DNA of 47,699 nucleotides from Acidobacteriota bacterium (GTDB taxonomy: Bacteria > Acidobacteriota > Terriglobia > Acidiferrales > UBA7541): the NCBI GenBank assembly GCA_003224085.1, contig QHYK01000075.1, positions 1 through 47,699 of the forward strand, read 5' to 3'. The translations under genes and the position numbers were made by a program. The first letter of the stretch is position 1, and each line of letters begins with the position of its first letter. Of the stretch, positions 1-47,699 are shown one piece after another. Below the pieces are notes generated by a model. It saw nothing but the letters and a program-made list of their open reading frames with translations. It was not told where the DNA came from and ran no database searches.

Positions 1-560
1 AAGAAAAGAGAAAAAGTAAAAGGGAAAGGCTATTGAATCTGAACTGAGCAAGAGAAGAAGAAAATCAAGACAGGCTGAAGAACGAGCCATCTCTGAGAAC
101 AAACCGCTCTTCGAACTTTGGCCGGTTAACTGATTAAATCAAGCACAAGGCTGTTAACCGGAGGGTTGCAAAGGCCCAGAAGCATCGGCGTAGGGCTCTA
201 CGCGCCATTCCTGCCTTCGGTTGTGGGCTGCATCGTGGGCCAGCGTTGGTCAATCTGCGCCTGCGCGGCCGGTTTTCCGTCCACCATCCGTCCAACTTCA
301 AGGCGATGGTTGCGCCGTACGTTTGCGTGTAAGCGACAAGATATTTCGGGCCTGAAAAAACGGGCCCATGTCGCCCGCAATCAAGGCAAGGAAAGAAAAG
401 AAATTCTGGCATTTCCGCCAGCAACCCGTTCCAGCCATTTGCGCCAGCTGTGAAACCTTCCACAAGGATTGCACTCCCAGATTTCCGTAGGGTCGTCGGA
501 AGCGGTGTGCTAAGCTAGCACTGCGTTTGTTGCTCTTGTAAAGCCTTTGGATTCATTTAA
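1..560. other. left-edge region without a convincing gene
   Basis: No reading frame here looks like a recognisable protein. A purine-rich, strongly basic and glutamate-rich frame runs on the plus strand from about 20 to a TGA at 131-133 and ends in FELWPVN. It has no ATG, GTG or TTG start and could be the tail of a decayed gene. The minus-strand frame at 134-463 matches nothing I know. An extended -10-like element (TGC followed by TAAGCT) lies at 508-516, ahead of the terminator hairpin at 561-600. Confidence 0.4.
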
Positions 561-600
561 GGGGCTGCAGGTCCACACTTGCAGCCCCCCTTTTTTTTTC
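561..600 (+). terminator. Rho-independent terminator upstream of cspA
   Basis: The sequence GGGGCTGC (561-568) pairs perfectly with GCAGCCCC (581-588). An A-T and a G-T pair extend the stem towards an eight-base loop. Nine T residues follow from 591. This is a textbook intrinsic terminator on the plus strand. No protein gene ends just before it, so it may close a short RNA or act as a leader attenuator for the cold-shock gene that begins 60 bases later. Confidence 0.8.
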
Positions 601-660
601 TTTGATCTCTCGAGGCGTCAGGCGCACCAAATAGCTTAAAACTAGAAAGTAGGAGTTAGA

Positions 661-864
661 GTGAAAGAACAAGGAACAGTTAAGTGGTTCAACGCGGGCA
701 AGGGTTTCGGATTCATCCAGCGTCAAACCGGTGAGGACGTGTTCGTCCACTTCTCCGCGATTCAAGGAGAAGGGTACCGATCGCTCAACGAGGGGCAGGC
801 TGTCGAATTCGAGGTCACTAAAGGTCCCAAGGGCCTGCAAGCAGCAAACGTCACCAGTCTCTAG
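661..864 (+). CDS. CspA-family cold-shock protein
   Basis: A 67-residue single OB-fold protein of the usual length for bacterial cold-shock proteins. RNP1 is KGFGFI (residues 14-19) and RNP2 is VFVHF (27-31). The aromatic patch that stacks on single-stranded RNA or DNA is complete. Proteins of this family melt RNA secondary structure and help translation at low temperature or during growth shifts. The start is GTG, supported by AGGAG at 651-655 five bases upstream. The gene is preceded by a strong terminator (561-600) and followed by a hairpin (871-910), so it is probably a single-gene unit with a structured leader. An RRM protein gene follows on the same strand. Confidence 0.95.
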
Positions 865-870
865 TCTGGC

Positions 871-910
871 GAGGCGAGCCGGGAACCCGCTCGCTCGCCT
901 CACTCATTTT
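871..910 (+). terminator. probable intrinsic terminator after cspA
   Basis: GAGGCGAG (871-878) pairs with CTCGCCTC (894-901), followed by ACTCATTTT. The stem is strong but the T tract is short and interrupted, so termination may be partial and allow read-through into the RRM gene 34 bases later. Confidence 0.6.
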
Positions 911-944
911 ATCGGTCGGGCCGAAGATCTAAAGGAGAACGGAA

Positions 945-1271
945 ATGGCGAACCTCTATGTAGGAAATCTCTCGTTTGAAGTGACCGATGAAGGCTTGCA
1001 GCAGGTATTTAGCGGGAAGGGGTTTCAGGTGGCGTCGGCACGCGTGATTCGCGACAGGGAAAGCGGCCGCTCTCGAGGATTCGGTTTTGTGGAACTCGGA
1101 GCAGGTGAAGACTCTGCGCGAGCAATCGCCGAGCTCAACGGGCACGACCTGGAAGGACGCCAGTTGCAGGTGAATGAGGCTCGGCCGCAGGCGCCACGCG
1201 ATGGCGGCGGTTCCCGCGACCACTGGGGCCATACTGGAAGGTCCAACAAGGGTGGCCGGCGACGTTTCTAG
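945..1271 (+). CDS. RRM-type RNA-binding protein
   Basis: A 108-residue protein made of one RNA recognition motif and a short basic tail. RNP2 (LYVGNL) is at residues 4-9 and RNP1 (RGFGFVEL) at 44-51, both with the aromatic residues that stack on RNA bases. Residues 85-108 are rich in Gly, Arg and Ser, as in the small glycine-rich RNA-binding proteins of cyanobacteria and other bacteria, which are often cold-induced. The start ATG has AAAGGAG (931-937) eight bases upstream. It lies directly behind a cold-shock protein gene on the same strand, so a role in RNA handling at low temperature is a reasonable inference. The RNA targets cannot be read from the sequence. Confidence 0.93.
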   Translation: MANLYVGNLSFEVTDEGLQQVFSGKGFQVASARVIRDRESGRSRGFGFVELGAGEDSARAIAELNGHDLEGRQLQVNEARPQAPRDGGGSRDHWGHTGRSNKGGRRRF

Positions 1272-1334
1272 CAATTCCCCCCTTGCACTCTACCTTCGGA
1301 ATTGGTCGCAGCTTGGCCAGGCGTCACCAACAAT

Positions 1335-1496
1335 TCACTTTTGGGATTCTGGCGCGTTGGGCTGTACTCCATTTTCCTGCAAGTCCTCGTTTTTTGCGCG
1401 CTTGGCGAGTTTTCTTTGTGCGCGGCGTTCCGCCTTCTCGCGTTGCTTCTCCTGTCTCTTCAATTCCTTCTGACGCTTTTGAAATGTAATTGCCAT
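1335..1496 (-). CDS. small lysine/arginine-rich conserved protein (53 aa)
   Basis: This short reading frame begins MAITFQKRQKELKRQEKQRE and is dominated by Lys, Arg, Gln and Glu for 37 residues, then ends in a short polar tail (NAPESQK). It should form one long, highly charged helix. The ATG at 1494-1496 is preceded by AAGGAGA in sense orientation, four bases away, which is an excellent ribosome-binding site. I recall very similar small proteins in Acidobacteriota and other phyla, with no assigned function. It lies 138 bases downstream of rpoD on the same strand and may share its transcript. It converges on the RRM gene. Nucleic-acid or ribosome binding is only a guess from charge. Confidence 0.7.
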   Translation of the reverse strand: MAITFQKRQKELKRQEKQREKAERRAQRKLAKRAKNEDLQENGVQPNAPESQK

Positions 1497-1634
1497 CGGT
1501 TCTCCTTAAAGTCGCGCTGAACACAGGCCGTGCCATGCGTGCATTGGAAGCTGCCAGCGGGGCTCTCTCTTTCGTTTTGAACAAACTCAGGGACGTGGCT
1601 CCAACACGGCTCAGCGTCCCAATCTGCAGATTTC

Positions 1635-3350
1635 TCAAACAGTCCCCTCGAAAAAGATCCGAAACCGGCCCGAGCGCGACGGGTGCCGCAGTTTGCGTAG
1701 CGCTTTGGCTTCGATTTGGCGAATGCGCTCACGCGTAACCGAGAACACTTGCCCCACTTCCTCTAGTGTGTGCTCACTTCCATCATCCAGTCCGAAACGC
1801 ATCTTAATGATTCTTTCCTCGCGCGGTGTGAGTGTCCTCAGCACGTGCGCCATCTGCTCCTTCAGGTTCAGGTTGATGGCCGCATCTGACGGAGACACAA
1901 GGCCTTTATCCTCGACCAGGTCGCTCAAATGTGTCTCTTGTTCCTCGCCGATGGGCGTTTCGAAGGAAATAGGCTGTTGGGCAATCTTTCTGATCTTGCG
2001 TACCGCGTCGACAGGGACATGCATTCTCGTGGCGATCTCCTCGGAAGTGGGCTCACGGCCAAACTCCTGCACGAGCTGCTGGCTTGTGCGGACCTGCCGG
2101 TTGATCCGCTCTATCATGTGGACAGGGACGCGAATGGTACGCGCCTGGTCGGCAATCGCGCGGGTGATTGCCTGGCGAATCCACCACGTCGCGTAAGTGG
2201 AGAACTTGTACCCGCGGCGCCACTCGAATTTGTCTGCTCCCCGCATCAGGCCGATATTGCCCTCTTGGATCAGGTCGAGAAACTGCATCCCCCGGTTGGT
2301 GTACTTTTTTGCGATAGATACAACGAGACGGAGGTTTGCTTCGGTCAGCTCTCTCTTTGCGTGTGCGGCTTCCGCCTCACCACGCTGGATTAACGTGAGA
2401 GCGCGCTTCAGATTTGTGGCCCCGATCCCGCTTGATTCTCCAATCTTCCTGAGCCGCGAGCGGCACGCACGCAATTCCTTGCGGGCTGCTACGGCGGCAT
2501 CACCGCGAACAGCGTTGGCGCGGCGTTGCAATCGTGCGCCCTCGCGCTCCAGGGACCCTAACTGCTCCGCTTGGTTCCGCACCATGTCAATCAAGCGCTT
2601 CTTCTCGCGTTCCTTGAACGCGATTGAGCGGACAAGCAGCGACATCTCAATCCGGGTCCTGGCCAGCCGGCGCCGGGCCCGCAGATACGCGCTCTTGTTC
2701 GACCTAGCCATGTTCTCTAGCCGGGCTTTCTGCTGGAGTCCCACATTGTGGAGCTTCTCGATCTTGAAGATGATCTGGAGCGTGCGGCGAGTTTTGTCCT
2801 CGATTTTGCGAGCGGTCAGCTCTTCGTCCTCGAACTGCACGATCTCTTTGATCGACCGGCTTCCTTCACGAAGCTCTTGGCCAATCGTCATCATCTCCTT
2901 CAGCACGATGGGGGAGCGAGAGACTGTCTTGAGCGCCAGGAGTTGCCCGTGCTCCATGCGTTTGGCAATGGCCACCTCGCGTTCACGGGTCAACAGGCGC
3001 ACGATGCCCATCTCGCGAAAGTAGGTCCGTACCGGGTCGTTGGCCTTGTCCAAAAGGCCCGGTTTGAGGCCGGCTTCGACCTCGTCACCGGTGATTACCT
3101 CGTGAGGAGCCTCGAATGCCGTCGGTTCAGCTACTTCGAGGGCTGTGTGCGCAGCCTTCGCCGCAGAAGCGTCTTCGTAGATTTCGATGCCGTCGCTCTC
3201 GAAGCTGGCGAAGAGAGTGTCGACCTCCTCCGCCGTATGCTCGCCGGCAGCGAGGACGCCGTTCAGCTCATCAAAGAGTAGATAACCGCGTTCCTTACCC
3301 ACGTTGATAAGGTTGCGGATCTGGCCATATTTTTCCTGAATCGCAAGCAC
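1635..3350 (-). CDS. RNA polymerase sigma-70 factor, RpoD type
   Basis: A 571-residue primary-type sigma factor. An N-terminal region 1.1-like segment (about 1-60) is followed by region 1.2 ([12 protein letters not shown]), a non-conserved basic helical insert, and region 2 with the core-binding [12 protein letters not shown] and the promoter-melting/-10 segment ending [13 protein letters not shown]. Region 3 begins at [11 protein letters not shown]. Region 4 carries [18 protein letters not shown], the -35-recognising helix-turn-helix. The start is GTG at 3348-3350 with GGGGGAG upstream. Two departures from the usual consensus stand out: [10 protein letters not shown] where most RpoD proteins have LMKAVDKFEY, and an extra C-terminal tail ([11 protein letters not shown]). 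It could be the main housekeeping sigma or a second RpoD paralogue. Confidence 0.93.
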
Positions 3351-3662
3351 GGAGGTTTCTCCCCCTCAAGCCACTGCCGGAAACGGCCGGGCCTTCCTCA
3401 AAACCGCAGTGGCGTTGAACGAGGGCAGGTGGACGCCGCAGGGTTGACGGGGAAGACGATGTGTGGATTGCAGCCGTGGCCGACTGTTCGCCACGCTGCT
3501 CTTTGCGGTCTAAATTCCTATTATTTCGGTCCCGGCGACCGGCCCGGCGCCTTTGCACTCCACAACATATCCCATACTAGTATACACCACACGCCGGCCT
3601 CTATTGCTGTTCCTGAGATCGGCCACAGCGATCTCCGCCGCTGACCAGACTTCGCGCGTGTT
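3351..3662. other. intergenic region between rpoD and the DEAD-box helicase
   Basis: About 310 bases that should hold the rpoD promoter and leader. No coding frame is convincing. An AT-rich ten-base perfect palindrome (ATACTAGTAT, 3574-3583) is the only patch resembling a -10 region for the minus strand (TATACT reads across 3579-3584), but I see no good -35 partner. Confidence 0.35.
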
Positions 3663-4886
3663 TTAGCTCTCCATCTGTGCTTGTAGGACTTCCCCGGGAA
3701 GGCGGACCAGTCTGGGCTTGGGCGACGAAGGCATGCGATCAACGCCTGCTCGCATCTGATCTCCCGTTTCGTGCGGATCGCCCCCCAACCGCATTCTCTC
3801 CATCCGGATGCCCAAGGTGCGTTCCAATTCGAATAAGTCGGTCCGTTGGTCTTTTGCGAACAGAGTAGAAGCGACGCCACGTCCACCTGCTCGCCCCGTC
3901 CGTCCAACTCGATGGATGAAATTTTCCGCCACCTCCGGCAAGTCGTAGTTAATGACGTGGACGATGTCTTGAACGTGGATTCCACGGGAAGCCAGGTCCG
4001 TTGCCACCAGCACGCGACAACGTCCCCGCTGGAAAGCTTCGAGCGCCGCAATGCGTTGGGATTGCGAGCGATCACCGTGAATTATTGCCGCATGAATGCC
4101 ATCGCGATTCAGGTTCTTGGCAATTCGCTCCGCGCCGCGCTTGGTGCGTGAGAAGATGAGACACCGGCCACCCTCTTTGGTGAGTAGGTGACGTAGGGCA
4201 TCTTGCTTGCTATCAACGGCGACTTCAAATGCCTGGAGTCGCACATTAGCCGACGGCTTCAGCGTGGACCCGAAGGCGAGGCGCACCGCGTCTCTCGTGT
4301 AGTCCTTTACGAGGCGACCCATGGCTCCTTCCATGGTTGCGGAAAAGCACATCGTCTGGCGCTCTTGCGGCAGGGCCGCCACGATTCTGCGTATTGCTGG
4401 AAGAAATCCCATATCCAGCATGCGATCCGCCTCATCAAGCACCAGAATCTGCAGGCTCCCGAAATGGACATGTTTCCGATCGAGGAAATCTTCCAACCGG
4501 CCCGGAGTCGCGACGACCACCCGAGCTCCGTTGCGGATGGAGCTAAGTTGGTGCCGTTCGGGCAGTCCGCCGACCACCAATGCGGCGGGCGAGAGTCTGC
4601 CTCGCAAGGCGTTGAATTGATCGGCGACCTGCATGGCGAGCTCGCGCGTGGGAACGAGAACAAGGGCTGCTATTCCTTTCGAATCTTGACAAAGAAGCTT
4701 TTCAATCACCGGGATTAGGAATGCCAAGGTCTTGCCAGTTCCGGTTTGCGCCGTAGCTAGAAGGTCCTTGCCTTCAAGTGCCTGGGGGATCGCCGCGGCC
4801 TGTATTGGAGTGGGCGTCGAAAAACGTGCGGACGCCAGTCGCTCCTTCAACCAAGACGATATTGGTAGTTCTGAGAAATTTTGCAT
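3663..4886 (-). CDS. DEAD-box ATP-dependent RNA helicase, RhlE type
   Basis: A 407-residue helicase with every DEAD-box motif in order: Q motif (F3 and PTPIQ near 25-29), Walker A AQTGTGKT (46-53), PTREL (78-82), TPGR (126-129), DEAD (150-153), SAT (181-183), then the second RecA domain with HGDRSQSQR, VATDLASRG and HRVGRTGRAG. The Arg-finger motif VI is intact. It lacks a long C-terminal extension, which with the overall pattern favours RhlE over CsdA/DeaD. It would unwind RNA duplexes during ribosome assembly or RNA decay. It is encoded upstream of rpoD on the same strand, and with the nearby cspA and RRM genes makes an RNA-remodelling neighbourhood. The leader is long (several hundred bases without a gene), so post-transcriptional control is possible. 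Confidence 0.93.
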   Translation of the reverse strand: MQNFSELPISSWLKERLASARFSTPTPIQAAAIPQALEGKDLLATAQTGTGKTLAFLIPVIEKLLCQDSKGIAALVLVPTRELAMQVADQFNALRGRLSPAALVVGGLPERHQLSSIRNGARVVVATPGRLEDFLDRKHVHFGSLQILVLDEADRMLDMGFLPAIRRIVAALPQERQTMCFSATMEGAMGRLVKDYTRDAVRLAFGSTLKPSANVRLQAFEVAVDSKQDALRHLLTKEGGRCLIFSRTKRGAERIAKNLNRDGIHAAIIHGDRSQSQRIAALEAFQRGRCRVLVATDLASRGIHVQDIVHVINYDLPEVAENFIHRVGRTGRAGGRGVASTLFAKDQRTDLFELERTLGIRMERMRLGGDPHETGDQMRAGVDRMPSSPKPRLVRLPGEVLQAQMES

Positions 4887-5451
4887 TTAGCTTTCTTGCT
4901 GGGGCAGGCCATCGCAGTACGCACACGAACTTCTGTGATGACGCAACGGCTCCCACCGCCAGACTTCTTTTCAATTACGCTGAAAACGTACGGAGAAAAC
5001 GGAGGCGGGTGTTCTCAGATCAGACAACGAACCAGAGGACCGCACAACACAACCGCTGTAGTAAGCGCAAAGAAAGTATAACACAACAGGAACAGGAAAA
5101 GTGTCCGAGGTTTTCAGAGCCTGCGAACATATCACCTCAGTTGATACCCATGGGGCCTGGACCCGGGCCGATCGGTGAGTTTGAGTTGGGTTTGTTTTTG
5201 GAACAATTCCTGTTCTTTGCCCATCTCCGGATCGCTCTCTTTCGCGAGTCCACTGCAACTGCTTCTCCGGCTCACCAGCATCTGCCAAAGGCCTGTTTCT
5301 CAATAATGTCTTGGACTGGCCTTTGTTTTTCAGCTTTGCATTTCCGGATGACCAGCTCGCGAACCTGCTGGAACCGAGGAGCTGGTAGTCTTTCCGGGTG
5401 GAAGAAAGCGCAAGACGATTTCTAGCCACCTTGCACCGAATTCCTTCGTAG
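4887..5451. other. long gene-free leader region
   Basis: About 565 bases between the helicase start and the first gene remnant. The frames that exist have no recognisable protein and no ribosome-binding sites. It should contain the helicase promoter and 5' leader on the minus strand. No strong hairpin-plus-T terminator is visible. Confidence 0.35.
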
Positions 5452-5565
5452 ATGGACCTGCCCCGTCAGAAATTACTCGGTATTGAAAAAGCGCGGATTG
5501 TCGGACACAACATCGGCTTACGGTTCACCGAGGCCTGCGTCAAGGGGCATGGCGTGAACCTCTAG
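5452..5565 (+). pseudogene. alpha/beta-hydrolase fragment
   Basis: A 37-residue frame containing LLGIEKARIVGHNIGL, which matches the strand and nucleophile elbow of epoxide-hydrolase/dehalogenase-like alpha/beta hydrolases (usual pattern LGIEK...VGHDIGG). The catalytic Asp of the elbow is Asn here. The similarity breaks off after about 20 residues and the frame stops soon after, against about 300 residues for a full enzyme. I read it as a leftover scrap. The call rests on one short motif. Confidence 0.4.
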
Positions 5566-5645
5566 AGCGAGACAGTTTCGGTCATGCACACATTGTGGCG
5601 GGAAAAGTCCCATTTGAGGAAGAGTCGGGTCGATCTTACAAGGGT

Positions 5646-6090
5646 TCAGAATTCTAGGCGCGCGTGAAAGGCGATCATGCGCGGCGAGCTATCCCCTCCC
5701 AAACCGACGCCGAGCAATCCCGTGGGCGGCGCGGTCGTGTAGGTCAACGTTCCGAAGCCAATTTGTGTTGCGGGTTTACCTGGAATGCCAGCGAATACCA
5801 GGCTAGGTAGTCCAAAATTAGGGTGATTGAAGACATTGAAGAATTGGGCTTCGAGACGAAGCTTGACGCGCTCGCTCATTGAAGCGCCCTTGGTCGTCGG
5901 TCTTGAGTGACCGAAGCAATCCGGTGTCGTGATTCGTGACGGTCACCTTCGCGCCTGGAATCGCCGCAGCCGTTGCATCGGCAACTTGGCCCTCGATTGC
6001 GCTGGTGGTTTCCCCTTGCGAGAAAGCTTGCGGAGAGGCAGCAAGGAACAAAGCGATAAGCCCTAGAGCCAGGAGACTTGACCGAAGCAT
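5646..6090 (-). pseudogene. Oar-like TonB-dependent receptor, internally deleted
   Basis: The 5' end encodes a signal peptide (MLRSSLLALGLIALFLAASP) and the start of a carboxypeptidase-regulatory domain ([20 protein letters not shown]), up to TDDQGRF near 5882. The next bases, in another frame, encode the very end of an Oar-type beta barrel, with [11 protein letters not shown] and the terminal strand ending ARLEF. A complete relative, like the one at 33835-37797, is over 1,000 residues, so some 3 kb has gone from the middle and the two ends are joined out of frame. The original ribosome-binding site (GGAGG) and stop codon survive. Not expected to yield a working receptor. Confidence 0.85.
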
Positions 6091-6264
6091 CGCCGGATAC
6101 CTCCGGGGATGGCTATATTAACTTAGATTAATACACATAGTAAAGCGCAGTGAATATAAACCGCCTGCCCAGTTTGACGGAAACTCGTGGGTGGATGGCG
6201 ATGCAGTGTTTGGAAAATTCAGGAAAGCAGCGCCGCCGCGGATATCGCAAGCAGCTCTGAAGTG

Positions 6265-6477
6265 TCATTTTGAGATTTCAGTTGAATCGTCGAACCCTTC
6301 CGCGAGCGGGTCTCCACCGTTGTGGAGCACGCGATCCTTATCGCCGGAAAGGTTGATGACACAATTCGATACGATCACGTCAACCGTATTATCGGGCAAC
6401 GGGATGTTTTCGATTTCACCTTTCAGAAGTTCCACGTTGGTCAGCCCGGACTTGCGCTTGTTTTCCTCCGCGAGCAC
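6265..6477 (-). pseudogene. arsenite methyltransferase (ArsM)-like fragment
   Basis: About 45 residues match the middle of ArsM/UbiE-type SAM-dependent methyltransferases: [20 protein letters not shown], then [20 protein letters not shown] and GDKDRVL. The Cys in SNCVINLS is one of the arsenic-binding cysteines of ArsM. After KDRVL the sequence diverges at once and stops, and no SAM-binding GxGxG motif is found upstream. A full enzyme is about 270-350 residues. This is a remnant, left beside other remnants, without its usual arsenic-resistance neighbours. Confidence 0.75.
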
Positions 6478-6679
6478 GAGCCTTCCTCCTCACACAATCT
6501 GCTTCATCGCAAGGCGCCTTCTGCCGGGGGGCTCCCACACGCATCGCGCGCCACGATGACGTTCTTGGCGTCGTGTGTGAGATCAGGAGCGAGCCACCGT
6601 AACAGCAATGTCGCTGCTATTATAGTGCTCCAAAGACCTGCGCAACGATAAAGAGCGGCACATCGCTGAGGGAACGGTT

Positions 6680-7738
6680 TCAGTGGTAGAGCTCGGCGCG
6701 ATTCGTGAAGTACGGCTTGCCGTCCCGAAGCAGATTGCCGCCAGTCACGAGAACAACCCCGTCGGGCAGGAGCACAATCCCTGCGCCCTGATCACGCTCA
6801 ACGTTCAGGCTTGCAGTAAAGCGGAACTTTCCAGTGGAAGGGTTGTACAGCTCCGCGGTAATCGTAGGGTAGCCACTTGCTTCCAGGACCTCGCCGCTCG
6901 TCAGGAGCGTGCCCCCTGAGACTCGCGGAATTGGCTCATGCTCCCGGTAACGGTGAACTTTCCGGCAGACGGGTTATACACCTCCGCGCTGGTGAGAATC
7001 TGATATCCCGGGCCGATATACGTAATGCCACCGGCAATCAGAACCTCCCCCGTGTTCATCAATGTTGCCGCGTGTTCACCGCGCGACGTGTGCATGCGCC
7101 CTGTCAGAGTGAAGGTTCCCGTCGCCGGGTTGTATAGTTCCGCACTGGCAGTGTAAGCAGTGCCCTCCGCCCCACCCGCGATTAGGACCTCACCGCTCGG
7201 GAGCAGCGTCGCGGTATGCTGCACCCGGCCGACATCCGGACTCCCGGTCACGCTGAACGTACCGGTTGAGGGATCGTATAACTCCGCGGTGGTTCCGCCG
7301 ATAATCAGCACCTTCCCGGCGTTCAGCCGCGTCGCCGTCGGGGAACACATCGCGGTGCTCAGGCTCCCCGGTATCAGTAAACGTACCGTTGGATGGATTG
7401 TATAGCTCCGCGCTCGAAAGGCAGTTAATCATTGAGTTCACGATGTCTTGGCCGCCGGCGATCAATACCTCTCCGCTGGAAAGGACGGCTGCCGCATGGT
7501 AAACGCGCCCTGTGTTCAGGTTCCCCGTAAAGGTGAACTTGCCGGTTGCGGGGTCATACAGCTCGGCGGTGTTCTGGTTGTAGTTGCCAATCCCGCGACC
7601 GCCAGCAACCAGGACCTCGCCGTTATTGAGCAGGGTGGTTGTGTGGTAGGTGCGGTAGGCATTCATATTGCCCGTGAAAGTCCAGGTTTGTGCTTGAACC
7701 TTCGGACCAAGAAACAACGCAGTGAGGCAAAAACAGGC
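6680..7738 (-). pseudogene. kelch-repeat secreted protein, frameshifted
   Basis: At least seven kelch-like repeats run down the minus strand, each with the pattern AELYDPATGKFT..TG..N..R..H.A..L..GEVLIAGG. They fall in three frames. The first break is at a run of four C (7366-7369), the second at a run of five C (6912-6916); restoring one base in each gives a continuous propeller to the stop at 6680-6682. The N-terminal frame begins with a hydrophobic signal-like stretch (CFCLTALFLGPKVQAQ) but has no ATG, GTG or TTG at its head. Intact homologues are exported kelch/galactose-oxidase-like proteins common in soil Acidobacteria. Because both breaks are in homopolymers, base-calling error is an alternative. 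Confidence 0.75.
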
Positions 7739-8138
7739 ATTGAGCGCTGTCTTAGTGTGATTCCTTTCTCTAACGGATTCGGGGCAAACGAGGAGGAATA
7801 ACCCCTGAATATCATCTGCCTGAAGAAATGTGGCTTAAGGTCAAGGAATTCTAAATATTGTGTGCAAGACTTTGCATACTGACCATCCGGGGTGCGACAG
7901 TGTCATTGCCGAGTGGGCCGCAAGAGTAAGAAACATAAAGAGATGCGTCGCGAAAACCGATAGAAAACTTGGAAAAATTTGCAACGCCCAGTATGCAAAT
8001 CTAGTCCGACAACTACTTCCGAATGGCCGATCCGCGGGATCAGAAATGGCGAACGCTGGAGACTAGGAAGCGGATCAGTTGACGGCCTACCGAGCGACCT
8101 GGCCGCACGCAAGAAGGCCTATTTGCGAGGCACCGGTT
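7739..8138. other. gene-poor spacer upstream of the PIN gene
   Basis: No convincing gene, and no antitoxin I can recognise immediately ahead of the PIN-domain frame. An 11-base perfect inverted repeat, TTTGCATACTG at 7871-7881 and CAGTATGCAAA at 7989-7999, brackets 107 bases. It could be an operator pair or simply chance. Confidence 0.35.
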
Positions 8139-8549
8139 ATGGCCAGAAACGTCCTCGTTGACGCCGGCTTCGTGGTGGCGCTGCTCAGTAACCGCGACTC
8201 TTATCACGAATGGGCAGCAAGCCAGGCGTCCGATTTTCCTCCACCTTGGTCGACTTGCGAGGCGGCTGTCTCGGAGGCGTACCATCTCCTGGGGAAGCGA
8301 GGGGCTCTAGCCGTCGGCGCATTGCTTGGTAGACGTGCCCTTGTTATCTCCTTCCAACTCGCCGAACATCTGGAGCCAGTAACGAAACTGATCGGAAAAT
8401 ATTCCAACATTCCCATCAGCCTCGCTGATGCCTGCCTTGTACGGATGACGGAAATCTTCGCTGATCCCGTTATCTTGACGACAGACCAGGATTTCCGAGT
8501 CTACCGCCGTCATAGCCGCCAAGTAATCCCTTGTGTGACGCCCGAATGA
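8139..8549 (+). CDS. PIN-domain protein (VapC-like)
   Basis: A 136-residue protein with the PIN ribonuclease fold. The acidic residues that bind the catalytic metal are in the expected places: D8 in VLVDAG, E41 or E46 in the STCEAAVSEAYHLL helix, D97 in SLADACLV, and D116/D118 in TTDQDF. The start is placed at the ATG at 8139, because the frame upstream is not PIN-like and the hydrophobic first strand begins at once. Relatives act as VapC toxins or as other RNA-cleaving nucleases. I do not see a VapB-type partner before or after it, so it may be an orphan or an antitoxin may have decayed. It appears intact while most of its neighbours are broken. Confidence 0.8.
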   Translation: MARNVLVDAGFVVALLSNRDSYHEWAASQASDFPPPWSTCEAAVSEAYHLLGKRGALAVGALLGRRALVISFQLAEHLEPVTKLIGKYSNIPISLADACLVRMTEIFADPVILTTDQDFRVYRRHSRQVIPCVTPE

Positions 8550-8600
8550 GAGCTGCATGTTGCGCCCCTACAAGAGCCGCATATTGCTTTCCCGCTCTGT

Positions 8601-9209
8601 TTACTTCGCCGCTTCTTCCTTTACGTACTCCGCGCTCAGCGTATTCCTTTTCTTCGCAATCTCCAGCAGCGTGGGATAAAACTGCACGAATGTCGTGTCT
8701 ACCGCGCCGTGTTGCTCGTGGCACGAGTAGCAATCCATTTCTCGGGGCAGCAGTTTTCCCGTTACTCCATCGTCGGCATTGAAAAACGCCCACTTTCCCG
8801 TAAACCGCGACGCGTCTTTCACGTGCACCTCGCGCCCCATGATTTCTCCGGTCTGAAAATGCCCAGTTTTGTTGATCGAGCCTTTGCTCCCCGCCATGCG
8901 CGCTTCCAGCACTAGCATGGTCTTGTCCGGCCAAGTGCCCGTTTGCAGAAACGCTCTGTATGCCTCAGGATTCACGAACACGTTGTCAAACATCGAATGA
9001 TCCATGCTCATGTTCGGGCTGTAGCTCATGTCTACGCCCGATGTCAGGTACACCCATTCGCGATATTGCGTGGGGAACTTCAGGTTCCCATCCGGCGTGT
9101 ACACCGGCAGCTTCGCGCTGTTCTCGATGTTGGAACTCGCCTGCGGCGCTACTGTCACCAGCGCCACTGCTAGGACTGAAAGGCCGACGCATATCCATGT
9201 ACGTTTCAT
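8601..9209 (-). CDS. cytochrome P460 family protein
   Basis: A 202-residue exported c-type haem protein. Residues 1-25 are a signal peptide. The body starts with YREWVYLTSG, typical of cytochrome P460, and the haem motif CYSCH is at 160-164 close to the C terminus, as expected. Characterised P460 cytochromes in ammonia oxidisers oxidise hydroxylamine, but many relatives in other bacteria have no known substrate. It would act in the periplasm. There are no cytochrome maturation or nitrogen genes nearby. Complete and in one frame, unlike the flanking genes. Confidence 0.87.
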   Translation of the reverse strand: MKRTWICVGLSVLAVALVTVAPQASSNIENSAKLPVYTPDGNLKFPTQYREWVYLTSGVDMSYSPNMSMDHSMFDNVFVNPEAYRAFLQTGTWPDKTMLVLEARMAGSKGSINKTGHFQTGEIMGREVHVKDASRFTGKWAFFNADDGVTGKLLPREMDCYSCHEQHGAVDTTFVQFYPTLLEIAKKRNTLSAEYVKEEAAK

Positions 9210-9332
9210 CGCAATCTCCCCCGAATTTGCCCTGCTCCTTCTCCGCGGAACCTTCCTCCAGCACGCATCACGGTAACAAACGCCCTCGCAGCGCGTCTAG
9301 AATAAACAAACCATTCTGCGTGAGGCCTCTCT

Positions 9333-9608
9333 ATGTCTAACGCCGCAGCCAACCCAAACGTTTCGGCCGGCCCCGCGGTTCAGCACATGGGCGCGGGCAG
9401 TTCTTCGGCGCCATCCACGGCAAACGCGAGCAGGGCGGCGCCATTTTTACCGATGTGCGCCATTCTTCTCCCCGCAAGCTTCCCAAGCATTCTCACGAGC
9501 TCGCCTTTTTCGCCTCCTAGCTATCAAAGCCACTTCACGCGTTCCTTCCGCAGAATCACCGGCATGACTCCCGCCGCCTTCCGCTCTACTCTCGACCGAA
9601 CGGCATGA
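9333..9608 (+). pseudogene. AraC-family regulator, internally deleted
   Basis: One frame encodes an N-terminal sensor stretch ending in GGAIFTDVRHSSPRKLPKHS and HELAFF, the His-rich cupin start seen in a subset of AraC regulators, and then hits a TAG. Immediately after, a second frame encodes SHFTRSFRRITGMTPAAFRS, the last helix of an AraC helix-turn-helix domain, and stops at 9606-9608. The linker and most of the DNA-binding domain are gone: about 90 codons remain of the usual 280-300. Start and end of the gene are retained and the middle is missing, the same pattern as the Oar remnant. Confidence 0.75.
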
Positions 9609-9669
9609 GCTAGAATCCCTTTGCACCCATGAAACACAACGTTGTTTTCTTACATCTCAAAACAAGAAT

Positions 9670-9930
9670 GCTCTCGCGTTCGAGGCGCTTTTCGCCCAGT
9701 TCCGCAGCAACAGGACCTGGCAGGTTCCCACGCTCACCGTCCTTCGCGCCCTCGGCTACATGAATGACCGCCAGTTCACTTCCGACCCGCGCGTCGCTTA
9801 CATGAGCGCCGAGTTGCGCCGTAGCTGGGATCCCGAGAACGATTTCCGCTTTCGCCGCTGGCCGCCCGCCGAATTTGAGCTTCACCGCGCTACCGTGCTC
9901 ATGCGCGGTTTCGGTTCCTTTGCTTCCCCA
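9670..9930 (+). pseudogene. amidohydrolase fragment
   Basis: An open stretch encodes ALFAQFRSNRTWQVPTLTVL, then FTSDPRVAYMSAELRRSWDP and ENDFRFRRWPPAEFELHRA. This matches the middle part of a group of imidazolonepropionase-like amidohydrolases common in Acidobacteria, where the pattern is F..NGTWQ.PTL..L..... and ...YMP...R..W.P. The metal-binding HxH and the following His/Asp motifs are absent. There is no start codon at the left edge, and the frame runs into the end of the ankyrin gene. It is a fragment of about 90 residues from an enzyme of more than 400. Confidence 0.65.
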
Positions 9931-9961
9931 AACCGTACGCCTAAAGTTAAATTGACGGATT

Positions 9962-12211
9962 TTAGGGTGAAGCCGGCGCCTCGTCGGTGCCCAGGGCCAC
10001 GCTAATCTGATCACAGAGTTTCTGCAAGCTCGCGCCATCGGGGGGGAGAAGGGGAGATTGCCGGAGCAGATTGGCGGCGTCCGACATGTACTTCAAAGCG
10101 CGAACATTGCATTCCGAGATGTTGGCACACCGCGCAGCCATGTGCGCAGCGATGGGGAGAATGTTCTTGCGAGTCTCCTCGATCTTCACCTCGGCGCCCT
10201 GAGACTTGGAAACCTCCTGACCGAGCAGATTCATGTCGTAGGTGAAACCGCCGGCGGTGAAGAAGAACTGTTCCGGCTGGCTGAGGCAATAGGAGCTCAC
10301 GCGATTGTGGAGATCGTTGATTAGCGAGCGGTAGGCGCCATTGCGCTCTTCCGACGGGGCAGAGAGGCGAGCTGAGGCTTGTTGCGCAAGACTGATCGCG
10401 TCTTCCGGAGCGCCTACTTTCACGAGATCCCCCAAGATGGTACCGGCCGCCCGTTCGGCGATGTCTCCACTTTGCGGCCACAAATCTTCCACTATGCGCA
10501 AACTCAGTCCCATCCGGTAGAGCGCCTGCGCCCTGGTCTTGCTTTCCAAGGCCTGCGATGGCCGCTCAATCAGATCGGACGGGGGATTCACCTGCGGAGT
10601 CTGAGAGCCGGTGGCTGGCATGGAGGAAGCGGTCGTCGCCTTTAGAAGAGAGGCGATTTCTGTGTAATGGAGTTTCTCCGCAAAGGAAAGGGCCGTGCTC
10701 CCATCATTGGCGTGGACATCGGTGGCCGCGCCATGTTGTACCAGGACGCGGACGGTGTCTAGGTGATCTTGACGCGCCGCCTCCATCAGCGCGGTCCGAC
10801 CCATGTCGTCCTTGGCGTTGATGTCGGCATGATTTTCCAGCAGGACGCCGATGGTGTCCGTGTCACCGGCGTATGCGGCATGGATCAGGGCGGTATCCTG
10901 GTATTTGTTTTTGGCATTCACGTCCGCCCGTTTTTCCAGAAGAAGGCGAACCGTTTCCGTGCGGCGCGAAAAGGCCGCCCAAAACAGAGGTGTCCAACCC
11001 TCATTATCGTGGACGTTGATATTCGCGCCTTTCTGCAGCAGAAAGCGGACAGTTTCTGTGTAGCCTTCGAAGGCCGCCTCCATCAGCGCCGTTCGGCCGG
11101 CATTGTCAGTGGCGTCCACCTCGGCGCCCTTTTCCACCAATATACGAACCGTGTCTGTGAACCCTCGGGCTGCGGCCTTAATCAATGGCGTGCTTCCGTT
11201 TGTGGATCCCCGTGCATTCACACCCGCTCCGTCGCGGATCAAGCTAAGCACTTCGGTCGTGTCTCCGGCTTCGGCGGCCTGCAACAATTTCTGATTCAGT
11301 ATTTCACTTTTCGGCGTTCCCGCAGCGGAAGGCGCCGCCGGAGTGGCCGAGGAAGAACCCGCAGACTTAGCAGCGTCCGGCTTGGCCGTGGGGGAAGAAC
11401 CTGCAGACTTAGCAGCGTCCGGCTTGGCCGTGGGGGAAGAACCCGCAGACTTAGCAGCGTCCGGCTTGGCCGTAGGGGAAGAAACAGGTTTGCCGGACGC
11501 CGCATGGGCGCTGCCTTTGGAGCCGCTGGGATTCTTGGCAGGAACTTCCCGAGACGCGTTGCGCAGCAAAGCAACAATGCTGTCGTTCTTATATTTTTGG
11601 GCCAGGCGCAACGCTGTACTTCCGTCCTTGCCGCGTACCTGCCCATCGGCGCCTTTTTGCAGCAACAGTTTGACGGAGTCCACTTGCCCCAGGTCTACGG
11701 CGGCCATCAAAGGCGTCCAGCCATAATTATCCTTGGAGTTGACATGCGCGCCTTTGGCGAGAAGGGCCCGAATGATGTCGGTATAGCCCGAGAGGCTCGC
11801 CCAGAAGAGTGGGGTCCGTCCTTCGCTGTCTTTGCCATTGATGTCGGCGCCCCTGGCCATCAGGGCTTGCAGAGTCTCCCGGTGGTTGGACAAGGTGGCC
11901 CAAAAGAGCGCCGTCCGTCCTTCGCGATTCTTGGCATTGACAGCCGCGCCGTTTTCAAGCAGGGCCAAAGCGGTGTCCGTATAGCCCGCGAAGGCAGCCT
12001 CCATCAGCGGGGTTCGACCATTTTTGTTCTCCGCGTTCGCGTTGGCACCTTGCTTGAGGAGTCTGCGCACTTCGCTTGTGTCTCTGGTGCGGACCGCCTC
12101 CATGAGCCTGGCGTCCAAGTTCTGGGCGCGGCAGGTAAAAGACAGTGTGAGGAACAGGGCAAGCGCCCACAACGGCGGCCGGACTAGGAAGCCGTAGGGA
12201 GACTGCGACAT
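9962..12211 (-). CDS. exported ankyrin-repeat protein
   Basis: A 749-residue protein. The start is set at the ATG at 12209-12211 because AGAGGAC lies just upstream and a signal peptide follows (hydrophobic LWALALFLTLSF, cleavage near CRAQN). Six ankyrin repeats (about 33-210) are followed by a low-complexity linker with a threefold exact repeat (PTAKPDAAKSAGSS), then seven more ankyrin repeats (about 311-545) and a C-terminal domain (about 575-749) that I do not recognise. Ankyrins bind proteins, so an extracytoplasmic scaffold or decoy role is likely. The two ankyrin blocks resemble each other and may come from an internal duplication. The gene stands alone between a remnant and the sco operon. 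Confidence 0.88.
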   Translation of the reverse strand: MSQSPYGFLVRPPLWALALFLTLSFTCRAQNLDARLMEAVRTRDTSEVRRLLKQGANANAENKNGRTPLMEAAFAGYTDTALALLENGAAVNAKNREGRTALFWATLSNHRETLQALMARGADINGKDSEGRTPLFWASLSGYTDIIRALLAKGAHVNSKDNYGWTPLMAAVDLGQVDSVKLLLQKGADGQVRGKDGSTALRLAQKYKNDSIVALLRNASREVPAKNPSGSKGSAHAASGKPVSSPTAKPDAAKSAGSSPTAKPDAAKSAGSSPTAKPDAAKSAGSSSATPAAPSAAGTPKSEILNQKLLQAAEAGDTTEVLSLIRDGAGVNARGSTNGSTPLIKAAARGFTDTVRILVEKGAEVDATDNAGRTALMEAAFEGYTETVRFLLQKGANINVHDNEGWTPLFWAAFSRRTETVRLLLEKRADVNAKNKYQDTALIHAAYAGDTDTIGVLLENHADINAKDDMGRTALMEAARQDHLDTVRVLVQHGAATDVHANDGSTALSFAEKLHYTEIASLLKATTASSMPATGSQTPQVNPPSDLIERPSQALESKTRAQALYRMGLSLRIVEDLWPQSGDIAERAAGTILGDLVKVGAPEDAISLAQQASARLSAPSEERNGAYRSLINDLHNRVSSYCLSQPEQFFFTAGGFTYDMNLLGQEVSKSQGAEVKIEETRKNILPIAAHMAARCANISECNVRALKYMSDAANLLRQSPLLPPDGASLQKLCDQISVALGTDEAPASP
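11351..11476. repeat. three tandem 42-bp repeats inside the ankyrin gene
   Basis: Three nearly identical 42-base units begin at 11351, 11393 and 11435, with a partial fourth at 11477. Each encodes the 14-residue unit PTAKPDAAKSAGSS on the minus strand. Differences are single bases (a C/T in unit 2, a G/A at the end of unit 3). A multiple of three keeps the frame, so copy number can vary without breaking the protein. Confidence 0.9.
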
Positions 12212-12502
12212 TTGTCCTCTGTCCGTTCGGGCCAGTTTCCCAGGATGCGGAAGCAGGCCAAAAATGGAATCTCGCAAATTCAAGCTCGATACAATTCTAG
12301 CGCGACAGACCTGGAAATCGCTGGAGGATTCGGAATTCTTAGTGAATGAGCAAACCTTTATTGCGCGAGGGCAAGGATTCCGGTGTTTCAGCGAGGAGTC
12401 GGGGCGAATCGAATATTCAGATTTTCAGCTGGCTTTTGTCTTCGAACATCTTGCTTTTTGTTTCTTAAAACTGAAAACTTAGAAGTCGCAACTTAGAAAT
12501 CT
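12212..12502. other. intergenic region between ankyrin and scoA genes
   Basis: About 290 bases between divergent genes. It is AT-richer than the neighbours. TACAAT at 12290-12295 on the plus strand is a possible -10 element, but it would give a 200-base leader for scoA. No coding frame is supported. Confidence 0.35.
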
Positions 12503-13198
12503 ATGGACAAACGCATCGCTTCCGCCGACGCGGCCATCGCCAAGCTCACCGACGGCGCCACCATTCTCATGGGCGGCTTCGGCCTCTGCGGTATCCCGGA
12601 AAACCTCATCGCCGCCGTCCGTCGCAAAGGCACGAAGAACCTCACCGTCGTCAGTAACAATGCCGGCGTCGACGACTTTGGCATCGGCCTGCTACTCCAG
12701 CAGCGCCAGGTGAAGAAGATGATCTCGACCTACGTGGGCGAAAACAAACTCTTCGAGCAGCTTGTCCTGAGCGGCGAGCTGCAGGTAGAGCTGAATCCGC
12801 AAGGCACGCTCAGCGAACGCCTGCGCGCCGGCGGCGCGGGCATCCCCGCGTTCTACACGCCCACCGGCTACGGCACCATGGTCGCCGAAGGCAAAGAGAC
12901 CCGGGAGTTCGACGGCCGCATGTACGTGATGGAGCGCGGCTTGCGCGGCGACTTCGCGTTCATCAAAGCATGGAAGGGCGACCGCTGGGGCAACCTCATT
13001 TATCGCAAGACCGCGCGCAACTTCAATCCTATGATGGCCACCGCCGCCGACTACGTCATCGCCGAAGTGGAAGAGCTGGTGGACATCGGCCAGCTTCCGC
13101 CGGACCGGGTGCACACGCCCGGCATTTTCGTGGATGCGGTTTTCCAGGGTCCCAAGTACGAGAAACGCATCGAGCGCCGCACCACGAGAAAGATTTGA
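12503..13198 (+). CDS. 3-oxoacid CoA-transferase, subunit A
   Basis: A 231-residue alpha subunit of succinyl-CoA:3-ketoacid CoA-transferase (SCOT). The N-terminal [18 protein letters not shown] (19-36) is the glycine-rich CoA-binding signature. The length matches ScoA/AtoD proteins. With subunit B it moves CoA from succinyl-CoA to acetoacetate, opening ketone bodies and short-chain keto acids to the TCA cycle. The ribosome-binding site upstream of ATG 12503 is weak. Unusually, the subunit B gene is not next: a small membrane-protein gene starts one base after the stop (TGA at 13196-13198, ATG at 13200). Confidence 0.93.
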
Positions 13199-13199
13199 T

Positions 13200-13625
13200 A
13201 TGTCCTTTACGCCACTCATCTTTACAAATGAAAAGGATTTACTCGCGGACGCTCCAAAGTCGCGTGTTCCATGGGCGTTCGCCATCTCCTGTTGTGTGTA
13301 CTATCTTCTGGCCGGTCGCGGCCTTGCCGCCGCTGTGCCAGTTTTTGCCAAATTATTCCATGGATTGGGCATTCCAATTCCATTTCCCACGCGCTTTCTC
13401 GTGGCCAGCTATTCGTGGATTTTTCCGGTCGTCTTTCTCGGAGCGGTGATGCGCACCATCGTCAAGCGATTCGCGCTGCCTGACAAACTCCGCCTGCGAA
13501 TCGCCAATGGGGTCCTTGTCTTTGTTGGAGTGGTTTCCCCGATATTGGTTGTGCTTGTTTTTTATCTACCTCTTTTCGTTCTGATCCGGAGACTCCAGGC
13601 GGCGAGGGAACTCTTATGCCTCTGA
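13200..13625 (+). CDS. small membrane protein between scoA and scoB
   Basis: A 141-residue protein with three predicted membrane segments (about 24-45, 60-82 and 104-128), a short cytoplasmic-looking N terminus and a basic C-terminal end. Its ATG is one base after the scoA stop and its own end overlaps the scoB start by ten bases, so all three genes are almost certainly translated as one coupled operon. The motif [20 protein letters not shown] loosely resembles the last part of GspF/PilC inner-membrane proteins (a small family of such proteins is scattered in Acidobacteria), but I would not assign a function on that basis. Its position inside a metabolic enzyme operon is odd. Confidence 0.75.
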
Positions 13626-14287
13626 CGGAAGAGCACAAGCGAGAGCGGATTGCGCGGCGGATTGCGCTGGAGCTGCGCGACGGCTACTACGTCAATCTGG
13701 GCATCGGCATGCCCACGCTCGTCGCCAACTACGTCCCCCAAGGCATGGACGTAATTCTGCAGTCCGAAAACGGTATGCTCGGCGTCGGGCCGTATCCGCT
13801 CGAATCCGAAGTTGATCCCGACCTCATCAACGCGGGCAAGGAAACCGTCACCGAGCTTCCCGGCACTTGCTATTTTTCTTCCGCCGATTCTTTCGGCATG
13901 ATTCGCGGCGGCCACGTGGACCTCACGGTTCTCGGCGCGCTGCAAGTGGACGAAAAGGGCACGCTTGCCAACTGGGCGATTCCCGGCAAAATGCTCAAAG
14001 GCATGGGCGGCGCCATGGACCTCGTCGCCGGAGCCAAGCGCGTCTTCATCGCCATGGAGCACGCGACGCGCGACAGCAAGCCGAAAATCCTGAAACAATG
14101 CACGCTGCCGCTCACCGGCGTTGAAGTCGTGGACCACATCGTCACCGAGCTTGCCGTCATTGACGTTACGCCGCAAGGCCTGCTTCTCCGTGAACTCGCG
14201 CCCGACGCCACCCTCGAGCAAGTGCAATCCCTCACCGAGCCAAAACTGCTTTTGCCGCCTGGTGGCCCCAAGGCGATGCCGACATGA
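13616..14287 (+). CDS. 3-oxoacid CoA-transferase, subunit B
   Basis: A 223-residue beta subunit of SCOT. The active-site glutamate is E51 in [10 protein letters not shown], which forms the glutamyl-CoA thioester in this family. [13 protein letters not shown] (27-39) and [18 protein letters not shown] follow the ScoB/AtoA pattern, and the length is typical. The ATG at 13616 lies inside the end of the preceding membrane-protein gene, so translation is probably coupled. Partners with the subunit encoded at 12503-13198. Together they suggest use of acetoacetate or butyrate-type substrates, or of amino-acid breakdown products. Confidence 0.94.
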
Positions 14288-14306
14288 GTTTCGGAGGGCT
14301 TTCGTT

Positions 14307-14615
14307 ATGGACGCGCAAGCCCCAATGCCCAAGCGGCTCAGGATCATTTTTCGAGTTCTCGCTGCTCTGACTTTGCTGGAAGGTCTTGTAGGTCTCTACG
14401 GGGTGGCCTTAGATATTTCTAGGGTTCCATTCGTGATGGAATATGCGCACAAAATGTATCATTCTTATGCCCATTCGAGGTTGCTTCTGTTTTTGAGACA
14501 GGAAATATTGCGCTTGGCTTGCAAATGCTTACTTACGGCTTTCCCAGTCGCGGCAGGAGTCTTGATCTTTTTGGCTTATCGCTACTGGGGCATCCCCGCG
14601 CGGCCATTGCGGTGA
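14307..14615 (+). CDS. small membrane protein
   Basis: A 102-residue hypothetical with two predicted membrane helices (about 14-33 and 77-96) separated by a hydrophilic stretch rich in His, Tyr and Arg (MEYAHKMYHSYAHSRLL). The start at 14307 has GGAGG at 14293-14297, nine bases upstream, so it is likely translated. It follows scoB by 19 bases and probably belongs to the same operon. I do not recognise the family. It has a second-helix layout reminiscent of the membrane protein at 13200, without clear sequence identity. Confidence 0.6.
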   Translation: MDAQAPMPKRLRIIFRVLAALTLLEGLVGLYGVALDISRVPFVMEYAHKMYHSYAHSRLLLFLRQEILRLACKCLLTAFPVAAGVLIFLAYRYWGIPARPLR

Positions 14616-14755
14616 GGCCAAACCCCGGGAAGGCCAAAGATGCCAAGGCAACGCAAATAAATTGAGGAAGGAGCGGCTTCAAGATAAGGCTGAGTACGCC
14701 GATAAAGACGAAGAAGGCAAAACGGATTCGCTTGGCCAAGCAAGGAATGCGAACC

Positions 14756-15109
14756 ATGCGCGAGCGGCCGAAGATGCCCCCGATCTCGGAGGAAATGAAG
14801 CAGTGGTCGGCGATGCTGAAAACGGAAGTGAGCGGCTGGCCGCAAATCTCGACGAAACCCATGTTTGGGATGATGGGACTCTACCGGCGCAAGAAAATTT
14901 TCGGCGGTCTGCCGGTCACGCGGGGATTCGACACTCCCAATTCCGTCATTTTCCGATTCGATCCCATGCCGCCGGATTTGGGGCAACGGGCTCTGAGGGA
15001 CAAGCGCATTTCTCCGGGCAAGCGCTGGTTTTCGTTTGACGTGCGGTCCGCGGCAGACCTGCGCGAGGCGTTGTGGTGGCTGAATCAGGCGTACGAGAAA
15101 ACGAAATGA
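14756..15109 (+). CDS. conserved hypothetical, TfoX-N-like
   Basis: A 117-residue soluble protein. The start at 14756 is preferred because AAGGA (14742-14746) is nine bases away; a TTG at 14732 is possible. The core KPMFGMMGLYRRKKIFGGLP resembles the N-terminal TfoX/YjbR-type domain, where a single strand pair PMFG..G.Y..... is diagnostic. Near-identical relatives are frequent in Acidobacteria, with no proven role. The C-terminal WFSFDVRSAADLREALWWLN is well ordered and likely helical. In TfoX itself this domain is tied to competence regulation, but the likeness is too weak to transfer that function. Confidence 0.65.
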   Translation: MRERPKMPPISEEMKQWSAMLKTEVSGWPQISTKPMFGMMGLYRRKKIFGGLPVTRGFDTPNSVIFRFDPMPPDLGQRALRDKRISPGKRWFSFDVRSAADLREALWWLNQAYEKTK

Positions 15110-15210
15110 ATCGGTCTGAATTGGCAGTTACCAGTCACTCTTTCCATACGACCGAAACCGGGTTGCCTGGGTTTGCGCTAAGCTAGGAGGAGAAGCACAA
15201 CAACAAATTC

Positions 15211-15519
15211 ATGGATCGGCATTCCATCGTGATCGTAAGCCTGCACACGCCCAAGGAAAAAGTGTGGGGCGAATTGCTGACCATCAATCCGTCCGGTGTA
15301 ACGTTGCGAGGAATCGATCTGAATTCCTTTGACCATTTCATCCGCCAGATGAATGAGCCCGACGGCGAGCACGTCGGGTTCCCCACGGTTTTCTTTCCCA
15401 TGCATCGCGTTGAACGCATTTCCCTTGATGAGCCTGCCGGTTCGATCCCTTCGATGAACGAGCTTTTCGCGCGCAAACTCGGCCGCTCGCTGCAGGAATA
15501 TCTGGCCGAATTCGCCTAA
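15211..15519 (+). CDS. conserved hypothetical protein (102 aa)
   Basis: A 102-residue soluble protein beginning MDRHSIVIVSLHTPKEKVWG. The first half looks like a small beta barrel (alternating hydrophobic strands VIVSLH, VWGELLTI, GVTLRGIDL), as in Sm/SH3-like folds. The second half has FFPMHRVERISLDEP and a C-terminal helix. I recall similar proteins in Acidobacteria, encoded singly. An AGGAGGAG lies at 15185-15192, further than usual (18 bases) from the ATG, which is the only start in frame. GCTAAGCTA just upstream of it (15178-15186) repeats the -10-like motif seen before cspA. Confidence 0.7.
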   Translation: MDRHSIVIVSLHTPKEKVWGELLTINPSGVTLRGIDLNSFDHFIRQMNEPDGEHVGFPTVFFPMHRVERISLDEPAGSIPSMNELFARKLGRSLQEYLAEFA

Positions 15520-15635
15520 GGGCAGTTCTAAGTCAAGCTAGTTGTAAGTATTAAGCTGCAACGAAGCGGAATTATTTGCGACCAAGGTCCAAGTTGCCTG
15601 AAAGATGCCCGTGAATTACGCTATTGTAAAAAACA

Positions 15636-16220
15636 ATGATGAATATGAAGGGCCGCATTTGGACCGTACCCAATCAAATTACCTTTCTCCGGCTTTGCAT
15701 TCTGCCGTTCTTTTTGATTTTTGTTTCGTATGAAAAATACAAGTGGGCCCTGCTGATCCTGGTGTTTGCAGGCTTGTCTGACGGAATCGACGGTTTGATC
15801 GCGCGCACGTTCAACCAGCGCTCTGCGCTGGGCGCGTACCTTGACCCCATCGCCGACAAGCTCCTGCTTTCATCCTCGTTTGTGGTTCTCGCGTTCAAGC
15901 GGCAACTGGCGTGGTGGCTCACCATTCTGGTGTTGAGCCGCGACTTGCTGATTCTGATTGTTGCCGCGGTCATCATTTTGTCTTCCGGCTATCGGCCTTT
16001 TCCCCCGAGCATCTACGGCAAGGGGACCACCTTTTTCCAGATCGTTCTGGTTTTTGCCGCCGTGCTTGCCGCCGCCTATCCGGAGTTTCATCTTGCCGGG
16101 CTGATTCGTGTGCTCGTCTATGTGGTCACTGCAATTTGCGTCTTTTCCGGCGTGCACTATTCTTTCACGATGGCGCGCCGGCTCAACGCGCCGTCACCAC
16201 CCGCTCGAGGGACCAACTGA
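15636..16220 (+). CDS. CDP-diacylglycerol-glycerol-3-phosphate 3-phosphatidyltransferase
   Basis: A 194-residue integral membrane enzyme that makes phosphatidylglycerol phosphate from CDP-diacylglycerol and glycerol 3-phosphate. The CDP-alcohol phosphotransferase signature is complete: D49, G50, D52, G53, A56, R57, G66, D70 and D74. These bind two metal ions and the CDP group. Five to six membrane helices are visible and the length is that of PgsA. The ATG at 15636 is followed three bases later by AAT and a second ATG, so the exact start is uncertain by three codons. It faces the convergent rhomboid gene with 46 bases between stops. Confidence 0.92.
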   Translation: MMNMKGRIWTVPNQITFLRLCILPFFLIFVSYEKYKWALLILVFAGLSDGIDGLIARTFNQRSALGAYLDPIADKLLLSSSFVVLAFKRQLAWWLTILVLSRDLLILIVAAVIILSSGYRPFPPSIYGKGTTFFQIVLVFAAVLAAAYPEFHLAGLIRVLVYVVTAICVFSGVHYSFTMARRLNAPSPPARGTN

Positions 16221-16266
16221 TTTCAGAAAACACAAAAACGGCAGGTCGAAGCGACCGTAGTTGTGC

Positions 16267-17187
16267 CTATCCGGGGCCCGGGAGCGGATCGCGAAAGTGC
16301 AGGAACATCAGAACGAAGCTCGCGATAACCGCAATTCCAGCGAGCCAGCCCACGCCGTAAGCGATGCGACTTTCTTTTACGTTCATGGGTTTCCGGTCGA
16401 CGAAGACTTTTCCCAGGGCAAAGCCCAGGGCGAGGCCGGCGCCGTGCGCATAGTTATCTATCCCCACTCCGGAAAATCCCAGAAAGAAGAGAATCGCCAC
16501 GGAAGTGATCAGCCGCGCACGCAAATCGCGCATGAAGGCTCCGCCGCGCTTCGAAGTGATGGCGAGCATAAGCCCGATGAGGCCGAGCAGCGCACCACTG
16601 GCTCCCAGTGAATAGTTGCCAAACCACGCACTGACAAGAAAGCCGAAGACGCCAGTCACGACGTAAAGGAACAAGTAGCGCGCGGAGCCGTAGAGCTCTT
16701 CCAGGGCGGGGCCAAACTGCATCAAGCCCAACATGTTGAATCCGATGTGAATCAACCCGCCGTGCAGGAACATCGCGGTGACCAGGCGCCACCATTCGTG
16801 CAGGCCAAAGATGGCGGGGCCAAAGCTTGCGCCAAGCCTGTACACAACTTCCCCGCGTATGCCCCAAAGAATACTCAAACCGCCTCCACTCCCTGCGCTA
16901 ACCATGGCTAGGTAAGTGACACCGAACATCAAAATGTTGGCAATTAGAAGAACAGTGGTGACGGGAGCTTCGTTATCACCAAAGAGGCCGGAGAGTTTTT
17001 TGCTGAGGGCAGCCAGAGAAAAGCGCAGGCTGGCGCCGCATTGGTGGCAGCGAGTGGAGTTGATTCCTACAAGTGCGCCGCAGACAGGGCAAAGCTTCGG
17101 GCGGGGCGGCTGCTCGCCTCCGAACAATCCGCGCAAGGAGTTTTTCCAGCGTTCCAAGCGCCACTGCCAAAGGTAGGGTAGGGGCAA
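16267..17187 (-). CDS. rhomboid intramembrane serine protease with N-terminal zinc ribbon
   Basis: A 306-residue protein. The start is put at TTG 17185-17187 because AAGGAGG lies four bases upstream; the open frame continues 62 codons further but has no such site. A CxxC...CxxC zinc ribbon (C33, C36, C47, C50) comes first. Six membrane helices follow with the rhomboid catalytic dyad S197 (GASGALLG) and H248 (YAHGAG), plus N151 in HIGFNM that stabilises the oxyanion. The enzyme would cleave other membrane proteins within the bilayer. The divergent promoter of the next gene (17197-17225) overlaps this gene's ribosome-binding region, so the two may be expressed in opposition. Confidence 0.9.
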   Translation of the reverse strand: MPLPYLWQWRLERWKNSLRGLFGGEQPPRPKLCPVCGALVGINSTRCHQCGASLRFSLAALSKKLSGLFGDNEAPVTTVLLIANILMFGVTYLAMVSAGSGGGLSILWGIRGEVVYRLGASFGPAIFGLHEWWRLVTAMFLHGGLIHIGFNMLGLMQFGPALEELYGSARYLFLYVVTGVFGFLVSAWFGNYSLGASGALLGLIGLMLAITSKRGGAFMRDLRARLITSVAILFFLGFSGVGIDNYAHGAGLALGFALGKVFVDRKPMNVKESRIAYGVGWLAGIAVIASFVLMFLHFRDPLPGPG

Positions 17188-17196
17188 CCGTCCTCC

Positions 17197-17225
17197 TTGC
17201 GAGCGGGAAAAGGCGTTTCTATAAT
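17197..17225 (+). promoter_or_regulatory. sigma-70-type promoter, TTGCGA - 17 bp - TATAAT
   Basis: TTGCGA at 17197-17202 and a perfect TATAAT at 17220-17225 are separated by 17 bases, which is the optimal spacing. Transcription should start near 17232, giving a 33-base leader for the coiled-coil gene at 17265. The element abuts the Shine-Dalgarno sequence (about 17191-17197) of the divergent rhomboid gene. Confidence 0.75.
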
Positions 17226-17264
17226 ACAGAAAACGCGCGGAATGTCGCGGGCAAGGGGTGGCCA

Positions 17265-17537
17265 ATGGGGCGGTTCGAGGAGTACGGTAGACGCATCGAC
17301 AGCGAAATCGCCCGGCTGAAACAAATGAAAAACTTCGAAGATTTCGGGAAACGCGTGGACGAAGAACTCTCACGCATCAGAAGCTTTTTGAAAGAAGACG
17401 TGGCGCCGGAAACGGAGAAGCGCACGGCACAGTTTTTGCGCGAAGTGTCCGAGAAACTGAGCGAAGCGGCGAGCTGGATCGAAGAACGCAACGCCGCGCG
17501 CAATTCGCAGAAATCAGAAAAATCCTCCCAGTCCTGA
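17265..17537 (+). CDS. small coiled-coil protein
   Basis: A 90-residue, highly charged protein that is helical throughout (heptad-like spacing in RIDSEIARLKQMKNFEDFGK and the following helix), with a Ser-rich tail. No signal peptide or membrane segment. AAGGGG precedes the ATG at 17265. The promoter at 17197-17225 is positioned to drive it and the following rlpA gene, which begins 13 bases after its stop. Relatives are conserved in Acidobacteria with unknown function. Being in front of an envelope lytic enzyme, a cell-envelope or division link is possible, but only by context. Confidence 0.7.
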   Translation: MGRFEEYGRRIDSEIARLKQMKNFEDFGKRVDEELSRIRSFLKEDVAPETEKRTAQFLREVSEKLSEAASWIEERNAARNSQKSEKSSQS

Positions 17538-17550
17538 ACGCGGGCGGGCC

Positions 17551-18414
17551 TTGAAGAAACCATCCAAGAGGTCTCGCAGGGCGCGGAAAGGGGGCGGGCG
17601 GCCAACCTGCTTCCCCGGCGGGCAGAGACTGCGCAGGGTTCTTTATTTTGGCTCGACTACTTTGTTTTTGCTGGCCCTGGCTGGGGCCGGCTGCGCCGGG
17701 CGGAGGCCGATTGCAGGGCGACAGCCACCTCCGCCGCAGCCCACGAGCACGCCGCCGGGGACCGAAGAATCGGCGAAACGCTCGAGGGATGTTCCGGAGA
17801 CAACCTCCAGTAGGCCGGTAGCAACGCCAACACGAGACAGGCCCATTCCGGCGCCTGCTCCGACCGGGTACACCGAGCAAGGAAACGCTTCGTGGTACGG
17901 AGAGCCCTTTCATGGGCGGCGCGCTTCGAACGGCGAAGTCTACGACATGTATAAGCTCACCGCGGCGCATCGCACGCTGCCATTCGACACCATGGTGCGG
18001 GTGACAAACCTTAATAATGGCAAGAGCACCACGGTTCGAATCACGGACCGCGGGCCGTTTGTGGACAATCGCATTATCGACGTTTCGCTGGCGGCCGCGC
18101 GAGAGATTGACCTGGTGGGGCCCGGGGTCGCGCCTGTGCGTGTGGAGGTGCTGGGCAACGTGGATCCTACGGCGGGTTTTTTCACGGTGCAGGTGGGAGC
18201 GTTCCGCGACCGTGGCAATGCGGACCGGTTGCGGGATCGGCTGAACGTTTCCCACTCGCCGATTTTCATCCAGCAATATGACGCGCCGGAAGGGACGTTC
18301 TACCGGGTTCGAGTGGGGAGAATCTCGGGTGAAAATGCGGCCCAGCAATTTGCCGAGCAATTGCGTTCGCGCGAAGGATTTTCACCGTTTGTCGTAAGGC
18401 TCGATGAGCAATAG
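17551..18414 (+). CDS. RlpA-family septal lytic transglycosylase with SPOR domain
   Basis: A 287-residue exported protein. The TTG start is followed by a long basic leader, a hydrophobic segment (TTLFLLALAGAGC) with a lipobox-like end at C48, and a Pro-rich spacer. The double-psi beta-barrel domain (about 105-200) has GNASWYGEPFHGRRASNGE and ITDRGPF, where the Asp corresponds to the catalytic position of RlpA. A C-terminal SPOR domain (about 210-285; FFTVQVGAFRDRGNAD) binds denuded peptidoglycan at division septa. RlpA cleaves such naked glycan strands. It is probably cotranscribed with the preceding coiled-coil gene. Confidence 0.92.
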   Translation: MKKPSKRSRRARKGGGRPTCFPGGQRLRRVLYFGSTTLFLLALAGAGCAGRRPIAGRQPPPPQPTSTPPGTEESAKRSRDVPETTSSRPVATPTRDRPIPAPAPTGYTEQGNASWYGEPFHGRRASNGEVYDMYKLTAAHRTLPFDTMVRVTNLNNGKSTTVRITDRGPFVDNRIIDVSLAAAREIDLVGPGVAPVRVEVLGNVDPTAGFFTVQVGAFRDRGNADRLRDRLNVSHSPIFIQQYDAPEGTFYRVRVGRISGENAAQQFAEQLRSREGFSPFVVRLDEQ

Positions 18415-18428
18415 GCGGGTAGAGCCAG

Positions 18429-18600
18429 CTAACTCCTTACCCCGTACTTTGCGAAAATCCCAAGAATAACCGGTATGTCCGCTCCGGCGTGGAAAAGGGC
18501 AGACGCCCACAACGCCTGCGTTTTCTGCCTCAGATAGCCCCAAGCAAGGGGCAAAAGGAAAACGACCGCCAGAAAGCCAAGAAGATGGGGAGTGTAGGTT
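18429..18600 (-). pseudogene. C-terminal scrap of a CPBP-type intramembrane protease
   Basis: Read on the minus strand, about 50 codons encode LGFLAVVFLLPLAWGYLRQK, then TQALWASALFHAGADIPVIL and a stop at 18429-18431. This matches the last two membrane helices of CAAX/CPBP proteases, including the conserved FHAGAD with its metal-binding His. Nothing upstream (18600-18800) matches the rest of the family, which needs about 200 more residues including the EExxxR motif. It is a decayed 3' end. Confidence 0.55.
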
Positions 18601-18807
18601 ACCGGCCTGTGAGCGATGGGGAAGGTCCGGCTAAGGGGCTAGGGCTGTCAAGGCGGCGAAGAATGCGATGGCCTACGAGAAGGCCAAATTTGAGGTTCCC
18701 CTTTTGGATGAGCCCGCGAAGACTTACCGCGAGCGATGGTCCTTTGACTTTTCCTGGCCTTCGTTTCCCGCTATTCTTGCGCTTCACGCATAAGCGAGGA
18801 GCGAGTT
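18601..18807. other. spacer without a recognisable gene
   Basis: Frames here are short and unlike any family I know. The region joins the protease scrap to the HIT gene. GAGGAGCGAG (about 18795-18804) is the HIT ribosome-binding site. Confidence 0.35.
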
Positions 18808-19152
18808 ATGAACGCAAACTGCTTATTTTGCAAGATCGCGGCGAAGCAAATTCCGTCGAAGATTGTGTATGAGGATCTCGAGGTGTTTGCGTTTGAGGAC
18901 ATCAGCCCGCAGGCTCCCACGCACATCCTGATCTGTCCGCGGAAGCATTTCGAGTCGCTGACGGATGCAAGCCCCGAAGATCAAGCGTTGCTCGGTAGAC
19001 TCCAGCTCGTGGCCGCGCAGCTGGCTCGCGAGCGCGAGCTCCTTGCGGGCTATCGCACGGTGCTGAATAACGGCGAAGGCGCCGGGCAATCGGTGTTTCA
19101 TCTGCATTTGCATTTGCTGGGCGGGAGGCGGTTCCGCTGGCCGCCGGGATAA
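18808..19152 (+). CDS. HIT-family (HINT-like) nucleotide-binding protein
   Basis: A 114-residue protein of HINT type and normal length. The histidine triad is HLHLHLL at 98-104 (H98, H100, H102), which in the family forms the nucleophile and phosphate-binding pocket. C5 and C8 (LFCK preceded by NANC) form a CxxC seen in zinc-binding HINT proteins. These enzymes hydrolyse nucleoside phosphoramidates and adenylated lysines. The tail after the triad is short and Arg-rich. Apparently a single gene. Confidence 0.92.
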   Translation: MNANCLFCKIAAKQIPSKIVYEDLEVFAFEDISPQAPTHILICPRKHFESLTDASPEDQALLGRLQLVAAQLARERELLAGYRTVLNNGEGAGQSVFHLHLHLLGGRRFRWPPG

Positions 19153-19197
19153 GGGGCAGTTGTTGGTTTTCGTTGTCAGCGGTTAGTAGGGGGCCTT

Positions 19198-19594
19198 ACT
19201 CGTGACGCCGCGATTCTCGATCGCGTGGAAGCGGTTTCGCGAGACTACTTCGGCGAAGCGTTGCGGCACGGCATGTACCTGGGTTGGATGGCTGATCGCA
19301 GGGACACGTCGTGGGTGGAGGAGGAAGGTGGCGGACTGGCCAGGCTATCCAGGCGAGGATCATGCGAAGCGGGCTTGGATCCTCAACCTGTACACCGAGC
19401 CCGAAGCCCGGCGCTGCGGCGTGGCGAGGAAATTGATGCAGGCCATGATTGACTGGTGCCGAAGCGAGGGATACGGAGCGGTGTCTCTTCACGCGAGTGC
19501 GGCGGGGCGGCCACGATATGAGAGCATGGGGTTCCAACAAACGAACGAGATGACGCTTAAGTTCGAGTGCATTCGATCTTTATGGGATTCCCAT
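19198..19594 (+). pseudogene. GNAT acetyltransferase, frameshifted and N-terminally truncated
   Basis: The first frame encodes ILDRVEAVSRDYFGEALRHG and MYLGWMADRRD. The matching continuation, VADWPGYPGEDHAKRAWILN then LYTEPEARRCGVARKLMQAM and YESMGFQQTNEMTL, is in another frame. The short stretch between (about 19300-19330) passes through a third frame (VVGGGG), implying two indels in a G-rich run. Family members also have 30-40 more residues at the N terminus. The acetyl-CoA-binding loop is RRCGVARK. The frame runs through the terminator hairpin, so the original stop seems lost. Not expected to be active. Confidence 0.7.
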
Positions 19595-19627
19595 AAAAAA
19601 GGCCGAGCCATTGGCTCGGCCTTTTTT
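19578..19627. terminator. double hairpin, bidirectional terminator
   Basis: Two hairpins in a row. The first is TTTATGGGA/TCCCATAAA (19579-19597). The second is a perfect AAAAAAGGCCGAGCCA/GGCTCGGCCTTTTTT stem (19595-19627) with A and T tracts on both sides, so it can stop transcription from either strand. It lies between the broken GNAT gene and the convergent secreted-protein gene at 19668. Confidence 0.9.
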
Positions 19628-19667
19628 ATGTGCTGAGGTATTGTCAAAAAACCCGAGGAATAGTCTT

Positions 19668-20186
19668 TTAGTGCACGCCGAAATATTCGACGTGGACGTA
19701 GCGGCCAAGGCGGGCGTTGAAGAGCAGATACCAGCCCGGATGATGGTCGTCGTTGTAGACGTAAACTTGATCGTGGTCCCACTGCCAATCGCGGCAACGG
19801 TCAAGATCGTAGGGAGCCACGACCCAGTCGGAGTTGTCATACAAAAAGATGTGGCGAGTGCGGTAATCAAAGCGGCGCGCAACGAAGACTTCTCTCACAT
19901 GGGCGTAGCGGCCATGGGGATACGCGCGGCCTGGGCGGATGCGTTCGTGCTCCGAATCCCAATCCCGGTTATGGGGATTGTGTGGATTATCCCAACCCTT
20001 GTGTTTGCCGTTATCGTGATCCTCGCGATCGCCGTCGTCACCGCCTTGTTTGTCCCGGCCCTTATGCTTGCCATTATCGTGCCGCTCATCGCGGTCACGG
20101 TGGTCGTCGCGATCTTGCGGCGGCGCGGCCAGAGCCAGCGTGGCTGCCAATGCCGTGAAAATAATTCCCGCAAAGAATTTGCGCAT
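19668..20186 (-). CDS. exported His/Asp-rich protein
   Basis: A 172-residue protein with a clear signal peptide (MRKFFAGIIFTALAATLALA, cleavage near APP). Residues 22-75 are almost entirely Asp, His, Arg, Gly, Asn and Lys, with HDNGKHKG occurring twice. The second half is richer in aromatic residues (HIFLYDNSDWVVAPYDLDR, YNDDHHPGWYLLF) and probably folded. AGGAG is nine bases before the ATG. The composition suggests metal or polyanion binding outside the cytoplasm, but that is inference. I recall similar envelope proteins in Acidobacteria with no function. Terminated by the double hairpin at 19578-19627. Confidence 0.75.
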   Translation of the reverse strand: MRKFFAGIIFTALAATLALAAPPQDRDDHRDRDERHDNGKHKGRDKQGGDDGDREDHDNGKHKGWDNPHNPHNRDWDSEHERIRPGRAYPHGRYAHVREVFVARRFDYRTRHIFLYDNSDWVVAPYDLDRCRDWQWDHDQVYVYNDDHHPGWYLLFNARLGRYVHVEYFGVH

Positions 20187-20410
20187 GAGTGTTCTCTCCT
20201 GAATCGTAAGGCCGAACCGGATTCTGTTACTGGATTGTCCCGTGGATCACCGGACCGGCGTATCGCAGGCGGCTTTGAGCGCCTCTGCTATGTTTAACAC
20301 ATTTCGCGGGGAATGGTTTCGCGGGTGCTCATTTCAGTACGTCTCGTGGAGCGAGCAGTGCAAGCCGTTCCCGGCTTGGGAAAATGCTCTGTTCGTTTTC
20401 TTGCAAGCCT

Positions 20411-20416
20411 TATAAT
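20411..20416 (+). promoter_or_regulatory. TATAAT -10 element before the beta-lactamase-fold gene
   Basis: A perfect TATAAT. Transcription from it would begin near 20423, leaving a 16-base leader that still contains the GGAGG at 20428-20432 used by the TTG start at 20439. No good -35 hexamer is visible at 16-18 bases. The element argues against the ATG at 20415, which lies inside it. Confidence 0.5.
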
Positions 20417-20438
20417 GCCCTCGACTCGGAGGTCCTCC

Positions 20439-21383
20439 TTGCTGAAAAAGATGCTTATCCTTGCGGCATGCGTAGCGGTGATCTGTGCCTGCACACCTTT
20501 GTCTGCGAGTCCGCAGCAGGATTCCCAGGAGAAAGAACAAATCCTGTGGCAAAAACTCGCGGCGACGATCAAGGAAGTAGACGGCAAGCTCGATGGCGTG
20601 CTTGCCGTGGCCATCCTGGACCTCTCCACCGACCAAAAATATTTGCTGCACGCCGATGAGGCGATGCCGACGGCGAGTTCCATCAAAATCGCGATTCTCG
20701 CGGAGCTTTACCGGCAGGCGCAACAAGGGAAGGTCAAGCTGACGGATTTTTATACCTTGCAGCGGTCGGACATGGTCGGCGGAAGCGGGATCACCAGAGT
20801 GCTCACGCCGGGGATGACGCGGCTAACGCTGCGCGACGTGGCGGGACTGATGATTTCCGTGAGCGACAATTCGGCGACGAACGTGGTTATCGACCGCATT
20901 GGAATGGAAAATGTGAACGCGCTGCTCGATTCGCTGGGGCTGACGCACACGCGGCTGCGGCGCAAGATGATGGACCTCGAGGCGGCTTCGGAGGGAAGAG
21001 AAAACTTCGCGACACCACGCGAGATGGCGCTGCTGCTCGAAAATCTCTACCGGGGCAAGGTTTTAGATCAGCAAATGACAGACGATTTTTTCAACTTGCT
21101 CAGCGTGCACAAAGAAAGCTACATTCCGCGAAATTTGCCGGAAGATTTGAAGGTGGCAAACAAGCCGGGAGAACTGGAAGGCGTGCGCAACGATTCCGGG
21201 ATTGTTTTTACCGGCAAACGTCCTTATGTCATTAGCGTGATGACCGCATATTTGCGGCGCGAACGGGACGGCGGCGATGCCATCGCAAAGATTTCCGACG
21301 CTGCCTACCTGATGTTTGACCGCCTGAGCCGCGCATCGGAATGGGGGCGTGTAATTTCGCCCCACGATACAGGAAATCCCTGA
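20439..21383 (+). CDS. class A beta-lactamase-fold serine hydrolase
   Basis: A 314-residue exported protein. The TTG start at 20439 has GGAGG six bases upstream and yields a signal peptide (MLILAACVAVICACTPLSA). The active-site SxxK is S80-S81-I82-K83, the SDN loop is S142-D143-N144, and the third motif is K242-P243-G244, where true class A beta-lactamases have KTG/KSG. The usual ExxLN of the omega loop is not obvious (EGREN at 185-189 stands there). Such relatives are often annotated as beta-lactamases but may be esterases or peptidase-like hydrolases. A resistance phenotype should not be assumed. Confidence 0.85.
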   Translation: MLKKMLILAACVAVICACTPLSASPQQDSQEKEQILWQKLAATIKEVDGKLDGVLAVAILDLSTDQKYLLHADEAMPTASSIKIAILAELYRQAQQGKVKLTDFYTLQRSDMVGGSGITRVLTPGMTRLTLRDVAGLMISVSDNSATNVVIDRIGMENVNALLDSLGLTHTRLRRKMMDLEAASEGRENFATPREMALLLENLYRGKVLDQQMTDDFFNLLSVHKESYIPRNLPEDLKVANKPGELEGVRNDSGIVFTGKRPYVISVMTAYLRRERDGGDAIAKISDAAYLMFDRLSRASEWGRVISPHDTGNP

Positions 21384-21408
21384 GCCCATCCTACCCGGCT
21401 TGCTCTGC

Positions 21409-22884
21409 TCAGGGGGCAACTACCTCTCTCAATTTCGTCTTGACGTGGACTGCCGAGAGGCTCGAAGCATCCCAGCCGCCGCCCAGCGCCTTGATGAGCA
21501 AAACGCTTGTGACCAAGCGCTGACCGCGGATCACCGCGAGTTGCTGCTCATTGTTTAATAAAGTTTGCTGGGCAGTGACGACGTCCAGGTAATTGACGAG
21601 CCCGCCGGTATAGCGATCGGTGGAAATATTCAGCGTGCGCCGGGCGGCGTCTACGGCCTGCTCCTGCGAGTGAAACGCCTGGTCGAGAATCATCAGGCCG
21701 GTCACGTCATCCTGCACTTCGCCAAATGCAGCGAGAACGGTATTGCGGTAGGCGGCTACACTCGCATCGTAATCCGCCTTCGCAAATTGCGTTTGCGCGC
21801 GCCGCGAACCGCCGGTGAAAACGGCTTCGGCGGCGTCGGCTCCCACGGCCCAGACCGTGCTTTGCACATTCAGAAGCTTGGCGATATCGGTCGCCTGCCA
21901 TCCGCCGTTTGCAAAAAGATTCAACGAGGGAAAGTAGGCGGCTCGGGCTATGCCGATTTGCGCGTTGGCCACGGCCATCTGGCGCTCGGCTTCGGCGATG
22001 TCCGGGCGCCGCTCGAGCAGATCCGACGGCAGCCCGGCATCGAGCCCGGGAGGCTCCGCGTTCAATTCCCTCGGCGGGAGACGAAAGTCGGGCGCGGGTT
22101 TTCCAACCAGGACGGCAATGGCGTCCTCGAACTGCTTTCGTTGCTGCTGAAGCAAGATTGCTTGAGTGCGCGTGGTATTGAGAAGCGTCTCTTCTTGCGC
22201 GACGTCTAGGCCCGAGGCCACCCCTCCTTTGTGGCGCGAGTCCACCAGCTGCAAGCCTTTCTGCAGCGTCTCGACCGTGCGATTCAGGATGCCCAGCTCG
22301 GTATCGAGCTGGCGGACGGTGAAGTAATCGCCCGCAAGTTCCGAAGTGATGACCAGGCGCACGTTTTCGAGGTCGGCAGCGGAAGCCTGGTAGGAGGCTT
22401 GCGCGGTTTCGATGCTGCGGCGCCGCCGGCCGAACAAGTCCACTTCGTACCCGGCTTGGAAGGGGAGAGAAAGGTTGTTCACCGTAACCGGGCCGACAGC
22501 GACGGGACCCGCGCCCGGGTGAAGCGTGGGAACACGCTGGCGCTGCGCAGCGGGCGCGGTGGAAAGCGTCGGAAACTGCGCGGCAATTTGTACGGCGGCG
22601 GAAGCGCGGGCCTGCTCCAGGCGCGCAACGGCAACTTTGATGGTCTGGTTCGCGTCCAGAGTCTGCTTCTCAAGTGCGTTCAGTTCTTCGTCCTGAAAAA
22701 CGCCCCACCACTCCCCTTTGGGCACGCCCTCTTTGGGCGTGCTTTCGCGCCAAGGTTCCGGGACATCCCATTTGGCGGGCACCGGGGCCGAGGGGCGCTG
22801 ATATTTCGGCCCGACGGTGCAACCGGCAGCGAAAACAAAGACAGCCATGCTGTTCAAAACAGCGAAGTTCTTGCCACTTTTCAT
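21409..22884 (-). CDS. RND efflux outer-membrane channel (NodT/OprM family)
   Basis: A 491-residue TolC-like outer-membrane factor and the third part of a tripartite efflux system. The N terminus is a lipoprotein signal (VFVFAAGC). The body shows the duplicated OEP domain: alpha-helical hairpins near residues 75-230 and 300-470, with the family markers YEVDLFGRRRR and RRPDIAEAERQMAVANAQIG. It forms the trimeric exit duct. Its ATG overlaps the adaptor stop by one base (TAATG), so translation is coupled. Order on the minus strand is pump, adaptor, channel. Confidence 0.93.
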   Translation of the reverse strand: MKSGKNFAVLNSMAVFVFAAGCTVGPKYQRPSAPVPAKWDVPEPWRESTPKEGVPKGEWWGVFQDEELNALEKQTLDANQTIKVAVARLEQARASAAVQIAAQFPTLSTAPAAQRQRVPTLHPGAGPVAVGPVTVNNLSLPFQAGYEVDLFGRRRRSIETAQASYQASAADLENVRLVITSELAGDYFTVRQLDTELGILNRTVETLQKGLQLVDSRHKGGVASGLDVAQEETLLNTTRTQAILLQQQRKQFEDAIAVLVGKPAPDFRLPPRELNAEPPGLDAGLPSDLLERRPDIAEAERQMAVANAQIGIARAAYFPSLNLFANGGWQATDIAKLLNVQSTVWAVGADAAEAVFTGGSRRAQTQFAKADYDASVAAYRNTVLAAFGEVQDDVTGLMILDQAFHSQEQAVDAARRTLNISTDRYTGGLVNYLDVVTAQQTLLNNEQQLAVIRGQRLVTSVLLIKALGGGWDASSLSAVHVKTKLREVVAP

Positions 22885-24104
22885 TATGGTTTGCTGGAAC
22901 CTTGCGCGGCCGCTTGCGGCTTGCCTGGTGCGGCCCCGGCGTTCACGGCCATTTCTTTCACGTTCACTTGCTCGCCTTCGTCCAGCGAGTCCGCAGGATT
23001 CAGGACGATCCAGTCGGACCGTTGCAAGCCTTGCAAGACCTCGAGCGACGTGCCGTAATCGCGGCCGATGGTCAGCGGCTTCAAGTGAATCTTGTGATTG
23101 GGATCCACCACAACGGCGCGAAGGCCTTCGGAGCGGAACAAAAGGGCGTTGACCGGAACCGTCAGGCGTTCCGTCGTAACCTTGACTTGCAGATGTACCT
23201 GCGCGTAGCCCCCGGGAAGCAGCGCGCCATCATGGTTGGGCACGTCGACTTCGGTGAGTAGGGTGCGCGTGGCCGGGTCAATCGCCTCCGCGGTCCGCAC
23301 AACCTTTCCCTGAAACTGCTGGCCAGGATACTGGGTAAGTTCGAGAAATGCGCCAAGACCCGAGTGAACGGAAGGTGCGTTTATTTCCGGAACACTCACG
23401 TAAACGCGGATGGGGTCAGTCTGCGCCAGGGAAAAGAGCTGCTGCGAGGTGCCCCCATTCCCAGCGTTAATCAGCGTTCCGATGTCCACGTTGCGCCGCG
23501 TGATGACTCCACTGAAAGGCGCATAGATGTGCTTGAAGGATTCCAATTCCTCCAGGCGGCGGACGTTGGCTTCGGAAGATTGCACAATCGCCTTCTTGGC
23601 CTCCAGGTCGCCAATAGCATTGTCCACTTCCTGCTTGCTCACGCCATCCGTCTTTATGAGCTCGGAGTAACGCGTTGCTGTGATATCGGAAAGATGGGCG
23701 TTGGCCTTCGCTGTGTTTAGATCGGCGCGTGCCTGAGAGAGCTGTTGATCTACTTCGGGAGTGTCTATGTCCACGAGCAAATCCCCTTTTTTAACGCGGC
23801 TGCCGATATCGTGATACCACTTCTGCAGGTAACCGCTGGTTCGCGCGTAAATCGGGGATTCCACGTAGGCCTGCAAGGTTCCGGGAAGGACCAGATCCTC
23901 CTGGCCCGCCTCCGCGGCGGGGTGAATCACGGCGACGGTGGGAATCGCCATCGCTTCCGTTTCGTTGGCCAAGGCCTGATACTGCGCCCGCCGCTGAAAC
24001 AGGGTGAACCCGCCAAAAAACGCTAGCGCAATCACCAAGAAGAAAAGGTAGGTGAAAACCCTCCTTCCCTTGGTGTGCTGCCATTCGTGACGCTCAGAAT
24101 CCAT
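22884..24104 (-). CDS. RND efflux membrane-fusion (adaptor) protein
   Basis: A 406-residue periplasmic adaptor. The start is placed at the ATG at 24102-24104 (MDSERHEW) because GGGAGG lies about ten bases upstream; two ATG codons 24 bases earlier are alternatives. One membrane anchor (YLFFLVIALAFFGGFTL) is followed by the split barrel-sandwich domain (YLQKWYHDIGSRVKKGDLLV and FSGVITRRNVDIGTLI) around a helical hairpin, then the beta-barrel and membrane-proximal domains. The C terminus is low-complexity Ala/Pro/Gln. It bridges the pump at 24165-27359 and the channel at 21409-22884. Confidence 0.92.
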   Translation of the reverse strand: MDSERHEWQHTKGRRVFTYLFFLVIALAFFGGFTLFQRRAQYQALANETEAMAIPTVAVIHPAAEAGQEDLVLPGTLQAYVESPIYARTSGYLQKWYHDIGSRVKKGDLLVDIDTPEVDQQLSQARADLNTAKANAHLSDITATRYSELIKTDGVSKQEVDNAIGDLEAKKAIVQSSEANVRRLEELESFKHIYAPFSGVITRRNVDIGTLINAGNGGTSQQLFSLAQTDPIRVYVSVPEINAPSVHSGLGAFLELTQYPGQQFQGKVVRTAEAIDPATRTLLTEVDVPNHDGALLPGGYAQVHLQVKVTTERLTVPVNALLFRSEGLRAVVVDPNHKIHLKPLTIGRDYGTSLEVLQGLQRSDWIVLNPADSLDEGEQVNVKEMAVNAGAAPGKPQAAAQGSSKP

Positions 24105-24164
24105 CGAAACACCGCCTCCCATCATCACCCAAACGACCCGTAACTTCCATACCCAAAAGAATTC

Positions 24165-27100
24165 TTAAGGCGCGGCCGGCTCCGGCGGCGGCTCGTGTCC
24201 CGGCCTTCGCCCGCGGCGCCCGTGAATCATCGAAAAAACGCAGGGAACAAAAAAGAGAGTTGCGAAAGTCGCAAAGAGCAGGCCACCAATCACCGCGCGT
24301 CCCAAAGGCGCGTTTTGCTCACCGCCTTCTCCGAGGCCCAGCGCCATGGGCACCATGCCGATGATCATGGCCAAGGCAGTCATCAGCACCGGGCGGATGC
24401 GCACGAAACCCGCCTCGAGAGCCGCCTCGCGCGCGCCTTTGCCTTCGTCTATCTGCTCGCGCGCAAAGGAAACCATCAAAATGCTGTTCGCCGTCGCCAC
24501 GCCCATGCACATGATGGCGCCCGTAAGCGAGGGGACATTCAAGGTGGTGCGCGTGAGCAGCAGCATCCAGCAAATGCCCGCCAAAGCGCCTGGCAGCGCC
24601 GTGATGATGATGAAGGGATCCAGCCAGGACTGAAAATTGACGACGATGAGAAGGTAGGCGAGAACAACGGCTCCCAATAGGCCGAACCCCAGGCCCTGGA
24701 AGGAGCCCTTCATGGTCTGGATCTGGCCGCGAATAGTGATGTGGCTGCCCGGCGGCAAACCATTTTTCTCTATGGCCGCGACGCGTTGTTCCACTTGGTC
24801 GGCAACGCTGCCGAGGTCGCGGCCATCCACGGCCGCGTAGACGTTGATCATGGGCTGCGCGGTGTAATGAGAGACCTCCGCTGGCCGCGTTGTCGTGTGC
24901 GTCTGCACGAGGTTTCCCAAAATTTGCGGCGTGGCGCCCGGCACGCTTCCGCTGATGGGTGTATTCTGCAGCGCCTGATAAGAGTCCACGCGGTATTGCG
25001 GCTCCTGCACGGCGACGGAGTATTCCACGCCGTTTTTCGGGTCGAGCCAGAACGCCGGCGAGGTCTGGAAGCTGGAGCTTAGCGAAACGAGCACGTTCTG
25101 CGCGACATCGCGCGACTGCATGCCTAAAGCCTGGGCGCGCGCCCGGTCGATTTCCATGAAAAGCGTGGGATCGTCGAACGCCTGATGAACGTGAACGTCC
25201 ACGGCCCCGGGAATGTGGCGAATCTGGCTCGCTAGTTTTTCCCCGACGAGATAATTCTCGCGCTGGTTCATCCCTGTGATTTCCACGTCGATGGGCGACG
25301 GCGTCCCGAAATTCAAAATCTGCGTCACGATGTCGGCTGGTTGGAAGAAGAACTGCACGCCGGGAAAGTCCTGCGGAAGTTTTTGCCGTAGATCATTGAT
25401 GTAACCTGCGGTGGATTTTCCGCGCTCTTGCTTCAATTGCACAAGTATCTCTGCGTCGGAAGTGCCAATGGTTCCGGCGTTGCTGTAAGACAGGTTGATG
25501 CCGCTGTACGGCAGGCCTATGTTGTCGAGAAGAGTAGTCATCTCCTCTTTCGGGATGGTTTCTCGGATGACGCGGTTCACCTCGTCAGCAAGCCGCGCGG
25601 TCTCTTCGATGCGCAGGCCGGTACGGGCGCGCATGTGCAGACGAATCTGCCCGGCATCAACTTTGGGAAAGAAATCGCGGCCGAGAACAAAGACCAGCAA
25701 AACGGAAAGGATGCAGAAGCCCAGAAAGGCCGCAACAAAAAGACGCGAATGGTGCAGGGCCGTGTGCAGAGTGCTCCGGTAGCCTTCGCGGAAGCGCTCA
25801 AAGTTCCTCTCGAAAGCTTGCTGGTAGCGCCGGAAGAAGCCCATTCTCTCTCCTACGTGCTCCTCGGCGCGATATTCATCCTCAGCACTCAACAGGTACA
25901 TGGCCAGAGTCGGAACAATGGTGCGCGACCACATGTACGACGCCAGCATCGCGAAGCTCACCGCTTCCGCGAGCGGCACGAACAGGAACCTCGCCACGCC
26001 CGACAAAAAGAACATGGGAATGAAAACGATGCAGATGCACAGCGTGGAGACAAAAGCCGGCACGGCAATCTGCTGCGCGCCGTCTAGGATGGCCTGCACG
26101 GTTTCCTTGCCCATGGCCAGGTTGCGATTGATGTTCTCGATTTCCACCGTGGCGTCGTCCACCAGGATTCCAACAGCGAGAGCCAGGCCGCCCAAAGTCA
26201 TGATGTTGATGGTTTGGCCCAAAGCGCTCAAAAGCAGAACGCTCACCAGAATGGACAAAGGAATCGAAACGGCAATGATGAGCGTGCTCTTCCAGTTGCC
26301 GAGGAAAAGCAGAATCATGATCGCCGTGAGGCATGCGGCGATGAGTGCCTCGCGCAAAACGCCTTGGATCGAGGCCCGCACGTAAAGCGACTGGTCAAAG
26401 AAAAGGCTGACCTTCAGATCCTTGGGAAATGCTCCCTTGTTGTAATCCAGCATTCGCTTGACGCGGTCCACAATGTCGATGGTCGAGGCGCCGCCGGTCT
26501 TGTAGATGCTCATGAGCACGCCGCGCTGGCCGTTGGCGAGAACGATGTTCGTCTGCGGCGAGAAGCCGTCGCGCACGTGGGCGACGTCCTTCATGTAAAT
26601 GGTTGCGCCATTCACTGTTTTGACCGGCAGGTCGTTGAGTTCCTGAACCGTTTGCGGGCTGCCATTCATCTCGACGTTGTATTCGAGTGGACCGAGCTTG
26701 GCCGTGCCGGTGGGAAGAATCAGGTTCTGCGCGTTCACGGCGCCAACAACGTCGACTGCCGAAAGCCCCTTTGCCTGAAGCGCCGTAGAATCGATATCCA
26801 CGCTGATCACACGCTGTTTGCCGCCGTAGGGAAAGGGCGTCGCCGCTCCCGGCACGGTGGCAAGCTCGGTTCGAATGAAATAGTTGCCGAAGTCGAAAAG
26901 CTGCTGCTCGCTCATGGTGTCGCTGGTGAGCCCGATTTGAATGACCGGCACCGTGGACGCGGAATAGATAATGACCAGCGGCGGGGTCGTTCCCGGGGGC
27001 AGAAATCGCAAGAAAGTTTGCGAGATGGCGGCCGTTTGCGCGAGAGCCGTCTGAATATTCGCGTGCGGCTGGAAGAAAACCTTGATCACCGCAATGCCGT

Positions 27101-27359
27101 TGAGCGATTGCGACTCAAGGTGCTCGACGTCGTTTACCAGCGTGGTCAGGCCGCGCTCCACGTTCGACGTGATGCGCTGCTCCATTTCCTGGGGCTGCAG
27201 GCCGTTGTAGGTCCACACCAGGCTGATGACCGGAATGTTGATTTCCGGGAAGATGTCCGTGGGCGTGCGCATCAGCGCCACGGGGGTCAGCAAAATAATG
27301 ACGAGTGCCATCACCACAAAGGTGTAAGGTCGGCGTAGCGCTAATCGGACAATCCACAT
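24165..27359 (-). CDS. RND-family efflux pump, inner-membrane subunit
   Basis: A 1,064-residue resistance-nodulation-division transporter of full length, with twelve membrane helices in two halves and two large periplasmic loops. The proton-relay Asp pair is present in VGILVDDATVEIEN (helix 4). IFPEINIPVISLVWTYNGLQ near the N terminus is typical of the AcrB/MdtB-type (HAE) group, not the metal exporters, which carry charged residues in helix 4. It would use the proton gradient to export lipophilic compounds or other substrates. It is the first gene of the operon; the adaptor follows with about 60 bases between. No TetR- or MarR-type regulator is adjacent, so its control is unknown. Confidence 0.94.
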   Translation of the reverse strand: MWIVRLALRRPYTFVVMALVIILLTPVALMRTPTDIFPEINIPVISLVWTYNGLQPQEMEQRITSNVERGLTTLVNDVEHLESQSLNGIAVIKVFFQPHANIQTALAQTAAISQTFLRFLPPGTTPPLVIIYSASTVPVIQIGLTSDTMSEQQLFDFGNYFIRTELATVPGAATPFPYGGKQRVISVDIDSTALQAKGLSAVDVVGAVNAQNLILPTGTAKLGPLEYNVEMNGSPQTVQELNDLPVKTVNGATIYMKDVAHVRDGFSPQTNIVLANGQRGVLMSIYKTGGASTIDIVDRVKRMLDYNKGAFPKDLKVSLFFDQSLYVRASIQGVLREALIAACLTAIMILLFLGNWKSTLIIAVSIPLSILVSVLLLSALGQTINIMTLGGLALAVGILVDDATVEIENINRNLAMGKETVQAILDGAQQIAVPAFVSTLCICIVFIPMFFLSGVARFLFVPLAEAVSFAMLASYMWSRTIVPTLAMYLLSAEDEYRAEEHVGERMGFFRRYQQAFERNFERFREGYRSTLHTALHHSRLFVAAFLGFCILSVLLVFVLGRDFFPKVDAGQIRLHMRARTGLRIEETARLADEVNRVIRETIPKEEMTTLLDNIGLPYSGINLSYSNAGTIGTSDAEILVQLKQERGKSTAGYINDLRQKLPQDFPGVQFFFQPADIVTQILNFGTPSPIDVEITGMNQRENYLVGEKLASQIRHIPGAVDVHVHQAFDDPTLFMEIDRARAQALGMQSRDVAQNVLVSLSSSFQTSPAFWLDPKNGVEYSVAVQEPQYRVDSYQALQNTPISGSVPGATPQILGNLVQTHTTTRPAEVSHYTAQPMINVYAAVDGRDLGSVADQVEQRVAAIEKNGLPPGSHITIRGQIQTMKGSFQGLGFGLLGAVVLAYLLIVVNFQSWLDPFIIITALPGALAGICWMLLLTRTTLNVPSLTGAIMCMGVATANSILMVSFAREQIDEGKGAREAALEAGFVRIRPVLMTALAMIIGMVPMALGLGEGGEQNAPLGRAVIGGLLFATFATLFFVPCVFSMIHGRRGRRPGHEPPPEPAAP

Positions 27360-27738
27360 TATTTTTAATCTCTAAATACCACCGCTATTTCGGAGGACAT
27401 TTTCCTGGCAGGGGCTGCCGCTCCGTTCTGCCGATTCACATTAGATTCGCCCGGGCAATTGTTGGGGTACGTTGCTTTTGCTGATTGGACACCATTAGAA
27501 AAACACATGCCCCGTGCAATTTCTATCCGGTTTTCGAGACCAATTTTCGGCTTGCGTACAACAAGGGAACCACGGTCTGACTCCTGCCAAGGGCCTCTCA
27601 GAAATATGCCCGGGCTGGCCGGTACCACTGCATCCCATTCGATGCGCTCATTTTGACACACGGCACATCAAAGGCTCCATCCAATTTGGCTGTGGATTCT
27701 CGCATTGCGGGCTTAGGTGGCTCGCCTACATGAGGTCA
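27360..27738. other. intergenic region upstream of the efflux operon
   Basis: About 380 bases that should carry the RND operon promoter. No gene is supported on either strand and no clear -35/-10 pair stands out. Confidence 0.35.
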
Positions 27739-29454
27739 TCAAGGCGCTTCCGTCTCAGCGGGAATGACCTTTACTGTCACGCTTTTTCGCGTGCCTTCCT
27801 CCACTTCCACTTTTTCGCCCTTTACCTTGTAGGTCTTCAAAAACTCCGGTTGGCGCAGGTCTTCCTGCAATTCCTCGAAGGCCAGCACCACATAGCTCCC
27901 CGGAGTCAGCCCTCGCGCAGCGAAGTGCCCGCGTTCGTCTGCCGGCGACTGCTGGTATGAATCGGGCCGCGCGCGATGCTCCGAATTCGCCACGACCGCA
28001 ACCGTGGCATAGGGTACCGGCTTGTCCTTGCTGTCGACGACGTTGCCTTCGATGCCCGCCCCTTTTGCGCTTATCACGACATCCAGGTACGAATCCCCAT
28101 TCACAGCGAACCCGGAATCCACTACGTTTTTTCCGCCGATCCTCACCGATTTCGTGTAATAGTCGCGCAAGCTGTCCGACTGCGCTCCAACCAGCAACTG
28201 ATACGTCCCGCCCGGAACATTCTTCATCTCGAAGGTTCCATCGTTGCTTACAGCCGAATGGGAATTCCTCCCAGAAAACACGGCTGCAGTCACCACGCCA
28301 CCCGCCCCAAACAGAGGCTCCGATCCATTTTCTCCATTGTCCTCGACTGGCAGCAGGCTTACGGTGAGTTGAGTCCAGTCTAATTTGCCCTCCGTATCGA
28401 GGCGGAATTTGCCGTGGATTTGCCCGCCAGGTTCCGGTTGCAGCTGTATCCCCTCCAGGTTAGCCTTGTCCACTTGAATCGGAGGATTTAACCGGACCAT
28501 CTGCACATCGGGTTGTCCACCGCCGTTCAACATTTCCTTAACATCCTTAACGACAATTATCATCGCGACGTAAGTGCTTGGCGCCACATGCGGAAATTCG
28601 AACCGGTTGCCCTCCGTCAATTCCTGCATGTCTTCCATGCCCAGGCCTGCTTCACTATTCTTCGGGGTGAGAAAAACGCGCGCCACTGCTCCGGTTGGCA
28701 CTCCGCTTACGGTTCCCGTGACGCGATAGGCGCGAGTCATTTGCACACCGAAATTTGCCGACGCTTCCTCCCCCGCGCGCACCTCAACTTCAATCGCTTG
28801 GCTTTTGTCCACCGTCCCCGGGTAATAGGTCGGCGCGTAAACCAGCCGCTCCTTGGCATTTCCCTTTTCTCCGGCGGGCGGCGCGGATCCCCTTTGCGGA
28901 GGTGTGACCGAAATCAGGTATTTTCCTGGGCGCAGGTCGGCAATCCTGTATTCGCCCAGGTCGTTGGTCGTGCCGGCCCCGGAGTTGAAGCGCAGCAAAC
29001 CGAATCCGTGCTTGCCGGTCGTGGTTGCATTCACGGCTACGCCCGCCATGGGATCTCCATCCTCGTCCACAATTTTTCCTGAAATAACGCCTGCGGCCTG
29101 CATCCGAAACACAAGGCCGGTCAGCCCTTGTCCGGGTTGCAGAGTAAAGGTTGTTTGGTTTTTCGCGGCCTGCACAAATCCCGCGCGCTCCAAAGTGACC
29201 ATGTATCGTCCGGGAGCCAGATCCTCGATGCTGAAGGTGCCATCCGCAGCCGTCGTAGCTGTGTGGCGTCCGGCGGACGCTTCCGAACCGCCGATGACTT
29301 CGACATTTACCTTCCGGACCGGCTGGCCGCTTCTCGCTTCGATCACTTTTCCCTGGATGCTTTGCTTTTTGGCTTCTTTAGGCGCGTCTGCTTGGCTCTG
29401 GGAAATTGTAGGAACAACTAGGCAGGAAAGAGCAAGCATGAACCCACGCAGCAT
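27739..29454 (-). CDS. exported protein with carboxypeptidase-regulatory-like repeats
   Basis: A 571-residue protein with a signal peptide (MLRGFMLALSCLVVPTISQS). Several Ig-like/CarboxypepD_reg modules follow, each with G.V.....G.P...V.V and a YRI.DL.PGKY or FSIEDLAPGRYMV strand pair: about 33-118, 122-190, 235-300 and 460-550. Such proteins are abundant in Acidobacteria and are thought to be cell-surface or periplasmic binding modules. There is no peptidase or barrel domain, so it is a stand-alone series of modules. GGGAGG lies five bases before the ATG. The stretch 340-400 has acidic and Asn-rich patches (VEDNGENGSE). Confidence 0.85.
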   Translation of the reverse strand: MLRGFMLALSCLVVPTISQSQADAPKEAKKQSIQGKVIEARSGQPVRKVNVEVIGGSEASAGRHTATTAADGTFSIEDLAPGRYMVTLERAGFVQAAKNQTTFTLQPGQGLTGLVFRMQAAGVISGKIVDEDGDPMAGVAVNATTTGKHGFGLLRFNSGAGTTNDLGEYRIADLRPGKYLISVTPPQRGSAPPAGEKGNAKERLVYAPTYYPGTVDKSQAIEVEVRAGEEASANFGVQMTRAYRVTGTVSGVPTGAVARVFLTPKNSEAGLGMEDMQELTEGNRFEFPHVAPSTYVAMIIVVKDVKEMLNGGGQPDVQMVRLNPPIQVDKANLEGIQLQPEPGGQIHGKFRLDTEGKLDWTQLTVSLLPVEDNGENGSEPLFGAGGVVTAAVFSGRNSHSAVSNDGTFEMKNVPGGTYQLLVGAQSDSLRDYYTKSVRIGGKNVVDSGFAVNGDSYLDVVISAKGAGIEGNVVDSKDKPVPYATVAVVANSEHRARPDSYQQSPADERGHFAARGLTPGSYVVLAFEELQEDLRQPEFLKTYKVKGEKVEVEEGTRKSVTVKVIPAETEAP

Positions 29455-29564
29455 GGGAACCTCCCGGGAACAACGGCCACTACTTCCGAGGACTCTTATA
29501 CCACGATGCAGTTGTGCGTAGGGCGAGTGGTAGGAAACCCAAACGAATGCCTTGCTTCCGAACG

Positions 29565-30290
29565 CTACTCGCGGAAAATAAAGTTCAGCTTCACGCCGGA
29601 AACTTCAATCAAATCTCCGTCGTTCAGGCGCGTGGGCCCGCCGATGAACCTCCCGTTGACCGAAGGCACTTTGTCGCCGGGGCCGAGAAAGTAGCCGTCA
29701 TCGCGCTGGTTGATCTGCGCGGCCATTTGCGGCTTGAACCAGCCCTTCAATTTCACGGTGGCCATGGGGGACTTCCCGATGACGGTCAGCTTGTTGGTCA
29801 AAATGTATTCTTTTTGGTCGGTGTTTCCGCCGAGCACCATGAGGGTGGCCACTCTCACGCGCGTCGAGGCGAATTGCATGGATTCGCCCATCGCGGCGGC
29901 CTGCTGGAGCATCTGGCGGCGCTCTTTGGTGTCCAGCACCATCGTTTCGTTGATGCGCGGCGCCGCTGTTTTGCGGGCCGATTGCCACGGCACCGGCGCA
30001 TCCCCGCTGGTGTCCACCTTGATGATGTGCTTCCCAATGTGAACTTTATCTCCGTCGTGCAACGTGGCGCGCTCGACGCGGAGATCGTTGACGAACGTGC
30101 CGTTGAGGCTGTTGAGATCCTCAATGACCATTCGGCCGCCCTCGAAATAGACTCTTGCGTGGTAACTGGAGACGGCGAGGTTGTCCACGGACAAGTCGTT
30201 GTCCGGGGCGCGCCCGATGGTCACCGGGCGGTTGCCCACCGGCACCTCTCTTACGAGTCTGTTGTCAAACATGAGGCTGAGTTTCGGCAT
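29565..30290 (-). CDS. twin-FHA-domain protein
   Basis: A 241-residue protein with two forkhead-associated domains. The first (about 15-75) has IGRAPDNDLSV and SSYHARV and LNGTFVN, with the Arg, Ser and His/Asn that bind phosphothreonine. The second (about 160-240) is more degenerate (VIGKSPMATVKLKG, VPSVNGRFIGG) and has lost part of the canonical phosphate contacts. The start is set at 30290, where GGAGG lies eight bases upstream; this makes it overlap the end of the phosphatase gene by 26 bases. It probably reads phosphothreonine marks placed by a Ser/Thr kinase and removed by the upstream phosphatase. Confidence 0.85.
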   Translation of the reverse strand: MPKLSLMFDNRLVREVPVGNRPVTIGRAPDNDLSVDNLAVSSYHARVYFEGGRMVIEDLNSLNGTFVNDLRVERATLHDGDKVHIGKHIIKVDTSGDAPVPWQSARKTAAPRINETMVLDTKERRQMLQQAAAMGESMQFASTRVRVATLMVLGGNTDQKEYILTNKLTVIGKSPMATVKLKGWFKPQMAAQINQRDDGYFLGPGDKVPSVNGRFIGGPTRLNDGDLIEVSGVKLNFIFRE

Positions 30291-31131
30291 CTCCCATCCC
30301 TCCCGCGTTGCCATTGTTGCCCAGGTTCTTGCGCGCCCCGCGGCGCAACCACGAAAACCATCCTTTGGAATCCTTGAGCATCCGCACAATCACTACCGTG
30401 ATGTTGTCCGGGCCGCCGCGCTCATTGGCCAGCGCAACCAATTCTTCTCCTCCGCGTATTGGATCCGTTTCGGCTTGAAGCACACCGGCAATTTCCGGCT
30501 CCGTAACCACGCGCGTCAATCCATCCGAACACAGCAGCAAAACGTCCCGCGGAAACAGGATATGCTCTTCGGCATCCACTTCGATCTCCGACTGCGCACC
30601 CAAAGCGCGCAACAACACGCTCTGCATTTCGCTTTCTTCGGCTTCCACCACCGTCAACATGCCGCGCCGCACCTGCTCGGCGACCAGGGAATGATCGCGC
30701 GTGAGCTGCAGCAGCGAGCCGCCGCGCAACAGATAGGCCCGGCTGTCGCCCACGTGCGCGATGCTGAGTTTGCATCGGTCGATCCATGCCGCGGTCAGCG
30801 TTGCTCCCATACCGTGCCGCTCGGGATGCTCTTTCGCGGACTTGCAAATGTTCCGGTTGGCCAGGTGCAACGCCGTCGCAAGTCGTTTCGTTTTGGCGCT
30901 CCAGCCGGGCTGCACTTGGCCCAACACTGGGGCCGCCGGATGGGCCTCCGCATCGAGACAATGCTTCACCACCGTTTCCACGGCCATGGCGCTCGCGATT
31001 TCGCCGTGGGCTTCTCCCCCCATGCCATCCGCCAGCACGTAGAGGTTCAGCGGCTTCACAATCTGGAAGCAATCTTCGTTGTTCGTTCGAACGCGACCAA
31101 GGTCGGTCACGCCGCCACACACAATTTCCAC
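30265..31131 (-). CDS. PP2C-type Ser/Thr protein phosphatase
   Basis: A 288-residue PPM/PP2C phosphatase of bacterial Stp type. The metal-binding motifs are in order: RVRTNNEDCF (13-22), VLADGMGGEAHGE (32-44), GMGATLTAAW (107-116), HVGDSRAYLL (125-134), LLLCSDGLTR and GGPDNITVVIV near the end. These bind two Mn/Mg ions. The GTG start at 31129-31131 has GGAG four bases upstream. The last 26 bases overlap the FHA gene, so the pair is translated together. Likely role: reversing phosphorylation by kinases such as the one at 41164-43461. Confidence 0.93.
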   Translation of the reverse strand: MEIVCGGVTDLGRVRTNNEDCFQIVKPLNLYVLADGMGGEAHGEIASAMAVETVVKHCLDAEAHPAAPVLGQVQPGWSAKTKRLATALHLANRNICKSAKEHPERHGMGATLTAAWIDRCKLSIAHVGDSRAYLLRGGSLLQLTRDHSLVAEQVRRGMLTVVEAEESEMQSVLLRALGAQSEIEVDAEEHILFPRDVLLLCSDGLTRVVTEPEIAGVLQAETDPIRGGEELVALANERGGPDNITVVIVRMLKDSKGWFSWLRRGARKNLGNNGNAGGMGDAETQPHV

Positions 31132-31617
31132 ACGTGCTCCGATTCGCTGCCTCTACCGTTCCCACTTGCTTAGGTCGCGAAAGAGCGCATTGGCGTCATC
31201 GCTCCCTCCGCCGCCGCAAGAACTAATCCAAAATCCTTGGAACGGCACTTGAACTGACACCCCTGCCCACACTCCCAAGCTTGAGCCTGTTCCCACGCTA
31301 GCACACCCCAAGCGCAACGAACGAGTCCTGAACCCTACTGATTACTCGCACTTTAGCTACACGCCGGCTCCGGGAATTGCCGTGTTTTCTGTGAGTTAAG
31401 TCTGCTGGTGTGATGAGCAGGACGGTGCTGGTGTATTCGCCGGAGCAAGTGTCGGTCGTCTCTGAAAAATGAACCACAGCAAAAAGCGATTGCAAGCTCA
31501 GGGAGCGAATTCACCTTCACGGAGAAGAACCTCAAGCACAGTACAGGTTCAAGAAGAAGCGCTTTCTCTGGTTGCACACGCCTTCCCCGCGACCAACTTG
31601 TCCACTACAATCCACCC
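31132..31617. other. divergent intergenic region
   Basis: About 485 bases between the phosphatase gene and the exported hypothetical. It should hold promoters for both directions. No protein family is recognised in any frame and no strong hairpin is seen. Confidence 0.35.
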
Positions 31618-32541
31618 ATGGCTGCCCGGTGCCAATTTTTATTTGCCGCCTGCGCGATCCTCAGCGGCTTTGCCCAGCGATTGGCAGCCCCGCAAAAATC
31701 TACGCCTTCTGCCTCCAGACCTGCTTCGCTTGCTGCCACTTCATCCGCACCCGCACCCAACGCCGCCCGCGTCCTGCTCCTCCCGCGGCGCATGGTTTCC
31801 GGAGAGCGTGCCACGCTCGCCGTGCTGGACGTGAGTGGAAGACTCACGCCGGGAGCAGCGGTCACTTTTTCCAACGGCGACCATCTCAAGACCGACGCCA
31901 CCGGGCGCGCGCTTTTCGTGGCTCCGTTGAATCCCGGCGTCCTTTGGGGTTCGATTGACGGACGGCCGGGGCGCGTGTCGACCATGATTCTCACGCCCGT
32001 CGAAGCATCCGCGTCGTCCTTGGAAATCTCAGCGACCCCGCGCATCGCTTCGCTGACGGATCGCTTCGAAATTTTAGGCAAGGGGTTTTGCGGCGACGCC
32101 GACGCTAACCAGGTGGACATCGCAGGCCACGGAGCGTTGGTGCTGGCCTCTTCGCCCATCGCGCTGACGGTTCTTCCGCCGATGGAGCGGGAGCCGGGCC
32201 CGGCAACGGTCGCCGTCTCGTGCGCAAAAAAGGATGCGCCGGCCTTCTCGACCACCTTCGTCGAACTTGAGCTGAAAGCGGATTCTTCACCGCTCAAGCG
32301 AGGCGAGCATCGCACGCTGACTGTGAGCGTGCATGGCACGGCGGAAAAAATCTCCTTGGAAGCGCGCAACCTCGCTCCAGACGTCGCAGAGCTAGTTGGC
32401 GGTAATCCTGCGCGGCGGTTGAGTTCCGGCGGCGAGGAAGAAAATATCGCGCAGTTCGAGGTAGTGGGGAAGAAGGAGGGGACCTTTCTCATCTCCATCC
32501 GCTTGGTGCCTACCATGACGCGGCCCCAGCGAACTTCGTGA
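31618..32541 (+). CDS. exported protein of unknown function
   Basis: A 307-residue protein with a signal peptide (CQFLFAACAILSGFAQRLAA) and a Pro/Ala/Ser-rich linker. Two regions look like Ig or IPT/TIG sandwiches: residues about 50-125 (LAVLDVSGRLTPGAAVTFSN) and about 135-220 (RFEILGKGFCGDADANQVDI, the TIG signature F.I.G.GF). A third beta-rich part lies at 230-295. I do not recognise the family. It probably acts at the cell surface or in the periplasm. Its stop lies seven bases before the end of convergent rmuC. Confidence 0.7.
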   Translation: MAARCQFLFAACAILSGFAQRLAAPQKSTPSASRPASLAATSSAPAPNAARVLLLPRRMVSGERATLAVLDVSGRLTPGAAVTFSNGDHLKTDATGRALFVAPLNPGVLWGSIDGRPGRVSTMILTPVEASASSLEISATPRIASLTDRFEILGKGFCGDADANQVDIAGHGALVLASSPIALTVLPPMEREPGPATVAVSCAKKDAPAFSTTFVELELKADSSPLKRGEHRTLTVSVHGTAEKISLEARNLAPDVAELVGGNPARRLSSGGEEENIAQFEVVGKKEGTFLISIRLVPTMTRPQRTS

Positions 32542-32548
32542 GTGTCGA

Positions 32549-33694
32549 TTAAGCGCCCTTCTTTAGGCTCCCCTCCGCAGCGAAGCTGAGCTTGCTCTGA
32601 GGGCCTTCCAGCGCGGTTTCGGCGGGAGCTGGTACGAGCATGCCGCGAAGACCATCTTGCGTTTTTTCGAGCAGCTTGTCCGTTTCCGAGTAGCTCTGGG
32701 AGGCATTTTTCAAGTGCGTGCCTAAAACCCCGAATTTGTCGGCAAACTTCTCGAGTTGCTTCTCCAATCCGGAAAGGCTCGCCAGAAGGCACCGGACATT
32801 TTCTTCGGTTTGCATGCCGCGCAGGCCCATGGCAATGACGCAAAGATGGGCGTAAAGCGTATTCGGAGAAACCGCGAAGACCTGTCTTTCGCGGCAGTAG
32901 GCGTCCAAGGGTTGGCCTTTGATGGCATCGGTCATCAGGAGTTCGTAGTAAACGCTCTCCGATGGGACAAACATAAGCGCGAGATCGAGCGTGCCTTCCT
33001 CCGGCACAACGTATTTCTTGGCCACGTCGTCGACATGGCCTTTTACGGCGACGGCAAAGGCGCGGCGCGCTTCCTCCCCTTCCGTCGCGATGCGGCGGTA
33101 GGCGTCTAGCGGAAACTTCGAATCAATGGCCATCAATTTTTTGTCGCGTAGAAAAATGACCGCGTCCGCCGCTTCCCCGCTGGAGAATCGGTACTGCTTG
33201 GCATAGAGGCTCGGGGGCAAGGAGTCTTCGAGGAGGCGCTCCAGAGTAACTTCGCCGAGCGAGCCGCGCGACTTCGCGCCGCCCAGGATTCCTTCGATGG
33301 TCTGGGCAGCTTGCGATAACTGCGTGCCTGCTTCGTGAACCTCGCCAAGCTGCCGCTGAATCTGGCTGATCTGATCGCGGGCATTCTTCAGCTCCTCCGC
33401 CATGCGGGTCTGCGCGTCGGAAGTAAGTTGGCCGGTGATCTGGGCGGAGCTCTTGATGGCCTCCTGCAGGGCAGGCGTGACACTGTCCAGCCGTTGAGCG
33501 ACTGCCTTGGCGATAACTTCCATCTGCCCGCTGCTCTTGGCTTGCGCCGTTGCCATAGTTTGCAGGTCGCGGCGCAGTTCGTTCATCTGGGACTCGAGGT
33601 TTTCGTTCTTCTGGCGGCTTTGCACGGTCTGCAACACCAGCCAGAGGACGGCAATGGCTACAACAATCGCTACGCCGATGAGGACTCCGATCAT
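32549..33694 (-). CDS. DNA recombination protein RmuC
   Basis: A 381-residue RmuC protein. An N-terminal membrane helix (VLIGVAIVVAIAVLWLVL) is followed by a long coiled coil (about 25-135) and the nuclease-like domain, with the family motifs RGSLGEVTLERLLED, AVIFLRDKKLMAIDSKFPLD and LMFVPSESVYYELL. In E. coli RmuC limits inversion at short inverted repeats, and the fold is related to restriction-type endonucleases. The C-terminal end (from about 350) is variable. It is a single gene, divergent from nothing close and convergent with the exported hypothetical. Confidence 0.92.
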   Translation of the reverse strand: MIGVLIGVAIVVAIAVLWLVLQTVQSRQKNENLESQMNELRRDLQTMATAQAKSSGQMEVIAKAVAQRLDSVTPALQEAIKSSAQITGQLTSDAQTRMAEELKNARDQISQIQRQLGEVHEAGTQLSQAAQTIEGILGGAKSRGSLGEVTLERLLEDSLPPSLYAKQYRFSSGEAADAVIFLRDKKLMAIDSKFPLDAYRRIATEGEEARRAFAVAVKGHVDDVAKKYVVPEEGTLDLALMFVPSESVYYELLMTDAIKGQPLDAYCRERQVFAVSPNTLYAHLCVIAMGLRGMQTEENVRCLLASLSGLEKQLEKFADKFGVLGTHLKNASQSYSETDKLLEKTQDGLRGMLVPAPAETALEGPQSKLSFAAEGSLKKGA

Positions 33695-33834
33695 TCGTTC
33701 TCCAATGCAATGACGGGAAACGGTCTTTCTACTTTACTCGCACTGCGGCCTCCTGAAAACCACGGCAGAAACAAGCACGGCCCCGCTCGGCAAGGCCCTG
33801 GTATGCGGTTGAGTTTCGGCCGTAAGGCTTGCTT

Positions 33835-36800
33835 CTACCAGTTCAGCTTGAGCGCGAATTGGAACTGGCGCGCATCGTAGGCGGCGGTTGGTTGGCCAGC
33901 GAAGCAAGTTGCGCCCGCGCTTGGGTCGCAGAGCTGGTTGACGGCGGCAATGTTGGTGCGATTGAAAAGGTTGAAGGCATCGGCTATGACATCGAACTTG
34001 AGCCGTTCGCCGAGCGGAATGCGCCGGGAAAGGCGCATGTCCCACTGGAAGAAATTGGGCATGACAAAGCGGTTGCGGCCAAGATCGCCGATGCAGCCCG
34101 CGCCAGCGGTCGTCAGGCCAGGAATGGCGAAGGCCGAGCCGCTATTTGTCAGGCAAACATTCGCCAGTCCGAACGTTACCCCCGGAAGGAAGGGCGACAT
34201 CGTGGCACCACCGACCGATGGGCGCGCCTGCGAGGCGCCAAGGTCAAGGCGCGTATCCTCGGCACTGATGACGTTGAACGGCCTCCCCGAAGAGAACTCC
34301 ACGATGGGAGAAAGCGTGAAGTCGCCGATGAAATGCTGGAAGAACCCGTCTCCGGACTTGGCGCTGCCGGATTGGAAGACGGCGCTCGTCACCCAGCGGT
34401 GGCGCTGGTCGTTCACGGAATTGGCGCGCTCGAGGTTGGGGAAGCGGCTGTCTTGCGGCTCGAGCGGGGATTGCAGGTCGGTTGAATCATCAAGGGAATG
34501 GGAGAATGTGTAGCTAGAAAGCAGCTCGAATCCCTTGGAGAAGCGCTTCGAAAGATTGAAAGTTACGGCGTTATACCAGGAGTTGCCGTTGGAAAGCTGC
34601 GCATCCACACTGTTCCATGGCACTGGGACACCGAAGCCGCCGGGGTAACATTTCCGGGCAGTATTCCCCAGCAAAGGGAATCCGGAAGGGAAGCAGGCAG
34701 CTTGCGCCGCGCCCGCCAATTGGGGATAGAGCGCCGCACCGGGACCGGCGAACGACGGATTCGGGCCGGATGGGCGGAAGAAATTGAAGGCCGCCGCCGT
34801 GCCCAAAGGCGTGCCGTTCAGAAACGCGAGCGGGCCGGGGCAGCCGCTCAGCGCTCCCAACACGCTGGGAATAATCGGATTAAAAGTGCAGCCATTAGAG
34901 CTGGTCACCGAGGCGCCGGGCACCGCAACGCTTAACGGAAGCGTGCCACAGACCGCGCTGGTAAAGCCGGCAGCATTGCAATCGGCAAAATTTACGTCGA
35001 GCAATTGAGGATCGGTGGAATTCACGTCGATGGGGCGGTTCAAGTGCAAACCGCGGGTCCACTGGTAGCCGAGGCTGAACTTCCAGGAGCCCGCGATTTC
35101 CCGCTCGACGGTGAGATTTGCCTGGTGGGCGTACGCGTAAACGAAGTTCTTCGAGAGCGGAAGAGTAAACGGCAAGATGGGCAGAGGGAATCCCGCTTGC
35201 AAATACGCCTGATTGGCGAAGACGGAACCGGAAGCAAGAGGATCGAAGCGCTGCTGGCCCGGCAAATAGAACATATTCGGGAGCGCGTTCAAAACGCCCT
35301 GGAAAATGGAAGAACCATTGAGGTTGGCGGGAGTGTCCAGCCCGTTTCCGCAAACCGGTGCTTGCGGAAGGAGGCCACAAGCAGAAGGCGTGCCTCCTGT
35401 GGACAGCAACTGCACGGAACGGCCGCCGTCGGCGGTGACAGCGTCGAACGCGGTTGCCAGAAGCGGGTGGTCATAGAACATGCCGTACCCCGCGCGGAGG
35501 ACCGTCTTGCCATTTCCTGCGGGATCCCAGGCCAGGCCAAACCGCGGAGCGACGTTGTTGTAATCGCGCGGGATGCCCTCCACGACGCCAAGAGCTTTTT
35601 CCGCAGCCGCATTGATTGCCGTGCCTGCCGCGAAGAGCGGGCTGATTTCCAGGTCATAGCGCACGCCGTAATTGACGGTGAAATGCCGGTTCATGCGCCA
35701 ACTGTCCTGAAGGAAGAAGCCCATCGGCTGATTGTCAAACGGGTGGTTGGAATTTCCGATGCCTTGGATGTAGGAAGTGGGAATCCCGAGGCCGTAGGAC
35801 TGAAGAGCGGTAGTGCCCGGAAGGGCCGTGACCCCGGGAACATTGTCGGGGAAACCGAAATGCGACGCAGCCAAACCGCCGAAATTTACGTCGCCGCCAA
35901 AGTCGAGTTCGAAAATCTGCGCCTTTTTCGAACGCAACTGGATGAGGTTGTAGTCGCCGCCCATTTTGAAGACGTGGCCGGCGCGAACCAAAGTCACGTT
36001 GTCGGTGAATTCGAAACGGCGCTCGATACGGTCCACCGTGGAATAAGGCTCGCGCCCGAAGTAAGCATAGCCCGGGATGTTGACCCCGACTTGGTCGCCG
36101 CCGGGAAGCTGCGAGAATCCGAAGTGCAGGCCGCGCCGAGCGATCTGCGTGCGGAATTCGTTGAATGTTTTGTCGGTGAAGATAGTGTCGTGCTGGAAGG
36201 TGACGTTGAGGTCGCGCGACTGATTGTATCCGGCGCGCGAGCCCGAGTTTTGCCCGAACACCTGGTTCTGCGAAGTGGAGGGCAACCCGGTGACGAGCGA
36301 CGGAGAAACTCCCACGCGGACAAAAGAGTTATTGCGGTTGTTCCAGCGCTGATCGATGCGCGCAGACCACAGGCTGGTTTTTTCCATGATCGGATAATTC
36401 CCGCGGATGGAATTCAAGCCCACATAAGATGCAGGAAGCGGAGCAACGTACACTCCAAAATTCGAGCAAGTAGCGCCGTTGTTCACTGGTTGAGCGGCGG
36501 GGCAAGCAACGGGGATCGAAAATTGAGCGCCAGGTGAAGCTGTCGGTGGAATGCCATTCTTCTGATAGAAGCCGTTCGCCACCGCGCCAAAATCGAACCG
36601 GTTCAGCGCAACGCTGGAAGCGGAACCCATGAAGACGGCGTAGCTTGCAGCCAGCTGCGCGAGTTGAGGATTGCCGGTAGCCTGGGAGGCCGCGAACAGA
36701 GCATTAACCGCATTGGCCTGGTCAGGAGTCAATTGCACTGTGAGCCCGCCGGCGGCCGGAGGCAAAGTCACCGGAACCATACCGAAATTGCCGATGCCAA

Positions 36801-37797
36801 TGCTGGAGAACCCCGTTTCCTCACGCTGCGTGTATTCGTAAGAAAAGAAACCGAAGGTCTTGTCTTTCCGGAGAGGACCGCCGAACGTCAGGCCGCTTTG
36901 CGTGCGCGTGTAGGCTTGCTTGACGGGGTCCAGCGCGCCGGTCACGGGATCCACTTGTCCGGAAAAAGCGTTGCGCGCTTGAAACGCTTTGTTGCGGAAA
37001 TAACCGAAGGCGTCGCCATGGAATTCGTTGCTACCGCTCTTGGTTACGATATTGACCACACCGCCGGTGGCGCGGCCATACTCCGCGTTGTAGTTACTGA
37101 GGATGAGCTGAAATTCCTGCACGCCTTCTTGGGAAATCGTGGAGCGGATGCCGTTGATGGAGTTGTCGCCGGCGTCCGCACCGTCGACGCTGACCATGTT
37201 GCCGCGCGCGCGCGCGCCGCCAATGCTCAGGCCGCTATTCGGGGCGGGGCCGATGGTGGGGGCCATGTCGCGCGTGGTCTGGGAATTCGTAAGCGTAAAG
37301 TTGATGTAATTGCGGCCGTTGATGGGCAGGTTATCAATGCGGCGCTGCTCCACGGTATCGGAAACCTCTGTCTTGGTGGTCTCGATGGGCGCGGTTTCCG
37401 CGGACACCATGAGGGTCTGCACCTGGCCGCGCAGTTGCAGCGCCGGGTTCAGCGTCGCAGCCTCACCGACAGTCAGTGAAATGGCGCGATTCTCATACGC
37501 TGCAAAATTGGCGCCGCCGTCAACGGTCATTTTGTATCGGCCGGGAGGAATTGCTACCAGGTCGTACCGCCCGCTGTCGTCGGTGACTGCAGTTCGCGTC
37601 GCTCCGGTGGCGGCGTTGGTCAGGGTGACCTTTGCGCCTTTCACGGCGAGATTCTGTGGATCGAGAACCGCTCCGGAAAGCGTGGCGGTATTTACCTGCG
37701 CCGAAGCGAACGCGGCACCTGCAAATAAGAGTGAAATAAGCAGAATAGACGCGAAGATGCACCGCCAAGCCGCCAAAGCACCTTCCCTGCGTTGCAT
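33835..37797 (-). CDS. Oar-like TonB-dependent outer-membrane protein
   Basis: A 1,320-residue protein. It has a signal peptide (FASILLISLLFAGAAFASAQ), a carboxypeptidase-regulatory-like domain (about 35-115: LSGAVLDPQNLAVKGAKVTL), a plug domain (VEQRRIDNLPINGRNYINFT) and a large outer-membrane beta barrel ending in the aromatic strand QFALKLNW. This is the standard Oar/adhesin-like TonB-dependent receptor of Acidobacteria, which have many copies, probably for uptake of polysaccharide or other large substrates. No TonB box can be named with confidence. The internally deleted copy at 5646-6090 shows the same ends. No substrate-processing genes are adjacent. Confidence 0.93.
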   Translation of the reverse strand: MQRREGALAAWRCIFASILLISLLFAGAAFASAQVNTATLSGAVLDPQNLAVKGAKVTLTNAATGATRTAVTDDSGRYDLVAIPPGRYKMTVDGGANFAAYENRAISLTVGEAATLNPALQLRGQVQTLMVSAETAPIETTKTEVSDTVEQRRIDNLPINGRNYINFTLTNSQTTRDMAPTIGPAPNSGLSIGGARARGNMVSVDGADAGDNSINGIRSTISQEGVQEFQLILSNYNAEYGRATGGVVNIVTKSGSNEFHGDAFGYFRNKAFQARNAFSGQVDPVTGALDPVKQAYTRTQSGLTFGGPLRKDKTFGFFSYEYTQREETGFSSIGIGNFGMVPVTLPPAAGGLTVQLTPDQANAVNALFAASQATGNPQLAQLAASYAVFMGSASSVALNRFDFGAVANGFYQKNGIPPTASPGAQFSIPVACPAAQPVNNGATCSNFGVYVAPLPASYVGLNSIRGNYPIMEKTSLWSARIDQRWNNRNNSFVRVGVSPSLVTGLPSTSQNQVFGQNSGSRAGYNQSRDLNVTFQHDTIFTDKTFNEFRTQIARRGLHFGFSQLPGGDQVGVNIPGYAYFGREPYSTVDRIERRFEFTDNVTLVRAGHVFKMGGDYNLIQLRSKKAQIFELDFGGDVNFGGLAASHFGFPDNVPGVTALPGTTALQSYGLGIPTSYIQGIGNSNHPFDNQPMGFFLQDSWRMNRHFTVNYGVRYDLEISPLFAAGTAINAAAEKALGVVEGIPRDYNNVAPRFGLAWDPAGNGKTVLRAGYGMFYDHPLLATAFDAVTADGGRSVQLLSTGGTPSACGLLPQAPVCGNGLDTPANLNGSSIFQGVLNALPNMFYLPGQQRFDPLASGSVFANQAYLQAGFPLPILPFTLPLSKNFVYAYAHQANLTVEREIAGSWKFSLGYQWTRGLHLNRPIDVNSTDPQLLDVNFADCNAAGFTSAVCGTLPLSVAVPGASVTSSNGCTFNPIIPSVLGALSGCPGPLAFLNGTPLGTAAAFNFFRPSGPNPSFAGPGAALYPQLAGAAQAACFPSGFPLLGNTARKCYPGGFGVPVPWNSVDAQLSNGNSWYNAVTFNLSKRFSKGFELLSSYTFSHSLDDSTDLQSPLEPQDSRFPNLERANSVNDQRHRWVTSAVFQSGSAKSGDGFFQHFIGDFTLSPIVEFSSGRPFNVISAEDTRLDLGASQARPSVGGATMSPFLPGVTFGLANVCLTNSGSAFAIPGLTTAGAGCIGDLGRNRFVMPNFFQWDMRLSRRIPLGERLKFDVIADAFNLFNRTNIAAVNQLCDPSAGATCFAGQPTAAYDARQFQFALKLNW

Positions 37798-38259
37798 GAG
37801 TTTTCCCTCCTGTTGCTTCTGAATCTACCGCTACCCCCGGCGGTGACGGGCTGGCCCGCCGCTAGCACGCCTGAAACAATTGAATACAGGGCTTTTACTG
37901 TAATGCAGCCCGGCTTTCAACGGAAAACTTTTCCCAGAGTTAGCTTGAAATCCAATTCTCCGGGTGCGGGCGGCAGCCTGACGTGAATCGCGCCCACCCG
38001 GCAAGCGACAAGAGGAGAAACGGCGGAGAACAGGGGGAAGAATGTCGCTTCTGGTCGTGCCCGGCCTCTGCAGGGTAAGGGAACCTCAAGCCCCTACAAG
38101 ATTCTCAGGCACTTTGCTCACTTTGTAATGCAAACTAGTTTGCCTCAAAAACTATATGGCCGCACCATCTACATGGCGGACTTCCATCATCCCGTAGTCC
38201 AGGCCTTGACGTCCAGCTGGTTCCTGATCAGGGATAACCACTGTTGGGGCCGCAGTCGG
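37798..38259. other. intergenic region upstream of the Oar-like gene
   Basis: About 460 bases, the likely promoter and leader region of the receptor gene. No gene is supported. It contains the 14-base palindrome described separately. Confidence 0.35.
38130..38143. promoter_or_regulatory. 14-bp perfect palindrome, possible operator
   Basis: GCAAACTAGTTTGC is a perfect palindrome about 330 bases upstream of the Oar-like start. The half-site CAAAC resembles LacI/PurR-type operators, in a somewhat different arrangement. A few such palindromes are expected by chance in a window of this size. Confidence 0.25.
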
Positions 38260-41037
38260 CTAGAGCTGAAGGTGGCGCTGGACGAGCTTGCGGAGCTTTT
38301 CGCGGTCTTCCTCGCTCATGTGCACGAATTCCACGCCGTTCCCGTCTTGGCCGATGTTGCGGACCACCGCCGTAAAATTGATCTTGCGAAGACCAGCGCG
38401 AATCTCCAGCTTGATAGAGTCGCCGACGGTGAGTTTTCGCGGAGACTCGAGATAGGCGCCGCCCAGGCTGATGGTTTTCACCCGAGCCAACCCGGCCGGG
38501 GTTCCTTCAATCTGCGCACGCAGCGGCGACTCCAGAGGCACCCGCACGTAGCGCCGAGGAACGAGGTAACCGGAGCTCGATTGCCCGGGCGCCCCAAACG
38601 CGGCCGCGGCCTGCTTGAAGGAGGGGCGGTTCTCGATGAGTGCGAGAGCATCCTCCGCGGCTGCCCGCAGACCTGCAGGCTCGGCGTAGGTAAGGCCGTC
38701 CCGCTTTTCGACGAGCGAACGGAGAAGTTCCGCGGCATCGTACGAGCGCATCCGGCCTAATGCCTCGATGGCTTTGATGCGCACAAACTGGTCGCGCAAG
38801 ACCTCGTGTTCCCCTGCCGCGATTTCCATCAGGTGTGGGACGGCCGAGGCTTCCTGTGCCAGTCCGATTTGATCGATCATCATGGGCACAACCATAGGAT
38901 GTGCCTCGGCGAGGATGGCGGAGAAGACGAAGGCGGCACTCTGCGCCGACCCCGAACTGCAAGGCCTTGATAGTTCACTCACGGCCAAGTCCTGGAGGTT
39001 CCATTCCCAGCTTCCAATCGCGCGGGCGAGTCCGCGCAGCAGACGCTCGGCGTCTGCTGCGGCCAGAAGCCTGATCGCGGCAGTCACGCGCTGCCGGCGC
39101 GCTTCATAAAGCCGCGTCTCGAGTAGGTTGAGAACAGGAATGCCAATCGTCCGCAGCAGGCGGGCCATGGCCTGAAGCATCTCCGCGCCCCGCGGCTCTG
39201 TCAGCAGCAGGGTCAAGCGGTCCAGCAAACGTTCCGGATCGCGCTGCAAGAGCCGGGGCAAAACGGGATCCAGCGGGCGGTTCGCCAGCGCCGCGTCCAC
39301 CAGTAAGAACCAGCGGTCCTGGGCAACCAAACGGGCTGCAAGGTTGGTCATGTGATCGTGCTCTTTGTCACGAGGCGCGCGCTCAAGGCCGGTGAGGAGG
39401 AATTCGAATCCGCCAAAGTCAGCGCGACGCAAAGTGATTCGGCCCAGGGCTTCGACCAGTGCGGCAAGCAGTGCAGCGGTTTCCGGGGTGCGCTCGGTTT
39501 GAAGGGCTTTCAAGGCACTGCGGCTGAAATCTTCCGGCAATTGATTAGGCCAGAGAGACTCGATAATGGGAATAAGCTCATTCAGTCCGGCGGCGACCAA
39601 ACGCCTTGCGGAAGCCTCGGAGAGTTCCAGGCGCCGCAAATAGTTCAAAACAATGGTCCGCGCTTCGCGGCGGGGAGCGTCCGCGCCAGTGTCCACAAGC
39701 TGCCCAAGAGTCTGCCGCAGAGCGGCAACCGGAACGCACCAGACTTCCGGGCCGCGCAACACGGCCGATTTCTCGCGCGCCGGAAGCTCCAGCCAGAAGC
39801 GGTCAATCAGTTGTTCGCGATGCTTTTCCGTGGCCCAGGTCACCGCCAGCGAGGAAAGATGTTGCGAAGCATGCGGACCAGAGTAGGCGCCGGACTCCAC
39901 AAGCACATCCGCCAAACGATGGAAAGTCGGGCGTATCGTTTGGGGAGTCAGCGAGCCGCCTGCAAACTCCGCGCTGAGGAATTCCAGAATGATGTTTTCA
40001 GACAGGCGCAGCAGATAAGGAAGCGGTTGCTCGCCGTCGCGCGGAGAATACTGCGAGACGCACTGAAGCAGCATGCGCACGCTCTCGCGGCTGGCCTCTT
40101 CCATGGCCCCGTGAATCGCACGCGCGGCTTCCTCGGGAGAGATGCCGCGGGCGGTTTCGAGCGGAGGAGTAAGGCGGGCCAGCAGGCGCAGCGTGGCCAT
40201 CAAGTCGTCGAAGTCAGGCGCTTTGATCGGTGAGTCGCTGGATGCACGCGGGGTGTGCCCGCCATAGGCGACTAGAGCGCCAATCAGGCTCGCCAATACC
40301 GTGTCTACCTTGCGCTCGGTTTGGGTATTCACCGAAATGCCTTCCACGCGGTTCTCGAGGAGACGACCGGACCACCGGGCACCGGTGTCATCGACTGCCG
40401 GCTCCTCCGACTTTACCAATGACTCTTTCATGAGTCGGGCCAGCGTGTCCAGTGCACCGACATGGAATTTCCGGGAAAAGACCAAGGACCATATCCCCAT
40501 GCGCTGTAAGTCTGCGGCTAGCGCCTGCATCTCACCGCGCGCGTCGGGCAAGTGCCCATCGCCGATCCTGGGAACCACAATCCCGCCCCGCTCGACTCGA
40601 ATTTCCATTCCTTCTAAACCTTCCGTGACTTGACGCAGGGCATCGTATGCGCTATCGAGGCTGTCCAGACGGCAGGGATGATTCTTCTCGTAAAGGCGTT
40701 CCGACCGCAGGAGCAAATGAAAGTTGCGAAGAGCGCGCTGCGCTTCGATGGATTTGTGGTCCGCCGTAGGCAAGGATGTCAACAAAGAGGTTACTGCGCC
40801 GTGTCCGGCGGGCTTGGAAGCGGAATCGGCCGCCGCCGCAGACCGGGCGTCCCGCTCCCCACCGTCGATTGGCAATGTGGCGCGCAAGGCCAAAGAAGTC
40901 TCCCACGCCTTGTGTGAGGTTTCACCCGTTCGCCGGGGCCGCGGGTCGAAGCTCCCGCGGCGAAAGCACACCAGGCCTACCAATGCCCATGCAACTGGCT
41001 CTCCCAGAGGAGATACGGATAAGCCTTGTGTTTTCAT
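38260..41037 (-). CDS. large HEAT-like protein with C-terminal PilZ domain
   Basis: A 925-residue protein, if the start is the ATG at 41035-41037 (an open frame continues 41 codons upstream without a good site). Most of the length is helical repeats of the HEAT/armadillo type, clearest in the latter half (LLRTIGIPVLNLLETRLYEA, and GRMRSYDAAELLRSLVEKRD near 800). The last 100 residues form a PilZ domain (RRYVRVPLESPL, ISLGGAYLESP, NGVEFVHMSEEDRE) of the kind that binds cyclic di-GMP, although the RxxxR and DxSxxG motifs are only partly matched (RRYVR; ISLGG). It follows the Ser/Thr kinase gene by about 125 bases on the same strand and may share its transcript. Confidence 0.8.
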   Translation of the reverse strand: MKTQGLSVSPLGEPVAWALVGLVCFRRGSFDPRPRRTGETSHKAWETSLALRATLPIDGGERDARSAAAADSASKPAGHGAVTSLLTSLPTADHKSIEAQRALRNFHLLLRSERLYEKNHPCRLDSLDSAYDALRQVTEGLEGMEIRVERGGIVVPRIGDGHLPDARGEMQALAADLQRMGIWSLVFSRKFHVGALDTLARLMKESLVKSEEPAVDDTGARWSGRLLENRVEGISVNTQTERKVDTVLASLIGALVAYGGHTPRASSDSPIKAPDFDDLMATLRLLARLTPPLETARGISPEEAARAIHGAMEEASRESVRMLLQCVSQYSPRDGEQPLPYLLRLSENIILEFLSAEFAGGSLTPQTIRPTFHRLADVLVESGAYSGPHASQHLSSLAVTWATEKHREQLIDRFWLELPAREKSAVLRGPEVWCVPVAALRQTLGQLVDTGADAPRREARTIVLNYLRRLELSEASARRLVAAGLNELIPIIESLWPNQLPEDFSRSALKALQTERTPETAALLAALVEALGRITLRRADFGGFEFLLTGLERAPRDKEHDHMTNLAARLVAQDRWFLLVDAALANRPLDPVLPRLLQRDPERLLDRLTLLLTEPRGAEMLQAMARLLRTIGIPVLNLLETRLYEARRQRVTAAIRLLAAADAERLLRGLARAIGSWEWNLQDLAVSELSRPCSSGSAQSAAFVFSAILAEAHPMVVPMMIDQIGLAQEASAVPHLMEIAAGEHEVLRDQFVRIKAIEALGRMRSYDAAELLRSLVEKRDGLTYAEPAGLRAAAEDALALIENRPSFKQAAAAFGAPGQSSSGYLVPRRYVRVPLESPLRAQIEGTPAGLARVKTISLGGAYLESPRKLTVGDSIKLEIRAGLRKINFTAVVRNIGQDGNGVEFVHMSEEDREKLRKLVQRHLQL

Positions 41038-41163
41038 AGGGAAAGGCCAGGAGTCCTCAGAACGAGGGAGGCACGAATGAAACAAATTGTTACGCTTTCG
41101 GTAGGCTCTTTCGCAAATGCTCAGCTGGGAAAGGGACTTTCGGGTTGCGGAGGGAGGCAAAAG

Positions 41164-43461
41164 CTACTTTGGCTGCAAGGTTTGGTCGACCGTGACGGTG
41201 CCTCCTTCGCTGGCTTGAACGGTGCGCTTCGCGAACTGATACCCGTTGAGTTTAAGCGTGACGGTGTGCAGCCCCGTAGGTATTTGAACCCGCGCAGGCG
41301 TGAACTGAGCGGTGGAATTCCCATCCACGATGATTTCTGCGCCCTTAGGATTGCTGCTCACCTGCGCCCAAGCGACGCGCGCGGCTGACCTTTCCGTTAA
41401 CTCGATATTGAGTTGTGTCTGGATATCCTTCACTTGAATACTGCTGGAATGGGGCTCGTATCCCGGCAGCCTCAAGACCAGATTGTATTGCCCCGGCGCG
41501 AGGGGCAGGACGACTGGGGTTTGGCCGGACTGCTTGGCACCGTTGATGAAAACGTCTGCGCCCGGCGGCTGCGTGGCGATGAAAATTCCCTTGGCGAGCG
41601 ATTCGAGCTTGATCTTCTGGTCTTGCGCTTCGCCTTCCTTGATTTGCAGAGCCGTCTGGACGGGTTGATAGCCTTCCTTTTGCACTTCCAAGCTGTAGCG
41701 CTGCGGTTTGAGATTGTTGAAGCTGCAGGGCGTCTCGCACTTGCTCAAGACATAGCCCGCGGGGCCGTGCAGAACGGCGGTCGCTCCTATCACGTCGGTA
41801 ACCACTTGAATCGCGCCGCGGCCAGCGGCTGGAACGGGATGACTGCTGTCGTCGGAAGCGCCCGCCGCAGTGGTGGCCGCATCGTCGTATTCGATGTGGT
41901 CGATTACGTGCACGCTTGGCGGAGCGTTCCGCAGGAATTTCAGCAGCTCGCCATGCTCGGAGGGACGCAGCTTGCCGGCGAGTGTCAGGGTGTTGCCTGT
42001 TCCTTGGACCTTTGCGCGTCCCGCAAGTCCCTTTTCGGAGATGGCCTCTTCGATGCGGCCTTTGTATTCCGCCGCTCTAGGAGTAAGAGAAGTCTCCGCT
42101 CGCTTCGGTGCGGTTTTTTCAGGCGCGGCATCCACGGGTTTCGCGTCGCTTGCCTTATCGGGAGCGCTCGTTGCACGTTCACTCGAGCCTTGAGAAGTCT
42201 CGCTCGCGGCTGGAGCTGCTCCGGAATTGGCAGCAGTGGTTTCCGAAGGTGGCTTCGACGAGTTGGTCTCTTTGACCTGCTCGTTATGCAAGGCTCGCGC
42301 GGCCTCGAAGACAGGCTTGATCTTGATTGCGCCGTAGACGATCACCGCAACAAGAAGCAAGCCTGCAAAGATCGTACCCACAACGCTTTTTCTCTTTGGG
42401 AGTGGGGCCGGAACCGGCGCGATAGTTCCGGTGCGGCGGACGACGGGAGTTTGTCCCGGAGATGCGGCGCGCGCGGCTAAGGAGCGAGCCGTGGCCACCA
42501 CGGTGGGGTCGTCACTGGGGAGCGCTTGGCCCACGAGTCCCCGGCCACCGGCGTTGCTGCTTGCCACGGTAGCTGCGGGAGAGCCGCCCATCACCATCGT
42601 CGAATTCGGATTGCCACCGGCGAAGCCTTGCGCGCGGTAATTGCGCAAGTCATCCAGCATCTCGTGGCAGGTTTGATAGCGCTGTTCCGGCTCTCTTGCC
42701 AGCGCCTTCATCACCACCGCGCTGATTCCGGGGTGAATCGAGGGATCGATTTGCCGCGGGGGAACGGCATCTTCATTGACAATCTTGTAGATGACGGTGG
42801 TGATGTTTTGCCCCGGAAAAGGCTTTTCGCCGGTCAGCATTTCATAGAGCATGACGCCCAGCGAAAAAATGTCGCTGCGGCCGTCCACGGCGCGTCCCTT
42901 CACCTGCTCGGGAGACATATAGCTGGGCGTGCCCATGACGTGCGCGGTTTGTTGCGTGCTGCCGAATTGAAGAATCTTGGCGGTGCCAAAGTCGGTGATT
43001 TTGACAGTGTCGTCCGCGGCGAGCATCAAGTTGGCCGGCTTAATGTCGCGGTGAACGACGTTGCGTTCGTGGGCGAATTGCAATGCGCTGAGGGTCTGAT
43101 CGAGGATGCGCAGCGTGCGCGGCAGAGGGAAGGAATTCCCGCCGTCTAAAAGGGCCTGGAGGCTTTTGCCCTCCACCAATTCCATGGTGATGTAGTAGAG
43201 GCCGTCTTCTTCGCCGGCGTCATAAACAACAACAATATTCGGATGCGTAAGCAGGCCGGCGGCGCGCGCTTCGGTTTGAAACCGCGCCAGAAGCTCGGCG
43301 TGCTTGAGTCCCGTGCCCTGCTCGCTGAGACGGATGGTTTTTACCGCGACGGTGCGCCCGATGACGGGGTCGACGGCCCTGTACACAATGCCCATCGCGC
43401 CGCGGCCGAGCTCTCCGACGATTTCGTATCTTCCGGCTTTTGTTACTGTTTCCATCTTCAA
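41164..43461 (-). CDS. Ser/Thr protein kinase with BON-like and three PEGA domains
   Basis: A 765-residue Hanks-type kinase. The catalytic domain (about 10-270) is complete: GELGRGAMG (16-24), catalytic K41 (VAVKTI), HRDIKPANL (137-145), DFG (157-159) and MSPEQ near 182. A linker leads to a membrane helix (VVGTIFAGLLLVAVIVYGAI, about 355-375) and an Ala/Ser/Thr-rich stalk. Beyond the membrane comes a BON-like module (about 480-545, TLTLAGKLRPSEHGELLKFL) and three PEGA repeats (about 565-765). The outer part probably senses the envelope, and PEGA modules often bind sugars or surface layers. The start may be M1 or M3. Likely opposed by the phosphatase at 30265-31131. Confidence 0.92.
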   Translation of the reverse strand: MKMETVTKAGRYEIVGELGRGAMGIVYRAVDPVIGRTVAVKTIRLSEQGTGLKHAELLARFQTEARAAGLLTHPNIVVVYDAGEEDGLYYITMELVEGKSLQALLDGGNSFPLPRTLRILDQTLSALQFAHERNVVHRDIKPANLMLAADDTVKITDFGTAKILQFGSTQQTAHVMGTPSYMSPEQVKGRAVDGRSDIFSLGVMLYEMLTGEKPFPGQNITTVIYKIVNEDAVPPRQIDPSIHPGISAVVMKALAREPEQRYQTCHEMLDDLRNYRAQGFAGGNPNSTMVMGGSPAATVASSNAGGRGLVGQALPSDDPTVVATARSLAARAASPGQTPVVRRTGTIAPVPAPLPKRKSVVGTIFAGLLLVAVIVYGAIKIKPVFEAARALHNEQVKETNSSKPPSETTAANSGAAPAASETSQGSSERATSAPDKASDAKPVDAAPEKTAPKRAETSLTPRAAEYKGRIEEAISEKGLAGRAKVQGTGNTLTLAGKLRPSEHGELLKFLRNAPPSVHVIDHIEYDDAATTAAGASDDSSHPVPAAGRGAIQVVTDVIGATAVLHGPAGYVLSKCETPCSFNNLKPQRYSLEVQKEGYQPVQTALQIKEGEAQDQKIKLESLAKGIFIATQPPGADVFINGAKQSGQTPVVLPLAPGQYNLVLRLPGYEPHSSSIQVKDIQTQLNIELTERSAARVAWAQVSSNPKGAEIIVDGNSTAQFTPARVQIPTGLHTVTLKLNGYQFAKRTVQASEGGTVTVDQTLQPK

Positions 43462-43767
43462 GCGGGCGCTGATTTGAAAAGCAACGCCTCAGAAAAGCCC
43501 CACTCGCTCGCCGGGCAGACTGCCCCTCTTTTTGAGGGCTTAGGGCCTGTGTTGCTGGAGCTTGGTATTTTTAGCCTGACGTTGTCCTGCGGACATGCGT
43601 CCACCGACACCCGGGCGCCCTACTTGGCACAGTACCCAGCGGAATTTCGAAAGGTCAACGCTACTGGCGTACCAGTGTTTCGCACTCGATACGTGGCCGT
43701 TCGGTCGGGCTCGAAATCAAACGAGGTTCCGGGGACCAAATCAACCCTTAGCTGGAGTGTAGTCGTG
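43462..43767. other. intergenic region upstream of the kinase
   Basis: About 300 bases between the kinase start and the cydB remnant. Nothing is recognisable in any frame. It should contain the kinase promoter on the minus strand. Confidence 0.35.
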
Positions 43768-44100
43768 CTAGTGACCGTAGCCGTGAGAGTCCTTGTCGGC
43801 CGTTACCTTGCCTGAGAAGGAGCGGCAGAGATATGTGAAATAACCTGCCGCAAGAATCATCCCAAGCACCCACTATACAAGGCCAATCTTCAGGCCGTAG
43901 TTACCGGCTTTGGCGTTGCTCAGGGTCCGCGAGCAGATGGGATTCCGTGCGGGCAGCACCATGGGATAAGGGCCGAAGACCACGCTGGTCAACATGCCGG
44001 TCAAATACGCGCAGGAAGCAAGAAGGCTTTGCGTTCATCCCGCTTTGGCAATTCGAAAAGAACGCCGGCCAGGCCGGCGACCGCGAGTAAAGAATCACCT
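43768..44100 (-). pseudogene. C-terminal remnant of cytochrome bd oxidase subunit II
   Basis: Read on the minus strand, LASCAYLTGMLTSVVFGPYP is followed by NAKAGNYGLKIGLV, a TAG stop (43873-43875) where the family has Trp in ..GL.WW..GM.., then WVLGMILAAGYFTYLCRSFS and GKV....HGYGH at the original stop (43768-43770). Upstream, LLAVAGLAGVLFELPKRDER belongs to the same gene but in another frame, so a frameshift lies near 44020. These are the last two or three helices of CydB. About two thirds of the gene (230 residues) is missing and cydA is not present. Confidence 0.75.
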
Positions 44101-44103
44101 TCA

Positions 44104-44993
44104 ATGATGGCATTCAGGGTACTGCGGCCGTGACGGCAGGCGCGATTTTTTCCGCAGTGCGTGTTTCGGGCAAACCACCGCGCGACCTGCAGGTGGTGAT
44201 GCTGGGCGCCGGCTCGGCAGGGATTGGCGTTGCCGATTCGTTGCGCGAAGCTTTTGTCGCGGACGGGTGGTCCGAAGCGGAAGCGCGGGCGCACTTCTGG
44301 CTGGTCAATAGTGGCGGATTGCTGCATTCCGGGCGCATGGACTTGTCCGAAGAACAGCGCAATTACGCGCAGCCTGCGGAGCGTCTCGTGGGTTTCACTC
44401 GCACGCTCGAAAACAACCGCATTGGCCTCGGCGACGTGATTCATAGAATTGAAGCCACGATTCTTATCGGACTTTCGACTCTTCCCGGCGCGTTCACCGA
44501 ATCCATCGTTCGCGAGATGGCCCGCAAGTGCGAACGACCAATCATCCTGCCGCTGTCCAATCCGACCTCCAAGTCGGAGGCCATTCCGGAGGATTTACTT
44601 CGGTGGACGGATGGCCGCGCCCTGATTGCCACGGGTTCACCCTTTGCCGATGTCATCTTTAAAGGCCGGAAGATGCGGATCTCGCAATGCAACAATGTTT
44701 TCATCTTTCCCGCCATGGGACTGGCGGTTACCGCCACCAGGGCGCGTCGCGTGACTGACAGCATGTTCCTTGCCGCCGCGCGCGCTCTTGCCAAGCATTC
44801 TGCCGCTTTGGCGGATCCAGCTGCACCTTTGTTGCCCGCATTGACTGGGCTACGCCGCGCGGCCGTCGAAATAGCGTTTGCGGCGGCGGAGCAAGCACAG
44901 CGCGAGGGCTTGTGCGTCAAATCTTCTCCCGAGTCTTTGCGCAATGCGATTGTTTCCTCGCAGTGGGCGCCAGTTTATCCATCGTATCGGTGA
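44104..44993 (+). pseudogene. malic enzyme, N-terminal domain missing
   Basis: From TFNDGIQGTAAVTAG the sequence follows the NAD-binding domain of malic enzymes to the C-terminal end: VVMLGAGSAGIGVADSLREA (dinucleotide-binding loop), ILIGLSTLPGAFTESIVREM, ERPIILPLSNPTSKSEAIPE and NNVFIFPAMGLAVTATRA. About 295 residues remain of roughly 550. The N-terminal domain with the catalytic Tyr and the first metal ligands is absent, and FNDDIQGT is FNDGIQGT, so a further conserved Asp is lost. The sequence left of 44100 belongs to the cydB remnant on the other strand. An initiation at the GTG at 44130 is possible but could not give an enzyme. Confidence 0.8.
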
Positions 44994-45070
44994 TGGGCCC
45001 GACGCCCGCTGACGGATTTTTCTCGCTGATGGAAGAGGTCAAGCCGGCCAATTGACTCGTGGACGCTCTC

Positions 45071-45877
45071 TCAGGGCGAGAAACGCGACCCGCCCGGTGG
45101 CCGGGGCCCCGGCGGCGCAGGATCCGGGCGCAGCCCGGGAGCGATCTTGGCGATGCGCAAATTGCGGAAGATGGTCGGCCAATACTCCTTGACAATGTTG
45201 CTGCCAGCAGTGAACCCAAGCCGCACTCCGTAGCGGCGAAAGGTTTGCCCGGCAGTCTGCTGCGAGACGGGTAGGTAGCTATTTGCCAGGCTTTCGGCCA
45301 AGACAGGCCCAAGAATTCCCGGCCAGTTGATGCCTTTCGAACCGGCATCGGTGCGCGTGACCACCAGGCGGCTGACGCTATAGCCAATGCGGTGCCACGG
45401 GCTACCGCGCAAGCTCACAAAGTAGCGCGGGTCGCGGCGCATGAGCGATGCAAACACAAACGTTCCGAAAAATTCGGTCGAGGCGCCCGTGGCCATGGAT
45501 GAGCCAAGACGCTTTCCGTACCCGCTCATTCCTTGGCCATATTCGGGCAGCGAATCGAGTGCCTGGTGGATTCCCGCGCCCGCAGCGGAGGAAAGAAAGC
45601 GCGATGGCGCGATGCTTTTGCCGGCAAAGAGCTCCAACTTTTGTCTGCTGCGGAGCGGGCCAGGGCTTGCCGCCAGGTCCGGAAAGAAGATCGAGCGCCG
45701 GCCTAAAACCTCTATGGTCGTTCGAAGCGGATTCTCATGCTTGTGAGCCGCCTGTTCTTGCCGGGGCGCCGGTGCTACTGGGAGATCTTTCGGCTTCGGC
45801 TCTTGCTGTGCCGCTGCAGCGTCGGCAGAAAGAAGTAGAAGCACGCCCAGTGACAGAGCCCAACAGCCGCGGTGCAT
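45071..45877 (-). CDS. conserved exported protein, probable outer-membrane type
   Basis: A 268-residue protein with a signal peptide (WALSLGVLLLLSADAAAAQQ). The start is set at the ATG giving MHRGCWALS, since the 22 codons before are not signal-like. The body has SLPEYGQGMSGYGKRLGSSM, FVFASLMRRDPRYF and INWPGILGPVLAESLANSYL. I recall this pattern (a YGQG..GY.KR.. and ..HQDPRYF pair) from uncharacterised proteins that are numerous in Acidobacteria and may form small beta structures in the envelope. The C terminus is Pro/Gly/Arg-rich. Function unknown. Confidence 0.75.
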   Translation of the reverse strand: MHRGCWALSLGVLLLLSADAAAAQQEPKPKDLPVAPAPRQEQAAHKHENPLRTTIEVLGRRSIFFPDLAASPGPLRSRQKLELFAGKSIAPSRFLSSAAGAGIHQALDSLPEYGQGMSGYGKRLGSSMATGASTEFFGTFVFASLMRRDPRYFVSLRGSPWHRIGYSVSRLVVTRTDAGSKGINWPGILGPVLAESLANSYLPVSQQTAGQTFRRYGVRLGFTAGSNIVKEYWPTIFRNLRIAKIAPGLRPDPAPPGPRPPGGSRFSP

Positions 45878-46017
45878 TCTGCCATGGTAGCATGGACGAG
45901 GTCTGCCGCTCCCAAGGTGCGCGCCGGATTTTTTTAAACACAAAACGAAACGCTTTCCTAGCAGCTAAGCTAGCTTGGCTGTGAGGGCCGGTTCCTCATT
46001 GCTACAATGCGGACGAG

Positions 46018-47574
46018 ATGGCGTCGAGTGCCAAAAGAGATTTCTCTGGCCGACACTCTTGGCTGACATGGCTTTGGAGCGGAGTACGCGAAGTCCTCGC
46101 ATGTGTCCTTAGCGCCACATTGACACCTGGGCTTTTCTGTGCTGGACATCAGCAGGAAAAGCCGGAGCCGATGCCGAAGCCGCAAGCGCAGTCGCAATCC
46201 GGCGGCGCTTCCACGGGCGGAGTTTTCGCGCCCGTGCTCGACGAAAAAAACCGGCCGATTACGGCGGGCGGATTCGTCGAAGGCGCCCCGATTGTTTTCG
46301 AGGATTTCACGAAGAAATCGGGGCTGGACAAGTTCAAGCACGTCTCCGGCTCACCGGAAAAGACCCAGATCCTCGAAGCCCCGGGCTCGGGCGTGGCAAT
46401 TTTTGACTATGACAGCGACGGCTGGCCCGACATTTATCTGGTGAACGGTTCCACGTTTGAGGCCCTGCGCGGAAAAGAGAAGCCGCCGCGCGCCGCGCTT
46501 TTTCACAACAACCATGACGGGACGTTCACGGACGTAACGGACAAGGCGGGCGTGGCCAACGAACGCTGGGGTTTCGGCGTGGCCGTGGGCGATTACGACA
46601 ACGATGGCTGGCCTGACCTTTACGTCACGAATTACGGAAAGAACCGCCTTTACCACAACAATCACGATGGCACCTTCACCGACGTAGCGGAAGCGGCGGG
46701 GGTGGCGGTCGGCGGAGCGAAGCCGGTCTGGTCAGCCGGGGCCACATTCGGCGATTACGACGGCGACGGAAAGTTGGATCTCTACGTCACGGGTTATGTG
46801 AAATTCGACATGGACAATCCGCCGCTCTCGGGAACCGCTGCGACGCAATACAGCTTTTGCCAGTATCGCGGGAAGCCCGTGATGTGCGGTCCGCGTGGCC
46901 TGGCGGGGGAGCAGAATCATCTCTTTCACAACAATGGCAATGGCACGTTCACGGAAGTCAGCAAGAGAGCCGGAGTGGCAAACGAGAAAGGATACTACGG
47001 GTTTGGTGCGGCTTTTGCGGACTTGAACGATGACGGGAAGCTTGACCTAGCGGTGGCCAACGATTCCGTGCCGAACTATCTGTTCCTGAACAAGGGCGAC
47101 GGAACCTTCGAAGATGCGAGCTATCCTTCCGGATTTGCGTTGAAGGAAGACGGTAGAGAACAGGCGTCCATGGGGCTCGGCATCGGCGACTATGAGAACA
47201 GCGGGCGTCTATCGCTGTATGTGACGACCTTTTCCGACGATTACTATTCGCTTTATCGGAACGAGGGGGACGGAAATTTTTCGGACGTGAGCTTTCAGGC
47301 TGGAGTGGCCAGCGTCACGATCCCCTTTCTTGGCTGGGGCACCGGGTTTCTCGATTACGACGATGACGGCTGGAAGGACATTTTTGCTGCGAATGGCCAC
47401 GTCTATCCGGGCGTGGACCAGAACGATTGGGGCATGACGTACGCGCAACGCCCGCTGCTCTTTCGCAACCTGGACGGGAAACACTTTCAAGTTGTCCCAG
47501 CGGCGCCGAATAGCGGACTAGCAGGAGTTTACAAGATACATGCGCCGACGGGGCAAGTGTTGGGAATAGAGTGA
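46018..47574 (+). CDS. CRTAC1-like FG-GAP repeat protein, truncated
   Basis: A 518-residue protein. After a poorly defined leader (first 60 residues, with a weak hydrophobic stretch), residues about 85-490 are FG-GAP/VCBS propeller repeats, each with a DYDxDGxxDLY-type calcium loop, e.g. AIFDYDSDGWPDIYLVN, VAVGDYDNDGWPDLYVTN and FGDYDGDGKLDLYVTG. Relatives continue with another repeat and an ASPIC/UnbV domain of about 100 residues. Here the match stops after RPLLFRNLDGKHFQVVPA, and 24 unrelated residues lead to the stop. The loss of the C-terminal part, just before the right edge, suggests a recombination or insertion. TACAAT at 46003-46008 lies so close to the ATG that the mRNA may be nearly leaderless. 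Confidence 0.8.
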   Translation: MASSAKRDFSGRHSWLTWLWSGVREVLACVLSATLTPGLFCAGHQQEKPEPMPKPQAQSQSGGASTGGVFAPVLDEKNRPITAGGFVEGAPIVFEDFTKKSGLDKFKHVSGSPEKTQILEAPGSGVAIFDYDSDGWPDIYLVNGSTFEALRGKEKPPRAALFHNNHDGTFTDVTDKAGVANERWGFGVAVGDYDNDGWPDLYVTNYGKNRLYHNNHDGTFTDVAEAAGVAVGGAKPVWSAGATFGDYDGDGKLDLYVTGYVKFDMDNPPLSGTAATQYSFCQYRGKPVMCGPRGLAGEQNHLFHNNGNGTFTEVSKRAGVANEKGYYGFGAAFADLNDDGKLDLAVANDSVPNYLFLNKGDGTFEDASYPSGFALKEDGREQASMGLGIGDYENSGRLSLYVTTFSDDYYSLYRNEGDGNFSDVSFQAGVASVTIPFLGWGTGFLDYDDDGWKDIFAANGHVYPGVDQNDWGMTYAQRPLLFRNLDGKHFQVVPAAPNSGLAGVYKIHAPTGQVLGIE

Positions 47575-47598
47575 GTTGGCGGCCAGAGCGTGTATGTC

Positions 47599-47699
47599 CT
47601 AACTGGACTGACTCAGCGCACCCTTGGCGTAGCGTTGTAGTTCAAGCAGAGAAAAGAGCCGCTGCTGAAGCGGATCCATGCGGGTTAAGCAAGTGGCGG
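47599..47699 (-). CDS. possible C-terminal part of a gene entering from the right
   Basis: An open frame on the minus strand runs from the window edge to a TAG at 47599-47601. It contains MDPLQQRLFSLLELQRYAKG in a helical pattern and ends ALSQSS. Only 33 residues are visible, and I cannot assign a family. It may be a separate gene or part of whatever displaced the end of the CRTAC1-like gene. Confidence 0.25.
   Translation of the reverse strand, partial: ATCLTRMDPLQQRLFSLLELQRYAKGALSQSS

Follow-up and report, generated by a model that had tools for sequence, protein, structure and literature searches.

Among described systems, the closest to the locus reported here are hotspots of horizontal gene transfer that lie between core genes and lack integrases. 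In the portion of Oliveira et al. (2017; PMC5635113) on which we draw, half of the hotspots are without evidence for mobile elements, and recombination at the bordering core genes is proposed, from statistics, as the engine. Gene traffic also occurs inside operons: in mosaic operons that arise through in situ displacement of genes (Omelchenko et al. 2003, as cited in the portion of PMC2684527 used here), an orthologue takes the place of an operon gene. The locus that we analysed is the junction between scoA and scoB, the subunit genes of a 3-oxoacid CoA-transferase, in a window of 47,699 nucleotides, the whole of the analysed stretch (contig QHYK01000075.1 of the Acidobacteriota assembly GCA_003224085.1). 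As the hotspots are characterized in that portion of PMC5635113, this slot resembles them: conserved genes enclose an interval whose gene content turns over, no mobile element is recognisable in it, and recombination is proposed at the flanks. It departs from them in having as borders the two subunit genes of one enzyme, in its content of one to three genes, and in keeping partial copies of a border gene as scars. The slot was compared between species of one genus and against three control gene pairs, a basis that differs from strain-level, genome-wide hotspot counts. With mosaic operons, as that source presents them, it shares horizontal gene traffic inside an operon, and it differs in that unlike genes are added. 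Titles and abstract openings in the openly licensed PMC literature yielded no paper about genes between scoA and scoB. We think it probable that the scoA-scoB junction, flanked by the two subunit genes of a single enzyme, is a slot in which genes turn over without an integrase, and that the membrane protein X is its present occupant (Table 1).

Table 1. Features of the sco locus in the window, and occupants of the corresponding slot in genomes of the same genus.
Feature	Window coordinates	Strand	Genomes	Description
scoA	12503..13198	+	window	3-oxoacid CoA-transferase subunit A, 231 aa; left slot border
left repeat copy	13164..13181	+	window	R-I-E-R-R codons near scoA end; imperfect 18-base direct repeat bracketing the slot
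X	13200..13625	+	window	141 aa membrane protein, current slot occupant; family profile resembles PilC transmembrane hairpin
scoB	13616..14287	+	window	3-oxoacid CoA-transferase subunit B, 223 aa; right slot border
right repeat copy	13644..13661	+	window	R-I-A-R-R codons near scoB start; scoB scars of relatives end in or near here
Y	14307..14615	+	window	102 aa membrane protein, 3' of scoB
M28 peptidase			G018, G030, G019, G016, G011, G026	6 genomes
carotenoid-synthesis protein, PF04240			G016	beside M28
lipocalin-like ORF, PF13924			G030	beside M28
X-type membrane protein			window, G008, G004 (two copies)	3 genomes
DUF2625 + Imm1-like protein + X-type gene fragment			G006	
serine hydrolase PF00144		opposite	G003	
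275 aa protein with hydrophobic segments			G009	
DUF7693 protein			G012	
97 aa ORF, no match			G007	weakest case; near relative G010 has a 165-base spacer
no convincing gene			G029, G017	258 and 228 bases

Both subunits of the window's enzyme are intact and score above the cut-offs of the ScoAB/SCOT family: scoA reaches 290.6 bits against TIGR02429 (cut-off 128.5) and scoB 324.2 bits against TIGR02428 (cut-off 243.55), and ScoA is close to the solved structures 3rrl and 3cdk. The genes of ScoAB relatives outside the genus are nearly always adjacent, whereas the window's pair is parted by another gene. The original prediction had described this gene as coding for a three-helix membrane protein with a one-base gap in front and a ten-base overlap behind, and the arrangement is borne out by the coordinates: X begins with an ATG at 13200 and stops with a TGA at 13625, only base 13199 lies between it and the scoA stop, and the overlap with scoB covers 10 bases, 13616-13625. 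Three helices are plausible for X, which is highly hydrophobic with peaks inside residues 28-60, 62-92 and 105-123, but the structure model (AlphaFold2 on a four-row alignment) is too poor for a fold search, with a mean pLDDT of 57.6 and a pTM of 0.27. GC3 is 0.563 in X against 0.841 in scoA and 0.759 in scoB.

How constant is the gene that stands between the two subunits? We examined 36 genomes of this genus of soil Acidobacteria, that of the window included and one genome per species, with stretches from 33 of the other 35. Orthologues of scoA and scoB flank an interval in 32 of the 36 genomes, both genes lying on one contig (the window counts among these; scoA is partial in G012 and G005); left out were two genomes in which no orthologous pair was found (G015, G032) and two in which scoB lies at a contig end (G025, G022). 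Identity to the window over the aligned stretches is 80-96% for ScoA and 83-96% for ScoB, setting aside an 18-residue scoA fragment of G005 at a contig end (72%). The junction itself is variable: 16 of the 32 exceed 200 bases, 14 hold at least one gene-sized ORF and 18 are without a gene, and the 16 junctions that are not enlarged have spacers of 3-165 bases. At least 7 kinds of gene occur among the 14 occupied junctions, of which 3 have an intact X-type gene and 11 have other contents. Subunit-gene adjacency can evidently be abandoned repeatedly within one genus, and this variable slot, found through a survey of scoA-X-scoB order of the kind that the original prediction had proposed, is a larger result than X itself.

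Several features of the occupants bear on how they came to be there. The first cargo ORF can start between -4 and +1 bases from the scoA stop in 6 of 13 co-oriented cases (G018, G019, G026, G012, G016 and the window), its start being taken as the first possible start codon. An integrative element with its own recombinase would be recognized by an integrase or transposase, and a Pfam scan of 15 slot proteins, one of the six M28 proteins among them, showed neither. On a weakly resolved scoAB tree of 31 genus rows (G005 omitted; good support for 11 of 31 inner branches), a minimum of 8 switches between enlarged and empty is needed, and a minimum of 13 changes in the kind of content, scar-only junctions being scored as enlarged and as a kind of their own. 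Parsimony counts 6 gains for the M28 peptidase; we do not read these as six separate gains, since M28 divergence between slots follows scoAB divergence (Spearman 0.78) and old presence with losses fits equally. M28 may thus be an old tenant, often lost or replaced, and because its divergence tracks that of scoAB, the pattern may largely reflect old inheritance and loss and not exchange.

The comparison with other gene pairs sets the slot apart. Within the same genus, a second CoA-transferase pair is split in 0 of 28 cases (domain spacings 40-172; the count omits further paralogous pairs in G004, G007, G009, G010 and G025), sucCD in 0 of 33 (spacings 346-482) and etfBA in 1 of 33. The original prediction had held that the two CoA-transferase subunits are normally adjacent, and so they are in the 11 other genera of the family, where 0 of 44 scoAB pairs are split (spacings 58-270; an extra G127 scoB copy near a contig end and three second-type scoB genes are omitted), the two largest spacings, in G116 and G127, consisting as read of spacer sequence alone. 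Fisher tests of 14 of 32 against the controls give p values from 7e-7 to 8e-5, with relatedness ignored. Further afield, 75 named loci outside the genus (L069-L143), drawn from the best 80 of 579 candidates, include three approximate gaps of more than 200 bases; one of these loci, L099 from an Oceanicaulis MAG, has between its scoA and scoB an ORF of 176 aa whose start is signal-like (1551-2081). Splits of scoA and scoB outside the genus are rare, not unique, and as far as seen the variable slot is confined to one genus.

Could relaxed constraint alone account for this? Loose spacing between scoA and scoB would then tolerate any insertion, and cargo and scars would be neutral debris that needs no special recombination. 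The wide range of spacers in the unenlarged junctions, several of them with palindromes or short repeats, is what such tolerance would give, and insertions do occur elsewhere, since the sole split etfBA pair, in G021, has a spacing of 853 with a 215-codon ORF as its insert (L240 1121-1768). Yet etfBA spacing is itself variable, at 158-382 in the other 32 of 33 pairs, and has taken up an insert only that once, and in 6 of 13 co-oriented cases a start for the first cargo ORF is available at the scoA stop. Together with the form of the scars described below, these observations make relaxed constraint an unlikely explanation on its own.

If X were a membrane anchor or transporter helper of the transferase, as the original prediction had suggested, its placement would reflect assembly of a membrane-bound complex. 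The tight spacing of X in the window would suit this, as would the distribution of its relatives: clear X-type genes occur in 3 of the 101 genomes searched, all of the window's genus, and all 4 copies lie in the slot. X is therefore not absent from all relatives; such absence is what the original prediction had named as counting against its own reading. X is also more than a chance ORF, because related proteins of 129-136 aa occupy the same place in G004 (two copies) and G008, with alignment Z values against shuffles of 13.8-19.5 relative to X. The family so defined (X, the two G004 proteins and the G008 protein) reaches Z 12.9-19.5 in 4 of its 6 pairs; in the weak pairs, the first G004 protein gives Z 2.5 against the second and Z 3.2 against the G008 protein. 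A recent duplication in G004 is unlikely, as its two proteins share 26 of 121 residues at that same low Z. Otherwise the anchor reading fares badly: X-type proteins are only 27-28% identical to X, with 7 invariant columns of 151 in their alignment, against the high identity of ScoA and ScoB across the genus, and the same position is geneless in 18 of the 32 junctions and in 11 others is taken by the M28 peptidase, DUF2625 and other genes or by an X remnant only. We consider an anchor role highly improbable; nothing found in this analysis links X to CoA transfer, and we infer that its own job is unrelated to the transferase. More generally, the siting of a gene between the two subunits of an enzyme is weak evidence of a functional link. 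The alternative that the original prediction had offered, a chance insertion that was kept, comes close, with the amendment that the junction is a variable slot of which X is one tenant.

What X might be is suggested by profile comparison. X has no Pfam or NCBIfam match above cut-off and none to PF00482, and it has no PHROGs or PADLOC match at E 0.01 and none in plasmid or phage records; we accordingly do not read it as a gene from a phage, a plasmid or a defence system. Among all PDB sequences the X family profile finds PilC (3jc8), the inner-membrane protein of type IV pili, at E 0.0022, the sole distinct sequence at E up to 1. In 396 genomes of the phylum the profile has matches in 177, the window's included; those listed are mostly ORFs of about 400 aa matched at the same part of the profile, of which three were read and one, when scanned, is a T2SSF/PilC-type protein (PF00482, 224.7 bits). 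The likeness lies in the first transmembrane hairpin, with the motif P-x-F-A-x-L-F-x-G-L-G-x-x-x-P-x-P-T-R. A PilC-hairpin profile, built from PilCs that the X profile itself had picked, scores X at 30.1 bits against a maximum of 14.9 in 2000 block shuffles. Taken singly, X and the second G004 protein exceed all 2000 block shuffles in their match to the hairpin, the first G004 protein matches weakly (7 of 2000 shuffles reach its score), and the G008 protein alone does not match (784 of 2000). X is thus like PilC/GspF proteins (NF052606; PF00482) in sharing this motif and unlike them in the rest: at 141 aa it does not have their full-length architecture of about 400 aa with two cytoplasmic domains, and it scores 12.5 bits against the PilC model NF052606, whose cut-off is 700. 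Judged from these alignments, X is probably a small membrane protein with a PilC-type hairpin at its core. Other matches within the family are to CyoD (one member, E 0.00025) and to MASE1 (one member, E 0.0014, below cut-off).

The slots also preserve pieces of their own border. A search of the sequence outside scoA and scoB in the 32 loci against all their scoA and scoB genes found seven places. Six are scoB 5'-end copies lying within slots, spread over five genomes: G030 (two), G004, G011, G006 and G029. A separate search found a 30-base scoB-start copy in G017 that scores above 100 of 100 shuffles, so that scoB-5' copies occur in 6 of the 16 enlarged junctions, five of them clear and one weak. 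Relative to scoB, each scar starts no more than 5 nt from the gene's start, and the copies break off at nt 29-60. Scored with a leave-one-out scoB-head profile, the first six reach 62.6, 58.0, 52.8, 39.4, 16.2 and 7.1, against -2.9 for the best of 62 flanking stretches; the G017 scar, at -4.9, is not above the flanks and rests on its likeness and on its kinship to G029. The first scoB copy of G030 and that of G011 continue in frame into the M28 gene, the scoB-M28 joint falling beyond the repeat and not within it, and in G011 the spacer before the scar resembles, by eye, the spacer before the true scoB. All scars differ clearly from the true scoB start, and among genomes taken at one per species no recent event was caught. 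The window's own slot has no scoB-5' scar, by the scar searches and by the leave-one-out head profile. A 23-base scoA-like match upstream in the window (E 0.005) was treated as noise.

Two scars are hybrids in which the copied scoB head is followed by a tail that resembles scoA and has a stop of its own, MLTEEQKRKRIERRKVRRVTQD in G004 and MPLTDEQKRERIERRTVR in G006. After the R-I codons the tails are 18.4 (G004) and 20.4 (G006) bits more scoA-like than scoB-like, on nucleotide profiles in which 31 real scoA ends score +17 to +38 and 32 real scoB starts -33 to -16. A blind scan with the tail profile gives 28.3 for G006 and 17.1 for G004, each exactly in register with the head, compared with at most 14.8 in 62 flanks. 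The hybrid tail is clear in G006 and less firm in G004, where it stands slightly above background and is thin by itself. The stop that closes the G004 hybrid is 4 bases upstream of the following X-type gene, an arrangement resembling a scoA-cargo junction. Over the 105 bases leading up to its scar, G004 shows about 72% identity with the stretch in front of the true scoB of G006, and the bases beyond the join are alike as well; the first X-type gene of G004 runs out into the scar in the way that the G006 X fragment runs out into the true scoB. A scar that had once been a scoB start would be expected to look like this. Two lesser signals were discarded, a scoA-end flag in G016 (16.0 against a maximum of 14.5), taken as noise, and a scoA-like peptide end in G018 that falls below background on the profile.

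Copies of the scoB 5' end ahead of cargo could also arise by tandem duplication and random loss, in which a block of scoB and cargo is duplicated, a neighbour from downstream comes to lie inside and scoB 5' remnants are left behind. Such a history would account for the remnants themselves, but none of the queried slot proteins was found downstream of scoB in the stretches of 34 loci, no scar derives from the body or 3' end of scoB in the 32 loci, and the scoA-like tails require a different junction; we therefore hold it to be very unlikely. That the scars found always come from the same end of the same gene, two of them with scoA-like tails, likewise speaks against the neutral debris of relaxed constraint. 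The combination of scoB-5' copies and scoA-like tails with a stop suggests instead that misaligned recombination joined slots of different alleles.

The mechanism that we propose for the turnover slot would run as follows. DNA of other alleles or species would enter by homologous recombination in scoA and scoB, in keeping with the flanking-gene model as set out in the cited portion of PMC5635113. Occasionally, the scoA end of one allele might pair with the scoB start of another through similar R-I-x-R-R codons. Such mispairing would put slots in tandem, the crossover product reading slot 1, a scoB head joined to a scoA tail, slot 2 and scoB, and a scoB-5' scar would remain; the cargo would ride on the sco transcript. 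The model leaves the first entry of foreign genes unaccounted for. Since the recombination joints seem to be preserved as readable scars of scoB head and scoA tail, the joining step is directly testable. A bolder version can be put forward only tentatively, and we do not favor it as it stands: the coding ends of scoA and scoB might act jointly as an attachment-like site without a dedicated recombinase, at which alleles with different cargo recombine at the shared R-I-x-R-R codons, swap cargo between species and sometimes stack it, producing an integrase-free cassette array in a housekeeping operon, its added units marked by scoB-5' scars and expressed from the sco transcript.

Two properties of the border genes are relevant to these proposals. 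The first is the 18-base likeness between the scoA end and the scoB start, which is identical at 12 of 18 positions in the window and at 11 to 17 across the 32 junctions, the scoB copy lying at nt 29-46 (the R-I-x-R-R codons) in 24 of the 32 genomes. Its mean of 13.7 compares with 11.1 for windows in the scoB body, 56 of 640 of which reach the observed value, so that the likeness of the gene ends is modest. The second is a possible sign of recombination within scoA. The two halves of scoA conflict in their histories at 366.7, above all 12 of 12 random codon splits (122.8-249.3), and without G004 and G014 at 276.1, above 8 of 8 (94.1-208.0), whereas the halves of scoB, at 135.5, fall inside the random range (104.0-166.3) and show no excess conflict. 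Between G029 and G017, the 3' half of scoA is 95% identical and the 5' half 86%. Agreement with scoB is poorer for the 3' half of scoA than for its 5' half. The conflict between the scoA halves fits recombination inside scoA and is no proof of slot exchange. A conflict between the scoA and scoB trees looked strong at first; when the two genes were joined and split by codons at random, however, five such splits conflicted about equally, and we made no use of it.

The region 3' of scoB and the spacers offer some further observations. The second small membrane protein that the original prediction had noted after scoB is present, as Y; aligned with X it does not rise above shuffles (Z -1.2), leaving no detectable kinship. 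Among the 36 genomes of the genus, Y has a relative in G032 only, an ORF of 168 aa (L238 1186-1692), of which Y looks like an internally shortened version, and no orthologue of the window's scoB was found in that genome. The ORF end beside this relative reads as what we take to be the tail of an IS3-type transposase. Farther 3', the window encodes a TfoX_N-like protein (14732-15109; E 0.00061, with 20.3 bits where the Pfam cut-off is 30.1) and a 102 aa protein (15211-15519), both of which lie 3' of scoB in many relatives, the 102 aa protein near scoB in 33 of 34 loci and on the opposite strand in 13 of them. Arrays of 7-base units such as AACTGTAAACTGACAACTGAAAACT occur before scoB or its scar in 6 of the 32 junctions (L146, L147, L152, L157, L161 and L162), and a strict heptad-repeat pattern finds 0 arrays in the window. 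By eye, palindromic elements of the kind TGGCCGGTCTTTAGACCGG recur in the scoA-scoB spacers of L160, L161, L162, L166, L169, L172 and L152, and palindromes with GGGGCG-like stems in those of L147, L154 and L170.
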